NCBI GenBank assembly: GCA_016235455.1
Contig: JACRKZ010000057.1
Span: forward strand, 24,269-88,268
DNA length: 64,000 nucleotides
From: Armatimonadota bacterium
GTDB lineage: Bacteria; Armatimonadota; UBA10988
Direction: 5' to 3'
The position numbers and the translations under genes were made by a program. The first letter of the stretch is position 1. The number at the start of each line of letters is the position of its first letter. Of this stretch, positions 1 to 64,000 are shown one piece after another. The notes under the pieces were generated by a model. The model was not told the DNA's origin and did not search any database. It was given only the letters and a program-made list of their open reading frames with translations.

Positions 1-1
1 C

Positions 2-1360
2 GCGGAATCCGACGAGGCCGAAGAGGCGGGCGATGGCCGCCGGCGTTCGCGCCGCTCGCGGCCGCGACCCAAGAACGCCGATGTGCTGGGTCAGCCCGAC
101 GTCGAGTCCGACGGCGAGCCGGGCGACGATGAAGGGCGCGGCGAGCGCACTCAGCCGGCGGACGCCGCGGGTCTGGGTCTGGTGGTGCGTGTGGCGCCGC
201 CGGTTGATTTGGTCAACGAGACGCCCATCGAGGCCACGGCTCGGTTGCCGCGCCTGCAGAACTGCCTGGCTTCGGGCCTTGGCAGCGACGGCACGCAGTG
301 GATCTGGGTCTACCGCGCGGGCTCCGGCGGCACGCTGGAGCGCTTGACGCTGTGCGTCAACGACGCCGGCTGGCAGGCCGCGGTGCTCGACCAGGGTTTG
401 CCTGGTGACGCCGATCGTGCCGACCTGGCCGCCGCCGCCGAGGCCGGCGAGCAGCGCGTCGAGGTGACCATGGCCTACGGCCGGCGCCGCGTGCAGCAGG
501 CCGCTTCGATCAACGCCGAGCGCGGGCTGGCGCTGCCGACGTGCGCGTCCGCCGCCATGGCCTGGCTGGGCACCGGCCGTCGCGTCGAGGTCGAGGAAGA
601 GGTGGACGGCGAGACGCTGATCACCGTCGAATCGGCTCAGGTGCTGGCACTGCTGGAGCATCCGCTGATGGCCGGCTGGAGTGTGCGCGTCACACCGGAC
701 GGCGAGGCTACCGCGCAGTGGCTGGCTACGCGCCGACGGCGCAGCGCCTCGCGCCAGCGCAAGTTGCTCATCGATGATGTGGTGAACGCCTGGCTCGACG
801 AGGTGGGTTCGGCCACACTGGCCGAGCGTCTGCGGCTCCAGGCCTGGCTGCTGCGTCGTGCCAACCAGGACGAGCTGGCCGATGTGGCCACCGCCCTGGC
901 TGTCCAGCTCCTGGGCGACCGCGCCACGGACAACATGCTGCTGCGTGAGATCGTCTACCGCGCGCTAGGTGTGGCCCTGGACGAAGTGCGCGATTTGCGC
1001 CACGCTGAACGAGCCGAACGTCGTGATCGACCGGCGCCGGAGCGGACCGCCGCGGCGCCCGCAGTCACGGATGTCATCGACGTCGAAGCCGAGGACGACG
1101 AGGGCGATGAGCCCGACGAGTCGCCGGCCCGCGGCGAGCGGGAGTCGCGCGATGGCCGACGGCGAGATCGCCGCCGCCGTGGCGGACGCAACCGCCGTCG
1201 CGGCCCCGGTCGCGCCGTTGCTGGCAAGCGGTTGGTGGCCACGCGCTGCCGACGGCGGCGCCTGGCGGCCCAGCGTGTGCGTCAGACCACGGCTCGGCGA
1301 CTGACCGTGTCGCGAGCGCTGCTGGCGCGCAAGAACCGGGCGCATCGCCGCCGCCGGTAG
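2..1360 (+). CDS. Uncharacterised protein, 5'-truncated by window edge, Arg-rich C-terminus
   Basis: Frame open from base 2 (AESDEAEEAGDGRRRSRR...) through the 83..1360 ORF to stop; no family recognised. Confidence 0.55.
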   Translation, partial: AESDEAEEAGDGRRRSRRSRPRPKNADVLGQPDVESDGEPGDDEGRGERTQPADAAGLGLVVRVAPPVDLVNETPIEATARLPRLQNCLASGLGSDGTQWIWVYRAGSGGTLERLTLCVNDAGWQAAVLDQGLPGDADRADLAAAAEAGEQRVEVTMAYGRRRVQQAASINAERGLALPTCASAAMAWLGTGRRVEVEEEVDGETLITVESAQVLALLEHPLMAGWSVRVTPDGEATAQWLATRRRRSASRQRKLLIDDVVNAWLDEVGSATLAERLRLQAWLLRRANQDELADVATALAVQLLGDRATDNMLLREIVYRALGVALDEVRDLRHAERAERRDRPAPERTAAAPAVTDVIDVEAEDDEGDEPDESPARGERESRDGRRRDRRRRGGRNRRRGPGRAVAGKRLVATRCRRRRLAAQRVRQTTARRLTVSRALLARKNRAHRRRR

Positions 1361-1482
1361 CGCGCTCTCAGGATCGGTGCCGCCGGGCCAGATCGCCGCG
1401 CTCCCGCGTGGCGTCGGCCAGAGGCGAAGCCGGCGGCCGACCGATAGCGACGCTGTTGGTGAGGTCGTGTCTCCGACCCGAT

Positions 1483-1500
1483 GCCACGCTGGAGCGTGGC
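1483..1500. terminator. Short perfect hairpin, possible terminator
   Basis: GCCACGCT-GG-AGCGTGGC between two plus-strand genes; no T tract. Confidence 0.25.
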
Positions 1501-1540
1501 GGTCCGGCGCCAGCACCTGGTGGCCTGCCGCGGAGCCGAG

Positions 1541-2800
1541 ATGGAAGGTTACCCGTCGCGTGATGGGCTGGAGGGCATCGCCGCGGAGAAGCCGCGCGCC
1601 TTCCACATCATGACCAAGCCCATCGGGCCGTTGTGCAACCTCGACTGCACCTACTGCTTCTACCTCCGCAAGGAGTCACTCTACCCCGAGGCGCAGGGCG
1701 CCACTTGGCGCATGAGCGACGCCGTCCTCGAGACCTACATCAGGTCGTACATCGAGGCGCAAGACGTGCCCGAAGTGCACTTCGCCTGGCAGGGCGGCGA
1801 GCCGACGCTGCTGGGCGTGCCCTTCTTTGAGCGGGTGGTAGCGCTGCAGCGGCAGTATCGCCGGCCGGGCATGGTCATCCACAACGCCTTCCAGACCAAC
1901 GGCACGCTGCTCGACGACGCCTGGGGCGAGTTCCTTCACCGCCATCATTTCCTGGTGGGGTTGAGCCTGGATGGGCCGCGCGAGATCCACGACCACTTTC
2001 GCGTGGACAAGGGCGGCAAGCCGAGCTTCGACGCGGTCTACCGTGGGTTGGAGTGTCTGCGCCGCCATAGGGTCGAGCACAACATCCTCTGCGTGATCAA
2101 CCAGTACAACCAGAGCCGCGGGCTCGATGTCTACCGGTTCCTGCGCGGCGAGGGCGAGCGCTTCCTCCAGTTCATCCCAGCGCTGGAGCGGCTCGACGAC
2201 GGCACTCCGGCGCCGTGGAGCTGCGATGGGCCGGGGTACGGCGAGTTCCTGTGCGCGATCTTCGACGAGTGGGTCCGGCTTGATGTCGGCACGGTGTTTG
2301 TGCAGGCGTTCGACGTGGCACTGCGCGCCTGGTGCGGGCTCGACCCGGGCTTGTGCGTGTTCAGCGAGACCTGCGGCGCGGCCATGGCGCTGGAGCACAA
2401 CGGCGACCTGTACAGCTGCGACCACTTCGTCACGCCGCACAACAAGCTGGGCAACATCGTCGACACGCCGCTGAGCGAATTGGTGGCCCAACCGTTCCAG
2501 CGCCGGTTCGGCACCGACAAGCGCGATGCCCTGCCGGCCTACTGCCGCGAATGCAGCGTGCGGTTCGCCTGCAATGGCGGCTGCCCCAAGGAGCGTTGGG
2601 ACCGCACGCCTGCTGGCGAGCCCGGGCTGAGCTGCCTGTGCGCGGGCTACAAGCGGTTCTTTGGGCACATCGACGCGCCCATGCGGTTCATGGCCGGCGA
2701 GATCCAGGCGCAGCGACCACCGGCGGGCGTGATGCGCTGGGTGGCGCAGCGCGATGAGCGGGCCGCGCGGCGCCAGGCCGGTGCTGGTGGTGCCACATAG
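1541..2800 (+). CDS. Anaerobic sulfatase maturase-type radical SAM/SPASM protein
   Basis: MTKPIGPLCNLDCTYCFYL (CxxxCxxC) plus Cys-rich SPASM-like C-terminus (CRECSVRFACNGGCPKER); Met at 1541 preferred over 1481. Confidence 0.85.
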   Translation: MEGYPSRDGLEGIAAEKPRAFHIMTKPIGPLCNLDCTYCFYLRKESLYPEAQGATWRMSDAVLETYIRSYIEAQDVPEVHFAWQGGEPTLLGVPFFERVVALQRQYRRPGMVIHNAFQTNGTLLDDAWGEFLHRHHFLVGLSLDGPREIHDHFRVDKGGKPSFDAVYRGLECLRRHRVEHNILCVINQYNQSRGLDVYRFLRGEGERFLQFIPALERLDDGTPAPWSCDGPGYGEFLCAIFDEWVRLDVGTVFVQAFDVALRAWCGLDPGLCVFSETCGAAMALEHNGDLYSCDHFVTPHNKLGNIVDTPLSELVAQPFQRRFGTDKRDALPAYCRECSVRFACNGGCPKERWDRTPAGEPGLSCLCAGYKRFFGHIDAPMRFMAGEIQAQRPPAGVMRWVAQRDERAARRQAGAGGAT

Positions 2801-2811
2801 CACCGCTAGCT

Positions 2812-2841
2812 CTGGCACCTGACCGCGCGGCTTGGTATACT
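2812..2841 (+). promoter_or_regulatory. Candidate sigma70 promoter for FGGY kinase
   Basis: CTGGCA - 18 nt - TATACT, 27 nt before ATG 2868. Confidence 0.4.
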
Positions 2842-2867
2842 CGCTGCGTCGTGGGGAGCAGGTAGTC

Positions 2868-4403
2868 ATGGCCGGCAAGTATGTGATTGGCGTCGACGTT
2901 GGCACGCAGAGTCTGCGCGCCATGGTCTTCGACCTGAGCGGCAACCCGCTGGGCAGCGCCGCGCAGCCCTATACCACCTACCACGATCGTGTCTCCTGGG
3001 CCGAACAGGAGCCCGCCGACTGGTGGAACGCCGCCGTGGCTTGCGTGCACGGCGCCATGGCGCAGGCGGGGGTGCCGGCCGATGAGGTGGCCGGGCTCAG
3101 CGTCGATTCCACGAGCTGCACCGTTGTGCCGGTCAAGGCGGACGGTACGGTCCTGCGCAGGGCGCTGCTGTGGATGGATGTGCGCAGCGTGGCCCAGGCC
3201 GAACGTGTCACCGCCACTGGCCACGACCAGCTCAAGTACGTCAGCGGTGTCGAGTCCGCCGAATGGATGCTGCCCAAGGCCATGTGGCTCAAGGAGCACC
3301 AGCCCGAGATCTGGGCCGAGGCGGATCTAGTCATCGAGTGTCAGGACTGGCTGCTGCACCGACTCACGGGACGCTGGGTGGCCGCGCTCAACCAGGTCAC
3401 CTGCAAGTGGAACTACGCGGCGCCGTCGGGCGGCTGGCCGACCGATCTCCTGGCCGTGCTCGGTCTGGAGGATCTGGCCGCCAAGTGGCCCCAGGAGGTG
3501 CTGCCCATCGGTGCGCCGGTGGGCACCTTGACGCCGGCCGCGGCGGCGGCCCTCGGCCTGACCACCGACACGGTGGTGGCCCAGGGCGGCATCGACGCCT
3601 ACACGGGCATGTTAGGCCTGGGCGTGGTGGAGCCTGGGCAGATGGCGCTGGTCATGGGCACCTCCACCTGCCATCTGGCGCTGTGTGAGCGCGGGCTGTT
3701 CGACAGCCATGTGTGGGGCCCGTACCCCGACGCTCTGATGCCGGGCACCTGGGTGCTCGAAGGCGGGCAGACCACCACGGGCGCCATCGTCACCTGGTTC
3801 CGCGACCAGTTTGGGGCGCAGGCCGAGGCCGACGCCGAACGCCGCGGGGTCAGTGTGTGGGAAGTGCTCGACGAGCAGGCCGCCGCGGTGCCGGCGGGCA
3901 GCGAGGGGCTGGTCCTGCTGGATTGGTTCCAAGGCAACCGCACGCCGCTGCGTGACCCGCGTGCGCGGGGTGGGCTGGTCGGCCTGAGCCTCAAGCACAA
4001 CGCGGCGCACATCTTCCGGTCCATCTATGAGGGCACGGCGTACGGCACGCGGCACATCCTAGACGATCTGACCGCGGCGGGCTTCCAGGCCAGCGGCATC
4101 TTCGCCTGCGGTGGCGGCACCAAGTCGGCGCTGTGGCTGCAGATCCATGCCGATGTGTGTGGCGTGCCGCTGTACCTGACCAAGGTGGCCGATGCGACCT
4201 GCCTGGGCACGGCCGTGGCCGCCGCGGCCGGTGCCGGCTGCTACGACGGGGTGGTGGCCGCGGCGCGCGCCATGGTGCAGGTAGAGCGCGAGATCCAGCC
4301 CGACCCGGCCATGGCCGAGGCCTACGAACCTTACTACCGCAACTACGTCGGGCTGTATCCGGCGCTGGTGGAGACCATGCACGATTTGGCGGACCGCGGG
4401 TGA
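2868..4403 (+). CDS. FGGY-family carbohydrate kinase
   Basis: VIGVDVGTQSLRAMVFD N-terminus, FACGGGTKSALWLQI C-terminal motif; substrate not assigned. Confidence 0.85.
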   Translation: MAGKYVIGVDVGTQSLRAMVFDLSGNPLGSAAQPYTTYHDRVSWAEQEPADWWNAAVACVHGAMAQAGVPADEVAGLSVDSTSCTVVPVKADGTVLRRALLWMDVRSVAQAERVTATGHDQLKYVSGVESAEWMLPKAMWLKEHQPEIWAEADLVIECQDWLLHRLTGRWVAALNQVTCKWNYAAPSGGWPTDLLAVLGLEDLAAKWPQEVLPIGAPVGTLTPAAAAALGLTTDTVVAQGGIDAYTGMLGLGVVEPGQMALVMGTSTCHLALCERGLFDSHVWGPYPDALMPGTWVLEGGQTTTGAIVTWFRDQFGAQAEADAERRGVSVWEVLDEQAAAVPAGSEGLVLLDWFQGNRTPLRDPRARGGLVGLSLKHNAAHIFRSIYEGTAYGTRHILDDLTAAGFQASGIFACGGGTKSALWLQIHADVCGVPLYLTKVADATCLGTAVAAAAGAGCYDGVVAAARAMVQVEREIQPDPAMAEAYEPYYRNYVGLYPALVETMHDLADRG

Positions 4404-4921
4404 TGATGACACGGCGCAAGCGACAGCGTGGCGGCTGTTTGGGTCGCATGGTGGGCGTGGCCGCGGCGGCCGCTCTGGTGGCTGTGCCGGTGGGTCTGGC
4501 GCTGCCTGATGACCTCGTGGGCCGGGTGCTGGCGACCGTCTATCCGGGCGGTGGCTGGGATCTCGGCGACCCGCAGTTGGTCGAGAGTTGGCGCTGGATC
4601 ATCGGCGGTGCGGCCGGCCTGCTGGCGGCGCTGGCGCTGGTGGTGCTGAGCGCCGTGGCGCGGCGGCGGAGCAGACGAGCGGTGCGGCGCGACACGGTCG
4701 AGGCGCAACTGGCCAAGGCGGTTCGCGGGGGCGACCTGGAGACGGTCCGCGCCTGCGCCGAGCAGTTGAGCGTGACGGCCGGTGCCGAAGCAGTGCCGGT
4801 GCTCATGGCGGCGCTAGAGGCGCCGCTGGACGATGAGACACGACGCGCGTTGGCGGCGGCCCTCTACCGGTTGGGCCGAGCCGTCACGGCGGAGATCTCG
4901 CCGCGACCGAGACGGGTCTGA
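4403..4921 (+). CDS. Hypothetical membrane protein
   Basis: ATGA overlap with kinase stop; two hydrophobic segments. Confidence 0.55.
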   Translation: MMTRRKRQRGGCLGRMVGVAAAAALVAVPVGLALPDDLVGRVLATVYPGGGWDLGDPQLVESWRWIIGGAAGLLAALALVVLSAVARRRSRRAVRRDTVEAQLAKAVRGGDLETVRACAEQLSVTAGAEAVPVLMAALEAPLDDETRRALAAALYRLGRAVTAEISPRPRRV

Positions 4922-4981
4922 GGCGAGCGGCCGCGGCGCGTAAGCCGTGGCCAGGCCGAGTACAGCGAGGGTGAGGCAGTC

Positions 4982-5350
4982 ATGGCCAAGACGATACTGG
5001 TCGCCGATGATGAAGTCCATATCGTGCGCATACTCAAGGACACGCTGGAGAAGCGCGGCTATCGGGTAGTCACCGCCGCCGACGGTCGAGAGGCTGTCGA
5101 CCTGGCCGTCGCCGAGCAGCCGGATCTGATCTTCCTCGACGTCATGATGCCGCACCTGAGCGGGTTCGAGGTCTGCCAGACGCTGCGCGGCGAGCACGGC
5201 TTGACCACGCCCATCTTCCTGCTCACCGCACGCGGTCAGGAGCGCGACCTGACCATGGGCCAAGAGGCCGGTGCCGACCGCTACCTGACCAAGCCGTTCA
5301 GCCCGCGCAGCCTGGCTGACCTGGTCGATGAGACCCTTGGCGGCGCCTGA
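4982..5350 (+). CDS. Stand-alone response-regulator receiver (CheY-like)
   Basis: VADDE, FLDVMMP, LTAR, KPF motifs. Confidence 0.92.
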   Translation: MAKTILVADDEVHIVRILKDTLEKRGYRVVTAADGREAVDLAVAEQPDLIFLDVMMPHLSGFEVCQTLRGEHGLTTPIFLLTARGQERDLTMGQEAGADRYLTKPFSPRSLADLVDETLGGA

Positions 5351-6587
5351 GCCGCGCACCGTACCCCTGGACCGACTGGGTGCGCTCGCTTGCGAGCGCC
5401 TGCGCACCGTAGCCCGCGCGGCCGGCGGGCGGGCGTGGTTGGTTGGCGGTGCGGTGCGTGATCTGCTTCTGAAGCGGCCCGTGGGCGATCTCGACGTCGT
5501 CGTCGAATCGCCGGCCGACGCTGTCGCCGCGCGCTTGCCGGTCGAGGTGGTGGCGCGCAGCCAGTTCGGTACGGTGGTCATCCGTTGGCCCGACGGCGAC
5601 GAATGGGATCTGGTCACCGCGCGCTCGGAGGCCTACGCCCATCCGGCGGCCCTGCCCACCGTCGCGCCGGGCGATCTCTCGCAGGATCTGGCGCGCCGCG
5701 ACTTCACGGTGAACGCCATGGCCGCGGCCTTGGCCGACGACAACTGGGGCGGGCTGACCGACCGTCACGACGGCCTGCGCGACTTGGCCGCGGGACGGCT
5801 GCGCGTGCTCCACGAGCAGAGCTTTGTCGACGACCCCACGCGCATGTTCCGCCTCCATCGCTATGCGGCGCGGCTGGGCTTCTCGCCCGACAAGAGCCAG
5901 CGCGCCTGGTTCTTCCGCGCCCAGCGCGTGGGCGCGCTGGCGCGCTTGAGTGGCGAGCGCGTGCGGGCCGAACTGGAGCGCTCACTGAGTGGCGACGACT
6001 GGTTCGTCCAGTTGCGCGCGTTGCTCAACAGCGGCCTGCTGGCCATGGTTATGCCGCGCGTGGTCAGCCCCGATAGCCGGTGCGCGCCGCTGGAGGAGGC
6101 TGTGGCAGCCTGGCAGGGCGCGGGCTGGCCTCTGCCGCCGCTGCTGTGGCTGGTGCGACTCGAGCTGGCGCTGCCTGTGCGGCGCGATCAGCGCGACAGC
6201 ATGGCCGCGCGCCTGGCCGAGCGGCTCAGCCTGACCGAGGCACAACGCAGCCTGCTGGCCACGCCGCTGCTGCCACCGCTCGATCCAGATGGGCCGCCGT
6301 CGCGCCTGGCGGCCCATCTCGATGGCGTAACCGACGCGCAACTGCTCCTGCTCATGTGCCACTCACCGAGGCTGGCCGAACCTGTGGTAACCTATCGACG
6401 GTACCACCAGGCGCTGCGCCCAACGCTGCGCGGCGACGACCTGCGCGCCATGGGGCTCGAACCGGGCCCGGCCATGGGCCGCGTGCTGGCCGAGCTGCGC
6501 GCCGCGCGCATCGACGGTCACGTCGCCGACGACGACGCCGAGCGCGAACTGGCGCTGGCGCTGGTGGCGAGGGAACGCGATGCCTGA
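5328..6587 (+). CDS. cca: tRNA nucleotidyltransferase / poly(A) polymerase family (CCA-adding)
   Basis: WLVGGAVRDLLLKRPVGDLDVVVE and RRDFTVNAMA motifs. Confidence 0.88.
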   Translation: MRPLAAPEPRTVPLDRLGALACERLRTVARAAGGRAWLVGGAVRDLLLKRPVGDLDVVVESPADAVAARLPVEVVARSQFGTVVIRWPDGDEWDLVTARSEAYAHPAALPTVAPGDLSQDLARRDFTVNAMAAALADDNWGGLTDRHDGLRDLAAGRLRVLHEQSFVDDPTRMFRLHRYAARLGFSPDKSQRAWFFRAQRVGALARLSGERVRAELERSLSGDDWFVQLRALLNSGLLAMVMPRVVSPDSRCAPLEEAVAAWQGAGWPLPPLLWLVRLELALPVRRDQRDSMAARLAERLSLTEAQRSLLATPLLPPLDPDGPPSRLAAHLDGVTDAQLLLLMCHSPRLAEPVVTYRRYHQALRPTLRGDDLRAMGLEPGPAMGRVLAELRAARIDGHVADDDAERELALALVARERDA

Positions 6588-7281
6588 GGACCCGACACGG
6601 CTGGTGGTGAAGCTGATCATCACGCTGCCGATCTTCATGTTCAGTCTGACGGTGCATGAGTTCGCCCACGGCTGGATGGCGCGTCGCTTCGGCGACCACA
6701 CCGCCGAGGACGCCGGCCGGCTGACGCTCGACCCGCGCGCGCACATCGACCCGTTCGGCCTGCTGCTGTTCATCTTCGCCTCGCTCACGGGGTTCGGCTT
6801 CGGCTGGGCCAAGCCCGTGCCGGTCAATCTGGGCAACTGCCGCAACCCGCTGCGGGCCATGTTCTGGGTGGCGGCAGCAGGGCCGCTGAGCAACTTGCTC
6901 CAGGCCGCGCTGGCGGTGCTCGTGTTGCTCGTGCTCAAGCTCGCCGGCGTGGGCATGTTGTCCGTGGCCATGCTGGGCAATGCCGGGCTGCTGGTGCTGG
7001 GCGAGCCGCTGGGCGTCGGTCTGACCATCGGCGCGCTGGCCAGCTACTACCTGATCATCAACCTGGCGCTGATGCTGTTCAACCTGATCCCGCTGCCGCC
7101 GCTGGATGGCGGGCGCATCGCCGTCAGTCTGTTGCCGTATCGCTTCGCCAAGCCGCTGGCGCAGTTGGAGCAGTACGGGTTCATCATCCTGATCGTCCTG
7201 CTCCAGGTGGGCGTGACCAAGGTGCTCGTCGGCGCCCCGCTGGTCTACGTCATCACCCACCTGGCGAAGGCGCTGGGCTGA
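6580..7281 (+). CDS. Site-2 protease family protein (peptidase M50)
   Basis: HEFAHGW (HExxH) and NLIPLPPLDGGRI motifs. Confidence 0.92.
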   Translation: MPEDPTRLVVKLIITLPIFMFSLTVHEFAHGWMARRFGDHTAEDAGRLTLDPRAHIDPFGLLLFIFASLTGFGFGWAKPVPVNLGNCRNPLRAMFWVAAAGPLSNLLQAALAVLVLLVLKLAGVGMLSVAMLGNAGLLVLGEPLGVGLTIGALASYYLIINLALMLFNLIPLPPLDGGRIAVSLLPYRFAKPLAQLEQYGFIILIVLLQVGVTKVLVGAPLVYVITHLAKALG

Positions 7282-7348
7282 GTGTCGCCCTGGCCGGCCC
7301 CAGCTCAGCGGGCATCGATCGTTGCGTGGCCAGACGAGGAGTGAGTTC

Positions 7349-8329
7349 ATGCCCAAGCGGGTGCTATCGGGAGTCAAGCCGTCGGCCGAGATGATGCATC
7401 TCGGCAACTGGTTCGGCGCCGTGCGTCAGTTCGTGGAGTTGCAGGCGACGGAGGACAACTACATCTTCATCGCCGACTACCACGCCATGACGACCGTCCA
7501 CGATGCCAAGCAGTTGCGCGCCAACAGCCTGGAGATCGCCACGCAGTACATGGCCTGCGGGCTCGACCCCGCGCACACCGTACTGTGGCGCCAGAGCGAT
7601 GTGCCCGAGGTCTGTGAGCTGACCTGGCTGCTCTCGTGCGTCACCGGCATGGGCCTGCTGGAGCGGGCTCATGGCTACAAGTCGGCCAGGCAGGAGGGCC
7701 GCGATGTGTCGATGGGCCTGTTCTGCTACCCCGTGCTCATGGCCGCCGACATCCTGGCCTACGAGGCCGACATTGTGCCGGTGGGCGAAGACCAGGTGCA
7801 GCATGTCGAGATGACCCGCGACATGGCTGAGCGCTTCAACAACACCTATGGCGATACGCTGAAGCTGCCTGCCTATCGGCTGGCCAAGGGCGCGCTGCGG
7901 GTGCCGGGCGTCGATGGGCAGAAAATGTCCAAGAGCTACGGCAACACCATCGGCCTGTTTGAGCCCGAAGGCGCCATGAAGAAGAAGATCATGGGCATCG
8001 TCACCGATTCGACGCCCATGGGCACGCCGCTGGACCCGGACAAGTGCACGGTGTTCGCGCTGCACACGCTGTTCCCCGGCGACGACCTGGAGGAGTTGCG
8101 CGCGGCCTATCTGTCTGGCACCATCGGCTATGGCGGCGCCAAGAAGGCGCTGCTGACCAAGGTGCTCGACGCGCTGGCGCCGATTCGCGCGCGCTATGAC
8201 GAGCTCAAGCGCGACCCGAGCTACGTGGCCGACGTGCTGCGCGAGGGCGCGGTCAAGGCCCGCCTCGTGGCGCGCCGCACCATGGACGCCTGCCGATTGG
8301 CCGCCGGCTTCGCTGACCCAGTCGGATGA
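7349..8329 (+). CDS. trpS: Tryptophan--tRNA ligase
   Basis: SGVKPSAEMMHLGNWFGA and KMSKSYGNTI. Confidence 0.95.
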   Translation: MPKRVLSGVKPSAEMMHLGNWFGAVRQFVELQATEDNYIFIADYHAMTTVHDAKQLRANSLEIATQYMACGLDPAHTVLWRQSDVPEVCELTWLLSCVTGMGLLERAHGYKSARQEGRDVSMGLFCYPVLMAADILAYEADIVPVGEDQVQHVEMTRDMAERFNNTYGDTLKLPAYRLAKGALRVPGVDGQKMSKSYGNTIGLFEPEGAMKKKIMGIVTDSTPMGTPLDPDKCTVFALHTLFPGDDLEELRAAYLSGTIGYGGAKKALLTKVLDALAPIRARYDELKRDPSYVADVLREGAVKARLVARRTMDACRLAAGFADPVG

Positions 8330-9099
8330 GCGCCGTACCAGCACCGGTCCCAGCCGTCGCCGACGACGACCGCCGCTACCGCGGCTATGTGGTTGACCTG
8401 GAGGCGTTCTCCGGGCCGCTGGACCTGCTGCTGTCGCTGATCCGGCGCGAGCAGGTGGATGTCTTCGACATCCCCATCGCCCAGATCACCGACCAGTACC
8501 TGGCGGCGCTGGTGGGTATGCACGACAACCGGGTCACGGTGACCGGCGAATTCATGGTCATGGCGGCCACCTTGATGCAGATCAAGGCGCGCATGTTGTT
8601 GCCCCGGCCGCCGGTGGCCGAGGGCGAGGAGCCGCCCGAAGACCCGCGTGCCGAGCTGGTGCGCATGCTGCTCGACTACGAGGCGTTCCGCGAGGCGGCG
8701 CGCTTGCTGGACGACCTGGCGCAGCAGCGCAGCCGCATGGTGCAGGTGCCGGGCGAGGAGGTCGATACCGGCCCGCGCGACCTCAAACCGGTCAACGTGA
8801 CGGCGCTGTTCGAAGCGTTCGAGCGCGTGCTGAAGCGTTCGGTGCCGCCGGAGGTGCCGCGCGTGCGTGAGCAGGAGTTCACCGTCGCACAGCAGGCGGT
8901 GCGGCTGCTGACGCTCACGGCGCTGGGCGCGGTGAGTTTCGAGCAAGTATTCACCGGTCGGCCGAGCCGTCTGGAGGTGGTCGTCACCTTCATGGCCGTG
9001 CTCGACCTGGTGCGTGGCGGGCGGCTGGTGGCCGAGCAGAGCCGCGTGTTTGGCGAGATTGTGTTGCGCCGACCCCAAGGAGCCGAGCAGCGTGGTTGA
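8326..9099 (+). CDS. scpA: Segregation and condensation protein A
   Basis: FSGPLDLLLSLIRREQVDVFDIPIAQITDQYL; adjacent to scpB. Confidence 0.93.
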   Translation: MSAVPAPVPAVADDDRRYRGYVVDLEAFSGPLDLLLSLIRREQVDVFDIPIAQITDQYLAALVGMHDNRVTVTGEFMVMAATLMQIKARMLLPRPPVAEGEEPPEDPRAELVRMLLDYEAFREAARLLDDLAQQRSRMVQVPGEEVDTGPRDLKPVNVTALFEAFERVLKRSVPPEVPRVREQEFTVAQQAVRLLTLTALGAVSFEQVFTGRPSRLEVVVTFMAVLDLVRGGRLVAEQSRVFGEIVLRRPQGAEQRG

Positions 9100-9640
9100 G
9101 GGCGAGACCCAGGCAACAGAGCCGATGGAGGTCGACGAGACGCTGGTCCCGTTGGCCGAAGCGCTGCTGTTCGCCGCGGGACGCGTCGTCACCACCGCTG
9201 AACTGGCGACCGCGGCACAGGTGGAGCCGGCCGCCATGGAGACCGCGCTCACGGGCCTGGAGGCCGGCCTGGTGGGTCGCGGCGTGGCGCTGTTGCGGCT
9301 GGCCGGCGGCTGGCGCCTGGCCACGCGGCCCGAGTTCGTCGAGCCGGTGCGTGAGCTGCTCAAGCCGCCGGCCATGCGGCTCTCGCCGGCCCGGCTGGAG
9401 ACCCTGGCCATCGTGGCCTACCGGCAGCCGGTGAGCCGCGCCGAGGTCGAGGCCGTGCGCGGCGTTGACTGCTCGGCCACGCTGCGGGCGCTGCTTGAAC
9501 TGGATCTGGTGGAACTGCGTGGCCGCCGGCAGGACAAGCCCGGCCGGCCGTTGACCTACGGCACCTCGGTGCGGTTCCTGGAAGAGTTTGGTCTGGCCGG
9601 CATCGAAGACCTGCCGCGCCTCGAGGAGTTGGAGTCGTGA
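9092..9640 (+). CDS. scpB: Segregation and condensation protein B
   Basis: EALLFAAGRVV..., LSPARLETLAIVAYRQPVSRAEVEAVRGV; GTG start. Confidence 0.92.
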   Translation: MVEGETQATEPMEVDETLVPLAEALLFAAGRVVTTAELATAAQVEPAAMETALTGLEAGLVGRGVALLRLAGGWRLATRPEFVEPVRELLKPPAMRLSPARLETLAIVAYRQPVSRAEVEAVRGVDCSATLRALLELDLVELRGRRQDKPGRPLTYGTSVRFLEEFGLAGIEDLPRLEELES

Positions 9641-11184
9641 GCGTGCGCAAGGCATGGCTCTGGTGCGTGCTGGCCGCCGTGATCGTGGCGCCGGCGACGC
9701 TGGCCCAGGATCCCGACGAGGGCAACGACAGCATGGTGCCCCAGGGCAATCTGCCGCGCCCCAAGGCCAAGAACCCTGATCCGCGCTCGGGTCTGGGGCC
9801 CAAGCCCGGCCACCTGGCGCCGGTCGACTCCGCGCCGCACCGGCTGCCAGCCACGCTGTCGCGCGCCGATGGCAAGCCGTTCACCTGCACCGCCATGGGG
9901 CTGGTGGATATCGCCACCGGGCAGATCCTGTATGGCAACAACCTGTCGGAGAAGATGCATCCGGCCAGTTGCACCAAGATCCTGACCACGCTGCTGGCGC
10001 TGGAGGACGTCGAGGCGGGCCGCGCCAAGCTGGGCGACATGGTCATCATCAGCAAGGCCGCCGCGACCACTGGCGAGAGCGGTCTGTGGCTGCAGCTCGG
10101 CGAGCGCATGAGCCTGCACGACCTGCTGGTGGGCGTGATGGTGCGCAGCGCCAACGACGCCTCGCGTGCGGTGGCCGAGTACCTGGGCCGCGGCGACGCG
10201 GCGGCCTTCATCCGGCGCATGAACCAGCGCGCCGTCGAGCTCGGCGCGGTGAGCACGCACTTCGTCAACCCGCACGGCCTGCACATGGACCTGGACGGCA
10301 ACGCCAAGGGCGGCGACGACCACTGGACCACGCCATACGACCTGCTGTTGTTCACCATGACCGCCTGGAAGTACCCGTTCTTCCGGCAGCTCTGCTTGAT
10401 GAACGGTGAGCCCGTGTCGTGGGAGCAGATGCGCGTGGACCCGCGCACCCTCAAGGACCCCAAGCAGGCGCCCAAGCCGCATCCGGCGTACCGCATCATC
10501 CCCAATCGCAACAAGCTGCTGCACCGCTACAGCGAGTGCGTGGGCGTGAAGACGGGCTTCACCAAGCAGGCCGGCGCGTGCCTGGTGTCGGCGGCGATGC
10601 GTGGCGATCGGGCCGTCATGGCGGTGACCATGCACTCGACCAGCGGGCAGGACCGCTGGGAAGAGGCGGAGGCGCTGCTGCGCTTCGGCCTCGACCAGTT
10701 CCACAGTGTGTCGCTGGTCAAGGCGGGCCAGAGCGTGCAGGAGGTGCCGGTGACGGGCGGCTTGGAGGCCAGTGTGCCGGCCATCTCCAGCGAGGATGTG
10801 ACCGTCGTCTGGCCGCGCGCCACAGAGGCGCCGAGGCCGGTCTTCTCCGTGCAGAAGCAGGTGGAGGCGCCCTTGCCGCTGGGCCTGCCGCTGGGCACGA
10901 TGTTGCTTAAGATGCCCTCTGGCGAAGTGCGCCAGGTGGGCCTGACCGCCGGCCGTGAGGTCGGGCGAGCGGGGCTCCTGCTGGGGCCGTGGGCCATGTG
11001 GCTGCTGTTCGGACTGACGGCGGTGGGAGTGGTGTGCTATGGAGCGATTGCAGAAACTCATCGCCGCCGCGGGCATCTGCTCGCGTCGAGCGGCCGAACA
11101 ATTGATCCGCGATGGACGGGTGCGGGTCAATGGCAAAGTGGTGCGCGAACTGGGCTCGAAGGCGTCGCCGACGGATCTGATTGA
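9637..11184 (+). CDS. D-alanyl-D-alanine carboxypeptidase (S11 family)
   Basis: SCTK (SxxK), SAN and KTG motifs; signal peptide; C-terminal TM. Confidence 0.9.
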   Translation: MSVRKAWLWCVLAAVIVAPATLAQDPDEGNDSMVPQGNLPRPKAKNPDPRSGLGPKPGHLAPVDSAPHRLPATLSRADGKPFTCTAMGLVDIATGQILYGNNLSEKMHPASCTKILTTLLALEDVEAGRAKLGDMVIISKAAATTGESGLWLQLGERMSLHDLLVGVMVRSANDASRAVAEYLGRGDAAAFIRRMNQRAVELGAVSTHFVNPHGLHMDLDGNAKGGDDHWTTPYDLLLFTMTAWKYPFFRQLCLMNGEPVSWEQMRVDPRTLKDPKQAPKPHPAYRIIPNRNKLLHRYSECVGVKTGFTKQAGACLVSAAMRGDRAVMAVTMHSTSGQDRWEEAEALLRFGLDQFHSVSLVKAGQSVQEVPVTGGLEASVPAISSEDVTVVWPRATEAPRPVFSVQKQVEAPLPLGLPLGTMLLKMPSGEVRQVGLTAGREVGRAGLLLGPWAMWLLFGLTAVGVVCYGAIAETHRRRGHLLASSGRTIDPRWTGAGQWQSGARTGLEGVADGSD

Positions 11185-11743
11185 GGTCGACGGCCAGCCC
11201 ATCGGGCGCGCGCTGCGCCACCGCTATGTCATGTTCCACAAGCCGTCGGGCTGCGTGACCACCCGCTCCGACCCCGAAGGTCGGCGCACGGTCTATGACC
11301 TGCTGTATGACGACGACCGCGTGCTGCACACCGTCGGCCGGCTCGACTGGGACTCCAGCGGCTTGCTGCTGCTGACCAACGACGGCGAGTTGACCCACCG
11401 CCTGACGCACCCGCGCTACGGCATCCAGAAGCTCTACCGCGTGGCCACCAAACCTTGGCCGACCGAGAAGTACATGCGCCTGATTCGGCGCGGCGTGGAG
11501 CTCGAGGACGGTATCGCCAAGGTCAAGAAGGCCAAGTACCTGCACGCCGACACCTGCGAGCTGACACTCGGCGAAGGGCGCAACCGCGAGGTGCGCCGCA
11601 TCTTCGAGACGCTCGGCTGCGAGGTGCTGTACCTGTGCCGCATGCAGTTCGGCCCATTGACCATCGGCACCCTGCGCGAAGGCGCGGCGCGTCCGCTCAA
11701 GGACGATGAGGTGCAGCGGCTGCGCGATGCGGTGGGATTGTAG
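11039..11743 (+). CDS. rluB: Pseudouridine synthase, RluB/RsuA family
   Basis: S4-domain N-terminus, GRLDWDSSGLLLLTNDGEL, GRNREVRRIFE. Confidence 0.92.
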   Translation: MERLQKLIAAAGICSRRAAEQLIRDGRVRVNGKVVRELGSKASPTDLIEVDGQPIGRALRHRYVMFHKPSGCVTTRSDPEGRRTVYDLLYDDDRVLHTVGRLDWDSSGLLLLTNDGELTHRLTHPRYGIQKLYRVATKPWPTEKYMRLIRRGVELEDGIAKVKKAKYLHADTCELTLGEGRNREVRRIFETLGCEVLYLCRMQFGPLTIGTLREGAARPLKDDEVQRLRDAVGL

Positions 11744-11769
11744 CGACCGGACCTGCTCTCTCTAGCCAC

Positions 11770-11834
11770 CCACAGTTTACGCAGATTACACAGATGAACG
11801 GATCGGCCATCTGTGCAATCTGCGTTATCCGTGG
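11770..11834. repeat. Imperfect intergenic hairpin, ATCTGCG-type repeat copy A
   Basis: ccacagtttacgcagattacacagatg pairs with catctgtgcaatctgcgttatccgtgg (23/27), between convergent rluB and pgi. Confidence 0.75.
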
Positions 11835-11858
11835 ATCATCAGATAGGTCTGCGCGATA

Positions 11859-13499
11859 TCAGCCCTTGCGGCTCAGGTACCGCGCCACCAGCGCCTCGGT
11901 CGAGCTGTCCAGGGCTGCCTTGGCCTTGCCGCTGAACACCTCGCCCAGCTCCGTGGCCAGCACCTTGCCGAGCTGCACGCCCCACTGGTCGAACGAGTTG
12001 ATGCCCCAGACCGCGCCTTGCGTGAAGACCTTGTGCTCATAGAGCGCGATCAGCGCGCCCAGCGCCTGCGGCGTGAGGCGGTCGACCAGGATGGTGTTGG
12101 TCGGCCGATTGCCCTCGAACACGCGGTGCGGCACGAGTTCGGCGTCCTTCTCCTCGCCGGCGACTTCCTCGGCGGTCTTGCCGAAGGCCAGCGCGCGCGT
12201 CTGCGCGAACAGGTTGGCCATGAGCAGGTCGTGGTGCACGTTAAGCGGGTTCTGCGTCTGGCAGCAGCCGATGAAGTCGCACGGGATGAGCCGTGTGCCC
12301 TGGTGGATGAGCTGGTAGAAGGCGTGCTGGCCGTTGGTGCCCGGCTGGCCGAAGACCACGGGACCCGTGTTGTAGTCGAGCCGACGGCCGTCGCGGTCGA
12401 CGCTCTTGCCGTTGCTCTCCATGTCGAGCTGCTGCAGGTAGGCGGTGAGCTTGTTGAGGTACTGGTCATAGGGCAGCACGGCCTGCGTCTCGGCGCCGTG
12501 GAAGTTGGAGTACCACAAGCCCAGCAGCCCCAGCAGCATGGGCAGGTTCTCAGCGATCGGCGCGGTGCGGAAGTGCTCATCCATGGCATGGAAGCCGTCC
12601 AGCAGCTCGCCGAAGTGGTCGGGGCCGATGGCCAGCATGAGCGACAAGCCGATGGCCGACGTCAGCGAGTAGCGCCCGCCGACCCAGTCCCAGAAACCGA
12701 ACATGTTGTCGGTGTCGATGCCGAAGCGGGCCACTTCCACCGCGTTGGTCGAGACGGCGACGAAGTGCGCGGCGATGGCGATCTTGTCGCACAGTTTCTC
12801 GAGCAGCCAATCGCGCGCCGTGTTGGCGTTGGTCATCGTCTCGATGGTGGTGAACGTCTTGGAGGCGACGATGAACAGCGTCTCCTCGGGGTCGAGGTCG
12901 CGCGTGGCCTCGGCGAAGTCGCTGCCGTCCACATTGGACACGAAGCGGAAGACCATATCGCGCCGGCTGTACGGCCGCAGCGCCTCATAGGCCATGGCCG
13001 GGCCCAGGTCGGAGCCGCCGATGCCCAGGTTGACCACGTTGCGGATCGGCTTGCCTGTATAGCCCTTCCACTCGCCCGAGCGGACACGCTCGGCGAAGGC
13101 GGCCATCTTGTCCAGCACGCCATGGATCTCGCTCACGCCCGCCACGCGCGTGGGCAGGCTGGCGTAGCCGCGGGGCATGCGCAGCGCGGTGTGCAGCACG
13201 GCGCGGCCTTCGGTGTTGTTGATGGCTTCGCCGGCGAACATGGCGTCACGCCGTGCCTCAACCCCGGTCTCCTCGGCCAACGCCACCAGCAGGGCCATGG
13301 TCTCATCGGTGACCAGGTTCTTGGAGTAGTCCAGGTAGATGCCTGCGGCCTCAGCGGTGAGGCGCGTGCCGCGCGTCGGGTCGGCGGCGAACAGGCCGCG
13401 CAGGTGCTGGCCCGCGAGGCTGGCCTGGTGTGCTTCCAAGGCGGCCCACGCCGCGGTTTGCCGGAGAGGGGTGGTGGACGTCATCGCTGCATACCTCAC
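11859..13499 (-). CDS. pgi: Glucose-6-phosphate isomerase
   Basis: [20 protein letters not shown]-like region, [11 protein letters not shown]. Confidence 0.95.
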
Positions 13500-13520
13500 C
13501 GGTAAGTGTACACCGACTGC

Positions 13521-14672
13521 TCATTTTGGTGGCCAGGCGACCACCTTCACACACGGCTTCTCGGCGCTCATCGACAGGTAGGCGAGGTGGCCGCCATCGG
13601 GCGAGAACACCGGCCCGGCGGCGTTCGGGCCCTCGTCCACCACCACCACGTTGGCCGGCTCGGCGGGCCGCAGGGCCAGGACCTTGGTGCGCCGTGGCGT
13701 GGTCGAGTCGAACGAGGTGAAGGCCAGCCAGTCGCCGTCCGGGCTGAAGGCCGGGTCGGCGGCGTTGGTGGGGCTGACGCGCGCGGCCAGCGCCAAGGCG
13801 CGCTGCCGGCCGAGCACCAGCGGCGCCGGCGTCGGCTCGCCCTGGGGGCCGGCGGTCCAGGCCAGCCACTGGCCGTCGCTGCTGTAGACCGCTGGCGCGG
13901 TGCCGACATAGCCGGGCCGCTCCACGCGGTCGGCCACGAGCTGGCCCGAGGGCCGACTGGTGAACAGGCGCAGGCCTTTGGTCGGGTCGAGCGCGCCGCT
14001 GAAGGCCAGGCTGCGGCTGTCCGGCGCCCAGGCCACGCTGCCCGGCGTGATGGTCAGGTGGGCCGACACGCTCTTGGCGATGCTGTGCTCGAGGTCGCAG
14101 ACGAACAGGATGGTGCGCCCTAACGACCGCGTGCAGAAGGCCAACCACTTGGCGTCGCGCGACCATTTGATGCCGATGGGCGGCGAATCGAGCGGTACAT
14201 GGCTGCCGTGCGCGCCGTTGGCCTCGCAGTAGAACAGCTCGTACGGCTTCTCCGCGCCCGGCCCGGCCCGCAGCCCAAAGGCCAGCATCGCGCCGTTGGG
14301 CGACCAGGCGGCGTCGAGCGGGGTGGTGCTGCCAACCACGGCGAAGGCCGTCGGCTCCTCACCGTCCAGCCCGCCGATGAGCATGGTGCGTTTGCCGTCG
14401 CGGCGCGCGGCATAGGCCACGCGCTTGCCATCGGGATGGAACCAGACGCTGGCTGCCGACTCCGGCCGCGGAGTCCAGCGCAGTTCGGTCGGCTCAGCGT
14501 CGCCGGCCAGCCCCGCAATGAACCAGGCAGGCTCGCTGTCGGTGGCACCGACGAAGGCCACGCGTTGCCCACCGTCCACCCACACCACCGGGCCGAGAAC
14601 GACCCTGTCACCACTGACGGTCGCGGGCTGAACGGCCAACAGCAGGCCAGCCAGCCACCACGGCCAGATCAT
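13521..14672 (-). CDS. Exported TolB/PD40 beta-propeller repeat protein
   Basis: Repeated WSPNG/FSPDG/YSSDGQWLAW units after signal peptide; Met at 14672. Confidence 0.75.
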   Translation of the reverse strand: MIWPWWLAGLLLAVQPATVSGDRVVLGPVVWVDGGQRVAFVGATDSEPAWFIAGLAGDAEPTELRWTPRPESAASVWFHPDGKRVAYAARRDGKRTMLIGGLDGEEPTAFAVVGSTTPLDAAWSPNGAMLAFGLRAGPGAEKPYELFYCEANGAHGSHVPLDSPPIGIKWSRDAKWLAFCTRSLGRTILFVCDLEHSIAKSVSAHLTITPGSVAWAPDSRSLAFSGALDPTKGLRLFTSRPSGQLVADRVERPGYVGTAPAVYSSDGQWLAWTAGPQGEPTPAPLVLGRQRALALAARVSPTNAADPAFSPDGDWLAFTSFDSTTPRRTKVLALRPAEPANVVVVDEGPNAAGPVFSPDGGHLAYLSMSAEKPCVKVVAWPPK

Positions 14673-14733
14673 GCGCAGATCTCCCAACACGTCGGCGCCT
14701 TGGCGCCATGATGCTATTCTGTACCCGGTCAGG

Positions 14734-14985
14734 ATGACCTGTGTGACGATCAGTCTCCGCTTCTTCTCTGCCGCGCGCGACGCCACCGGCCTGCTGGTCG
14801 ACCATCTGGCGCTGCCTGACGGCGCGACCCTGGCCGACGCCTGGGCCGCCATGGCCGCGCGCTGGCCCGAGCTCGACCGCCTGCCGTTGCGCGGGCTGGC
14901 CGTCAATCGCGCGTTCGTCACCGAGGACGTCTGCCTGGCCGATGGCGATGAGTTGGCGGTCATTCCGCCGGTCAGCGGAGGCTGA
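14734..14985 (+). CDS. MoaD/ThiS-family sulfur carrier
   Basis: Small beta-grasp protein ending ...AVIPPVSGG. Confidence 0.88.
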   Translation: MTCVTISLRFFSAARDATGLLVDHLALPDGATLADAWAAMAARWPELDRLPLRGLAVNRAFVTEDVCLADGDELAVIPPVSGG

Positions 14986-15024
14986 GATGGCCGCGCCTGA
15001 CCGGGTGGCCGCGGAGGTGACCCG

Positions 15025-15984
15025 ATGAACGTGCCGCCCGTGTCGCTGCGGCGCTGTGCCAGCTACGAGCCGGCTGATCTGGACCCGGCGCTCGACGCGC
15101 TGCTGGCCGATCTGGGCGGGTTGTCGGCGTTCGTCGCGCCGGGCCAGCGCGTGCTGCTCAAGCCGAACCTGATCTCGGACTCACCGCCCGAGCGCGCCGC
15201 CACCACGCATCCCGCGCTGGTCGAGGCCCTGGCCCGCCGCATCCAGGCGCTGGGCGCCACGCCGTTTGTGGCCGATGCGCCGGCCTGGGGCGCGCCGCAG
15301 GTCGTGGCCCGCGCCACGGGCATGTTGGGCGTCTGCGAGCGGTTGGGCATCGAGTGGGTCGGCCTGGACCAGAAGGCCTGGCTGCCGAGCACCTATCCGT
15401 CGGTGGCACGCGGGTTCCACGTGGATCCGCGCGTGCTCGGCGCCGATGTGGTCATCAACCTGCCCAAGTTCAAGGGCCATCAGCAACTCGGCTTCACCGG
15501 CGCGGTCAAGAACCTGTATGGCTGCCTGGCCGGGCGCGAGAAGGCCTACCATCATTGCGCGCGGTCACGCACCGATGCGGAGTTCGCGCGCTATCTGGTG
15601 GCCTATGCGGCGGCTGTGCCCGTGGCCCTGCACCTGAGCGACGGCGTGCTGGCCATGGAAGGCGCCGGCCCCAGGCTGGGTCAGCCGCGGGCGCTGGGCT
15701 GGCTGGCGGCGTCCACCGGCGCGGTCGAGGTCGACGCGGTCTGCGCCGACCTGGTCCAGGCGCCGGCCTCGCATCGCCTGCTGCTCGATGCGGCGGCGGA
15801 GCTGGGCTATGGCGAGACCGATCCCGCGCGGATAGCCCGGTTGGGCGATGCGCCGGAGAGTCTGCGGGTCGACGATTTTGCCTGGCCCGAGCTGCTGGGA
15901 GTCTTCTTCAGCCCGTGGCGACTGCTGCGCGGCTGGTGGCGCAATCGCAAGTTGATGGCGGTGGAGAGCATGGTCAGCAGATGA
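15025..15984 (+). CDS. DUF362 domain-containing protein
   Basis: RVLLKPNLISDSPPERAATTHPALVEAL...VINLPKFKGHQQLGFTGAVKNLYG. Confidence 0.85.
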   Translation: MNVPPVSLRRCASYEPADLDPALDALLADLGGLSAFVAPGQRVLLKPNLISDSPPERAATTHPALVEALARRIQALGATPFVADAPAWGAPQVVARATGMLGVCERLGIEWVGLDQKAWLPSTYPSVARGFHVDPRVLGADVVINLPKFKGHQQLGFTGAVKNLYGCLAGREKAYHHCARSRTDAEFARYLVAYAAAVPVALHLSDGVLAMEGAGPRLGQPRALGWLAASTGAVEVDAVCADLVQAPASHRLLLDAAAELGYGETDPARIARLGDAPESLRVDDFAWPELLGVFFSPWRLLRGWWRNRKLMAVESMVSR

Positions 15985-15988
15985 CGCC

Positions 15989-16036
15989 GATGGCGCGGAT
16001 GGATTGGCCATCCCATTGGTGTCCATCTGCGCCATC
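15989..16036. repeat. Intergenic hairpin, ATCTGCG-type repeat copy B
   Basis: gatggcgcggatgg pairs with ccatctgcgccatc (13/14). Confidence 0.6.
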
Positions 16037-16072
16037 TGTTGACGAGTGGCCAGGATAGAGGGAGTAGGCAAG

Positions 16073-18649
16073 ATGGCGGGTTGCACGCTGCACGTGATCT
16101 CGCACTCGCATTGGGATCGCGAGTGGTACATGCCGTTCGAGCTGCATCGTCGGCGGCTGGTCAAGCTGATGGACGATCTGCTGGACGTGTTCGACAACGA
16201 TCCCGAGTTCGGCAGCTTCCACCTGGACGGCCAGAGCATCCCGCTGGAAGACTACCTGCAGGTGCGGCCCAGCCAGCGTGAGCGCCTGGTCGCGGCGGCC
16301 CAGGCCCGCCGCCTGACCGTCGGCCCGTGGTACGTGTTGCAGGACGAGTTCCTGACCAGCGCCGAGGCGCAGGTGCGCAACATGATGTACGGCCTGCAAG
16401 TGGCGCGCGAGTTCGGCGACCCGCTGCGGGTGGGCTATCTGGCCGACGCCTTTGGCCACATCGGCCAGATGCCGGCCATTCTCGCCGGGTTCGGCATCGA
16501 CAACGCCGTGTTCGGCCGCGGGCTCAAGACACGCGACGCGTCGCTGCCCGCCGACCTGCCCGTGTCAGAGCGCGGCTACCCCAGCGAACTGACCTGGCGC
16601 GGTGCCGACGGTACCGACATCACCGCCATCTACATGGCCAACTGGTATGCCAACGCCATGGACATCCCCAGCGAGCCCGAGGCCTGCGCGGCACGTATGG
16701 AAGCCATTCGCGCCGGTTGTCTGCGCTTCGCCACCACCTCGCACCTGCTGCTGATGAACGGCTGCGACCACACGCCCTGCCAGCTCAACATCAGCGCGCT
16801 GCTGGCCACCGCGCGCGAGCGGCTGGACGACGTCATCCTGCACAGTCGGCTGGACGACTACGTGGCGGCGGTGCTCAGCGAGCAGCCCGACCTGCCCGTG
16901 GCGACCGGCGAACTGCGCTCGGAGCGCACCGACGGCTGGAGCACGCTGACCAACGTGCTTTCGGCGCGGCTGTACCTCAAGCAGGCCAACTGGCGCTGCC
17001 AGCACGCGCTGGAGCGCTATCTGGAGCCGCTGAGCGCGGTTTGCGGGCTGGCCGGCGCGCCGGTCGACCGCGACCAGCGCCGCTACCTGTGGAAACATCT
17101 GCTGGAGAACCATCCGCACGACAGCATCTGCGGGTGCAGCGTCGACCCGGTGCACCGCGAGATGGAGACTCGCTTCGCCAAGGTCGAGGACCTGGCCGAC
17201 CAGCTGATCATCGAGCAGATGGACGCAGTGGCGGCCGGCCTCGATACAACCTGCCTGGCCGACGGCGAGGTGGCCATCGTGGTGCACAACCCTCTGGCCT
17301 TCGACCGCTCCGACCTGGTGCAGGCCGAGGTCAGCTTCCCCGACGGCACCGAACTCGACACCGTGGCCCTGCGCGACGCGGACGGCAACGAGGTCGAGCC
17401 TGCGTGGGTTGAGGATCAGGGCCGTGTGTGGGACTACACGCTGCCCGACGATCGCTTCCGTGAGGCCTTCTACTGCCGCCGCCTGACGGTGGCCTTCGAG
17501 GCCCGTGTGCCGGCCTTTGGCTGCGCGGTGTTCCGTGCGCGGCCGGCGACCTTGGCCGAGCCGGAGGTGGCCGAGTCGGCCGGCGTGCTGGAGAACGGCA
17601 GCGTGTGCGTGGCGCTCCGTCCGGGCGGCCTGCTGGACATCACCGACAAAGCCACGGGTCGCACCTGGACCGGGCTCAACCAGCTCGTGCTGGGTGGCGA
17701 CGAGGGCGATGAGTACATCTACCGCGCGCCAGAGGGCGATGTCGAGCATCCGCTGCGCGGCCATGACTATGTGTACTGGAACGTCGACCCCAGCGGGCGG
17801 CGTGCCGAGGCCTTCGACCTGTGGGTGCTGGGCGGCGAGGACGGTGACGCGCGCGAAGTGGTCGGCGTGTCGCTGCTGGTCAGCCTGCCCACCGACGGCC
17901 CGCGCGTCGAGGTGGAGGCGCGTCTGCACAACGACGGCGCGCGCTGCTTCCGCGTGCGGGCGCTGTTCCCGACCGACGCCAGCGCGACCACCGCGGCGGC
18001 GGACGGCCATTTCGAGGTGGTCGACCGCGCCATCACGCCGTGGTCGGGCTGGACCAACCCGAGCAACTGCCAGCCGTGCCTCGACTTCGTCGACGTCTCC
18101 GACGACACCGGTGGCATCACCGTGGCCAACCGCGGCCTGCCTGAGTACGAGGTGCTGCGCGATGGCCGCAATACCATCGCGGTCACGCTGCTGCGGGCGG
18201 TGGACCGTGTGGGCGACTGGGGCGACTTCCCCACGCCCGAGGCGCAATGCGATGGTGAGAACGTGGCCGAGTATGCCATCATCGCCCATACCGGCAGCCT
18301 GACCGACTCGGGCGCCGACCTGGAGGCGCGCGCTTACAACACACCGCTGCTGGCCGCGCAGACCGATCGCCATGCCGGCCGCTCCGCGGGCAGCTGGCTG
18401 CGGCTGGCGCCGTCGCGGCTGGTGCTGTCGGCCGTGCGTTGGGCCGAGGACCGCGAGGCTTTCATCGTGCGCTTCTACAATCCGTATGGCGATCGCGTCG
18501 AGGCCACCGTGGCCAACGGCCTGGGCCTGTCCCACGCCTGGCGCTGCCGGCTGGATGAGGAACGCGTCGAGGACCTGGGCCAGATCGCGGCTGACGGGCT
18601 GGCGCTGTCGGTCGGGCCCCGCGAGATCGCTACGCTCGAACTGGCCTGA
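16073..18649 (+). CDS. Glycoside hydrolase family 38 alpha-mannosidase
   Basis: HVISHSHWDREWYMPFE, YLADAFGHIGQMPAIL, LLENHPHDSICGCS. Confidence 0.93.
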   Translation: MAGCTLHVISHSHWDREWYMPFELHRRRLVKLMDDLLDVFDNDPEFGSFHLDGQSIPLEDYLQVRPSQRERLVAAAQARRLTVGPWYVLQDEFLTSAEAQVRNMMYGLQVAREFGDPLRVGYLADAFGHIGQMPAILAGFGIDNAVFGRGLKTRDASLPADLPVSERGYPSELTWRGADGTDITAIYMANWYANAMDIPSEPEACAARMEAIRAGCLRFATTSHLLLMNGCDHTPCQLNISALLATARERLDDVILHSRLDDYVAAVLSEQPDLPVATGELRSERTDGWSTLTNVLSARLYLKQANWRCQHALERYLEPLSAVCGLAGAPVDRDQRRYLWKHLLENHPHDSICGCSVDPVHREMETRFAKVEDLADQLIIEQMDAVAAGLDTTCLADGEVAIVVHNPLAFDRSDLVQAEVSFPDGTELDTVALRDADGNEVEPAWVEDQGRVWDYTLPDDRFREAFYCRRLTVAFEARVPAFGCAVFRARPATLAEPEVAESAGVLENGSVCVALRPGGLLDITDKATGRTWTGLNQLVLGGDEGDEYIYRAPEGDVEHPLRGHDYVYWNVDPSGRRAEAFDLWVLGGEDGDAREVVGVSLLVSLPTDGPRVEVEARLHNDGARCFRVRALFPTDASATTAAADGHFEVVDRAITPWSGWTNPSNCQPCLDFVDVSDDTGGITVANRGLPEYEVLRDGRNTIAVTLLRAVDRVGDWGDFPTPEAQCDGENVAEYAIIAHTGSLTDSGADLEARAYNTPLLAAQTDRHAGRSAGSWLRLAPSRLVLSAVRWAEDREAFIVRFYNPYGDRVEATVANGLGLSHAWRCRLDEERVEDLGQIAADGLALSVGPREIATLELA

Positions 18650-18658
18650 GCCTGAACC

Positions 18659-18688
18659 GTGGTCCGCCCGACTGGTCGGGCGGACCAC
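18659..18688. terminator. Perfect 13-bp hairpin
   Basis: gtggtccgcccga-ctgg-tcgggcggaccac just after GH38 stop. Confidence 0.7.
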
Positions 18689-18697
18689 GCCAGAACG

Positions 18698-18735
18698 CAG
18701 GAAAGCCCCCAGAGCAAGCTCTGGGGGCTTTCCTG
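18698..18735. terminator. Perfect 17-bp hairpin, likely bidirectional terminator
   Basis: caggaaagcccccagag-caag-ctctgggggctttcctg, followed by ttt on plus strand. Confidence 0.85.
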
Positions 18736-18745
18736 TTTATGTCCA

Positions 18746-18819
18746 TCGGGGTGGGCGGATTTGAACCGCCGGCCTCACGGTCCCGAACCGTGCGCTCTAC
18801 CAAGCTGAGCCACACCCCG
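18746..18819 (-). tRNA. tRNA-Pro(CGG)
   Basis: Cloverleaf CGGGGTGTGGCTCAGCTTGGTAGAGCGCACGGTTCGGGACCGTGAGGCCGGCGGTTCAAATCCGCCCACCCCGA; loop TTCGGGA; no encoded CCA. Confidence 0.95.
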
Positions 18820-18948
18820 TGTAGTTCGCAGCGCATAATACCACTTGGCGCGACGGCGTCAAGGCCGGCTTGGGCAGCGGGGTGAGGACGCGACCTCCGG
18901 TGTGCGCGGTCAGCACAGCCCCAAGTCCTACGGCCTGCGTCGCCGACC

Positions 18949-19359
18949 TCAGCCCAGCGGCTCCTCGGGTGTGGGCAGCGCGGCATCCTGGGCCAGCGCG
19001 TCGTCGAGTTCGGACTCCACGAGCTTGACCTGGTCGGAGATAAAGGCCGCGGTGTCGGGGTCGCCCTGACGGCGGGTGGCGTAGGCTTCGCGCCACAGGT
19101 CCACTGCCCGGCGCAGACAGCGGATGCGGTCGGCCGGGGAGACGGCCTCATCGGCGGCGACCTGGGCCTTCTGCGCGGCCATGCGCAGTCGCACGTGGCG
19201 CAGGGCGAGTTCGTGCTCGTCGGCCAGATCCTGCGTCTCACGCCTCGTCTTGAGGTAGCGTTTGGCGCCGCTGACGACCAGGGCGATGGAGATGGCCAGC
19301 GACAGCAGCATGACCACCAGCACCGACATCCACCAGCTCGGACGGTCAGACGACAGCAT
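18949..19359 (-). CDS. Hypothetical single-TM protein
   Basis: One TM near N-terminus then charged helical region. Confidence 0.55.
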   Translation of the reverse strand: MLSSDRPSWWMSVLVVMLLSLAISIALVVSGAKRYLKTRRETQDLADEHELALRHVRLRMAAQKAQVAADEAVSPADRIRCLRRAVDLWREAYATRRQGDPDTAAFISDQVKLVESELDDALAQDAALPTPEEPLG

Positions 19360-19906
19360 CGGACTCTCCCGCGACGATCAGTTGGACAACCTGCGCCGGC
19401 GTGCGTTGGTCGACCACGACCACCTGGTCGGCCGCGGCCCGGTAGTAGGGCGTGCGCTCGGCCAGCAGTTCCTCGACGCGCCGCTGAACCGCGGCCGGCG
19501 TGCGTTCGGCCACATGGTCGTCGATCATCGGCCGGCCAGGGCCATCGGCGACAATGCGCCGCGCGGCCTCCTCGGCGCCGAGTGCCAACCAGACAATGCG
19601 CCCGCCGGCGCGTAGCGCGGCCACATTGGCCGGATCGCGCGCCACGCCACCGCCGCACGAGATGACCAGGCCTGTCTGGCCCGCAGCCTGCGCCACCGCG
19701 GCTTGCTCGCGGGCGCGGAAGCCCGTCTCGCCTTCCGCGGCGAAGATGTCGGGGATCGACCGGCCGGCCTGGTCGACGATGATCTGGTCGGTATCCACCA
19801 GCCGATAGCCCAGTCGCGCGGCCAGCAATTGCCCGACAGTGCTCTTGCCGGCGGCCATGAAGCCCACCAGCGCCACGTTGTCTCGGTCCGCCAAGCCTGC
19901 CTCCAT
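19346..19906 (-). CDS. aroK: Shikimate kinase
   Basis: LVGFMAAGKSTVGQLLAARLGYRLVDTDQII...SCGGGV. Confidence 0.92.
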   Translation of the reverse strand: MEAGLADRDNVALVGFMAAGKSTVGQLLAARLGYRLVDTDQIIVDQAGRSIPDIFAAEGETGFRAREQAAVAQAAGQTGLVISCGGGVARDPANVAALRAGGRIVWLALGAEEAARRIVADGPGRPMIDDHVAERTPAAVQRRVEELLAERTPYYRAAADQVVVVDQRTPAQVVQLIVAGESDAVV

Positions 19907-20032
19907 CCGCGCTCCTTGGCCGTGCCGGTCGCTTGACCTGCTTGCCTTTCTGCCCCGCGCGCGGTAGGATTCCGGAACCATACATCCCGCGCTAACGCTC
20001 GCCTGATCTGGGCACACTACTGTTATGCGACG

Positions 20033-21919
20033 GTGGGTCGTGGACACCAGAGTAGGTTGGGAGTCTCCGTGCGTCGACGCAACATGGCAGAGAAGATGGC
20101 CGGCACGACCAAGCCCGGTCCGCGTCGTGGCGAACCTCGGCCCGGCGCGGCGTCGGGCGCGTTGGCCCGCGCCATCAAGTTCCCCCTGTCCGGCCTCATC
20201 GGCCTGCCGCAGTTGGCCGCGCTGTATGCTGGCGCCGACGGCGACTCGGCGCTCGAAGTTGCCGAGAACACGCTCAACCGCCTCGAGTTCCTGGTGGCCG
20301 TCGATCCCGCCGAACTGGCGCAGATTCCCACCGAGGGGCCGGTGGTGGCCGTCGCCAACCATCCGCTGGGCGGGCCCGAGGGCTTGGCGCTGGCCATTCT
20401 GCTGGGCCGAGCCAGACCCGACGTCAAACTGTTCGGTAATTTCCTCCTGTCGGGCTTCACGCGGCTGCGCGACCTGTTCATCTTCGTTAACCCGTTCGAT
20501 ACGCCCAAGGCGCGGCATGAGAACGTGCGCGGCATGAAGGACGCGTTGCGCTGGCTGCGTGACGGGCATCTGCTGGGCGTCTTCCCCAGCGGCGAGGTGA
20601 GCCACCTCGATGTTCGCCAGCGGCACATCACCGATCCGGACTGGTCGTCCAACGTCGCCGGACTGGCCCGTCGCACCGGTGCCGTGGTGGTGCCGGTCTA
20701 CTTCTCGGGGGCCAATGGCGCGGTCTTCCAGATGGCCGGCCTGCTGCACCCGCGGCTGCGCACGGCGCTGCTGGCGCGCGAGATGATGGCCAAGCGCGAC
20801 CGCGTCTGCGACGTGCATATCGGCGCGCCGCTGCGCCCCGAGATGCTGGCCAGCTTCGCCAGCGACGAAGAGGCCATCGAGTACCTGCGGCTGCGCACCT
20901 ATGCGCTCGCCGGGCGGGAGTCGCGCCGCCGCCGGCGCAAGAAGCAGCACCGGCGCGCGCGGGCACTCCAGGCGCTGCAGCCGGTGGCGCCGCCCATGGC
21001 GCCGGAGAAGCTGGCGCAGGACGTGGCCGCCTTCCCGCCCGAGGCGCTGCTCAGTTCGTCGCGCGAACTATCGGTCTACTGCGTCGGCGCTCAGCACATG
21101 CCGCACCTGATGACCGAGCTCGGCCGGCTGCGCGAGGTCACGTTCCGCGGGGTGGGCGAGGGCACCGGCGAGCCGCTCGACCTCGACCCGTTCGACAAGA
21201 CCTATCGCCATCTGCTGCTCTGGAATCCGTCGTGCAACCTGCTGGTGGGTGGCTACCGGTTGGGTCTGACCGACGAACTACTGGCCCGATCGGGCAAGCG
21301 CGGGCTGTATGTCTCCACGCTGTTCGACCTGTCCGACGAGTTCCTCGAGCGGATGGGCCCGGCGGTGGAGCTCGGTCGCTCGTGGGTGCGGCCCGAGTGC
21401 CAGAAGCAGGTGGCGCCGATGGTCATGCTGTGGCAGGGCGTCGGCCACTTCGTGGCGCATGAACTGCGCTACCGCCGCATGTTCGGACCGGTGAGCGTGT
21501 CCAACTCGTATCGCCCGGCCAGCCGCGCGCTGATGATGAGCTTCCTGTCGCGGCCGCCCTACCTGTCGGACCTGGCGGCGCTGGCCAGGCCGCGCACGCC
21601 GTTCGACCCCAAGCGCTGGCTGTCGCCCGATGTGCGCAGCCGATTGGACTACCTGCGCACGGTGGAGGATCTCAACCACGTCGTGGCCGACATCGAGCCC
21701 GACGGCAAAGGCATCCCGCCGCTGCTGCGCCAGTACCTTAAGATGGGCGCCAAGGTCATCGGGTTCAATCTCGATCCCGAGTTCGGCAACTGCCTCGACG
21801 GCCTGTGCGTGTTTGACGCGGCGCAGGTCGATCGGCGAGCCGTGCGGCGCTATGTGTCCGAGGAGGAAGTGGACCGCTTCAAAGACGTCCACGGCACTGC
21901 GGAGGCACCCACGCAATAG
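20033..21919 (+). CDS. Acyltransferase fusion: PlsC-like + ornithine-lipid/hemolysin-like GNAT domain
   Basis: N-terminal VVAVANHPLGGPEGLALAI and GVFPSGEVSH; C-terminal FDKTYRHLLLWNPSCNLLVGGYRLG. Confidence 0.8.
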   Translation: MGRGHQSRLGVSVRRRNMAEKMAGTTKPGPRRGEPRPGAASGALARAIKFPLSGLIGLPQLAALYAGADGDSALEVAENTLNRLEFLVAVDPAELAQIPTEGPVVAVANHPLGGPEGLALAILLGRARPDVKLFGNFLLSGFTRLRDLFIFVNPFDTPKARHENVRGMKDALRWLRDGHLLGVFPSGEVSHLDVRQRHITDPDWSSNVAGLARRTGAVVVPVYFSGANGAVFQMAGLLHPRLRTALLAREMMAKRDRVCDVHIGAPLRPEMLASFASDEEAIEYLRLRTYALAGRESRRRRRKKQHRRARALQALQPVAPPMAPEKLAQDVAAFPPEALLSSSRELSVYCVGAQHMPHLMTELGRLREVTFRGVGEGTGEPLDLDPFDKTYRHLLLWNPSCNLLVGGYRLGLTDELLARSGKRGLYVSTLFDLSDEFLERMGPAVELGRSWVRPECQKQVAPMVMLWQGVGHFVAHELRYRRMFGPVSVSNSYRPASRALMMSFLSRPPYLSDLAALARPRTPFDPKRWLSPDVRSRLDYLRTVEDLNHVVADIEPDGKGIPPLLRQYLKMGAKVIGFNLDPEFGNCLDGLCVFDAAQVDRRAVRRYVSEEEVDRFKDVHGTAEAPTQ

Positions 21920-21932
21920 AAGGAGACCGTTG

Positions 21933-22532
21933 ATGCCCCAAGTGCCCGGTGGCCCGTTCCTGTTCCTGCGCAAGTTCCTCCAGCACGGTACCCGCGTGGC
22001 CTCGGTGCGCGAGTCGAGCCGCGCCCTGGCCGGCGAGGTGTGCCGCTTCGTGACGCCCGACCAGCCACAGGTCATTCTCGAACTCGGCGCCGGCACGGGC
22101 GCCGTCACCGCCGCCGCCCAGAGCAAGCTGCACCCCGACAGCCGCCTGATTGCCGTCGAGTTGGACTCCGACTTCGCCGCCATCCTGGCCCAACGCTGCC
22201 CGCGGGCCGAGGTGGTCTGCGGCGACGTGGCCGAGCTGGACAAGCGCCTGCCCGACCTGGGCATCGACCGCTTTGACCTGGTGCTCTCGGGCCTGCCCAC
22301 GCCGAGCCTGCCCAAGGCGGTCAACCGCGCCGTGTTCGAGACCATCGAACGCGTCGCCGCCGACGCCTGCTTCAGCCAGCTCACGCTCATGCCGTGGTAC
22401 TTCTGGAAGCTCTACCGAGGGCTGTATGAACAGGTGGATTTCAACCTCGTGCTGGCCAGTCTGCCGCCGGGCGGGGTCTATCATGGCCGCCGCCTGCGCG
22501 CTGATTGGCGCGACCACGTGCCCGGCAAGTAG
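21933..22532 (+). CDS. SAM-dependent methyltransferase, PmtA/rRNA-adenine-dimethylase-like
   Basis: FLRKFLQHGTRVASVRESSRAL, VILELGAGTGAVT; ATG with upstream GGAG. Confidence 0.8.
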   Translation: MPQVPGGPFLFLRKFLQHGTRVASVRESSRALAGEVCRFVTPDQPQVILELGAGTGAVTAAAQSKLHPDSRLIAVELDSDFAAILAQRCPRAEVVCGDVAELDKRLPDLGIDRFDLVLSGLPTPSLPKAVNRAVFETIERVAADACFSQLTLMPWYFWKLYRGLYEQVDFNLVLASLPPGGVYHGRRLRADWRDHVPGK

Positions 22533-22542
22533 GGGCGCCGCC

Positions 22543-24468
22543 GTGGAGCCGTTCGTCAACAGCGTCGGCCTGAAGCTGGTGCCCATCGCCGCCGGCAGCT
22601 TCATCATGGGTGCCGAGCGCGGCGAGTTCGACGAGCGGCCCATCCACGACGTGACCTTGACCCGGCCGTTCTACCTGGCGGCCACGCCGGTCACCAACGC
22701 GCAGTATGAGCTGTTCGACCCCGAGCACCGGCGTTACCGCGGCCGGCACGGGTTGGCGCGCGATGACGACGAGGCGGTGCTGTTCGTCTCCTGGCGGGAT
22801 GCCACAGCCTATTGCCGCTGGCTCTCGGAGCGTGAAGGCAAACCCTATCGCCTGCCCACCGAGGCCGAGTGGGAGTATGCCTGTCGCGCGGAGACCACCA
22901 CTCGCTACTGGACCGGCCCTGACCTGCCCGCCGAGTACCGTCGCGCCCAGGAGTTCGACTGGTTCCCGCGACCGGTGTCGCTGCATGTCGGCGAGACGCC
23001 GGCCAACCCGTGGGGCTTGCACGACGTCCACGGCCTGGTCGAAGAGTGGTGTCTCGACGGCTACGGTCCCTATGAGCCCGGCCCGGCCACCGACCCGGTC
23101 GGCCGCGACTCGGAGATGCGCGTGACGCGCGGCGGTAGCCACAACAGCGAGCTCGAGTTCCTGCGCTCGGCTAATCGCGGCGGCGCGCTGCCCGACGACC
23201 GCAGCTGGCTGATCGGCTTCCGCGTGGCGCAGGCCGACAGCCCGACCACGCAGCCGCTGCCAGCGGCGCCTGTGGGGCGCTGGGGGCAGGAGGTCAGGCA
23301 GGAGACGGTAGTCTGGCCCGAACCCAGCGACCGGCCGCTGTGGCAGGCGCCCAGGAGCTTTGTGCACATCGCGCCCGACGCCGACGGTCCGCTCTATGCC
23401 AGGCACAACCATTGTCCGGCGATCACCTGGTGCCCCAACGGCGACCTGCTGGCCGCCTGGTTCTCGTGCCGCACCGAGCGCGGCCGCGAGATGACCATCG
23501 CCGCCAGTCGTCTGCGCTGGGGCGCGAGCGAGTGGGACGCGGCCGACGAGTTCTTCAAGGCGCCGGACCGCAACATGACCGGCACCGCGCTGTGGCATGA
23601 CGGGGCTGGCCGCATCCTGCATTTCAACGGCATCGAGGCCGGCCACGGCTGGGCCACGCTGGCGCTGGCACTCCGCACCAGCGCCGACAACGGCGCCACG
23701 TGGCAGACGCGGTACATCGACGCCGAGCATCAGCCGCACAATCAGGTCATCGCCAACCTCGTACGGACCCGCGCCGGTCGGCTCATTCTGGCTTGCGACG
23801 CGGTCTACGGCGGCAATGGCGGCACGGCCATCCACCTCTCGGATGACGACGGCGCCACCTGGCGCGACCCCAGCCACGGCAAGCCGCCGCCCAAGTTCGT
23901 CGCTGGCGGCAAGGGCGCCTGGATCGCGGGCATCCATGGCGCGCTGGTGGAGTTGGCCGACGGCAGCTACCTGGCCTATGGGCGTGGCGACAGCATTGAC
24001 GGTCATATGCCGCTCAGCCGCTCGACGGATGGCGGCGAGACCTGGACCTACGAGGCCAGCGACTGGCCCGCCATCTCCGGCGGCCAACGGCTGGTGCTGC
24101 GGCGGCTGAACGAGGGCCCGTTGTTGTTCTGCTCGTTCACCGATGCCAGCGGCGTCAAGGAGCCGCGTGGTCTGGCGGTGGTCGACGCGGCCGGTTGCGA
24201 ACGCAGAGTCTACGGCCTGTTCGCCGCGCTGTCGTTCGACGACGGCAAGACCTGGCCGGTGGTCAAGGGCCTGACACCCGGTGCCGGCAGCGGACCGCTC
24301 AATGGCGGTGCCTGGACCGGCGAGTTCCAGCCCGATGCCACGCACGCCGAGCCGCGCGGCTACCTGGCCTGTACGCAGACCCCGGACGGCGCGATCAACC
24401 TCGTGTCGAGTGCGCTGCACTACCGCTTCAACCTGGCCTGGCTGCGGCAGCCCATGGCAGCGCAGTAG
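22543..24468 (+). CDS. FGE-sulfatase-like domain fused to sialidase/BNR domain
   Basis: FGE-like fold motifs (PVTNAQYE, RLPTEAEWEYACR, GLHDVHGLVEEW, RVTRGGS, IGFRVA) then four Asp-box-like motifs (SADNGATW, SDDDGATW, STDGGETW, SFDDGKTW); GTG start inferred. Confidence 0.8.
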   Translation: MEPFVNSVGLKLVPIAAGSFIMGAERGEFDERPIHDVTLTRPFYLAATPVTNAQYELFDPEHRRYRGRHGLARDDDEAVLFVSWRDATAYCRWLSEREGKPYRLPTEAEWEYACRAETTTRYWTGPDLPAEYRRAQEFDWFPRPVSLHVGETPANPWGLHDVHGLVEEWCLDGYGPYEPGPATDPVGRDSEMRVTRGGSHNSELEFLRSANRGGALPDDRSWLIGFRVAQADSPTTQPLPAAPVGRWGQEVRQETVVWPEPSDRPLWQAPRSFVHIAPDADGPLYARHNHCPAITWCPNGDLLAAWFSCRTERGREMTIAASRLRWGASEWDAADEFFKAPDRNMTGTALWHDGAGRILHFNGIEAGHGWATLALALRTSADNGATWQTRYIDAEHQPHNQVIANLVRTRAGRLILACDAVYGGNGGTAIHLSDDDGATWRDPSHGKPPPKFVAGGKGAWIAGIHGALVELADGSYLAYGRGDSIDGHMPLSRSTDGGETWTYEASDWPAISGGQRLVLRRLNEGPLLFCSFTDASGVKEPRGLAVVDAAGCERRVYGLFAALSFDDGKTWPVVKGLTPGAGSGPLNGGAWTGEFQPDATHAEPRGYLACTQTPDGAINLVSSALHYRFNLAWLRQPMAAQ

Positions 24469-24515
24469 GCTCGGGAAGGTCCTTTCGCGGCAGATCCACA
24501 GACTGCGAGTCTTGT

Positions 24516-24542
24516 CATCTACGCAATCTGCGTGATCTATGG
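24516..24542. repeat. ATCTGCG-type repeat arm, copy C
   Basis: catctacgcaatctgcgtgatctatgg aligns with copy A arm catctgtgcaatctgcgttatccgtgg. Confidence 0.55.
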
Positions 24543-24553
24543 ACCCCAAGACG

Positions 24554-25210
24554 CTACTCGACGGCGTCGACATCCGCCGGCTGGAAGCGGCTCGGCGCAA
24601 TGAGCAGGGCCATCGGCGTGCCGGCCGGCACGCGCACGGTGTGGCGGTCGAAGGGCTCGGGCGTGCTGATGGCGACGGGCTCGCCGTCGACCGGGTCGAA
24701 CCAGTGGATGGACTGGCCTGAGGCCACCGCCACCTGCACATCGCCACCCTCGGCACTGAAGGCCGCGATCAGTTCGCCCGCCTGAGCCAGACGCCACTCG
24801 CCCTGGTCGGGCAGCGGCTGCCAGGGTAGTTCGGCATCGGCCACGGCCAGCAGCATGGCCAGCGGTAGCACCACGTCGAACTCGCCCAGCACGAAGCGCT
24901 CTCCGGCCAATGCGGCGACGAAGGCGTCGGCACTGGTGGTCGCGGTGACATGGCGGTCGGAGCTGCCCACCAGGTGCGGCGCGTCGCTCAGCAGGGCGGG
25001 CGGCACGACGGCCACCAAGCCCGCCCGGCGCGCGGCATCGGCGGCAGCCTCGTGGTCGCAGACAATGCCGGTGAGACCAAGCGCGGCCCAGTCGCGCGCC
25101 ATGGCCCGCACCTTGGCCGTGGGCACGTCTGCCGGCCACTGAGCGGCCACGAGCACCACCGGGCGTTCGCCTTGCTGGGGCAGACCCTCGACCATGCGAA
25201 TCGGCGTCAT
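24554..25210 (-). CDS. Hypothetical protein
   Basis: Long ORF abutting the next minus-strand gene. Confidence 0.55.
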   Translation of the reverse strand: MTPIRMVEGLPQQGERPVVLVAAQWPADVPTAKVRAMARDWAALGLTGIVCDHEAAADAARRAGLVAVVPPALLSDAPHLVGSSDRHVTATTSADAFVAALAGERFVLGEFDVVLPLAMLLAVADAELPWQPLPDQGEWRLAQAGELIAAFSAEGGDVQVAVASGQSIHWFDPVDGEPVAISTPEPFDRHTVRVPAGTPMALLIAPSRFQPADVDAVE

Positions 25211-26062
25211 CTAGAACCCTCCACGTCGCTGGGGCCGCAAGGAGCAGCCGAAGCCTCCACAGCGTACCACGACACCGCGGATAGCTCGGCTGACCACGGG
25301 CTCGGCGCGGGCAATCCACACCGGCACCAGCGCCATCGGGGCGCTGATGACCAACAGCAGGGGCTCGAAGCGGAGAGTCAAGTAGAGTCCGCCGTAGAGC
25401 ATCAGCAGTGGCACCAGGTAGGCCAGTGCCGTGCGGCCGCCCGCGCGCGCGCCGAGGATGAGCAAGAAGAGCAACGTGGGTAGGCCGACCCACCATCCCG
25501 GATGCCGCCACAGTGGCGGCGCGGGCGGTGGCGGCAGTCGGGTGACCTTGACGGCCAAGGCCCGGGGCTCGGGCAACGCGGCCTGCAACTGGGCCGCCAG
25601 AAAGACGAGCGCCTCGGCCACCGCCAGTCTGGCGTTGTTGACGTGCGGCGATAGCGCCGGCTTGACGCGCTGGTCGAGCAGTTGCGTTCGCACCGCGTCG
25701 GGCAGGCTTTCAGTCAGGCTGGGGCTCAGGGCCAGGTCGGCGGCGCGGGTTTCGAAGGTGATCTGCAGCACCGCCGCCTGGGCATCGCGGGCGGCACCGG
25801 CCCACTGCTTCAGCAGCGTGTCGGCGGTGCGCGGGCTGCCGGCCTTGGGCTCGACGACGACCAGCAGCTTGGCCGACCGCTCCCGACTGAGCTGCTCGCA
25901 GGCGGCCGTCAGCTTCTTGGCCTGCTCGGCGGGCAGCAGTTGGCCTGGGTCGACCAGTCCGCCCGCGGCGGGCAAGTCCAACGGCGCATCGGCGGCCTGG
26001 GCGGGGGTCAGCGCCAGCATCACCGTCGCGAGGAGCCCGATCCAGCAACGTCGGCCGCTCAT
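25211..26062 (-). CDS. TPM-domain-like membrane protein
   Basis: Signal peptide, GGLVDPGQLLPAEQAKKLTAACEQLSRERSAKLLVVV, C-terminal TMs. Confidence 0.6.
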   Translation of the reverse strand: MSGRRCWIGLLATVMLALTPAQAADAPLDLPAAGGLVDPGQLLPAEQAKKLTAACEQLSRERSAKLLVVVEPKAGSPRTADTLLKQWAGAARDAQAAVLQITFETRAADLALSPSLTESLPDAVRTQLLDQRVKPALSPHVNNARLAVAEALVFLAAQLQAALPEPRALAVKVTRLPPPPAPPLWRHPGWWVGLPTLLFLLILGARAGGRTALAYLVPLLMLYGGLYLTLRFEPLLLVISAPMALVPVWIARAEPVVSRAIRGVVVRCGGFGCSLRPQRRGGF

Positions 26063-27045
26063 TGCGGTGCCTCGTCGCCAGCCTCGGCCGCAGCCTCCGG
26101 CTCGGCTGCGGGGGCCGCCTCCGGTTCTGGGGCTGGCTCGGACGTTGGCTCGGGCGTGGGCGCCGATTCCGGTTCCGGCGTTGGCTCCGGCGCGGGGGCC
26201 GGCTCCGGCGTTGCTTCTGGCTCTGGGTCGCCTTGCGGCGTGGGCGCCGGCTCGGCGGGCGGCTCTTCCTTCGCCTTGCCCTTGGTGCGGCGCGACTTGG
26301 GTTTGGCGGGCTCGGCCGGCGGGGCCATCAAGGCGGCTGTCCGGGCCAGCGCGGCCTGCATCACGGCCATGAGCAGCGCCAGCCGGGCTTCGGCCTGGGC
26401 CGCGGTGAGGCGGGCCTGGCCGCGAGCCAGATCGAGGATTTGGGTCAGGTCGTCGGGTGCGATGCCCAAGGGCTCCGGCCAGGACTCGGGCCGCGCCGAC
26501 GGCGGGAGGCCCGCCAGCCGGGTCAGGCCGCGCAGTGTGTGCAGCAGGCTGGCCGCGTGCCCCACGAGCAGCCCGGGCAGGCGCTTGGGCTGGGCCGCGG
26601 CGGCCAGGCCGTCGGCGCGCAGTTGGGCGAGCTTGTCGCGCAGTTCCAGGCGCACTTGCGTGGCGATGGCCGGCCGCTCGGCGCTGCCTTCGGCCAGGAT
26701 GTCGCGACCGGCGATGAGCAGGTGGGCATCCTTGATGTCGAGCAGAGTCAGCGGTGTGACGGCCAGCAGATCGGGCACTTCCTCCTCGCCGATGACCGCC
26801 AGCGTGACCGGCGGTTTGACCACCGCGGCCACGGCGCGCAGGTCGCCCGCCTCGACGTGGTCGAGCACGGCCAGGATGTTGAGATCGGACACGCCCGGCC
26901 GGTAGCCGCCGCGCAGCGCGCTGCCATAAGCGTAGACGGAAACCAGGCGCCAGCCCAGCGCACGGCCGAGCGCGGCGGCCAGCCGGCCGGCTGGCTCGGC
27001 CAAACCTGGCGGAAGACTGCCCACAGTGTCCTCTGCTTGCGACAT
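26059..27045 (-). CDS. Nucleotidyltransferase-domain protein with Pro/Glu-rich tail
   Basis: VYAYGSALRGGYRPGVSDLNILAVLD; tail of PEP/PEPTPEPE repeats. Confidence 0.7.
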   Translation of the reverse strand: MSQAEDTVGSLPPGLAEPAGRLAAALGRALGWRLVSVYAYGSALRGGYRPGVSDLNILAVLDHVEAGDLRAVAAVVKPPVTLAVIGEEEVPDLLAVTPLTLLDIKDAHLLIAGRDILAEGSAERPAIATQVRLELRDKLAQLRADGLAAAAQPKRLPGLLVGHAASLLHTLRGLTRLAGLPPSARPESWPEPLGIAPDDLTQILDLARGQARLTAAQAEARLALLMAVMQAALARTAALMAPPAEPAKPKSRRTKGKAKEEPPAEPAPTPQGDPEPEATPEPAPAPEPTPEPESAPTPEPTSEPAPEPEAAPAAEPEAAAEAGDEAPQ

Positions 27046-27102
27046 GACGGCTCCTTGGTGCAGGTGGGGCGCATCCTATCGGAACGCGAGGGCGCGGTCA
27101 AG

Positions 27103-27130
27103 TTGACAGGCACCGACACGCCACTAGAAT
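27103..27130 (+). promoter_or_regulatory. Strong sigma70-type promoter for queF
   Basis: TTGACA - 16 nt - TAGAAT; -10 ends 6 nt before ATG 27137. Confidence 0.75.
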
Positions 27131-27136
27131 CGTGCC

Positions 27137-27490
27137 ATGTCTACTCAACCAAGCAAGCAACTCGAAATCGTGCCGAACCCCAAACCCGAGCGCGACTATG
27201 TCATCAGCATTGAATGCCCCGAGTTCACCTGCGTCTGTCCCAAGACCGGCCAGCCCGATTTTGCGACGATCAGGGTAGAATACACCCCCGACCAGGGCAT
27301 CATCGAACTCAAGAGCATGAAGCTCTACTTCTGGAGCTACCGCGAGACCGGCACCTTCCACGAAGCCGTGACCAACCAGATCCTGGACGACTTCGTGGCC
27401 GCGTGCCAGCCGCGGTGGATGAAGGTGGTCGGCGACTTCAACGTGCGTGGCGGCATTCACACGGTGGTCACCGCGGAGTACCGGGCGTAA
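27137..27490 (+). CDS. queF: NADPH-dependent 7-cyano-7-deazaguanine reductase
   Basis: [47 protein letters not shown]. Confidence 0.93.
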
Positions 27491-27527
27491 GTCGACCACG
27501 CCGCAGGCTTGGGCCAGAGGGGGGCGC

Positions 27528-27953
27528 ATGTCCGTGATTCGCGTCCGCGCCAAGGGCACGGGTCGGGTAGTCCGATGGTCCGCGCTGCGGCGAGGTGAAC
27601 TGGTCGACGGCTCAAAGTGGCTGCGCCTGACCACGGTCCTGCCGGACGTCGTGACCGACGTGCTCGACTTCACAGAGAGGCTGGATGCACAGCGCCGCGT
27701 CACGGTCGTGGTGGTCAACAACATGGTCCGGGGTTCCCTCGACCTGGCCATCTCGGGTCAGGGGTTTGAGGTCACCTGCGGTCGCCGGCTGGTGCGCGGA
27801 TGGTTCCCTCTGAACCCGCTGGCGTTCGAGTTCGGCGCCAACTTCGATGTCGTAGTCACCATCAACGCTGACGAGGCCATCGAAGCCTCGCTGATCGACC
27901 ACCTGTTTGGTGACTACGAATGCAATTCGGGTGTGACGGCACCGTTAGGCTGA
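27528..27953 (+). CDS. Hypothetical protein
   Basis: MSVIRVRAK... start preferred over 27447, which overlaps queF. Confidence 0.5.
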   Translation: MSVIRVRAKGTGRVVRWSALRRGELVDGSKWLRLTTVLPDVVTDVLDFTERLDAQRRVTVVVVNNMVRGSLDLAISGQGFEVTCGRRLVRGWFPLNPLAFEFGANFDVVVTINADEAIEASLIDHLFGDYECNSGVTAPLG

Positions 27954-28022
27954 CCCAACGCGACCGCCGCGACTGTGACTAACAACCTGTTCCGCACCCG
28001 CCATGGCAGATCCTGCCGGCAT

Positions 28023-28090
28023 TCTGTGGCCTCTGTGCGCTCCGTGGTCAGTAAAGCAATGTCAACCACAGAGCGCGCAGAGGCCAGAGA
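28023..28090. repeat. Intergenic inverted repeat, CCACAGAG type (copy D1)
   Basis: tctgtggcctctgtgcgctccgtggt vs accacagagcgcgcagaggccagaga, 23/26 complementary. Confidence 0.75.
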
Positions 28091-28091
28091 G

Positions 28092-28132
28092 CAAGATGGC
28101 AGTCAGCAGAGGTTTCCATCTGCGTCATCTTG
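28092..28132. repeat. Second intergenic inverted repeat, ATCTGCG type (copy D2)
   Basis: caagatgg...gcagagg pairs imperfectly with ccatctgcgtcatcttg. Confidence 0.5.
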
Positions 28133-28153
28133 GGGTGCGGAACATGCTGAAAG

Positions 28154-28182
28154 AGAATCGTTGGCGCGCGCCAGATGATTCT
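28154..28182 (-). terminator. Hairpin 3' of tRNA-Leu
   Basis: Minus strand agaatc..tggcgcgcgcca..gattct followed by ctcttt. Confidence 0.5.
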
Positions 28183-28206
28183 AGGGGAGTAGGGGGAAGG
28201 CGGAAA

Positions 28207-28291
28207 TGCCCAGGGTGGGAGTCGAACCCACACGACCGTAATGGCCACTGGATCCTGAATCCAGCGCGTCTACCGATTCCGCCACCTGGGC
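28207..28291 (-). tRNA. tRNA-Leu(CAG)
   Basis: GCCCAGGTGGCGGAATCGGTAGACGCGCTGGATTCAGGATCCAG..., variable arm, GGTTCGACTCC T arm, CCTGGGCA; no encoded CCA. Confidence 0.95.
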
Positions 28292-28361
28292 AAGCAACGC
28301 TGTGAATATAGCCGAGCCCCGCGTTCTCGTCAAGCGGATTCTGCGGGGCTCGGGGCGATGG

Positions 28362-29177
28362 TCAGGCGGACACTTCCACGTCGCCGGCGGCGCCGCGAAT
28401 GGCCTCGGTGAGTCGGGAGGGCTCGGAGATCAAGTCCGAGACGTTCTGGGCCAGGTTCACGAACTCCGAGGGGATCATGATGATCGTCGTCGTGTTCTGC
28501 TCGGTGCCCACTTCACTGAGCATCTGCATGCGGCGCAGTTCGAGCGCGACGGGGCTGTTGCCCATCTCCTTGGCGGCGACCGTCAGCTTCAGCGAGGCCT
28601 CGGCTTCGGCCTCGGCCTTGATCAGGCGGGCTCGCTTCTCGCGGGCGGCCTCTGCTTCCTTGGCCATGGCGCGCTGCATGTTCGGCGGGATCTCGACGTC
28701 CTTCATCTCCACCATCTCGACGGCGACGCCCCACGGGTCGGTGGCTTCGGCGACGATCTGCAAGATGACCTCGTTGATCTTGTCGCGATCGCGCAGCATC
28801 TCGTCGAGCATGTGCTGGCCGATGACGTTGCGCAGCGTGGTCAGCGCCACCTGATAGACCGCCGAGCGGTAGTCGGCGACCTTGATGATGGCCCGCTGCG
28901 GATCGTTGATCTTGTACCACAGCACGGCGTTGACCTTGATCGTCACGCTGTCCTTGGTGATGGTCTCCTGCGGCTCCACGTTGACCGTGTTGGTGCGCAT
29001 GTCGACCTTGCGCTGGGTTTCGATGCCCAGCGGTATGAGCCAGTAGAGGCCTGGCCCGCGAATGCCCGCGAACCGGCCCAGGCGGAAGACCACGCCGCGC
29101 TCATACTCCTGGCAGACCCGCAGGCCGGACAGAGCCACGCCCACGACGCCCAGTAACAGAGCAGCCAACAGTTCCAT
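28362..29177 (-). CDS. Slipin/SPFH band-7 protein
   Basis: EYERGVVFRLGRFAGIRGPGLYWLIP..., RNVIGQHMLDEMLRDRDKIN. Confidence 0.92.
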   Translation of the reverse strand: MELLAALLLGVVGVALSGLRVCQEYERGVVFRLGRFAGIRGPGLYWLIPLGIETQRKVDMRTNTVNVEPQETITKDSVTIKVNAVLWYKINDPQRAIIKVADYRSAVYQVALTTLRNVIGQHMLDEMLRDRDKINEVILQIVAEATDPWGVAVEMVEMKDVEIPPNMQRAMAKEAEAAREKRARLIKAEAEAEASLKLTVAAKEMGNSPVALELRRMQMLSEVGTEQNTTTIIMIPSEFVNLAQNVSDLISEPSRLTEAIRGAAGDVEVSA

Positions 29178-29297
29178 GGCAGATCATCCTTTGTCGACCC
29201 GAACGAACCGGCACAGCGATTCGTGCCCGCGCAGCGCGCGGGTCCAGCCGACTCGTGCTCGTTCGCGCCCGGATGCCGTGGACCTGCTCGGCGCAGG

Positions 29298-30104
29298 CTA
29301 CTTGGTCGGCGCCGAGGGTTTGCTGCTCGATGGCGCGGGTGACTTGGCGGCCGGCGCTGGCGCCTTCTCCGGGGCTGGCGCTGGCGCTGGCGTGGTGCTG
29401 GCGCTGGCGGCTGGCGCGGAGGCGGTCGGCGCGGACGCCGCTGGCGCGGGCGCCTCAGCTTCAGCCTTGGCGGCCAACGGCGCCAGTGAGGCCAGCATGG
29501 TGTCGATGGCCTTCTGCGCGGCGTCACCGGGGGCGAAGCCGGCGAACAGGTAGACCGTGTTGCCATCGCCCAGGCCGGCGATGAAGGTGGCGGTGGCCTG
29601 TTTGAGGCCCAGCGCCGGATAGGCACCCACTGCCCGCAGGGCGAGCGCGCCAGTGATGCCGCCCAGTGGCGGGGCGGTGGCATCGGTGAGCGTCAGGCCG
29701 GCGTCCAGCGACTTGCGCAGGCCGGCCAGGATGGCGGTGGGCGCCTTGGCCGGGTCGGCTTCGCCCAGGTTGGCCTCGGCCACCTTGGCCAGTACCAGCA
29801 GTGGCGTCTCGGCGGCAGCGGTCTGCTCAAGCACCACGGGCTGCGGGTCGCTGGGCAACAGGCTGATCCGGCCTGGCGACTCGCGCCTGGCCCAGCCCTC
29901 GGCCGGCGTGATGCGCAAGCCCAAGTCGGTCAGGTCCAGCGCCGCCAGTGGTGCCGGCGGGGCTGACGGGGCCGAGGCAGTGCTCAGGGAGTCCGGGGTT
30001 GGCATCGGTGCGGGCGCTGTTCTGGCCGCCGGTGGCCGGCAGGCGCTGAGGGCCAGCAGCCCCGCGCAGACCATCGCCCATCGTCCAGCTCGCCTCACAC
30101 GCAT
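29298..30104 (-). CDS. Putative lipoprotein with Ala/Pro-rich tail
   Basis: MRVRRAGRWAMVCAGLLALSAC lipobox; low-complexity C-terminus. Confidence 0.65.
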   Translation of the reverse strand: MRVRRAGRWAMVCAGLLALSACRPPAARTAPAPMPTPDSLSTASAPSAPPAPLAALDLTDLGLRITPAEGWARRESPGRISLLPSDPQPVVLEQTAAAETPLLVLAKVAEANLGEADPAKAPTAILAGLRKSLDAGLTLTDATAPPLGGITGALALRAVGAYPALGLKQATATFIAGLGDGNTVYLFAGFAPGDAAQKAIDTMLASLAPLAAKAEAEAPAPAASAPTASAPAASASTTPAPAPAPEKAPAPAAKSPAPSSSKPSAPTK

Positions 30105-30129
30105 GGTGCCTTGCTCCGTTGGTTGCGCG

Positions 30130-31455
30130 CTAGAATACCACACCCAGCAACGGGCCGTCGGGGTCGGCGAAGCCCTCGGCCGGCTGCTGGCCCGGTAGCC
30201 AGACGATCTGGTCGCCAAGCACCACCAGCGGCACGCGGTCGCGCGCCGGGGCCGGTACTCCCTGCTCCGCCAGCCAGTCGCCCAGCGGCTTGCGCGGTCG
30301 GCCAGCGGGCTGGTAGTGGTCGCCGGGGCGCCGACTGCGCACCGTATAGCGGCCGGCCCGCAGGCAGGCGCACAGCTCGCCAGGGCCGCAGCCCAGACGC
30401 GGCACGCCGGCCGGCAGTGCCGCGCCAAGCTCGACGGGGCCCCACGGCGTTGGCGCGGGCCAGTGGGCCACGGCCAGCCGCGACCCGCACCGCGTGGCGG
30501 TGGCTGCGCCCAGCACTCGCGGCCACGTCAACGGCCGGGCGTCGGCGCGTCCACCGGCCAGCGTGTCCAGCGACTCGACCAGCACGGCATCGACCTCGGC
30601 CAGCGTGCCGCGCCAGCTTCCGAGCCAGGCCCGCAGCAGCAGGTGCCGCTCGGGCTGGGCCATGGCCGACCAGCCCGAGACGTCGAGCACCGCCGCGCCG
30701 AGCCCGGCGATGAAGCTGGCCGGCTCGGGTACTATGCGCCGGCCGTCCAGCAGGAGCTGGCCGTAGTTGTCCAGCGCCTGTCGGTCCAGGTCACAGACGC
30801 CCGCCGCGCGGGCCACGGCCTGCCTGGCGCCGGGTCGGAGCGTCTCCAGCAGCGGCAGCACCTGAGCCCGCACGCGTGCGCGCAGGTTGCCGTCCTGGTT
30901 GGTCGGGTCGTTGACCACGGGCAGCGCGTGGGCGGCGGCATAGGCGGCGAGTTCGGCGCGGGCGCAGTCGAGCAGCGGCCGCGCCAGGCGGCCCGAGCGC
31001 GCCGGCATAGCGCCCAGCCCGCGGGTGCCGGCTCCGCGCAGCAGGTTGAGCAGCAACGTCTCGGCGCGGTCGTCGGCGCTGTGGCCCAGGGTGATGTGCT
31101 CGGCGCCGACCTCGTCGGCGCAGCGGCGCAGGAAGGCATGGCGTTGGTCGCGCGCGCCGGCCTCGTCGTGACACGGCGCGTCGGCGCGCCCCAGGCGCAC
31201 CGGCCAGCCCTGCTGTTCGGCCCAGGCGGCGGTGGCGGCGGCCTCGGCGGCGCTCTCGGGCCGTTGGCCGTGGTCGAAGACGGCGACGGTCAGCCGCCAG
31301 CCGAACTCCGGTGCGAGCCGGCCGAGAAGGTGGAGCAGGCTGAGGCTATCGGCTCCACCGGAGACCGCGACGAGGATGGTGGCGTCGCGCGGCAGCAGGT
31401 GGTACCGGTCGAGGGTGGTGCGAACTCGTGGCAGCAAGTCGAGCGAGTGCGTCAT
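30130..31455 (-). CDS. tilS: tRNA(Ile)-lysidine synthase
   Basis: ILVAVSGGADSLSLLHLL, HSADDRAETLLLNLLRG. Confidence 0.92.
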   Translation of the reverse strand: MTHSLDLLPRVRTTLDRYHLLPRDATILVAVSGGADSLSLLHLLGRLAPEFGWRLTVAVFDHGQRPESAAEAAATAAWAEQQGWPVRLGRADAPCHDEAGARDQRHAFLRRCADEVGAEHITLGHSADDRAETLLLNLLRGAGTRGLGAMPARSGRLARPLLDCARAELAAYAAAHALPVVNDPTNQDGNLRARVRAQVLPLLETLRPGARQAVARAAGVCDLDRQALDNYGQLLLDGRRIVPEPASFIAGLGAAVLDVSGWSAMAQPERHLLLRAWLGSWRGTLAEVDAVLVESLDTLAGGRADARPLTWPRVLGAATATRCGSRLAVAHWPAPTPWGPVELGAALPAGVPRLGCGPGELCACLRAGRYTVRSRRPGDHYQPAGRPRKPLGDWLAEQGVPAPARDRVPLVVLGDQIVWLPGQQPAEGFADPDGPLLGVVF

Positions 31456-31485
31456 GCCTACCGTGCTCCGCGCCGACGGGCTGGC

Positions 31486-32625
31486 TCAGGAGCGCCACAG
31501 CCAACGCCGAACGGCCTCGTGGCCGTGGCGTTCGCGGCCCGTGTCGGCCGCCCACAGCTCGGTGAACCGCTCCGGCCCAGCCATGGGCCGGTTGTGGCGA
31601 TAGGCCAGATAGGGCACCGGCTGGTTGACGTGGCGGCGCGATTCCAGAGAGCAAGCGTAGTCGCACAGCACCGTGATGTCCAGGTCGGTGCCGGTGCCCA
31701 CACGCGCCCAGAGCGGCGCCAGGACATAGCGGTCGAGTGCGCTGACCAGGTCGGCGCGCTTCTCGGCATCGCCCGCGTGGGCCAGCGTGTCAGCCGCGCT
31801 GGACTGTGAGATGACCGTCGTGGCATGGTCGAGCCGCGCCACCAGCTCGTCGGCGATGCCGGCCAGCGTACGGCCGGCGGCGGCGCGCGGCGCATTGAGC
31901 CCGCAGGCCCGCGCCACGCCACGCACGGCGTGGTTCTCGCTGATCAGGCTGGTCATCTGGCCGCTGCGCAGCACGAACATCGGCAGTTCGGGCGCACGAC
32001 CCAGGCCCCACGGCCACAGCGCGTCGAGCGAAGGCAGGCCCTGGTCGGCGCGCGCGCGGTTGACGTCGTGGCCAGCCAGCAGCTCGCGCGAAATGTCGAT
32101 GATGCGGCGCACCTCGTGGTCACGCTCGCCCGACGGCAGCTGTGCCTCGGCATCGGTCAGCTCGCCCGGCGGCACGCAGCGAACCTCCATCGGGCCTTCG
32201 TTCCAGACCGCCAGCGCTGTGGTCGGACGCACGCTGCGGATGGCCAGCCGCGGCGTGGAGAGCGCCGCGCTCAGGTCGCGCCACAGCAGCGCCGCGTCGG
32301 CCTCGTCAGGCGGCGTGGGGCGTGGGTCGACCGCGCCTGTCAGGCTGATCAGATCGAGCCGCGCGCCGACATCGCGGCGGTCGAGCGAGGGGCCCGCGCC
32401 AAGCACTTCCAGCGGCCCGCGCGCCAGGCCAACGGGCGAGTAGCCCAGCAGCGCGGCGGTGGTCAGGTCGACGCCGAGTGCCGCCGCGTCGGGCACGGGC
32501 TGCACCAGCCCGACCTCGGACACGCGGGCCATGGCGTCGAGCGTGGGCGTCGAGCCGTGCATGAGCGCGGTGTCCGTGCCGGGCGGCTCGGACAGTCCGC
32601 TGAAGATGAGCAGCACGTGGGCCAC
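31486..32625 (-). CDS. Archaeal-type phosphoglycerate mutase-like (alkaline phosphatase superfamily) protein, degenerate metal site
   Basis: Overall aPGM pattern (GLVQPVPDAAALGVDLTTAALLGYSPVGLARGPLE; SLESRRHVNQPVPYL); GTG start inferred. Confidence 0.7.
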   Translation of the reverse strand: MAHVLLIFSGLSEPPGTDTALMHGSTPTLDAMARVSEVGLVQPVPDAAALGVDLTTAALLGYSPVGLARGPLEVLGAGPSLDRRDVGARLDLISLTGAVDPRPTPPDEADAALLWRDLSAALSTPRLAIRSVRPTTALAVWNEGPMEVRCVPPGELTDAEAQLPSGERDHEVRRIIDISRELLAGHDVNRARADQGLPSLDALWPWGLGRAPELPMFVLRSGQMTSLISENHAVRGVARACGLNAPRAAAGRTLAGIADELVARLDHATTVISQSSAADTLAHAGDAEKRADLVSALDRYVLAPLWARVGTGTDLDITVLCDYACSLESRRHVNQPVPYLAYRHNRPMAGPERFTELWAADTGRERHGHEAVRRWLWRS

Positions 32626-32627
32626 GG

Positions 32628-33518
32628 CTAGATGTCGGTCTGGCCCGTGAGGCGGGTCAGCGCTTCCATGTAGCGCGCACGGGTGATGGCCACCACTTCG
32701 GGCGTGGGCTCGGGACCGGGCGGGGTCTTGTCCCAGGTCAGCGTGTCCAGCCAATCGCGCAGGAACTGCTTGTCCATGGCGCGCTGCGCCTGGCCCGGCG
32801 TGTACTCGTCCACGTCCCAGAAGCGCGAGGAGTCAGGCGTCAGCACCTCGTCGATGAGCGCCAGTTCGCCGTCGATCAGGCCGAACTCGAACTTGGTGTC
32901 GGCGATGATCACGCCGCGCTCGCGAGCGTAGGCCGCGCCGTCGGTGTAGATGGCCAGCGCCGTGTCACGCAACTGCTCCGCGCGCGCCTGGCCCACGATG
33001 GCCACGCAGCGGTCGAAGCTGATGTTCTCGTCGTGCCCTTCGACCGCCTTGGTCGAAGGCGTGAAGATGGCCTCGGGCAGCTGGTCGGACTCGCGCAGGC
33101 CGGCGGGCAGGGCAATGCCACAGACGGTCTGGCTGCGCTGGTATTCCTTCCAGCCGCTACCGGCCAGATAGCCGCGGACGATGCACTCGACGGGCATGGC
33201 CTCGGCCTTCCGGACCCACATCGAGCGGCCCGTCAACGAGTCGCGGCTGGCCTGGAAGGCGGCGGGGAACTGGTTCTCGTCAGCGCTCACGCGATGGTGC
33301 TTGACGCCGGCGGCGGCGAAGCGGTCCAGCCAGAAGTTGGTCAGCGCGGTGAGAATCTTGCCGCGGTCGGGCACCGGCTTGGGCAGCACAACATCGTAGG
33401 CCGACACGCGGTCGGTGGCCACGATGAGCAGATCGTCGCCGAGATTGAAGACATCGCGGACCTTGCCGCGATAGTCGGGCTGACGACCGTCGAGTACGGC
33501 CTCCATCAGACCGGCCAT
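32628..33518 (-). CDS. purC: Phosphoribosylaminoimidazole-succinocarboxamide synthase
   Basis: YRGKVRDVFNLGDDLLIVATDRVSAYDVVLP. Confidence 0.94.
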   Translation of the reverse strand: MAGLMEAVLDGRQPDYRGKVRDVFNLGDDLLIVATDRVSAYDVVLPKPVPDRGKILTALTNFWLDRFAAAGVKHHRVSADENQFPAAFQASRDSLTGRSMWVRKAEAMPVECIVRGYLAGSGWKEYQRSQTVCGIALPAGLRESDQLPEAIFTPSTKAVEGHDENISFDRCVAIVGQARAEQLRDTALAIYTDGAAYARERGVIIADTKFEFGLIDGELALIDEVLTPDSSRFWDVDEYTPGQAQRAMDKQFLRDWLDTLTWDKTPPGPEPTPEVVAITRARYMEALTRLTGQTDI

Positions 33519-33539
33519 GGGTTCACCTCCAGGCAGGGA

Positions 33540-34844
33540 CTAGGCGTCGACGCCGAAGCAGCGGAACACATTGCAGATATCGACCACTTCGTCCAGCCCA
33601 TCCATGGTGGCCAGACTGGCGCGGATGTTGGCCTCGGTGGTGTCGTGGGTTATCCACACCAGCTCGGCCAAGCCGGCCGTGAGGTCGTCGGTGATGCGCG
33701 TCTGCAGCACCTGCGCGATGCTCACGCCGTGGCTGCCGAGGATGCCGGCCAGCTCGGCCAGCACGCCCACGCGGTCGGCCACGCGCATGCGCACGTAGTA
33801 GCTCGACTCGATCTCGTCCACGGTGGCCACGGTGCGGTGGCCCGAGAAGCCCAGCGGATAGCTGCGCTGGCCGCCGCGACCCAGGTTGCGCGCCACGGTG
33901 ATGATGTCGCCGGCCACCGCGGAGCCGGTCGGATCGGCGCCGGCGCCGCGACCATAGAACATGACCTGACCCACCGGTGCCGCCTCGACGAAGATGGCGT
34001 TGAACACGTCGTTGACGTTAGCCAGCGGATGCGTCTCGGGCACCAGGCACGGGCTGACGCGCAATTCCAGCTTCTCGCCGCGGTCCTTGGCCACGGCCAG
34101 CAGCTTGAAGCGGTAGCCGAGGTTGCGCGCCAGGGTGATGTCGGCCGGCGTGATGCTGCTGATGCCCTCGCGACAGACCTGCTCCTCGGAGACGGCGGTG
34201 TCGAAGGCCAGCATGGCCAGAATGGTCAGCTTGTAGGCCGCGTCGTGCCCGTCGATATCGGCCGACGGGTCGGATTCGGCGTAGCCCTTGGCCTGCGCTT
34301 CGGCCAGCAGGTCGTCAAACGCCTGGCCCGAGCGGGTCATGGCGCTCAGGATGTAGTTGGTGGTGCCGTTGATGATGCCTACCACCTGCTTGACACGGTT
34401 GGCGGTGAGGCCGCTGCCCAGCGGCTGGATGATCGGGATGCCGCCGCCGACGCTGCCCTCGAAGGCCAGGTCGACATGGTGCTTGTCGGCCAGGGCAAAC
34501 AGCTCCAGGCCGTGCTTGGCGATCAGCTCCTTGTTGGCGGTGACCACGCTCTTGCCGGCGCTGAGCGCGGCAATCACGGCTTCGCGAGCGATGCCCACGC
34601 CGCCGATCACCTCGACCACCACATCGATGTCGTCGGCCGTGGCGACGGCCATCGTATCGGTTGTGAGTTCCAGGTCGGTCGTGTCGACCGCGCGATGACG
34701 CTCGGTGTCACGTACCGCGGCGCGCACGGGCAAAAGCTCGGCGCCGACGCGCCGCGCGATGGCCTCGCGCTCGGCAGTCAGCGCGGCCAACGCGCCGCTG
34801 CCCACCGTACCTAGACCCAGGAAACCGATGCGAATGGTCTTCAA
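33540..34844 (-). CDS. hom: Homoserine dehydrogenase
   Basis: GFLGLGTVGSGALAAL, INGTTNYILSAMT, C-terminal ACT domain. Confidence 0.94.
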   Translation of the reverse strand: MKTIRIGFLGLGTVGSGALAALTAEREAIARRVGAELLPVRAAVRDTERHRAVDTTDLELTTDTMAVATADDIDVVVEVIGGVGIAREAVIAALSAGKSVVTANKELIAKHGLELFALADKHHVDLAFEGSVGGGIPIIQPLGSGLTANRVKQVVGIINGTTNYILSAMTRSGQAFDDLLAEAQAKGYAESDPSADIDGHDAAYKLTILAMLAFDTAVSEEQVCREGISSITPADITLARNLGYRFKLLAVAKDRGEKLELRVSPCLVPETHPLANVNDVFNAIFVEAAPVGQVMFYGRGAGADPTGSAVAGDIITVARNLGRGGQRSYPLGFSGHRTVATVDEIESSYYVRMRVADRVGVLAELAGILGSHGVSIAQVLQTRITDDLTAGLAELVWITHDTTEANIRASLATMDGLDEVVDICNVFRCFGVDA

Positions 34845-35290
34845 CCCACATCCTCCAACGGCTCGAACTCCATCAACACTTCGCCGGTGACCACCAACTG
34901 CTCGTTGGCCGCCACCACGCGCGACAGCCGGCCATGGAAGCCAACGGGGATCTCGTTGAAGATCTTCATGGCTTCGATGAGGCAGGCCACGTCGTCGGGC
35001 TCGACCACGTCGCCAACCTGCACAAAGACCGGCTCGCTGGGCGAGGGCGACCGATAGAACACGCCGGTGATCGGCGATCTGAGGCGCAGCAGGTGGCTGG
35101 TGTCTTCGACGGCTTCGCCCCCCGGGCCCGCGCCGGCCGCGACCAGGGCGCCGGCCACAGGCCGCGCCGACGGCACGGAGGTGATGCTCACCTCGGCGTC
35201 GTCTTCGGTCACGCTCAGGCCTTCGAGCCCGTGGCGTTCCACGATCTCGATCAGCCGTCGCACCTCGGTCAGGTCTACCAATGGGTCCAT
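34841..35290 (-). CDS. accB: Biotin carboxyl carrier protein of acetyl-CoA carboxylase
   Basis: LRSPITGVFYRSPSPSEPVFVQVGDVVEPDDVACLIEAMKIFNEI. Confidence 0.9.
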   Translation of the reverse strand: MDPLVDLTEVRRLIEIVERHGLEGLSVTEDDAEVSITSVPSARPVAGALVAAGAGPGGEAVEDTSHLLRLRSPITGVFYRSPSPSEPVFVQVGDVVEPDDVACLIEAMKIFNEIPVGFHGRLSRVVAANEQLVVTGEVLMEFEPLEDVG

Positions 35291-35586
35291 CCGCCTGCCA
35301 ATCCGTCCCGCGTGTGGCCCCAAAGGGCCGCCTGCCGCGATCCGTCGAGTGTACGGCACGGCCCCCGGCCGGTCAACCCCGGCCGGTTGGCGGCTGCACG
35401 GCTGACGGCGGTGCGAGGCGTGAGTTCGGGGGGCGGTGCGCTCCGTCGGACTGGTCCGAGACAGCGACCGAGACGACGACGCGTGCGTCTCCAACCACAG
35501 GCGTGGCTGCGCGCTCCATTCAACCCAACGCTACCGCAGCCTGCCCGGTGCGCATACCGGGTTATACTGAACGCGGAGGATACGTC

Positions 35587-38229
35587 TTGGTCCGAGAACC
35601 CGCGGGTAGTCTGGAACAGCGCCTGGCCGAGGAAGTGCTGCCGCTGGTCGGCAAGCCATCACGCTACCTGGGCACCGAGCTCAACAGCGTACACAAGGAT
35701 CCCGCGCGCACGACGTTGCGTGCGGTGCTGGCGTTCCCGGACAGCTACGACCTGGGCCTGGGCAACCTGGGTCTGCAGATCCTGTATGGCATCCTCAACA
35801 GCCGGCCCGAGATCTGGTGTGAGCGTGTCTGCGCGCCGCACGGCGACCTGGAGCAGGTGTTGCGCGCCAAGGGGCTGCCGCTCTTCTCGCTGGAGAGCAA
35901 GCGCCCGCTGCACGCCTTCGATCTGGTCGGCTTCACGCTGCAGTGGGAACTGACCTACACCAATCTGCTCAACATGCTCGACCTGGGCGGCATTCCGGTG
36001 CTGGCCAGCGAGCGCGGCGACGAGCACCCCATCGTGGTGGCCGGCGGACCGTGCTCTCACAACCCCGAGCCGCTGGCGCTGTTCATCGATGCGTTCGTCA
36101 TCGGCGACGGCGAGGAGGTGGTGCTGGAGGTGGCCGACGCGGTGGCCGCGCGGGGTGGACGCGAAGCCGTCCTCGACCGGCTGGCCGCGCTGCCGGGCGT
36201 GTATGTGCCCTCACGCTTCCCCGAGCCGGTGCTGGTCGGCGACTGGCTGACGCCGGCGCCGGGCGCGCCGCGGGTGACCAAACGCGTGGTGCGCGACCTC
36301 GATGCGGCGCCGTTCCAGGCGCGGCAGATTGTGCCGTTTGCCGAGCAGATCCACGACCGCGTGAGCATCGAAGTGCTGCGCGGCTGCACCCATGGCTGTC
36401 GCTTCTGCCAGGCCGGCATGGTCACGCGGCCCGTGCGCGAGCGCTCGCTGCCCACGCTGGCGCGGCTGCAAACCGAGGCCATGGCCGCCACCGGCTACGA
36501 GGAGGTGTCGCTGGTCTCGCTCTCCACCTGCGACCACAGCCGCGCGCGGTCGCTGGCGCGGCAGGCGGTGGAACTCGCCACGCCCGACCACATCACCGTC
36601 AGCCTGCCGTCGCTGCGGCTGGACAGCTACAGCGTCGACCTGTCGGCCCAAGTGGGCTCGGCGCGCAAGAGCGGGTTGACCTTCGCTCCCGAAGCTGCCA
36701 CCGACCGGTTGCGCGCGGTGATCAACAAGCCCATCGGCGACGAGGAACTGCTGGCCACGGCCGACGCCTGCTATCGCCGCGGCTTTGAGTCCATCAAGCT
36801 GTATTTCATGATCGGCCTGCCCACCGAGACCGACGAGGACGTGCTGGCCATCGGCGATCTGGCGACGCGTGTGTTCCGGCTCGGCCAGAGCCTGAACCGC
36901 CGCGCCAAGGTCAACCTCGGTGTGAGCACCTTCGTGCCCAAGCCCTGGACGCCGTTCCAGTGGGCGGCGCAGATCGGTGGCGAGGAGACCATTCGCCGGC
37001 AGCGGCTGCTGCGTGGCGTCCTGCCCAAGGCAGTCAAGTTTGGCCGCCACGACGCCATGGCCTCGCACCTGGAGGGGCTCATTGGCCGCCTCGACCGCCG
37101 CGGCGGCTGGCTGCTCTACTGGGCCTGGCAAGAGGGCTGCCGCATGGACGGCTGGACCGAACTGCTGGACGGCGACGCCTGGGACCGCGCCATCGGCCGC
37201 TGGGAGAGCGAGTTCGGCGTGACCGTGGCCCAGGCTCAAGGCGAACGTGACCTCGCGCAGCCGTTGCCCTGGGACCATCTCGATGTGCTGGTCGACCGCG
37301 ATTGGCTGGTGAACGACTGGCACCGCGCGCTGGCCGGCGAGTGCGAGCGCGACTGCCGCCAGGAAGGCTGCCATCGCTGTGGTGTCATCGGCGCCGAGCC
37401 CAAGGCCTGCGCCACCATGCTGGCCACCTCGCGCGATGGCGTCGCGGCCGAGGCCGAACTGCCCTCCACCCGGCCGCCGCGCTGGACCGAGCCCGATCCC
37501 ATCGGCAAAATCCGCTTCCGCTGGCGGCGCGAGGGGCTGGCCCGCCTGACCAGCCACCATGAGGTACTCAACGTCTTCATCCGCGCCATGCGCCGCGCGG
37601 GCGTGCCGATGCGCTACAGCGAAGGCTTCCATCCGCACGCTTCGCTGAGCTTCGTCACGGCCTTGCGCGTGGGCATGGAGACCGAGGGCGACTGGTGCGA
37701 TGTGATCGTCACCGAAGCTATGAGCCCCAATGAGTTCGTCACCAAGGTGGACGCCGAGTTGCCTGAGGGCTTCGGCATCACGCGGGCCTGGGCGGTGCCT
37801 ATGGAGACGCCCGCGCTCATGGCCACCTACAAGGCGGCGCGCTACGTGGCGCATGTGCCGCTCGACCTGGCCGGCGACGTGCCCGACAGCCGCGCCGCCG
37901 AACTGCTGGCCGGCGACGAGGTCATCGTCTCGCGACGCGGGAAGGATCGCGACCGCATCGTGTTCCGCCCGCTCAATATCCGCTCGATGATCCGCAGTCT
38001 GTCGATGACGACCGCGTCGGACGGCAGCAAGATGATCGCCATGGAACTGGTGCCCGACGCCCAGGACCGGCTGCCCAAGGCCGACGAGGTGGTGGCCGCG
38101 CTGTTCCGGCTCGATGCCGAGGCGCTGGCCCGGGTCGGGTTCCGCAAGCTCGCCAGCTACTTGGTGCGTGGCGACTCGCTCGAAGAGCCGCAGCCGCCCA
38201 CGGGCGGGCTGGTCGGAGGTGGTAGCTAG
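35587..38229 (+). CDS. TIGR03960-type radical SAM protein fused to DUF2344 (TIGR03936) domain
   Basis: B12-binding-like N-terminus, EVLRGCTHGCRFCQAGM, C-terminal RFRWRREGLARLTSHHEVLNVFIRAMRRAGVPMRYSEGFHPHASLSF; TTG start after GGAGG. Confidence 0.87.
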   Translation: MVREPAGSLEQRLAEEVLPLVGKPSRYLGTELNSVHKDPARTTLRAVLAFPDSYDLGLGNLGLQILYGILNSRPEIWCERVCAPHGDLEQVLRAKGLPLFSLESKRPLHAFDLVGFTLQWELTYTNLLNMLDLGGIPVLASERGDEHPIVVAGGPCSHNPEPLALFIDAFVIGDGEEVVLEVADAVAARGGREAVLDRLAALPGVYVPSRFPEPVLVGDWLTPAPGAPRVTKRVVRDLDAAPFQARQIVPFAEQIHDRVSIEVLRGCTHGCRFCQAGMVTRPVRERSLPTLARLQTEAMAATGYEEVSLVSLSTCDHSRARSLARQAVELATPDHITVSLPSLRLDSYSVDLSAQVGSARKSGLTFAPEAATDRLRAVINKPIGDEELLATADACYRRGFESIKLYFMIGLPTETDEDVLAIGDLATRVFRLGQSLNRRAKVNLGVSTFVPKPWTPFQWAAQIGGEETIRRQRLLRGVLPKAVKFGRHDAMASHLEGLIGRLDRRGGWLLYWAWQEGCRMDGWTELLDGDAWDRAIGRWESEFGVTVAQAQGERDLAQPLPWDHLDVLVDRDWLVNDWHRALAGECERDCRQEGCHRCGVIGAEPKACATMLATSRDGVAAEAELPSTRPPRWTEPDPIGKIRFRWRREGLARLTSHHEVLNVFIRAMRRAGVPMRYSEGFHPHASLSFVTALRVGMETEGDWCDVIVTEAMSPNEFVTKVDAELPEGFGITRAWAVPMETPALMATYKAARYVAHVPLDLAGDVPDSRAAELLAGDEVIVSRRGKDRDRIVFRPLNIRSMIRSLSMTTASDGSKMIAMELVPDAQDRLPKADEVVAALFRLDAEALARVGFRKLASYLVRGDSLEEPQPPTGGLVGGGS

Positions 38230-39174
38230 ATGGAACGGATCGTACTGGCCGCGCCGCGCGGATTCTGCGCCGGCGTCTCCTATGCCATCGGCATCGTCAA
38301 CCGCGCCATCGAGGCGTTTGGCACGCCGCTCTACGTGCGCCACGCCATCGTGCATAACGAGTGGGTGGTGCGCAGCTTCGAGGATCGTGGGGTCATCTTC
38401 GTCGAGGATCTGGCCGATGTGCCCGCCGGCCGACCGGTGGTCTTCAGCGCGCACGGGGTAAGCCCCGAGGTACGCGCCGAGGCCCGTGGGCGCGACCTGA
38501 AGATCATCGACGCCACCTGCCCGTTGGTGGATAAGGTGCACCGCGAGGCGCAGGAATGGGCCACGCGCGACCACACCATTCTCTACATCGGCCACCACGG
38601 CCATGCGGAGGCCGTGGGGACCATGGGCGAGGCGCCCGAGCGCATGTTGCTCATCGGCGGGGTCGAGGATGCCGAGGCGGTGCAGCCGCCGGATCCCGAC
38701 CGCGTCGTCGTACTCACCCAGACCACGCTGAGCGTCGACGAGGTCGGCGACCTGGTGCAGGTGCTCAAACGGCGGTTCCCGGCGCTGAGTACGCCACGCA
38801 AGGAAGACATCTGCTACGCCACCACCAACCGCCAGGAAGCGGTCAAGGAGTTGGCGCAGCGCTGCGACATGGTGCTGGTCGTCGGCTCGACGAGCAGTTC
38901 CAACACCAACCGCCTGCGCGAAGTGGCCGAGACCTGCGGCGTCGACGCCTACCTCGTGGCGGATGCCGACGGTGTTCGCGAGGACTGGCTGCGTGACCAC
39001 AACGTGATCGGCGTCACGTCTGGCGCGTCCACGCCCGAGATCGCCGTCGACCAGGTCGTCGAACGCATGATGCGCTTCGCCACGGTGCCCATCGAAACCC
39101 TGGAGACCGTGGAAGAGAAGATCCACTTCCGGCCCCCGCGCGAACTGGTTGAGGCCGCCGGCGAGGGGTCATGA
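38230..39174 (+). CDS. ispH: 4-hydroxy-3-methylbut-2-enyl diphosphate reductase
   Basis: LAAPRGFCAGVSYAI, DATCPLVDKVHREA, GVTSGASTPE. Confidence 0.95.
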   Translation: MERIVLAAPRGFCAGVSYAIGIVNRAIEAFGTPLYVRHAIVHNEWVVRSFEDRGVIFVEDLADVPAGRPVVFSAHGVSPEVRAEARGRDLKIIDATCPLVDKVHREAQEWATRDHTILYIGHHGHAEAVGTMGEAPERMLLIGGVEDAEAVQPPDPDRVVVLTQTTLSVDEVGDLVQVLKRRFPALSTPRKEDICYATTNRQEAVKELAQRCDMVLVVGSTSSSNTNRLREVAETCGVDAYLVADADGVREDWLRDHNVIGVTSGASTPEIAVDQVVERMMRFATVPIETLETVEEKIHFRPPRELVEAAGEGS

Positions 39175-40199
39175 TCGAGGTCGCGCCGGCGATGCTGTGG
39201 CATGGTGACGGCGCGCGCGTGGTCTGCGACCTGTGCCCACACCGCTGCGCGCTGGTCGACAGCGGGCTGGGGCGCTGCGGCGTGCGTCGCAACGACGGCG
39301 GCCAACTGGTCACACTGGCCGACGGCTGGCTGGTGGCGGCCCATGCCGCGCCCATCGAGCGCAAGCCGTTGCACCATGTGGCGCCTGGCAGCCAGAGCTT
39401 CAGCTTCGCGGCCGCCGGTTGCACGCTGCGCTGCGCCTACTGCCAGAACTGGATGATCAGTCAGACGGTCAAGGAAGGCGCCGGCCCGCCGGCCGCCCAC
39501 TGGACCGCCGAACGGCTGGTGGATGCCGCCCGGCAAGCCGGCTGTGCTGTCCTGGCGGCGACGTTCGGCGAGCCGACGGTCTTCGCCGAGTTTGCGCTGC
39601 GCGCCGCTCGGTCGGCTCGCGACGCGGGTCTGCTGAACGTCTGGAAGACCAACGGGCTGACCACGCTTGAGGCGGTTGAGCAGATCGCGCCATGGCTCGA
39701 CGCGGTGAACGTCGACCTCAAGGGCTGGGACGAGTCGCTCTACCGCGAGCGGCTGGGCGGCGACCGCGACGCGGTGCTGGCCGCCACCGAGGCCTATCAC
39801 CGCGCCGGCGTGTTCGTCGAGGTGACCACGCTGCTCCTACCGGACCAACTCGACGACTGGCGCGAGCTGGACGGCCTGTCCGACTGGATTCTGGCGCATC
39901 TGGGCGCCGAAACGCCGTGGCATCTGAGCCGGTACCATCCCGACTACCGCCTGGCCGACAGCGCCGCGACGGCGCCCGAGCGGCTGGTTGCGGCGCGCGC
40001 GCGGGCGTTGGCGCAGGGCCATCAGTACGTCTACACCAACGCCGTGCCCGACGGCCTGCACACCTGGTGCCCGGCCTGCGAGCGGGTGATCATCGAGCGC
40101 TTCGAGTCCGGTCGGGTAGTCGACCATCGGGTCGAGGGCCGCTGTGTGTGCGGCATCACGCTGCCGGAGGCGCGCCGACGGCAAACTCCCGTGCGGTGA
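39171..40199 (+). CDS. amrS: AmmeMemoRadiSam-system radical SAM enzyme
   Basis: CDLCPHRCAL, FSFAAAGCTLRCAYCQNWMISQ. Confidence 0.88.
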   Translation: MIEVAPAMLWHGDGARVVCDLCPHRCALVDSGLGRCGVRRNDGGQLVTLADGWLVAAHAAPIERKPLHHVAPGSQSFSFAAAGCTLRCAYCQNWMISQTVKEGAGPPAAHWTAERLVDAARQAGCAVLAATFGEPTVFAEFALRAARSARDAGLLNVWKTNGLTTLEAVEQIAPWLDAVNVDLKGWDESLYRERLGGDRDAVLAATEAYHRAGVFVEVTTLLLPDQLDDWRELDGLSDWILAHLGAETPWHLSRYHPDYRLADSAATAPERLVAARARALAQGHQYVYTNAVPDGLHTWCPACERVIIERFESGRVVDHRVEGRCVCGITLPEARRRQTPVR

Positions 40200-40274
40200 G
40201 TGGACCCAATGCCCGGCAGGTGGCGTCTTTGGATTGCGGCCCGCGCTAGCGGGTAGGGGTGGGGGCCGAATTGG

Positions 40275-40304
40275 TTGACCGCCCGCGTGACGAACTGCTA
40301 GACT
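40275..40304 (+). promoter_or_regulatory. Candidate sigma70 promoter for methyltransferase cluster
   Basis: TTGACC - 18 nt - TAGACT, upstream of ATG 40342. Confidence 0.55.
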
Positions 40305-40341
40305 GCCCAGCCGTGGGCCGGTCGGCGAGAGAGAGGGTTGC

Positions 40342-41097
40342 ATGTCCACCCCGGTGACGTATCGCGATCTGCTGATTGATCGCTACCGGCTGGTTCATGA
40401 CTGGGTGCCGCCGGGAACGCGGCGCGTGCTCGACGTGGGCTGCGGCAATGCGCACTTCACCAAATGGCTGCGCGGCCGCGCCGACGAGGTGTTCGCCGTC
40501 GACCACAACCCGCGCAACTGCCGCCAGGGCAAGCGCGAGTACCCCGGTCTGCACCTGGCGGCCAGCGCCGGTGAGCATCTGCCATTCGTCTCCGACCACT
40601 TCGACGTGGTCACCTGCAGCGACACGCTGGAGCACACCGACGACGACCAGGCCACCATCGACGAGCTGCTGCGCGTGCTCAAGCCGGGCGGCACGCTGGT
40701 GCTGACCATGCCGCAAGGCGGGCTGTTCGGCTGGCTGGACGCCGAAAACCTGGTCAACTACCCATTCGTGCTGGTCAAGGCGCTGCGCATCCCCAAGCCG
40801 GGCGGCGGCCATCGCTTGGACAACTTCCATTTCCGGCCGCACCGGCACTACCCGCTGGGCAAGGTGCTGCGCCTGCTGGGCGACCGGGTCGAGGTGGAGG
40901 AGGTCCGCCGGGGCGGGCTGTTCCTCTATCCCTTCTGCTACCTCATCGAGAAGTGCTTCGAGTCGTTCCTGGGTCGTGACCTGTGCAAGATCGACTACCG
41001 CTTCCTGCGGGTCGTGCGCGCCTGGGACTTCAAGCTGCCCTTTGGCCCCCTGGCCTTCAACGTGGCCGTGCGGGTGCGAAAGCGAGGCAAGGCATGA
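40342..41097 (+). CDS. Class I SAM-dependent methyltransferase
   Basis: RRVLDVGCGNAHFTKWL, DVVTCSDTLEHTDD, LKPGGTLVLTMP. Confidence 0.88.
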   Translation: MSTPVTYRDLLIDRYRLVHDWVPPGTRRVLDVGCGNAHFTKWLRGRADEVFAVDHNPRNCRQGKREYPGLHLAASAGEHLPFVSDHFDVVTCSDTLEHTDDDQATIDELLRVLKPGGTLVLTMPQGGLFGWLDAENLVNYPFVLVKALRIPKPGGGHRLDNFHFRPHRHYPLGKVLRLLGDRVEVEEVRRGGLFLYPFCYLIEKCFESFLGRDLCKIDYRFLRVVRAWDFKLPFGPLAFNVAVRVRKRGKA

Positions 41098-41810
41098 CCT
41101 TCGACCCGCCGGTTACGGCGCAGCCGCCGGCTACGGCGCAGCCGCCGGTCACGGCGCAGCCGTTCTACCGGCGGGTCATTCTGGGCACCGTCGGCAATCG
41201 CCAGGTGCCGTTCTGGCTCATCCTGGCCGCGGTGGCCGTGCTCTTGTTCATCCAGGTCATCTGGCCGCGGCTGCGCGCCGAGACGCGCGGCATCACCGTG
41301 GCCTACGCGCTGTTCCTGCTGCTCACGCCGGTGCTCAACTACGGACCGCAGACCGAGCGCCTCAAACTGCTGCCGGCCGACGCCGTCGTGCTCACCAATC
41401 AGCCGACGGCGGTGGTGACCACCGCGGCCGACTTCAACAGTTTCCAGCCGCGCCTGCCGGTCACGGCGCCCTTGTGCCTGGCACTGCTGCTGACCGGGGC
41501 TTGGTGCATCATCGTGCCGCGCCGCGCCTGGCCCACGAGTTTCCGCGCCGCGGCCTTCTGCCTGGTGCTGTTCGTGCTGGGTGACCTGTGGCTGATCCAC
41601 ATGCACCTGGTCGCGCGCGGGCAGGCCAATCATCTGGACTACACCTACTGGCCGGGGGCCATGGCCAGCCTGTGGGTGCTCGGCCAGCTGCTGGTGGGCA
41701 TGGCTGCCACCCTCGCCGCCTGCCGCGACGAGTTGCGCGCGCGCATCATGGGCTTTGCCATGGTGCTGCTATTGTTCTCGGCGGCTCTGCTGTCACGAGG
41801 TGGGCGATGA
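41094..41810 (+). CDS. Hypothetical multi-TM membrane protein
   Basis: ATGA overlap with upstream gene; several hydrophobic segments. Confidence 0.6.
   Translation: MTFDPPVTAQPPATAQPPVTAQPFYRRVILGTVGNRQVPFWLILAAVAVLLFIQVIWPRLRAETRGITVAYALFLLLTPVLNYGPQTERLKLLPADAVVLTNQPTAVVTTAADFNSFQPRLPVTAPLCLALLLTGAWCIIVPRRAWPTSFRAAAFCLVLFVLGDLWLIHMHLVARGQANHLDYTYWPGAMASLWVLGQLLVGMAATLAACRDELRARIMGFAMVLLLFSAALLSRGGR
41107..41163 (+). repeat. In-frame 18-nt tandem repeat, about 3 copies
   Basis: ccgccggttacggcgcag / ccgccggctacggcgcag / ccgccggtcacggcgcag encoding PPVTAQ-type units. Confidence 0.8.
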
Positions 41811-43450
41811 GCGTACCGCAAGTCAGCTTCAGTGTGGCCAACGAGCCGGTTCGCGATGTCGCGCCGGGCGGCCGCTACCAGGCGGCTCTGTCGCTGCTGT
41901 TCCTGCTCTGTGCATCGCTGATGGTCAGTCAGTACACCTTCTACAAGTACGGCCCAGCCAAGGTGATCATCTCGCCCATCGGCCGGCATACGCAGTCGAA
42001 TATCGCCTACTACGCCAAGCCCAAGGACGGCGTGCCGCCCGAGGACATCCAGAAGCCTGGCCTGTTCATTCTCAACTGGGCCGAGTTCGACCAGTGCGCC
42101 TACCGGCTGCACTCGACCAAGAGCATTCCGCCCGCGGAGATGCTCGGCGCTCTGCTGTTCGTGCTGGCGCTGCCCACGGTGCTGTTCTTCGGGCGGCGGG
42201 TGCCGTGGCCGCGGTGGCCGCAGTGGTTCTACATGCTCATCGGCTGCATGGCGCTGCTGGGCGCGGGCGAGTTCAAGGAGGGTGTCAAGGAGCTGATCCA
42301 GTGGGGCCTGATCATGATCGCCACCTGGTGGCTGGCGGCAGTGGCCATCGCCGATGGTGAACAGGCTCGCCGCTTCGGCCGCTGGCTGGTGGTGCTGACC
42401 GTCGGCCTGCTGCTCATGGCGGTGCGTGAGTACGTGGTCTACGTGCTCATGGCCCGGCCGGCGCAGCCGCTGCTGGTGCGCGCCTCGCTGCAGAGCCGCT
42501 CGGCCTACTGCGGTCTGATGGCCATGCTGCTGACCATGCTCTTCGCCCGCGGCCTATGGTCGTCCGACCGCCGCTGGACTATCGGTGCGGTGGCCGCGGT
42601 CCTGGTGGGTGCCTCGACGATGATGACGCTGTCGGGCCTGATCGCGCTGTACGTCGGCTGCCTGGTGGTGGCTGGGCGCCATTCGCTGCGCGCCTTGGGC
42701 TACACGGCCCTGTGCCTGCCACTGGCGGTGGGCCTGTTTGGCTGCGTCAGCCGTGGGCACCTGGGCATCTTGCGCGAGAGCGCGTCGTTCTACCGCATGG
42801 AGGGTGGTCGCGCCACCGGCGTCGAGAAGCGCTACCTGGAGATGGCCGCCGCGCTCAACATGTTCAACGGCGCCCAGGACGACACGCTGACCAAGCCCGA
42901 TCCCAACGCCAAACCGGGCGAGGAGGCGCAGGCCATTCCCGTCGGATCGCGGAGCGCCGCGACATTTGGAGTCGGCCCGGGCCTCAACTACCAGTCGGTC
43001 ATCGGCCGCTACTACAACACGCTGGACAACCCCAAAAAGCAGGAGCCGGACACCTACACGCTGTACCTGCTGTTGGCCTGCCAGTTGGGCATCTTCGGCG
43101 CAGTGGCCTGGGCCTGGATCCTGTTCGACGGCGCCACGACGGCCAGCCACGCCGCGGCGCGGCTGCGCGACGATGAACTGCGTGCCCTGGCGCTGGGGGT
43201 GCAGGGCGCCCTGTTCTCCCTGCTCGTCTTCTCGGTCTGGGGCACGCTGCTCGTGCGGGGCACGGGCATGATGATCTTCACGCTGCTGGCGCTGGCCTGG
43301 CGACTGGAGCGTAGCTCGGAGTTGACGGCGCAGGTGCCGGTGGTTGACGCGCCAGCCTTCTCCGACGTCCAGGAGATAGAGCCGGAACCGGCCCCGGAAC
43401 CTGACAATGCGGGCTGGGAAGATGAACACGTGGATTCGGACGAAGCGTGA
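41807..43450 (+). CDS. O-antigen ligase-like polytopic membrane protein
   Basis: Many TM segments, large extracytoplasmic loop, late FGVGPGLNYQSVIGRYYNTLDNPKKQEPDTYTLYLLLACQLGIFG motif. Confidence 0.6.
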   Translation: MSVPQVSFSVANEPVRDVAPGGRYQAALSLLFLLCASLMVSQYTFYKYGPAKVIISPIGRHTQSNIAYYAKPKDGVPPEDIQKPGLFILNWAEFDQCAYRLHSTKSIPPAEMLGALLFVLALPTVLFFGRRVPWPRWPQWFYMLIGCMALLGAGEFKEGVKELIQWGLIMIATWWLAAVAIADGEQARRFGRWLVVLTVGLLLMAVREYVVYVLMARPAQPLLVRASLQSRSAYCGLMAMLLTMLFARGLWSSDRRWTIGAVAAVLVGASTMMTLSGLIALYVGCLVVAGRHSLRALGYTALCLPLAVGLFGCVSRGHLGILRESASFYRMEGGRATGVEKRYLEMAAALNMFNGAQDDTLTKPDPNAKPGEEAQAIPVGSRSAATFGVGPGLNYQSVIGRYYNTLDNPKKQEPDTYTLYLLLACQLGIFGAVAWAWILFDGATTASHAAARLRDDELRALALGVQGALFSLLVFSVWGTLLVRGTGMMIFTLLALAWRLERSSELTAQVPVVDAPAFSDVQEIEPEPAPEPDNAGWEDEHVDSDEA

Positions 43451-43493
43451 ACCGTAGAGGCGACGGCGTCGTCAGATTGGCAGGATAGGTCCC

Positions 43494-44093
43494 ATGGAGG
43501 CAAAGATGCGACGGTTGTTGACGATGGCGGAGGCGCTGGTGCTGACGGCGGCGGTGGCGGCCTCGCTGACTTGGGGCACGCGGACCGTGTCGGCTCAGGC
43601 TGGCAGCACGGTGACCTGGGAAGCCGAGTCCGGCACCTGCGAGTCGCCCGTGATCAAGAAGACGGGCTCGCGCGCCGACAAGAAGCCTGGCAAGCCGAGC
43701 AAGAACAGCGGCACCGGCTGGATCGAGATCCCCGACAAGGCCAACGGCGAGAAGAAGGAAGGCGACCACCCCGGCAAGGCCATCTACAAGGTCAACGTGC
43801 CGGCGGCGGGTCAATACACGTTCTGGGCTCGCACCATGTGGCCCAACGGCTGCGGCAACAGCTTCTGGATTCGCCTGGCCGAGCGCCCCAACCAGTTGCT
43901 TGGCGAAGACGGCACCTACGATGTCTATAAGTGGCGCAAGGTGCCCAACAAGCTGACGCTGACCAAGGGCGTGAACACCATCATCGTGGCCAACCGTGAA
44001 GACGGCGTGATCATGGACGAGTGCCAGATCACCACCACCTCGGTGGAGCCGCAGGGGCCCATCGCCGCGTCGGCGGGCGCACTGGCCAACTAG
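43494..44093 (+). CDS. Secreted CBM6/35-like beta-sandwich protein
   Basis: Signal peptide, WEAESG..., GWIEIPDKANG, AAGQYTFWARTMWPNGCGNSFWI, EDGVIMDECQI. Confidence 0.65.
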   Translation: MEAKMRRLLTMAEALVLTAAVAASLTWGTRTVSAQAGSTVTWEAESGTCESPVIKKTGSRADKKPGKPSKNSGTGWIEIPDKANGEKKEGDHPGKAIYKVNVPAAGQYTFWARTMWPNGCGNSFWIRLAERPNQLLGEDGTYDVYKWRKVPNKLTLTKGVNTIIVANREDGVIMDECQITTTSVEPQGPIAASAGALAN

Positions 44094-44116
44094 ACCCTTG
44101 TAGACGCACCCCCTCC

Positions 44117-44147
44117 AGCGGCCCCGGCGGATCCCGTCGGGGCCGCT
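44117..44147. terminator. Rho-independent-type hairpin
   Basis: agcggccccggcgg-atc-ccgtcggggccgct, one G-T mismatch, followed by gtcattt. Confidence 0.7.
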
Positions 44148-44168
44148 GTCATTTCGTGGAGCTCGCAG

Positions 44169-44999
44169 ATGACCGCTCGCTCGGCCTGGCTGCTGGGGTG
44201 TGCCGCGCTGGCCATGGCGGCCATGCTGTTGCTCGGACTCAGCGGCGCAGCCTGGCCTCGGTTCGATGGCGCGGCTCTGTTCGGCCAGATCGCCTGGGTC
44301 GGCCTGCTCGGCTTGGGCCAGCAGGTACTGCGTCGCTCGGGCACGGCCGATCTGGCCGCGGGCGCCGCCGTCGTGCTCGTGGCCGGCCTGATCCTCGTGC
44401 TGCCACCGACCATGGGCCTGGGAACCGCTCTGGCCGGAGCGCTGCTCGTGGTGGCTTCGGCCACCATCTCCCAGATTGCGCTGGCACGCTACTGCCAGCA
44501 GCCGGCCTGGCTGGGCCTCGGCGCGCTGCTGCTGTGGCTGGCCGCGACCCCCGACGCCACGGGCCGGTTGGCAGCCGAGGCCCTGCGGCGCGTGGCCCAG
44601 GAGCCGGCTGTCGGCGGCATGGCGTGGGTGCTGCTGGTCTACGCGGCCGCGCTGGGGCTGGTCGCGCTGGGTCGCGCGCCGCTGCCGCGCCTGGCGGCCG
44701 CCGGCGTGGCAGCGGGCCTGTGGTGGGCCTTGGGCGTGTTGGCCGCCGGCCTGGGGCGCACCAGCCCCCTCGATGCCTTGACCTGGAGCGCGCAGGGCCT
44801 GGCCGTGGCCGGGCTGGCCGGCGCAGGCGTGGGCCAGGGCCTCCTGGCCGCGGTCATCGTGGGCTGCGCGTTGTATGCGGCGACGCTCATCGGCTCCGGC
44901 CGGCCGGAACTGGTGGTCACCGCGCTGGCACTGGCCCTGGCGGCGCGGCGCTGGCCCGATGAACCGGACACCAGCGCCGCGCCGCCACAAGCGTCGTGA
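44169..44999 (+). CDS. Hypothetical multi-TM membrane protein
   Basis: Highly hydrophobic ORF. Confidence 0.6.
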   Translation: MTARSAWLLGCAALAMAAMLLLGLSGAAWPRFDGAALFGQIAWVGLLGLGQQVLRRSGTADLAAGAAVVLVAGLILVLPPTMGLGTALAGALLVVASATISQIALARYCQQPAWLGLGALLLWLAATPDATGRLAAEALRRVAQEPAVGGMAWVLLVYAAALGLVALGRAPLPRLAAAGVAAGLWWALGVLAAGLGRTSPLDALTWSAQGLAVAGLAGAGVGQGLLAAVIVGCALYAATLIGSGRPELVVTALALALAARRWPDEPDTSAAPPQAS

Positions 45000-45000
45000 C

Positions 45001-45990
45001 CTACAGGTCGACGAACTGGCCGGTCTCGATGGACTCGTAGGCGGCATTGGCCACGGCCACGTTGAGGCGGGCCTGCTCGAACGGCACCGGCGCCTCTCCG
45101 CCACAGCGAATGTAGTTGACAAAGGCGCGCACCTCGCCCGTGACCGGGTTCTCCACGGCCATCTCCTCGGGCGTCACCTTCAGCGTCTCCTCGGAGCCGC
45201 GCAGGCGATAGGTGACCTCGCCGCCGAACAACTGCGAGACCACGGCCGAGCCGTTGACGCAGTCCATCCGTGCCTGATAGGTGCCGACCGTGGCGATGTT
45301 GGTGGACTGCAGCACGCCCACGGCGCCACTCTCGAAGACCATGGAGACATGCGTCACATCTGGGTAGTCCTGGTCCATCTCGACCTTGTGGTTGCCCACC
45401 GCGGCCACGCGCTTGACCGGCCCGGCGATCCAGATCATCAGGTCGAGTTCGTGCGCATTGACCTCGAGCAGCGTGCCGCCGCTCATCTCACGGCTCAGGC
45501 GCCAGGTCGGGTGGCCGCCCCAACCGCCCTGCGAGCGCTCGACATACATCGACACCACATCGCCCAGCGGGCCGTCGGCAACCATCTGCTTGAGCCGCCG
45601 GTGGGTGGGATGCCAGCGGCACACCTGGCCCACCTGCACCTTGACGCCGGCCGCCTTGACCGCGGCGATCATCGCGTCGCAGTCGGCCAGGCTGGGGGCC
45701 AGCGGCTTCTCGCAGAAGATGTGCTTACCCGCGGCGGCCGCGGCTTCCACCACCGGCCGATGCGCCGAGCCGTGCGGGGCCACGATCACCGCGTCGATAT
45801 CGTCGCGCGCGACCGCTTCGCGGTAGTCGGCCACCGGCACCGCGCCAAACTGCTCCGCCGCCTCACCGCGGCGCTGCTCAATCAGGTCGCACACCACATC
45901 GACGCTGACGCCGTCAAGCGAGGCGGCGCTGCCGGCCACTGCGCGACCCATGCCACCACATCCCACCAGTGCGAAACGCAAGGAATCCAT
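45001..45990 (-). CDS. Gfo/Idh/MocA family oxidoreductase
   Basis: FALVGCGGMGRAVA, HIFCEKPLAPSLADCDAM. Confidence 0.92.
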   Translation of the reverse strand: MDSLRFALVGCGGMGRAVAGSAASLDGVSVDVVCDLIEQRRGEAAEQFGAVPVADYREAVARDDIDAVIVAPHGSAHRPVVEAAAAAGKHIFCEKPLAPSLADCDAMIAAVKAAGVKVQVGQVCRWHPTHRRLKQMVADGPLGDVVSMYVERSQGGWGGHPTWRLSREMSGGTLLEVNAHELDLMIWIAGPVKRVAAVGNHKVEMDQDYPDVTHVSMVFESGAVGVLQSTNIATVGTYQARMDCVNGSAVVSQLFGGEVTYRLRGSEETLKVTPEEMAVENPVTGEVRAFVNYIRCGGEAPVPFEQARLNVAVANAAYESIETGQFVDL

Positions 45991-46961
45991 CACTCGCCAA
46001 CCTTTTCCACCTCGCTGGCATCCGGCGGACGGTGCAGCCGGTCGATCAGCAGCAACGGGGCCGAGGCGGTCACCCCGAGCAGCCACGGCACGGTGACAGC
46101 CACATCAAGCCGCCACTCCAACTCGCAACGAGGGCCGCGCAGCGTCGGCGCAACCGCGGGCGGCAAGGCCCACTCGACCTCACCGGAGCAATCCTTGTGC
46201 GATTCCAGCCGTACCAAATGGCGCGCGGCCAGGAAATGATGAACGTCCGTCGCCGCCAGATGCCGGCTCGTCTCGGTGCCCACGAGTTCGAGCACGAGAT
46301 GCTTCAGCGGCAGCCCCTGCGGGTTCTCGATGTGCCATGTGCCGCGCACCGGCCGACCGAGATCGACGACATGCGACGGCAGCCGCAGGCACAGCCGCAC
46401 CGGCGCGCGCCCGGCGCGCGCCAGCCGGCGTGTGGTCGGCGTGGGTGCCCACAGCTCCACAGGCTCGTCGGGCTCCGGCTCCACATCGGGCGACCAGACA
46501 TGCAACGGGCGCCAGACCTGCTGGCGCGGCCCGCGCTCGGGCTCGGCCCAGGCAATCAGTTCGTGCTCGGTGACGACGTTGATGCCGTGGTAGCTGGGCA
46601 CCGTGTCGACGGGCAGCGGCAGGCGGAAGCGGAAAGCGTGCTGGCCGGCCTCGAGCGTGGTCGGCGAGCCGATAAGCGTCTCGCCCACGCGGCTGATCTC
46701 GCGTGCCGAGCCCGACCGTGTGCGACCCGCGGGCCGGGGTACGGGGTAGCGGTAGGCGCCCGGCTGGAAGCGCGCCGAGGCCTTGGTCAGTTCCCGGCCG
46801 ATGGCCTCGACCACCAGGCGCTTGACCAGGCGCGGCTGGTCAAGCTGCATGGTGACCATGCCATGCAGCACATCGCCCGCGAACAGGGCGTTGCCGGCCA
46901 GATCCATATCCAGACCCAGTGAACCAGACGATCCAGAACGCATGGCGCCAACCTTCGCCAT
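45990..46961 (-). CDS. Arrestin-like / Spo0M-family-like protein
   Basis: Two beta-sandwich pattern: NALFAGDVLHGMVTMQL..., LEAGQHAFRFRLPLPVDTVPSYHGINVVTEHELIAWAE; fold call by eye. Confidence 0.55.
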   Translation of the reverse strand: MAKVGAMRSGSSGSLGLDMDLAGNALFAGDVLHGMVTMQLDQPRLVKRLVVEAIGRELTKASARFQPGAYRYPVPRPAGRTRSGSAREISRVGETLIGSPTTLEAGQHAFRFRLPLPVDTVPSYHGINVVTEHELIAWAEPERGPRQQVWRPLHVWSPDVEPEPDEPVELWAPTPTTRRLARAGRAPVRLCLRLPSHVVDLGRPVRGTWHIENPQGLPLKHLVLELVGTETSRHLAATDVHHFLAARHLVRLESHKDCSGEVEWALPPAVAPTLRGPRCELEWRLDVAVTVPWLLGVTASAPLLLIDRLHRPPDASEVEKVGE

Positions 46962-46964
46962 GGC

Positions 46965-47600
46965 TCAACCGGCTCCTCTGTCGCACAAGGCCAACACGCC
47001 GCGACGGTAGGCCGCGGCCCAATCGGCGCACAGGGCCGCGGCTCGCGGCGCCCAGAGGGCCAGCACCGACTCGTCGGCGGGCGGCGGCCCGGGCAGCCCA
47101 CGCCGGCCGGCCGCGTGCTCAGCCCGCCGGGCATGGCGCGCCGACCCGAAGGCCGCGGCCAGCGCCCTGTCGTCGAGCCGCTCGGCCTTCAGCCGGCGGA
47201 TGGCCAGCGTGGCCAGCGCGGCGCGCGCCGCGCGCGGCAGGTCGTCGGCCCAGCCCGCGCCGAGTTGCACGCGCGGACGCAGACGTTCGGTCGCCGCCAA
47301 CCACTCCTCACGATCGCCCGACACCAGCCACAGATGCCGCCACAGGCCCAGCAGCGGACCCGGCGCCCACCGCTCCTCCAGGCTCCGCACCGCCAGGTAG
47401 CGTTCGGTCAACGGCGCCGCGGCATCGAGCCACGGCGGCTGATGGGGGAGTCGCAGGTCGCCGCGCGTCAGGCGCCAGGCCTCGGCCCAGGTCTCATCGG
47501 CGGTGTCGGTCTCGCCGCGCAAGTCGTACACGGCGGCCACCGCCGCCCACCGCGCGCCGTCTGCCAGATCCTCGGCCAGGCGCGCCTCGCGCTCGATCAC
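46965..47600 (-). CDS. Hypothetical protein
   Basis: ORF overlapping the end of the 47597..50902 gene; 3 nt from next gene. Confidence 0.55.
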   Translation of the reverse strand: MIEREARLAEDLADGARWAAVAAVYDLRGETDTADETWAEAWRLTRGDLRLPHQPPWLDAAAPLTERYLAVRSLEERWAPGPLLGLWRHLWLVSGDREEWLAATERLRPRVQLGAGWADDLPRAARAALATLAIRRLKAERLDDRALAAAFGSARHARRAEHAAGRRGLPGPPPADESVLALWAPRAAALCADWAAAYRRGVLALCDRGAG

Positions 47601-50600
47601 GGCCAGGCCACCTCGGCCAGGTCGACCGTGCCGATGCCGTCGATGACGATGTCGGCCGGCGCGGCGAGCGTGGCGTCGAGCCGGCTCCAGGCGCCATCGG
47701 GCCGCAGCCAGCGGGCGGTCGGGCCTTCGCGCAGACCCACGCGCGGCGCCGGCTGGTCATCGCTCAGCGCGCGCGCCCTGGCCCAGATGGCCACGCGGCC
47801 GGTGTGCGGGATGGTGGCCACCGCGCTCGGCGCCGACTCCGCGCGGCGGGTGACCCGCAGCACGCGTTGGCCGCGCAGCCAGTCGTCCGCGTCGACATAG
47901 CGCACGTCGGCTTCGCCGAACCCCGGCGGCGTGAGCGGCAGGGCATCAGCGCCACCGTCCAAGGTCAGTCGCCGCGTCATTGGCGCGGTGGCGACATCCG
48001 GTGCCCCGGCGTGGTCGATGCGGTCGTTGGCCAGCCAGACCTGCGGCAGCAGGCCCGTCGCCTCGGTGGGACCGAGGAATACCAATCGGCTCGGCGCGCG
48101 TCCGCCGCCGTCGTCGTCGGTCACGGTCACCTGCAGGCCAAGCACTCGGCCAGTGTCGAGGCGGCGGGCGGCCTCGGGCGTGAGCGGCACGGCCAGCTCG
48201 GCCGACCAGCCGGTCGCGCCGGCGCGGAAGCCCAGGCGCAGGTTCGGGTCGTCGATGGCCTGCGGCTGGTCCGGCTCCAGACGGGTGAACTCCAAGGCGC
48301 CGATGGCGCGGCTGTCGACCAGCGGCCGGAGGCGCAGACGATGGTCGGCCTCGGTGCCGACGGCGTCCACGGGCGGTGCGGCCGGGTCCAGGTCCAGGCC
48401 GATATCCAGCATGTCGCCGCCGGTGACCACATCATCGGTGACGTCGACCAGCAGCCAGAGCCGCCCATCGCGCCAGTCGCCGCGCACGGTGAGCGAGGCG
48501 TCGTCAGGCCCGTCCCACTGGGAGCCGTCCACGGCCGCCAGACGGTCCTCGGTACTGGCCGTGCGCCCCGGCTCGTTGTCCCAGTCGTCGTCGTTGCCAT
48601 CGGCGCGCAGCGCGCGGAAGCCGACATGCTCGGGCCAAGACCACAGCGCGCGGCTGAGGTCGGTCATATGGCTGCCGGTCTCGGCCAACAGTCGCACCGT
48701 GCCGGCCGACCGCTCGGGCCAGGCGGCAAAGGGCACCCAGATTGTCTGGTCCCCCGGCGGCAGCAGTGCGTTGAGATGGCCTACCACCGGAGTGGGCCCG
48801 GAGTCGGCGCGCAGTGCCAGCGGCATCGGGCCGGGCCGGTTGCCGCCGTTGCGCAGCGACAGCAGCAGGCCCGGCGCGCGGTCGCGCACCGCCAGGCGGC
48901 ACGATGCAGTGGTCGGCTGCCAGTCTTCAATGACCGCCGAGGCCAGCCACTGGCCCAGCCTGTCCACGTCGGGCGCGGTGATGAAGATCGGGTCGAAGCC
49001 GAGCGCGACGCGGTCGGCCGGGACGTGTCCGCCGAACAGCGTGTCGACCATGAGGTCGTCGACCGCCAGCGTCAGCCGGGGTAGCGAGCCCAGTGCCGGT
49101 GCTTCGCGCGGCGTGGCGCGGCTGTCGGTCACGTTCCACAGGGCGGCCAGGCCACGGCCGTTGGGCAGGGCCAGCCTTACGCCGCGCAGCCCGTCGGGCA
49201 AAGTGATGTCGTCGACGAAACGCGCGCCATCGAAGCGGGTCAGCCACTGATTCACCGCCACGGCCAGCGGGTCGGCCTGGCCGCGCCAGCCGCCGGCAAA
49301 GCACATCTGCGCGCTGGCGCGCGCGGTGAGCAGCCGCGCCCGCACGGTGCGTGCGGCCACCTGCCAGGGACTCGGCCCGATGTCGCTGGGCAGCGGCTCC
49401 AGCGGGCCGGCGGCCGTGCTCGTGGCCACCACGCTGAGGCCGGGCTCCGTGCCCTTGTGCGCGCGCAGCGCGCTGCCCAGGCTATCGGCCAGGCGATCCA
49501 GGCTGGTCGACCAGATGCGCTCCGGCTCGGTGCCCAGTGCCGCGGGCAGATGCCAGACGACGCGGTGGAGGCGCGGCAGGTTGTCGCGCCGCAGCGCATC
49601 GAACAGGTAGGGCGCCACGCGGCCGCCCGCCTTGGGTTCACAACCCGTACCGAGCCCCGCCGCCCTGGCCGACGCGTCGGCCAGGCGCAAGGCCAGGCCG
49701 AACCGCAGCAAGTACTCCGCATAGTCGCCGAGACCCCAGGTGAGCCAGGGCTCGTTGTCCATCTCATAGGTGACGCCGCGGCCGGCGAAGTGCCGGGCGA
49801 CCGCCTGGCAGAACGCCATGAAGCGCTCGGTGTCGGGCTGTCCGTCGCGCGTGGTGGCCACCCTGGGGGGCAGCAACGCGGCCGGCGACACGTCCAGCAC
49901 CAAGGTCACCGCGATGCCGGCGTCGAAGGCCGGCTGGAGGCTGGCGTCGATCTCACGCCAGCGGTACTCGCCCTGCGCGTCGACCAACTCGGTCCAGGCG
50001 ACCACGCGGCGCACCTCGCGCAGGCCGACCGCGGCGGCCGTGCCGGCCTCGTCCAGCGCCGTGGGATCGAACGACCAGGCCTCGGCCACGGCCGTGCCGC
50101 GCAGGTCGCGCAGTACCGGCAGGTAGCGCCGCGCCACCAAGGGCGCGGCCCCGCTGGCGAAGCGGGCCTCGGCCAGGTACATGCCCGCCGGAAGGTCGCC
50201 CAGCGGCACAGTGTAGGTGGGGCCGGGCGCGTCCAGCGGCCACGAACGGCGCGGCGCCTGCTCGCCGCAGCGCTCGGCGCCCACGTCGATGAGCGTCAGC
50301 GTGCCGCCGACGGCGGGCTCGGTCGCGCTCTGCCGCACGGTGAGCGCGGCGTCAGCGCTCTGCCAGAGCGGTGCGCCAAGCTGGTCCGACCAGGTGATGT
50401 CGACCGCCGGCTCGGGCGCCGCGGCCAGGGCGCGCGGGCCGTCTACCAGGCGCACATCGTCCAGCACCGCCAGGCCCGGCGCGCCGACCGGCGCGATCAC
50501 GGCCAGGCCGGGCTGGACCTCGAGCGGCTCGTCGGCCTGCTCGCCGGGCGTCTTGAAGGTCAGTTGGTAGGTTGTCGGGCCAGCACTCAGCGCGAACTCG

Positions 50601-50902
50601 GCCGACTGGCCGGCGCAACTCAGCCGCAGCCGCTCGCGCCCATCGCGCCCGCTGGCCAGGCAGGCCAAGGTGTAGACCGTCGCGGGGCGCAGCTTGATAG
50701 GCCGTTCCAGCCCCAGTTGCGCGCCGGGCGGTACTTGCAGCGCTCCCGCCTGCCAGCGCACGGGCTGATCGTGCCGACGCGACCAGGTCACCTGCCACGC
50801 GCCTGGCCCGACGCCGAACGAGCCATCGCCCGGCAACCGGTTGGGCGCGGACTCGGGCGCCAGAAGCAGCATCGCGCAGAGCCAGACGACGGGGTTCATC
50901 AT
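47597..50902 (-). CDS. Large secreted glycoside-hydrolase-like protein with CBM9-like module
   Basis: Signal peptide; TIM-barrel-like region with GVTYEMDNEPWLTWG; C-terminal DGNDDDWDNEP...LWLLVDVTDDVV like CBM9. Confidence 0.6.
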   Translation of the reverse strand: MMNPVVWLCAMLLLAPESAPNRLPGDGSFGVGPGAWQVTWSRRHDQPVRWQAGALQVPPGAQLGLERPIKLRPATVYTLACLASGRDGRERLRLSCAGQSAEFALSAGPTTYQLTFKTPGEQADEPLEVQPGLAVIAPVGAPGLAVLDDVRLVDGPRALAAAPEPAVDITWSDQLGAPLWQSADAALTVRQSATEPAVGGTLTLIDVGAERCGEQAPRRSWPLDAPGPTYTVPLGDLPAGMYLAEARFASGAAPLVARRYLPVLRDLRGTAVAEAWSFDPTALDEAGTAAAVGLREVRRVVAWTELVDAQGEYRWREIDASLQPAFDAGIAVTLVLDVSPAALLPPRVATTRDGQPDTERFMAFCQAVARHFAGRGVTYEMDNEPWLTWGLGDYAEYLLRFGLALRLADASARAAGLGTGCEPKAGGRVAPYLFDALRRDNLPRLHRVVWHLPAALGTEPERIWSTSLDRLADSLGSALRAHKGTEPGLSVVATSTAAGPLEPLPSDIGPSPWQVAARTVRARLLTARASAQMCFAGGWRGQADPLAVAVNQWLTRFDGARFVDDITLPDGLRGVRLALPNGRGLAALWNVTDSRATPREAPALGSLPRLTLAVDDLMVDTLFGGHVPADRVALGFDPIFITAPDVDRLGQWLASAVIEDWQPTTASCRLAVRDRAPGLLLSLRNGGNRPGPMPLALRADSGPTPVVGHLNALLPPGDQTIWVPFAAWPERSAGTVRLLAETGSHMTDLSRALWSWPEHVGFRALRADGNDDDWDNEPGRTASTEDRLAAVDGSQWDGPDDASLTVRGDWRDGRLWLLVDVTDDVVTGGDMLDIGLDLDPAAPPVDAVGTEADHRLRLRPLVDSRAIGALEFTRLEPDQPQAIDDPNLRLGFRAGATGWSAELAVPLTPEAARRLDTGRVLGLQVTVTDDDGGGRAPSRLVFLGPTEATGLLPQVWLANDRIDHAGAPDVATAPMTRRLTLDGGADALPLTPPGFGEADVRYVDADDWLRGQRVLRVTRRAESAPSAVATIPHTGRVAIWARARALSDDQPAPRVGLREGPTARWLRPDGAWSRLDATLAAPADIVIDGIGTVDLAEVAWP

Positions 50903-50958
50903 GGGAGGGAGCTTAGCCGGGCGGCAGGCGCGGCGTCAAGCAGCGCACGGCGGCACCG

Positions 50959-51852
50959 TCATTCCATCGCCATCAGCACGGGCCGCAGAGCGCGCAGTTC
51001 CGCCGCCAGTCGCTGCCCAGCGAGCACCAGCCGCGTTCGAGCCACGACGCGCGCGTTGTCCACGTACTCGGCAGGCAGCGCGACCGACGTCGTGGCCTGG
51101 TTCACGGGCGCGCGGCCATAGACCGCCGTACAGGCAGCCAGGTAGCTCTCCTTGGCCCAGGCCCGGCTCTCCAGGTTGCCTGCCTGCGCGGCGCTGGCCG
51201 GGTAGCCTTCAACCAGTGCCTCAGCCGCTTCGTCTTCATCGTGAGGCAGGTCGCGCCGGTCATAGACGATGGCGCCCGCCCTCCACTGCAGGCCGTGCGC
51301 CCAGTCCCAGAAGGTGTGCAGGTTCTGCGTGCGCGCCACGTTTTCGATGGTCACCACGTAGTTGCCCACCTGCACGCCATTGCCACCGCTGTCCCCGTGG
51401 CGATCGGCGCAGTGCAAGGGTTGATGCAGGTCACCGATCAGATGCATGATGCGGGCCAAGGCCTTGGTGCGCTCTTCGCGAGTGCCCGTGCCGCGCACGG
51501 TGGCGCGCGCCTGATCGAGTGCCCAGACCGCCTGCTCCTTGCCCTGCCAGGCCGCCCATGCGGTCTCGAACTCCGGGGTAGTGCCGCCGAAGTCCAGGTC
51601 GATGTAGTGCCAGTGGTCGTCGACGCCGCGCTGCCTGGTGTCGTCCATCCAGGTGGTCGCATCACTGAAGTGGTAGCGCTTCTCCGGCGTCGAGAGCCGA
51701 GCCAGGAGCGCTTCCGCCTTGTACATCAGGGCGTCATCGTTCAGCAGATACCAGGCGATGTCGCCCGTGGCCACATGGCCATCCGCGTTCCACGCGCGCG
51801 CCGCCATCGGGCTGAGCAGCAGACACAGGAGTGTTGGTAGCCAGCGCTTCAT
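50959..51852 (-). CDS. S1/P1 nuclease family protein
   Basis: Signal peptide ending ARA-WNADGH, HLIGDLHQPLHCADRHGDSGGNGV, NLHTFWDWA. Confidence 0.92.
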   Translation of the reverse strand: MKRWLPTLLCLLLSPMAARAWNADGHVATGDIAWYLLNDDALMYKAEALLARLSTPEKRYHFSDATTWMDDTRQRGVDDHWHYIDLDFGGTTPEFETAWAAWQGKEQAVWALDQARATVRGTGTREERTKALARIMHLIGDLHQPLHCADRHGDSGGNGVQVGNYVVTIENVARTQNLHTFWDWAHGLQWRAGAIVYDRRDLPHDEDEAAEALVEGYPASAAQAGNLESRAWAKESYLAACTAVYGRAPVNQATTSVALPAEYVDNARVVARTRLVLAGQRLAAELRALRPVLMAME

Positions 51853-51911
51853 AGCAGTCCCCTGATCCGTGGTTGGCCATCAGCGCCGCCACTCCTGCCG
51901 ACCCAAAGGGG

Positions 51912-51939
51912 CTGGCCGCCGACTTGCGTCGGCGGCCAG
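51912..51939. terminator. Perfect 12-bp hairpin
   Basis: ctggccgccgac-ttgc-gtcggcggccag, downstream of the minus gene ending 52030. Confidence 0.6.
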
Positions 51940-51954
51940 GAGGGAGTGAGCGTT

Positions 51955-51981
51955 GGGCCGCGCGGAAGGGGTCCGCGGCCC
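51955..51981. terminator. Second GC-rich hairpin
   Basis: gggccgcg...cgcggccc in tandem with the previous hairpin. Confidence 0.45.
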
Positions 51982-52029
51982 GTCCTATCAGCAACCCGGC
52001 GACGGCGGCCGTGCCGGGATCTTGTGTGG

Positions 52030-52563
52030 TCAGTTGGTCAGGGCTGCCACACCATCCTTGACGGACTTATGGTCGGGATCCGCCAAGCTCTCGACGATCC
52101 GGTGCTCCTTGATCAAGACCACCGTCGTCGCAACCTTGTTGTTGACCTTCCAGTTGGGAATGTCTTTGTAGTCGGGCGCCGCCACGGCCGTGGGTACGGC
52201 CAGCTTCTGCGCCGCTACCCAGTCGCGCAGGCTCTTGGTGCTGTCGGCCGTGCCAACCAGGACCACCGCACCGTTGAGGTGCTTGTCCTGCCCGCCGCGC
52301 CACGCCTCGTCAACGGCCTTGATGCCCGCCCGCGACGTCTCGGTATCGGCGGTGACGAAGGCCACCACGGCCGGCATCTTGCCGGCGCGACAGGTCACGC
52401 AGTACTCACCATCGGTGTCGTTGAACGCGTCAACATGCAGCAGGGGCGCATTGCCACCCTTGGCCAGCCCCGACGTCTCCGCCGCGGTCAACCGCGGCAC
52501 GAGCAGCAGACCGGCCACCGCCGCCGCGCCTGCCCCGAGCAACCAGTTCCGAAGTCGCATCAC
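52030..52563 (-). CDS. Exported thioredoxin-fold-like protein
   Basis: Signal/TM N-terminus, GEYCVTCRAGKMPAVVAFV; fold assignment tentative. Confidence 0.5.
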   Translation of the reverse strand: MMRLRNWLLGAGAAAVAGLLLVPRLTAAETSGLAKGGNAPLLHVDAFNDTDGEYCVTCRAGKMPAVVAFVTADTETSRAGIKAVDEAWRGGQDKHLNGAVVLVGTADSTKSLRDWVAAQKLAVPTAVAAPDYKDIPNWKVNNKVATTVVLIKEHRIVESLADPDHKSVKDGVAALTN

Positions 52564-52577
52564 CTGCTCCAGTATTC

Positions 52578-52597
52578 AACCGACCCCGAGGTCGGTT
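52578..52597. promoter_or_regulatory. Perfect hairpin upstream of minus-strand start 52563
   Basis: aaccgacc-ccga-ggtcggtt. Confidence 0.35.
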
Positions 52598-52776
52598 AGT
52601 CATCTGATCAGCACGATGGTGCGGTTGAGGCAGCGGCGCAAGGGGCGATTGTGTGGCGAATTCGTTGCGGAGGAGTCGGGGGTGCCATGTTGAATTCGCG
52701 TTGCATACTACCAGCAATCTCTTTGATGAGCCGACCGGCGCGTCAGGCGGACCGGTGCGGCAGATGGGCGGTGGTG

Positions 52777-53967
52777 ATGGCAGAGAAGAAAGCAGAAGCG
52801 AAAGTAGAGCAGAAGGCGGCGGAGACCAAGGGCGCCTCGGCTGAGGACTTCGCCCGCGGCCTGCGAGGCGTAGTGGCCGCGCAGACGCGCATCAGCCGCG
52901 TCGAAGGCGACATCGGCCGGCTGTCCTACTGCGGCTACGATATCAAGGACCTGGTGGAGCACTGCACGTTCGAGGAGGTCATCTACCTGCTCTGGAACCT
53001 GGAGTTGCCGACCAAGGCGCAGTTTGCCGCGTTCAGCGAGAAGCTGGTGGCTGAGCGCACGCTGCCGGCGGGCCTCATCTACACCATGCGCACGCTGCCG
53101 CACACCACGCCGCCGATGGATGCGCTGCGAACCTGCGTGTCGCTGCTGTCGGTCTACGATCCGGAGAAGCCCGAGGATCGCTCCTTGGAGGCCAACTGGC
53201 GGCGCGCCATGCGGCTGATGGCCAAGTTGCCGTGCGTGGTGGCCACGTTCGAGCGGCTGCGCAAGGGCCACGAGCCGGTCGACCCGCATCCGGGGTTGTC
53301 CATGGCGGGCAACTTCATGTACCTGATGACCGGCCAGATGCCCGACCCCGACGCCGAGCGGGCCATGGATGTCGGCCTGATCCTGCACGCCGACCACGGC
53401 TTGAACGCTTCGACGTTCGCCGCGCGAGTCACGGTGGCCACCTTGTCCGATGTCTACTCGGGCATCACCTCGGCCATCGGCGCGCTGAAGGGCCCGCTGC
53501 ACGGCGGCGCCAACCAGGAAGTGCTCAAGATGCTCCATGACATCCGGCTCATGGACCGCGTCGAGAGCTATATCCACGAGAAGATGGCGCGCAAGGAGCT
53601 GATCATGGGCTTCGGGCACGCCGTCTATCGCAACGGCGACCCGCGCGCGGCCATCTTGCGCGAGTGGTCCAAGCGCATGGGCGAGCGCGCCGGCGACACC
53701 TTGTGGTATCGCATGTCCGAGAAGGTCGAGGCCATCGTCACGGGCGAGAAGGGCCTCAAGCCCAACGTCGACTTCTACAGCGCCTCGGTCTACCACACGC
53801 TGCAGATCGACCACGACCTGTACACGCCGATCTTCGCCTGCTCTCGCGTCGCCGGCTGGCTGGCGCACATCATGGAGCAGTATTCGGACAACCGCATCAT
53901 CCGCCCGCTCGACCAGTGGGTGGGCGCGGAGCCGCGCGACGTCGTGCCGCTCGGCCAGCGCGACTGA
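52777..53967 (+). CDS. gltA: Citrate synthase
   Basis: RISRVEGDIGRLSYCGYDI, LILHADHGLNASTFAARV, GPLHGGANQEVLKML, GFGHAVYRNGDPRA. Confidence 0.94.
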   Translation: MAEKKAEAKVEQKAAETKGASAEDFARGLRGVVAAQTRISRVEGDIGRLSYCGYDIKDLVEHCTFEEVIYLLWNLELPTKAQFAAFSEKLVAERTLPAGLIYTMRTLPHTTPPMDALRTCVSLLSVYDPEKPEDRSLEANWRRAMRLMAKLPCVVATFERLRKGHEPVDPHPGLSMAGNFMYLMTGQMPDPDAERAMDVGLILHADHGLNASTFAARVTVATLSDVYSGITSAIGALKGPLHGGANQEVLKMLHDIRLMDRVESYIHEKMARKELIMGFGHAVYRNGDPRAAILREWSKRMGERAGDTLWYRMSEKVEAIVTGEKGLKPNVDFYSASVYHTLQIDHDLYTPIFACSRVAGWLAHIMEQYSDNRIIRPLDQWVGAEPRDVVPLGQRD

Positions 53968-53987
53968 TCTGTCGATACTTGCCGACA

Positions 53988-54021
53988 TGCCGCTGAACCG
54001 GGCCTGCCTGGTTCAGCGGCA
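53988..54021 (+). terminator. Rho-independent-type terminator after citrate synthase
   Basis: tgccgctgaacc-loop-ggttcagcggca followed by ttgtcattt. Confidence 0.75.
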
Positions 54022-54092
54022 TTGTCATTTGGGCCGGGCAGGGAAAGCGATCGCCGCGGGGAAAGGCGTCGGCAGGGCAGGGAGTCGGGCCA

Positions 54093-55616
54093 ATGGCGGC
54101 GCCGGGCCAACCGGTTCTCCAGATGGTGGGTGTGACCAAGCGGTTCGCCGGAACCGTGGCGGTTGACGGCGTCGACTTCGAGTTGCTGCCTGGCGAGGTG
54201 CACGCCCTGATGGGCGAGAACGGCGCCGGCAAGTCCACGCTGATGAAGATCCTGGCCGGCTCGTTCGCCGACTACACGGGCCAGATCCTGATCGACGGGC
54301 AGCCGGTCGACCTGCGCTCGCCGCAAGCCGCCCAAGCCAACGGCGTGGCCATGATCTACCAGGAGTTGAGCCTGGCGCCGCCCATCAGCGTGGCCGAGAA
54401 CCTGCTCGCCGGCCGCCTGCCAGGCCGTGGGCCGTGGCTGGACCGGCGGGCGCTGACCGAGCAGGCACGGGCCTGCCTGGCGCGCGTCGGGCTCGAGATC
54501 GATCCCGCGGTGCCGGTCGAAGACCTCAGTCTGCACGAGGCGCAGTTGGTCGAGGTGGCCAAGGCGCTGGCCACGGAGCCGCGTATCCTGGTCATGGACG
54601 AGCCCACTTCGGCGCTGTCGCGCGAGGAGGTCGACCGCCTGTTTGAGCTGATCGACCGGCTGCGCGGCGAGGGCCTGTCGATCATCTACATCTCTCACCA
54701 CCTGCCCGAGGTCTTTCGCATCGTCGACCGTGTCACGGTGATGCGCGATGGCCGCCGCGTGATCACCCACGCCATCGGTGAGGTGACCAGCCGGTCGCTG
54801 GTCGAGCTGATGGTTGGCGGTTCGGTCAACACGCTGTACCCCGTTCGCGAGCGTCCGGCCAGCGCGGTGGGCAGCCAGCCGCTGCTGCGCGTCGAGGGGC
54901 TGACCCGCTATGGCTTCTTCCACGACGTGAGCTTCGCGCTGCGGCCGGGCGAAATCGTCGGGCTGTGCGGCCTGGCGGGGTCGGGCAGGAGCGAGGTGGC
55001 GCGGTCGTTGTGCGGCTTGGACCCGCTCGACGAGGGACGCGTCTTCCTGGCCGAGGAGCCGCTGATGGCCGGCGACTACGGCGCCGCCATCGGCGCGGGC
55101 CTGGCCTATCTGACCGAGGATCGCAAGGCCCAGGGCCTGGCCCTGCGCCTGACCATCGGCGAGAACCTGCTGGCCGCCAGCACGCCCCGCCTGACCCGCT
55201 GGGGGCGCTATCGGGAGGCGCTCGGCCGGCCGACCACCGCCGGGCTGCTGACGGCGCTGCAGGTGCATCCCGCCGAGCCAGAGCGCGAGGTGTCCACGCT
55301 GTCGGGCGGCAACCAGCAGAAGGTGCTGCTGGGCAAGTGGCTGGCCACCGAACCGCGAGTGCTGATCCTCGATGAGCCCACGCGTGGCGTCGATGTCGGC
55401 GCCAAGGCGGTCATCCATCGCGCCGTGGCGCATGTGGCCGACCAAGGCCATGCCGTGCTGCTCATTTCCAGCGACCTGCCCGAACTGGTGGGCCTGTCCG
55501 ACCGCATTCTGGTGCTGCGCGAAGGCCACCTCATTGGCGAGCTCCGGGGCGAGGAACGCAGCGAGGAGACCGCGCTGCTGGCGGCCAACGGCGAACTGCC
55601 GGGGAGGCGGCCATGA
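54093..55616 (+). CDS. CUT2-type sugar ABC transporter, duplicated ATP-binding protein (RbsA-like)
   Basis: GENGAGKSTLMKIL, MDEPTSALSREEV, second half LSGGNQQKVLLGKWLATEPRVLILDEPTRGVDVGAK. Confidence 0.94.
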   Translation: MAAPGQPVLQMVGVTKRFAGTVAVDGVDFELLPGEVHALMGENGAGKSTLMKILAGSFADYTGQILIDGQPVDLRSPQAAQANGVAMIYQELSLAPPISVAENLLAGRLPGRGPWLDRRALTEQARACLARVGLEIDPAVPVEDLSLHEAQLVEVAKALATEPRILVMDEPTSALSREEVDRLFELIDRLRGEGLSIIYISHHLPEVFRIVDRVTVMRDGRRVITHAIGEVTSRSLVELMVGGSVNTLYPVRERPASAVGSQPLLRVEGLTRYGFFHDVSFALRPGEIVGLCGLAGSGRSEVARSLCGLDPLDEGRVFLAEEPLMAGDYGAAIGAGLAYLTEDRKAQGLALRLTIGENLLAASTPRLTRWGRYREALGRPTTAGLLTALQVHPAEPEREVSTLSGGNQQKVLLGKWLATEPRVLILDEPTRGVDVGAKAVIHRAVAHVADQGHAVLLISSDLPELVGLSDRILVLREGHLIGELRGEERSEETALLAANGELPGRRP

Positions 55617-56584
55617 GCGAGGCCAAGACCCAGCGGCACCGGCCCGTGTCGGGTGTCTACCTGTTCGTGCTGGCCCTGCTGCTGCTCGGCCGTCTGGTCT
55701 CGCCGACGTTCTGGACAGCCGGCAGCCTGCTGCAGGTGGTGCAGGATGTGTCGATCCTGGGCGTGGTCGCCGTTGGCTTGGCCTTCATCACCTACAGCGG
55801 CCATTTCGTCGACCTGTCCATCCCCGCCATCATGGCGGTATCGGGCATTGTGGCCGTGGCGCTGCTGCCCTACGGCTACAGTCTGGCACTCGCGGCCGGC
55901 CTGCTCAGCGGTCTGCTGCTGGGCCTGGTCAACGGCCTGGTGGTGGGCTACCTGCGGCTGAATCCCATCCTCTGGACGCTGGCGGCGCTGTCGCTGATCG
56001 ACGGCATCACGCGCTGGGCCTACGGCGGGCAGTGGATCTACGCCGACGAGACCACGCTCGCCGGCACGCGCTTTGTGGGCATCTACCGCGCCAGCGTGCT
56101 CGGCGTGCCGGCCATTGTGCTGGTCTTCGCCGCCGTGGCCATCGTGGGCGGGCTGCTCATGCGCCACAGCGGCTGGGGCCGCAACCTCAAGCTGGTCGGC
56201 GCGGCCTATGAGCCGGCGCGCATGAGCGGGGTGCCGGTGCGGCGCACGGTGTGCATCGCGTTCGTGCTGTCTGGGCTGACCTCGGCCTTGGCCGGGCTCA
56301 TCAAGACCAGCCTGAACAAGTATGGCGACGTGGAGATCGGGCTGGGCTATGACTTCCTGGCGCTGACCGCGGTGGTGCTGGGTGGCACGCCGTTGGCCGG
56401 TGGGCGTGGCACCATGGCCGGCGTGGTGGGCGGTGCGCTGGTGATGGGCCTGCTGGGCAGCATCCTGCCGCTCATCCCAGGTATCGGGCAGGATCAGCAG
56501 TCGATGATCCGCGGCGTCATTTTCGTGGTGGTGGTCGGGCTGAGTCAGTGGGCGCTGCGGCGACGCGGGAGGGACGACCAATGA
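55613..56584 (+). CDS. CUT2-type sugar ABC transporter permease
   Basis: GHFVDLSIPAIMAVSGIVAV, LGGTPLAGGRGTMAGVVGGALVMGLL; ATGA overlap. Confidence 0.92.
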   Translation: MSEAKTQRHRPVSGVYLFVLALLLLGRLVSPTFWTAGSLLQVVQDVSILGVVAVGLAFITYSGHFVDLSIPAIMAVSGIVAVALLPYGYSLALAAGLLSGLLLGLVNGLVVGYLRLNPILWTLAALSLIDGITRWAYGGQWIYADETTLAGTRFVGIYRASVLGVPAIVLVFAAVAIVGGLLMRHSGWGRNLKLVGAAYEPARMSGVPVRRTVCIAFVLSGLTSALAGLIKTSLNKYGDVEIGLGYDFLALTAVVLGGTPLAGGRGTMAGVVGGALVMGLLGSILPLIPGIGQDQQSMIRGVIFVVVVGLSQWALRRRGRDDQ

Positions 56585-58857
56585 AGGCCGCCTCCCTGTG
56601 GTCGCGCGGGCGCGTGGTCGTGCTGCTGGTTGCGGTCTGCGCGGCCATGTCGCTGATGACGCCCGAGTTCGCTACGCTGGAGAACGCGGGCAACCTGGCG
56701 CGTTCGACCAGTTGCGATCTGCTGGCCGCGATCGGCTTCACGCTGGTCATGCTCGTCGGCCAACTTGACCTGTCCATCGGCGTGACCATGACCCTCGGCG
56801 GCACGACGCTGCTGACCGTGGGCAATGCCTGGCCGGCGGGCGGATGGCTGCCCGCGGTGCTGGCCACCATGCTGGTCGGCGCCCTGGTCGGCCTGTTCAA
56901 CGGCTTGCTCGTCACCAAGGCGCGCATCAACTCGTTCATCGTCACGCTGGGCACCATGACCATCCTGCAGGGGCTGTGCCGCGCCGTGCTGCATGGCGGC
57001 AGCCTGGCCCTGGCCAACGCCCAACGCGGCTCGGCCATGACTGACTGGTTGCAGCCGGCGGGCCTGTTCTCGCCGCGCGTGCTGCTGGTGCTCGTGCCGC
57101 TGACGCTGGTCGAGTGGTGGCTGCGGCGCACGCGTGCCGGCCGGGGGCTGTACCTGGTTGGCGGCCAGCGTGACAGTGCCTGGTACGCCGGTCTGCCCGT
57201 CGACCGCTACGTGATCGGTGCGTTCGTGGCGTCGGGCCTGCTGGCCGCGTGTGGCGGCGCGCTGACTACCGCCGCGCAGAACACGGTCATGCCCAACCTG
57301 GGCGACAAGTCGCTGATGCTGGTGGTAGCCGCGGTCATCGTCGGCGGCACGGCCATGGCCGGCGGACGCGGCAGCGTGGTGCTCAGCGCCGTGGCCTTGG
57401 TGACGCTCAACGCGCTGACGATCGGGCTGAGCTTCATGGGCGCGAGCAAGTCGGCCAAGCTCGTGGCCCATGGCCTGGTGCTGGCCGGCGTGGTACTGGC
57501 CGATGCGCTGCGCACCGTCCACCGCGACCGCGTGCGCGGCCAGCGCCGCGAACTGCTCTTGGAACTGGCGGGCCGAGCGCGGCCCGGGGATGATGCCGAG
57601 GGAGAAGACGATATGGAGAGCCTGCGCCGTGAACGCACCGTGGCCATGGTCTGTGTCAGCGTGACCGCCTGCGTGGCCATCGTAGCCATCTACGCCATGT
57701 GGTCGGGCCGCCAGGCGCCCGCGCCGACCGCAACCGTGGTGGCCCAAGCGCCCGGCAAGCCGGCCGCCGCGCCGGCCGCCGAGAAACCGGCCGTGGACCC
57801 GTCTTCGCTCAAGGCCACCGACGGGCAGCCGCTGGTCTGGCTCGACACCTCGGCGCTCCGGTCACCGCCGCGGCCCAGCGACCCCACTGCGCTGCCGGAG
57901 GCCGACCCGCTGCACTGGTTCGACTCGGAGTACTCGGGGTGGAACGCGCCCAAGCTGGCCATGCCGCCGAGCCCCCGGAGCGGACCCAAGGGCAAGCGCG
58001 TGGTCTCGCTGCAGTACATGAACCACCCCTACTGGCAGTCCTACTCCAACGGCATGAAGCGACTGGCCGAAGCCTACGGCGTCGACCTGACCATCATGGA
58101 GGCCGGTAACGATGTGAAGGTGCAGATGGACCAGGTGGAGCAGGCTATCCAGAAGAAGCCCGACCTGGTCGTGCTGACGCCGGTCGACTCCAAGGGCGCC
58201 GTGCCCATGCTCAAACGGCTGTACGACGCCAAGGTGCCGACCATCGCCAGCAACCTGCTGCCGGTGGACGAGGGCATGAAGTACGTCATCACCTGGACCG
58301 GTCCGGACGACTGGGGCCAGTTCCGCATGTTGGCGCGCGAGTTCGCCCAGAAGATGGGTAACCAGGGCGGCTACGCCGTGGTCCGCCACATCGCCGGCAC
58401 GAGCTGCTTCTACTCGCGCACCTATGGCGCGCTGTCCGAGCTGGCCAAGGTCGCTCCAGCCATGAAGTGCCTGGACATGCAGACCACCGAACTGAAGACC
58501 GAGGAGACCAAGACGCAAGTCGCCGCCTGGCTCAAGAAGTTCGGCAGTGAGCTCAAGGGCATCGTCAGCGCCGACGACTCCAAGGCGCAGGTGGGCATCA
58601 ACGAGGCGCTCAAGGCCGCCGGCCGCACCGACGTGATCTGCGTGGCCGCGGGCTCCAGCCGGACCGGACTGGAACTCATCAAGGCAGGCCAACTGCACGC
58701 TATCACCTACCAGTCGGCGGAAGCCGACGGCGCGTTGCCGATCGAGATCGCCGTGCGCTGGTTCCGAGGCGAAGCCATCACCCGGCCGGTCTACTACCTG
58801 CAGAAGGCGGTCATCACCAAGGCCAACGTCGACCAGTACCTGCCGGCGCAGTGGTAG
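56581..58857 (+). CDS. CUT2 permease fused through a TM segment to a ribose-type substrate-binding protein
   Basis: Permease (VGQLDLSIGVTMTLGG, GGTAMAGGRGSVV) then TVAMVCVSVTACVAIVAIYAM TM, Ala/Pro linker, SBP domain (VSLQYMNHPYWQSYSNGMKRLAEAYGVDLTIMEA...); no stop in between. Confidence 0.88.
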   Translation: MKAASLWSRGRVVVLLVAVCAAMSLMTPEFATLENAGNLARSTSCDLLAAIGFTLVMLVGQLDLSIGVTMTLGGTTLLTVGNAWPAGGWLPAVLATMLVGALVGLFNGLLVTKARINSFIVTLGTMTILQGLCRAVLHGGSLALANAQRGSAMTDWLQPAGLFSPRVLLVLVPLTLVEWWLRRTRAGRGLYLVGGQRDSAWYAGLPVDRYVIGAFVASGLLAACGGALTTAAQNTVMPNLGDKSLMLVVAAVIVGGTAMAGGRGSVVLSAVALVTLNALTIGLSFMGASKSAKLVAHGLVLAGVVLADALRTVHRDRVRGQRRELLLELAGRARPGDDAEGEDDMESLRRERTVAMVCVSVTACVAIVAIYAMWSGRQAPAPTATVVAQAPGKPAAAPAAEKPAVDPSSLKATDGQPLVWLDTSALRSPPRPSDPTALPEADPLHWFDSEYSGWNAPKLAMPPSPRSGPKGKRVVSLQYMNHPYWQSYSNGMKRLAEAYGVDLTIMEAGNDVKVQMDQVEQAIQKKPDLVVLTPVDSKGAVPMLKRLYDAKVPTIASNLLPVDEGMKYVITWTGPDDWGQFRMLAREFAQKMGNQGGYAVVRHIAGTSCFYSRTYGALSELAKVAPAMKCLDMQTTELKTEETKTQVAAWLKKFGSELKGIVSADDSKAQVGINEALKAAGRTDVICVAAGSSRTGLELIKAGQLHAITYQSAEADGALPIEIAVRWFRGEAITRPVYYLQKAVITKANVDQYLPAQW

Positions 58858-58866
58858 CGGCGCCGG

Positions 58867-59467
58867 TCAGACGGCGGCCGCCAGCCACAGCGTGAACCAC
58901 AACGTCCACGCGGTCTCCCACAGGCCGACGCGCCGGAGCGCCGGTGGGTGGCTGAGCCAGCGCAGGCCCACGGCCACGCGCCACGCCGCCGCCAGCCATG
59001 GCGGGGCCAGCGCCGGCGACGCCGAGGCCAGGGCCAGGCCGAGCACACACATCGCGCCGCCGAGTGCGACGTTGTGTCGCACGGTGGGCTGTCGCAGCCA
59101 CGACTCACCGTCCCGGCGTCGGCGTGGCGCGGTCAGCACCATGCGCACGTTGGTCACCGCGCCGGCGTAGAACAGCGCGTCGGCCAGCCACAGCGCCGCG
59201 CCACGCCCGGGGTCCGCCGCTGAACTCGCGGCGACGCCCAGCGCGGCCGGCAGCGCGAACCCGAGCACCCCGAGCAACTGCACGGCCAACGTGCCCCGGC
59301 CGCGGCCGCTCTGGGCCAACCACGAGCGCGCCGACTGAGAGCGCCGCCCACGCGGCCAGTGGCCGGCCAGCCCACAGGCCCAGGCCGAGGCTGCACAGCA
59401 GCATGACCCAGGCGCCGTGCTCGCGCGGCACCGCCATGCGCCACTCCGACTGGTTCTGGGTAGTCAT
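58867..59467 (-). pseudogene. YwiC-like membrane protein, apparently frameshifted
   Basis: N-terminus MAVPREHGAWVMLLCSLGLGLWAG in one frame; remainder RSWLAQSGRGRGTLAVQLLGVLGFALPAALG...LRRVGLWETAWTLWFTLWLAA in another. Confidence 0.55.
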
Positions 59468-59581
59468 GATTGCATCATGGCACGCTGCGACGATCCGTCG
59501 CCGATTCTTCTGGAGTTTTTCATCCATAATGGTACAATAGACGTGGCCACGACCAGCATAGGGCCAGGACGGTGGTGCGAG

Positions 59582-60013
59582 ATGTTGTCCCAGACCGTTG
59601 AGTACGCATTGAGGGCGGTGGTATGCCTGGCGAGCTCTCCAGAGTCGCGGCTGACCACGCCGCAGATCGCCGAGGCCACCAAGGTGCCCGCGGGCTATCT
59701 GTCCAAGGTGCTCCAGTCGTTGGGGCGCGCCGGCATCGTGGAATCGCAGCGCGGCCTGGGTGGCGGATTCACGCTGCGCAAGCGCGCCGAGGTGCTGACC
59801 GTGCTGGAAGTGATCAACGCCGTCGACCCGATCCAGCGTATCCACCGCTGCCCCATCGACAAGCCCGAACATGAGCTTGAGCTGTGCCCGCTGCACAAGC
59901 GCGTGGACGATGCCATCGCGCACATCGAGAGTGCTTTCGCCAACTCCATCATCGCTGAGATTCTGGCCGAGAAGCCGACTGGCTGCGATTTGCACGTCGA
60001 TCTGAGTACTTGA
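59582..60013 (+). CDS. Rrf2-family transcriptional regulator
   Basis: MLSQTVEYALRAVVCLAS, IAEATKVPAGYLSKVLQSLGRAGIVESQRGLGGGFTL. Confidence 0.93.
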   Translation: MLSQTVEYALRAVVCLASSPESRLTTPQIAEATKVPAGYLSKVLQSLGRAGIVESQRGLGGGFTLRKRAEVLTVLEVINAVDPIQRIHRCPIDKPEHELELCPLHKRVDDAIAHIESAFANSIIAEILAEKPTGCDLHVDLST

Positions 60014-60048
60014 TCGTAAGGCTCGGCGGCGGCTATCCTGCCGGTGCT

Positions 60049-61890
60049 ATGACGACACGAACGGCTCGATGGTGGTGGGTGGCGCTTGGCCTGGCGGCCG
60101 AGCTGGCGGCGACGGCGGCGGATCTGACCACCGACCTCTGCGTCTATGGCGGCACGGCCGGCGGGGTGGCCTGCGCCGTGCAGGGCACGCGCCAGGGCCT
60201 CAGGGTGGTGCTTGTCGAGCCGAGCCAGCATCTTGGCGGATTGACCACTGGCGGTCTGGGCGCCACCGATGTGGGTGCCGGCCGCAGCATTGGCGGCATG
60301 GCCCGCGAGTTCTACACCAGGGTCCGCGACCACTACGTGACCACCTACGGCGCGACCTCGAAGCAGGCCGCCGATTCCCACGGCGGGTACCGCTTCGAGC
60401 CGAGCGTGGCCGAGAAGCTGATCGACGGCTGGCTGGAGGGCACCGGGGTCACGGTGTTGCGCGGCGCACGGCTGGCGGGGGTCACCAAGGCGGGCAACCG
60501 CATCACCCGCGCCGACTTTGGTGACGGTAGCCGGGTCAACGCCAAAGTCTTTGTAGACACCACCTACGAAGGCGATCTGATGGCCGCCGCGGGCGTGTCC
60601 TACCACGTCGGGCGCGAGGCCAACACGGTCTACGGCGAGACCCTCAACGGCCGGCAGTTCCAGAACAACCACAACTTCCGCGTGCCCATCGACCCGTACG
60701 TCGAGCCCGGCAAGCCCGAGAGCGGCCTGCTGTGGGGCATCTCGGCCGAGCCGCCGGGCACGGCGGGCGAAGGTGACCGGGCCGTGCAGGCCTACAACTT
60801 CCGCATGTGCCTGACCAAGGCGGCCGACAAGCTGCCCATCGCCAAGCCCGACGGCTACGATCCGGCTCGGTATGAGCTGTTGCTACGCTATCTGCAGGCC
60901 GGCGTGTGGGATGCGCTGCGGCTCACGACGCCCATGCCCAACGGCAAGACCGACACCAACAACTTCGGCGGCTTCTCCACCGACTACATCGGTGGCAACC
61001 ACGCCTATCCCGAGGCCGACCAGCCCACGCGCGAGCGCATCATCGCTGACCACCGCTGCTATCAGCAGGGCCTGATGTACTTCCTGGCCAACGACGAGCG
61101 GGTGCCCGAGAGCGTCCGCCGCGAGGCGGCCGCATGGGGCTTGCCGCGCGACGAGTTCCTCGACAACGGCGGCTGGGCGCGCCAGTTGTACGTGCGCGAA
61201 GCCCGGCGCATGATCGGCGCCTACGTGATGACCGAGGCTAATTGCCGCGGCAGAATCGTCGCGACCGATAGCATCGGGCTGGCCAGCTATGGTATGGACA
61301 GTCACAACTGCCGGCGCGTGGTCATTGACGGCCGCGTGCGCAACGAGGGCAACGTCGAAGTCGGCGTGGCAGGGCCGTACCCCATCGGCTACGGTGCCAT
61401 CACGCCTCGCGAGGAGCAGTGCGCCAATCTGCTGGTGCCCATCTGCCTCTCGGCCAGCCACATTGCCTATGGCAGCATTCGGATGGAGCCGGTGTTCATG
61501 ATCACCGGGCAGTCGGCCGCCGTGGCTGCAGCGCTGGCCATCAAGGCCGGCGGCGCGGTGCAGGCGGTCGACCGCGCCGCGCTGCGCGAGCGGTTGCTCG
61601 CGGGCGAGCAGGTGCTCGAATGGGTCCGCGGGCCCAACGACGACGAGTCGGCGTCCAAAGCGCCGGCCATCGACCCCAAGTCGCTGCCGGGCATCACGCT
61701 CGACGACGCCGAGGGCAAGCGCAGCGGGCCATGGGTGGCGTCCACCGTGGCCGGCAACCGCCTGGTGGGTACGGGCTACCTGCACGACGGCAATGAGCAC
61801 AAGGGCGAAGTGAGCATCACCTGGGTCACCAGGCTGCCCGAAGAAGTTCGAGGCCGGCGCGGTGATCTCCGTGACGGTTTCGAACCGTGA
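60049..61890 (+). CDS. FAD-dependent oxidoreductase, C-terminal accessory domain disrupted
   Basis: LCVYGGTAGGVACAVQGTRQGLRVVLVEPSQHLGGLTTGGLGATD; C-terminal remnant continues in another frame to 61948. Confidence 0.85.
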   Translation: MTTRTARWWWVALGLAAELAATAADLTTDLCVYGGTAGGVACAVQGTRQGLRVVLVEPSQHLGGLTTGGLGATDVGAGRSIGGMAREFYTRVRDHYVTTYGATSKQAADSHGGYRFEPSVAEKLIDGWLEGTGVTVLRGARLAGVTKAGNRITRADFGDGSRVNAKVFVDTTYEGDLMAAAGVSYHVGREANTVYGETLNGRQFQNNHNFRVPIDPYVEPGKPESGLLWGISAEPPGTAGEGDRAVQAYNFRMCLTKAADKLPIAKPDGYDPARYELLLRYLQAGVWDALRLTTPMPNGKTDTNNFGGFSTDYIGGNHAYPEADQPTRERIIADHRCYQQGLMYFLANDERVPESVRREAAAWGLPRDEFLDNGGWARQLYVREARRMIGAYVMTEANCRGRIVATDSIGLASYGMDSHNCRRVVIDGRVRNEGNVEVGVAGPYPIGYGAITPREEQCANLLVPICLSASHIAYGSIRMEPVFMITGQSAAVAAALAIKAGGAVQAVDRAALRERLLAGEQVLEWVRGPNDDESASKAPAIDPKSLPGITLDDAEGKRSGPWVASTVAGNRLVGTGYLHDGNEHKGEVSITWVTRLPEEVRGRRGDLRDGFEP

Positions 61891-61990
61891 CACAGACGGG
61901 TATGTAGTGGCTGACGGGCTAGCGTTTCTGCCGCATAACGGCGGATAAGCCCGCTGCCCAACGACGGTTGAGCAGGTGCTGGAGACGGCC

Positions 61991-62548
61991 ATGATCGCGA
62001 TTCGCAACAAGCGAGACAAGCGGGTGGTACTCCAAGTCCGAGCCGACGACCTGGAGGGCCTGGAACTGGTCGAGTTGAGCCTGCCGGGTATCGACCTGAA
62101 CGGCGAGAAGCTGCGCCGCTGCACCTTTCAGGGCAGCGATCTGACCGGCTCCGATCTGGGCAACGCCGACCTCGGCCAAAGTACCGTGGTGGGCACCTCG
62201 CTGGCGCACTGCGATCTCTTCGAAGCCAACCTGCGTGGCTTGCGTGTGGACGATTCCGACTTCTCCGGCGCCGACCTGGGACGAGCGGATCTGGGCAGTT
62301 GCCGCATCACCGCCGCCTGCTTCTTCGGCGCCAATCTGCGTGGTGCCTCGCTGCGGGGCGCGCGCCTGCTGGGTGTCGACTTCACCGAGGCGCTGCTGTA
62401 CGGCACAGATTTCAGCGGGGCGGAGCTGGAAGAGGTAGACTTGACCGACGCCGCCTACGACGACGACACGGTCTGGCCGCTGGGCTTCAACCCGCGCCGC
62501 CGTGGGGCCGCCCACGTGGCGAATCTGGACTCCGAGACTCTGGCATGA
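61991..62548 (+). CDS. Pentapeptide-repeat protein
   Basis: Repeats such as [43 protein letters not shown]. Confidence 0.9.
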
Positions 62549-63465
62549 ACTGGTTCGAACAGGGCGGGCCGCTGGCGTTGGTCGTTTGGCTCAACCAGCA
62601 CCTCGGTCCTTCCTGCGAAGGCATCGTCCGCGGCTTCCACCTCGCGGGTCAGGGCGTCTTCTACCTGCTCATCCTGGCGCCACTCTACTGGGTGGTCGAC
62701 CCGCGCCTGGGCCGTCGGTTAGCCGTGCGCTTCATGCTCAGCGCCTGCCTCAACTCCTGGGTCAAGAGCCTGTTCATGCGGCCTCGCCCGTTCGAGCAGA
62801 GCGCATACATCCGACCCATTGTCACCGAGCACTCGCCCGGCATCCCCAGCGGCCACGCCCAGCACGCCGTGACCGTGTGGGGCAGTCTGGCGCGCTGGCT
62901 GCGCCGGCGCTGGCTGACCGTCGGGGTCGTGGTGTTCTGCCTGAGCATGGGCCTGTCCCGCATGGTGGCCGGTGTCCACTATCCGCAAGACGTGCTTACC
63001 GGCTGGCTGCTCGGCCTGGGCCTGATCGTCGCCTCCGAGCGCGCCGAGGCACGCTGGCTACCGGCGCTGCGGGCGGCAGGTCCGCGGCGCCAGGTGGAGA
63101 TCGCCGCCGGCGCGGTGCTGCTCGCGGCGCTGCTGACCCGGCTGCTCGCCGCGCGCCGCGGCGCGGGGCTGCAGGAGGCCGCCGCGCCGCTGGGCATGAT
63201 GCTCGGCTTGCTGTTCGGCATCATCTGGGAGCGCGCCCAGCTGCGCTTCCAGCCGCCGGCCGGCGTCCCGGCCCGTGTGCTGGGTGCCGTCCTGGGCCTG
63301 GCCACGCTGCTCGGGCTGCAGGCCGCGCTGGTGCACCGCGGTCAGCCCATCGGCCTGGCCTTCTTGGCCCATGTGGTGCTGGGACTGTGGCTGGCAGTGG
63401 GCGTGCCGGCGCTGCTGGTGCGCGTGCGCCTGGCGGATTCGGCGCCGCGGGAGGAGCCGCAATGA
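62545..63465 (+). CDS. PAP2-family phosphatase
   Basis: [41 protein letters not shown]. Confidence 0.92.
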
Positions 63466-63854
63466 GTGAGGCCGAGGAGCGCCTGCCGCTGGTCGAGCGC
63501 CAGCAACGTGTCGCCGCCGCCGTGGGCATCACCGAGGCGCGGCGCCACATTCTGCTGTGCTGCGACCAGACCGAACCCAAGTGCTGCGACAAAGAGCGCA
63601 GCCTGGTGGCCTGGACCTACCTCAAGACGCGGCTCAAGGAACTGGGCTTGAGCGAGCACGGCGGCATCCTGCGCACCAAGGCCTACTGCCTGCGGGTCTG
63701 CCTCGGCGGCCCGGTGGCGGTGGTCTACCCCGATGGTGTGTGGTACGGCGAGTGCGATCCGCCGGTGCTCGAGCGTATCATCACCGAGCATCTGCTCGGC
63801 GGTCAGCCGGTGGCCGAGCACCAGATCCTAGTGCATCCGCTCAGCGGCGAGTAG
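63462..63854 (+). CDS. (2Fe-2S) ferredoxin-domain protein
   Basis: [15 protein letters not shown]...[31 protein letters not shown] overlap. Confidence 0.88.
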
Positions 63855-63932
63855 GGCAGGAGCCCGGCGGCCCGCCGCGAATGGTCACCACGGCCGAGCG
63901 CGAGCGCGAGCGCGTTGGCTGGGAGTGCCGCC

Positions 63933-64000
63933 ATGTCGACATCGAGACGCGAGTTCCTCAGAGGGTCTGCCCTGGCCGGGCTGGGCCTCTACTTTGCACG
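63933..64000 (+). CDS. Protein with Tat-type signal, truncated by window end
   Basis: MSTSRREFLRGSALAGLGLYFA. Confidence 0.65.
   Translation, partial: MSTSRREFLRGSALAGLGLYFA

Follow-up and report, generated by a model that had tools for sequence, protein, structure and literature searches.

A folded pseudoenzyme, probably derived from a homoserine kinase displaced by ThrB, in the hom-purC-tilS operon of an Armatimonadota bacterium

The window analysed here, a 64,000-nucleotide stretch of DNA from an Armatimonadota bacterium, encodes a protein of the aPGM fold that has lost its catalytic nucleophile and most of one metal site, and that is probably a homoserine kinase which was displaced by ThrB and turned into a folded pseudoenzyme lacking catalysis. 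The gene of this aPGM/TIGR02535-like pseudo-homoserine-kinase (31486..32625, minus strand; GTG start, stop included; 'pseudo-kinase' below) has an uninterrupted reading frame of 379 codons and, with a GC content of.79/.56/.83 at the three codon positions, a coding signature that resembles that of tilS; the coordinates, strand and frame given in an earlier note on this DNA are correct. It lies in a tightly packed, single-strand gene block (all genes on the minus strand): the first gene of the conserved block, for a biotinyl/lipoyl-domain protein (34841..35494), hom, encoding homoserine dehydrogenase with an ACT domain (33540..34844), purC (32628..33518), the stop of which is 2 nt ahead of the pseudo-kinase GTG, the pseudo-kinase itself and tilS (30130..31455), which starts 30 bases past the pseudo-kinase end. 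The proximity to hom and purC that the earlier note had pointed out is confirmed; the genes lie in an operon of the order hom-purC-X-tilS, where X is the pseudo-kinase.

The 379-aa protein matches the Pfam families PhosphMutase and Metalloenzyme and, within the aPGM fold, is nearest to the 'proposed homoserine kinase' subfamily TIGR02535/ThrB2. It scores 178 bits against the NCBIfam model TIGR00306 (apgM), below the curated cut-off of 320, and 146 bits against TIGR02535 (curated cut-off 446; the PRK04200 score is also 146). Its relatives of solved structure are aPGMs from Thermoplasma and Pyrococcus, and the AlphaFold2 model (pLDDT 92.8, pTM 0.91) finds as its top PDB match in Foldseek the aPGM 2zkt (E=1e-26); the model made for a badly broken copy from the family f26, described below, is of equal confidence (93.8). 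While the pseudo-kinase shares fold and domain order with aPGM (TIGR00306; PDB 2zkt, 3kd8), it falls under the cut-off, its catalytic residues are gone and its host genome has a canonical iPGM. In the tree, it is placed inside the TIGR02535 branch and separate from aPGM (support 100/100), and this placement holds with the active-site columns masked. Furthermore, it keeps W204-P205-W206 (32008..32016, minus strand), a motif of the homoserine-kinase branch that is Leu/Arg in aPGM. The motif is retained across the window's order, with W204 and W206 invariant in all four copies there. Both Trp residues are also retained in the broken-copy families f26, f30, f36 and f44 and altered in f14, f15 and f19, so that WPW is not common to all broken copies. 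With TIGR02535/ThrB2 proteins (PRK04200; BT2402 of Bacteroides thetaiotaomicron) the pseudo-kinase thus has in common the fold, the tree branch, the purC-tilS slot near hom, the WPW motif and metal site 1, but it differs from them in having no Ser nucleophile, a broken site 2, a far lower score and a ThrB in the same genome.

The catalytic positions were called from an alignment with 29 intact TIGR02535-type proteins and 12 aPGMs; in C. elegans iPGM, site 1 consists of D426/H430/H485 and site 2 of D37/S86/D467/H468 (PMC5382265). All seven catalytic positions are invariant in 29/29 of the intact TIGR02535-type homologues, and BT2402 conserves both metal sites (PMC9765024). In the pseudo-kinase (all positions on the minus strand), Ser9 (32599..32601; motif LLIFSGLSEPPG) replaces the site-2 metal ligand Asp, Val52 (32470..32472; motif LGVDLTTAALLGYSP) replaces the Ser nucleophile, which reads S, A and S in the three nearest relatives, and Tyr323 (31657..31659; motif LCDYACS) replaces the site-2 ligand His, with Tyr in 4/4 members of the order. 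The remaining site-2 ligand, Asp322 (31660..31662), is kept, as is D53, the Asp after the nucleophile position. Site 1 is kept in full: Asp279 (31789..31791) and His283 (31777..31779), both in the motif AADTLAHAGD, and His332 (31630..31632), in the motif RRH. All of the motif changes that the earlier note had read from the sequence are therefore present, its summary of a protein missing the nucleophile and most of one metal site, with the other metal site kept, is borne out, and its view that this is not a normal mutase is supported.

Technical explanations of these changes fail. A misalignment with shifted Ser or ligands is refuted by the alignment itself (there is no Ser in LGVD, and DYA stands at the DHx position), while frameshift or misassembly is excluded by homologues that carry the same changes and by the intact frames. 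Sequencing error is ruled out because three homologues of the same order, those of G002, G001 and G216, have also lost the first site-2 Asp and changed the His to Tyr (their nucleophile positions being S, A and S, respectively). Phospho-Ser exchange would require the nucleophile and both metals; with the nucleophile and site 2 broken, the window protein should be unable to perform the known phospho-Ser ping-pong chemistry. Judging by the conserved residues, the protein of the window's order may still bind one metal or ligand. Catalytic residues lost in the alignment and a fold kept in the AlphaFold2 model fit a pseudoenzyme.

The earlier note had linked aPGM-related proteins to homoserine kinase activity in some bacteria without ThrB, and this link matches TIGR02535 (PMC7311316, PMC9026213). 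TIGRFam curators proposed TIGR02535 as a homoserine kinase, and BT2402 mutants require threonine, although E. coli thrB was not complemented by BT2402 (PMC7311316); complementarity between ThrB and TIGR02535 has also been seen in gut genomes (PMC9026213). Direct biochemical proof of homoserine kinase activity for TIGR02535 proteins was not found in our literature search. The further suggestion that the window protein serves as the homoserine kinase of an organism lacking thrB is not supported: the genome check proposed in the earlier note turned up a canonical GHMP ThrB in the window's genome (307 aa, scoring 235 bits, over the cut-off of 168, with its GHMP motifs intact; G000:C37:11444-12343). 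A still-working homoserine kinase is accordingly very improbable, for while the operon with hom and the membership of the TIGR02535 branch speak for it, ThrB is present, the nucleophile and two more site-2 ligands are gone and the score is 300 bits below the TIGR02535 cut-off. Nor would the cell need the protein for mutase function, as G000 has a canonical iPGM (539 aa; TIGR01307, 581 bits); besides the pseudo-kinase, no further aPGM-type protein was found in this genome.

Among 291 Armatimonadota genomes, ThrB is over the cut-off in 97 and TIGR02535 in 91. Both occur together in only 5 genomes, as compared to ~30 expected (5/91 vs 92/200, Fisher p=2e-13; shared ancestry uncorrected). This near-exclusion supports the view that intact TIGR02535 proteins stand in for ThrB and offers independent support, from a little-studied phylum, for the unproven homoserine-kinase assignment of TIGR02535. 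The picture is the opposite for broken copies: ThrB is found in 14/17 genomes with a broken copy versus 3/88 of those with only intact copies (p=5e-12; shared ancestry uncorrected). Residue-by-residue classing was applied to one copy per examined locus, and unaligned members of the 91 were called intact by the TIGR02535 cut-off. The genomes are drafts, many of them metagenomic, so that a missing gene says little about any single genome but more in the statistics. The three broken-copy genomes short of ThrB are G001, with only a contig-edge fragment, and G208 and G180, with none over the cut-off. G180 is 98% complete and has neither ThrB nor intact TIGR02535 over cut-off, just a heavily broken copy (L149); it may use another homoserine kinase. 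The five genomes with ThrB alongside intact TIGR02535 (L045 in G246, L049 in G212, L068 in G020, L039 in G206 and L041 in G207) are possible displacement intermediates.

The purC-X-tilS slot is occupied by an intact X at L045, L049 and L073 and by a broken X at L033, L034, L050 and L146. In G246 (L045), the order is hom-thrC-purC-TIGR02535-tilS with an intact X, which places the window gene in the homoserine-kinase slot.

Residue-level alignment identified 17 broken copies in nine families, and these are broken in different ways. The f26 copies have one ligand left (the Asp322 equivalent), with Pro at the Ser position, and share their genomes with an intact paralogue. In f30, the site-2 Asp and the Asp-His pair remain, the Ser is replaced by Pro or Cys and site 1 is lost; in f14 and f15, site 1 remains, with Pro at the Ser position and Thr at that of the second site-2 Asp; and f36, f44 and f19 have lost nearly all catalytic residues. 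For every one of the seven catalytic residues there is a broken copy that still has it, and the losses thus cannot all stem from one event: descent of all the broken copies from one ancestral loss is rejected at the residue level, although the copies still form one clade. Judged from the aligned residues, loss is repeated, since different copies lost different residues. As a separate observation, the nucleophile-loop Ser-Asp has become Pro-Glu in five broken families (L036-L038, L043, L124, L125, L141, L143, L135), a change that is either shared or recurrent.

The broken-copy clade lies within the TIGR02535 branch (100/97) and survives masking of the active-site neighbourhoods and dropping of the longest rows (99/94), whereas the purC and tilS trees do not group the broken-copy genomes (AU p=0.038 and 0.029). 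This conflict argues against a history of simple vertical descent with independent decay: either the broken copies are a distinct subfamily that moved around, or shared relaxation pulls the rows together. In three of the families, constraint on the broken copies is similar to that on hom, purC or the intact enzyme, with a dN/dS of 0.19 in f30 (purC 0.23 and hom 0.24 for the same pair), 0.23–0.31 in f26 (intact paralogue of these genomes 0.21) and 0.24 in f44. The proteins of these families remained under purifying selection once their catalytic residues had gone. Conservation in f26, f30 and f44 is spread along the sequence, with no collapse near the former active site.

For the window's own order, sampled by five genomes of which four carry the gene (the window's genome G000, G001, G002 and G216), the principal alternative is that of a simple relic, a functionless displaced gene in slow decay, the frame of which is held open inside a tight operon where stops or frameshifts could harm tilS expression. 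We consider this possible, though not the likely account. Consistent with decay, the fifth genome, the ThrB-bearing G003 of the same genus, lacks the gene by a clean deletion, with the purC stop, 3 nt and the tilS ATG in contiguous DNA; hom is 76% and purC about 80% identical to those of the window's genome, and the gene is thus dispensable in this genus. Moreover, the nucleophile position varies between S, S, A and V (n=4), the pseudo-kinase evolves faster than purC (44–52% versus 65–71% identity within the order), and many ThrB-bearing relatives are without any TIGR02535-type copy. Against decay, full-length frames persist in four lineages after their common His-to-Tyr change, the site-1 triad, D322, Y323, W204 and W206 are invariant in the four copies, the coding signature is tilS-like, the predicted fold is confident and dN/dS is about 0.2–0.3 in other broken families. 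As dS is saturated for the window's clade (pN/pS 0.69–0.84, in the range of tilS with 0.73–0.98), constraint there is read solely from the intact full-length frames, found in three genera and one further family. For the genus of the window's genome, the simple-relic explanation is almost on a par with the best one.

The invariance of the site-1 triad and D322-Y323 in 4/4 copies of the order, with site 1 kept in f14 and f15 too, could also point to a repurposed one-metal enzyme, a phosphatase or transferase acting on another substrate through site 1 (D279, H283, H332) and D322/Y323. Such an activity is unlikely, given that the nucleophile is optional, that no alternative nucleophile is conserved and that f26, f30, f36, f44 and f19 of the same clade lack site 1.

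Displacement by ThrB, which remains our preferred reading, would have started from an ancestral aPGM-type homoserine kinase (TIGR02535/ThrB2) next to purC/tilS in a hom-(thrC)-purC-kinase-tilS block of Armatimonadota. The presence of the unrelated GHMP kinase ThrB would have relieved the old enzyme of its catalytic duty, and rather than always being deleted it would often have been kept as a folded pseudoenzyme, losing catalytic residues in varying combinations. We infer an ancestor with homoserine kinase activity, an inactive window copy and a retained role outside catalysis. That related bacteria repeatedly kept dead copies, some of them under clear selection, suggests such a job; by analogy with HisZ and HisG, the protein might plausibly sense a ligand in threonine/aspartate-family metabolism or act as a partner subunit there. 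HisZ is a pseudoenzyme subunit, a catalytically dead enzyme relative that partners HisG. Like HisZ, the pseudo-kinase is a catalytically dead enzyme relative kept beside amino-acid biosynthesis genes; unlike HisZ, it is patchy and dispensable. More tentatively, the broken copies might constitute an ancient Armatimonadota pseudoenzyme subfamily whose role arose as ThrB took over the reaction. Such a subfamily could lose catalytic residues in any combination, because its role would be non-catalytic, for instance as a partner in the regulation or assembly of Hom, ThrB or a different protein of the pathway.

Copies that are intact, broken in part or broken throughout, mostly in one operon slot, form a natural before-and-after series of enzyme displacement in which the presence of the replacement enzyme tracks the breakage. 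Automatic annotation would label such broken proteins as phosphoglycerate mutase or homoserine kinase, and either label would probably be wrong. If the constrained broken copies do have a role, they offer a metabolic pseudoenzyme that can be put to the test.

Three further observations were made. At 26059-27045 (minus strand), the window holds a 328-aa ORF with a long Pro/Glu/Ala-rich C-terminal tail, the family of which is not clear, adjoining a QueF gene (27137-27490, plus strand). The f26 broken copies of G206 and G207 lie near tsaB/tsaE-like genes and not in the purC-tilS slot (L036:9198-10385, 11700-12895; L037:9962-11149, 12279-13492); tsaB and tsaE belong to threonylcarbamoyl-tRNA modification, a threonine-using pathway. 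Finally, a separate aPGM subgroup (L084 in G216:C47, L127, L128, L129, L131, L132, L140 and L142) has Glu for the site-1 His (GEDG for GHDG), with the rest of the catalytic residues intact.
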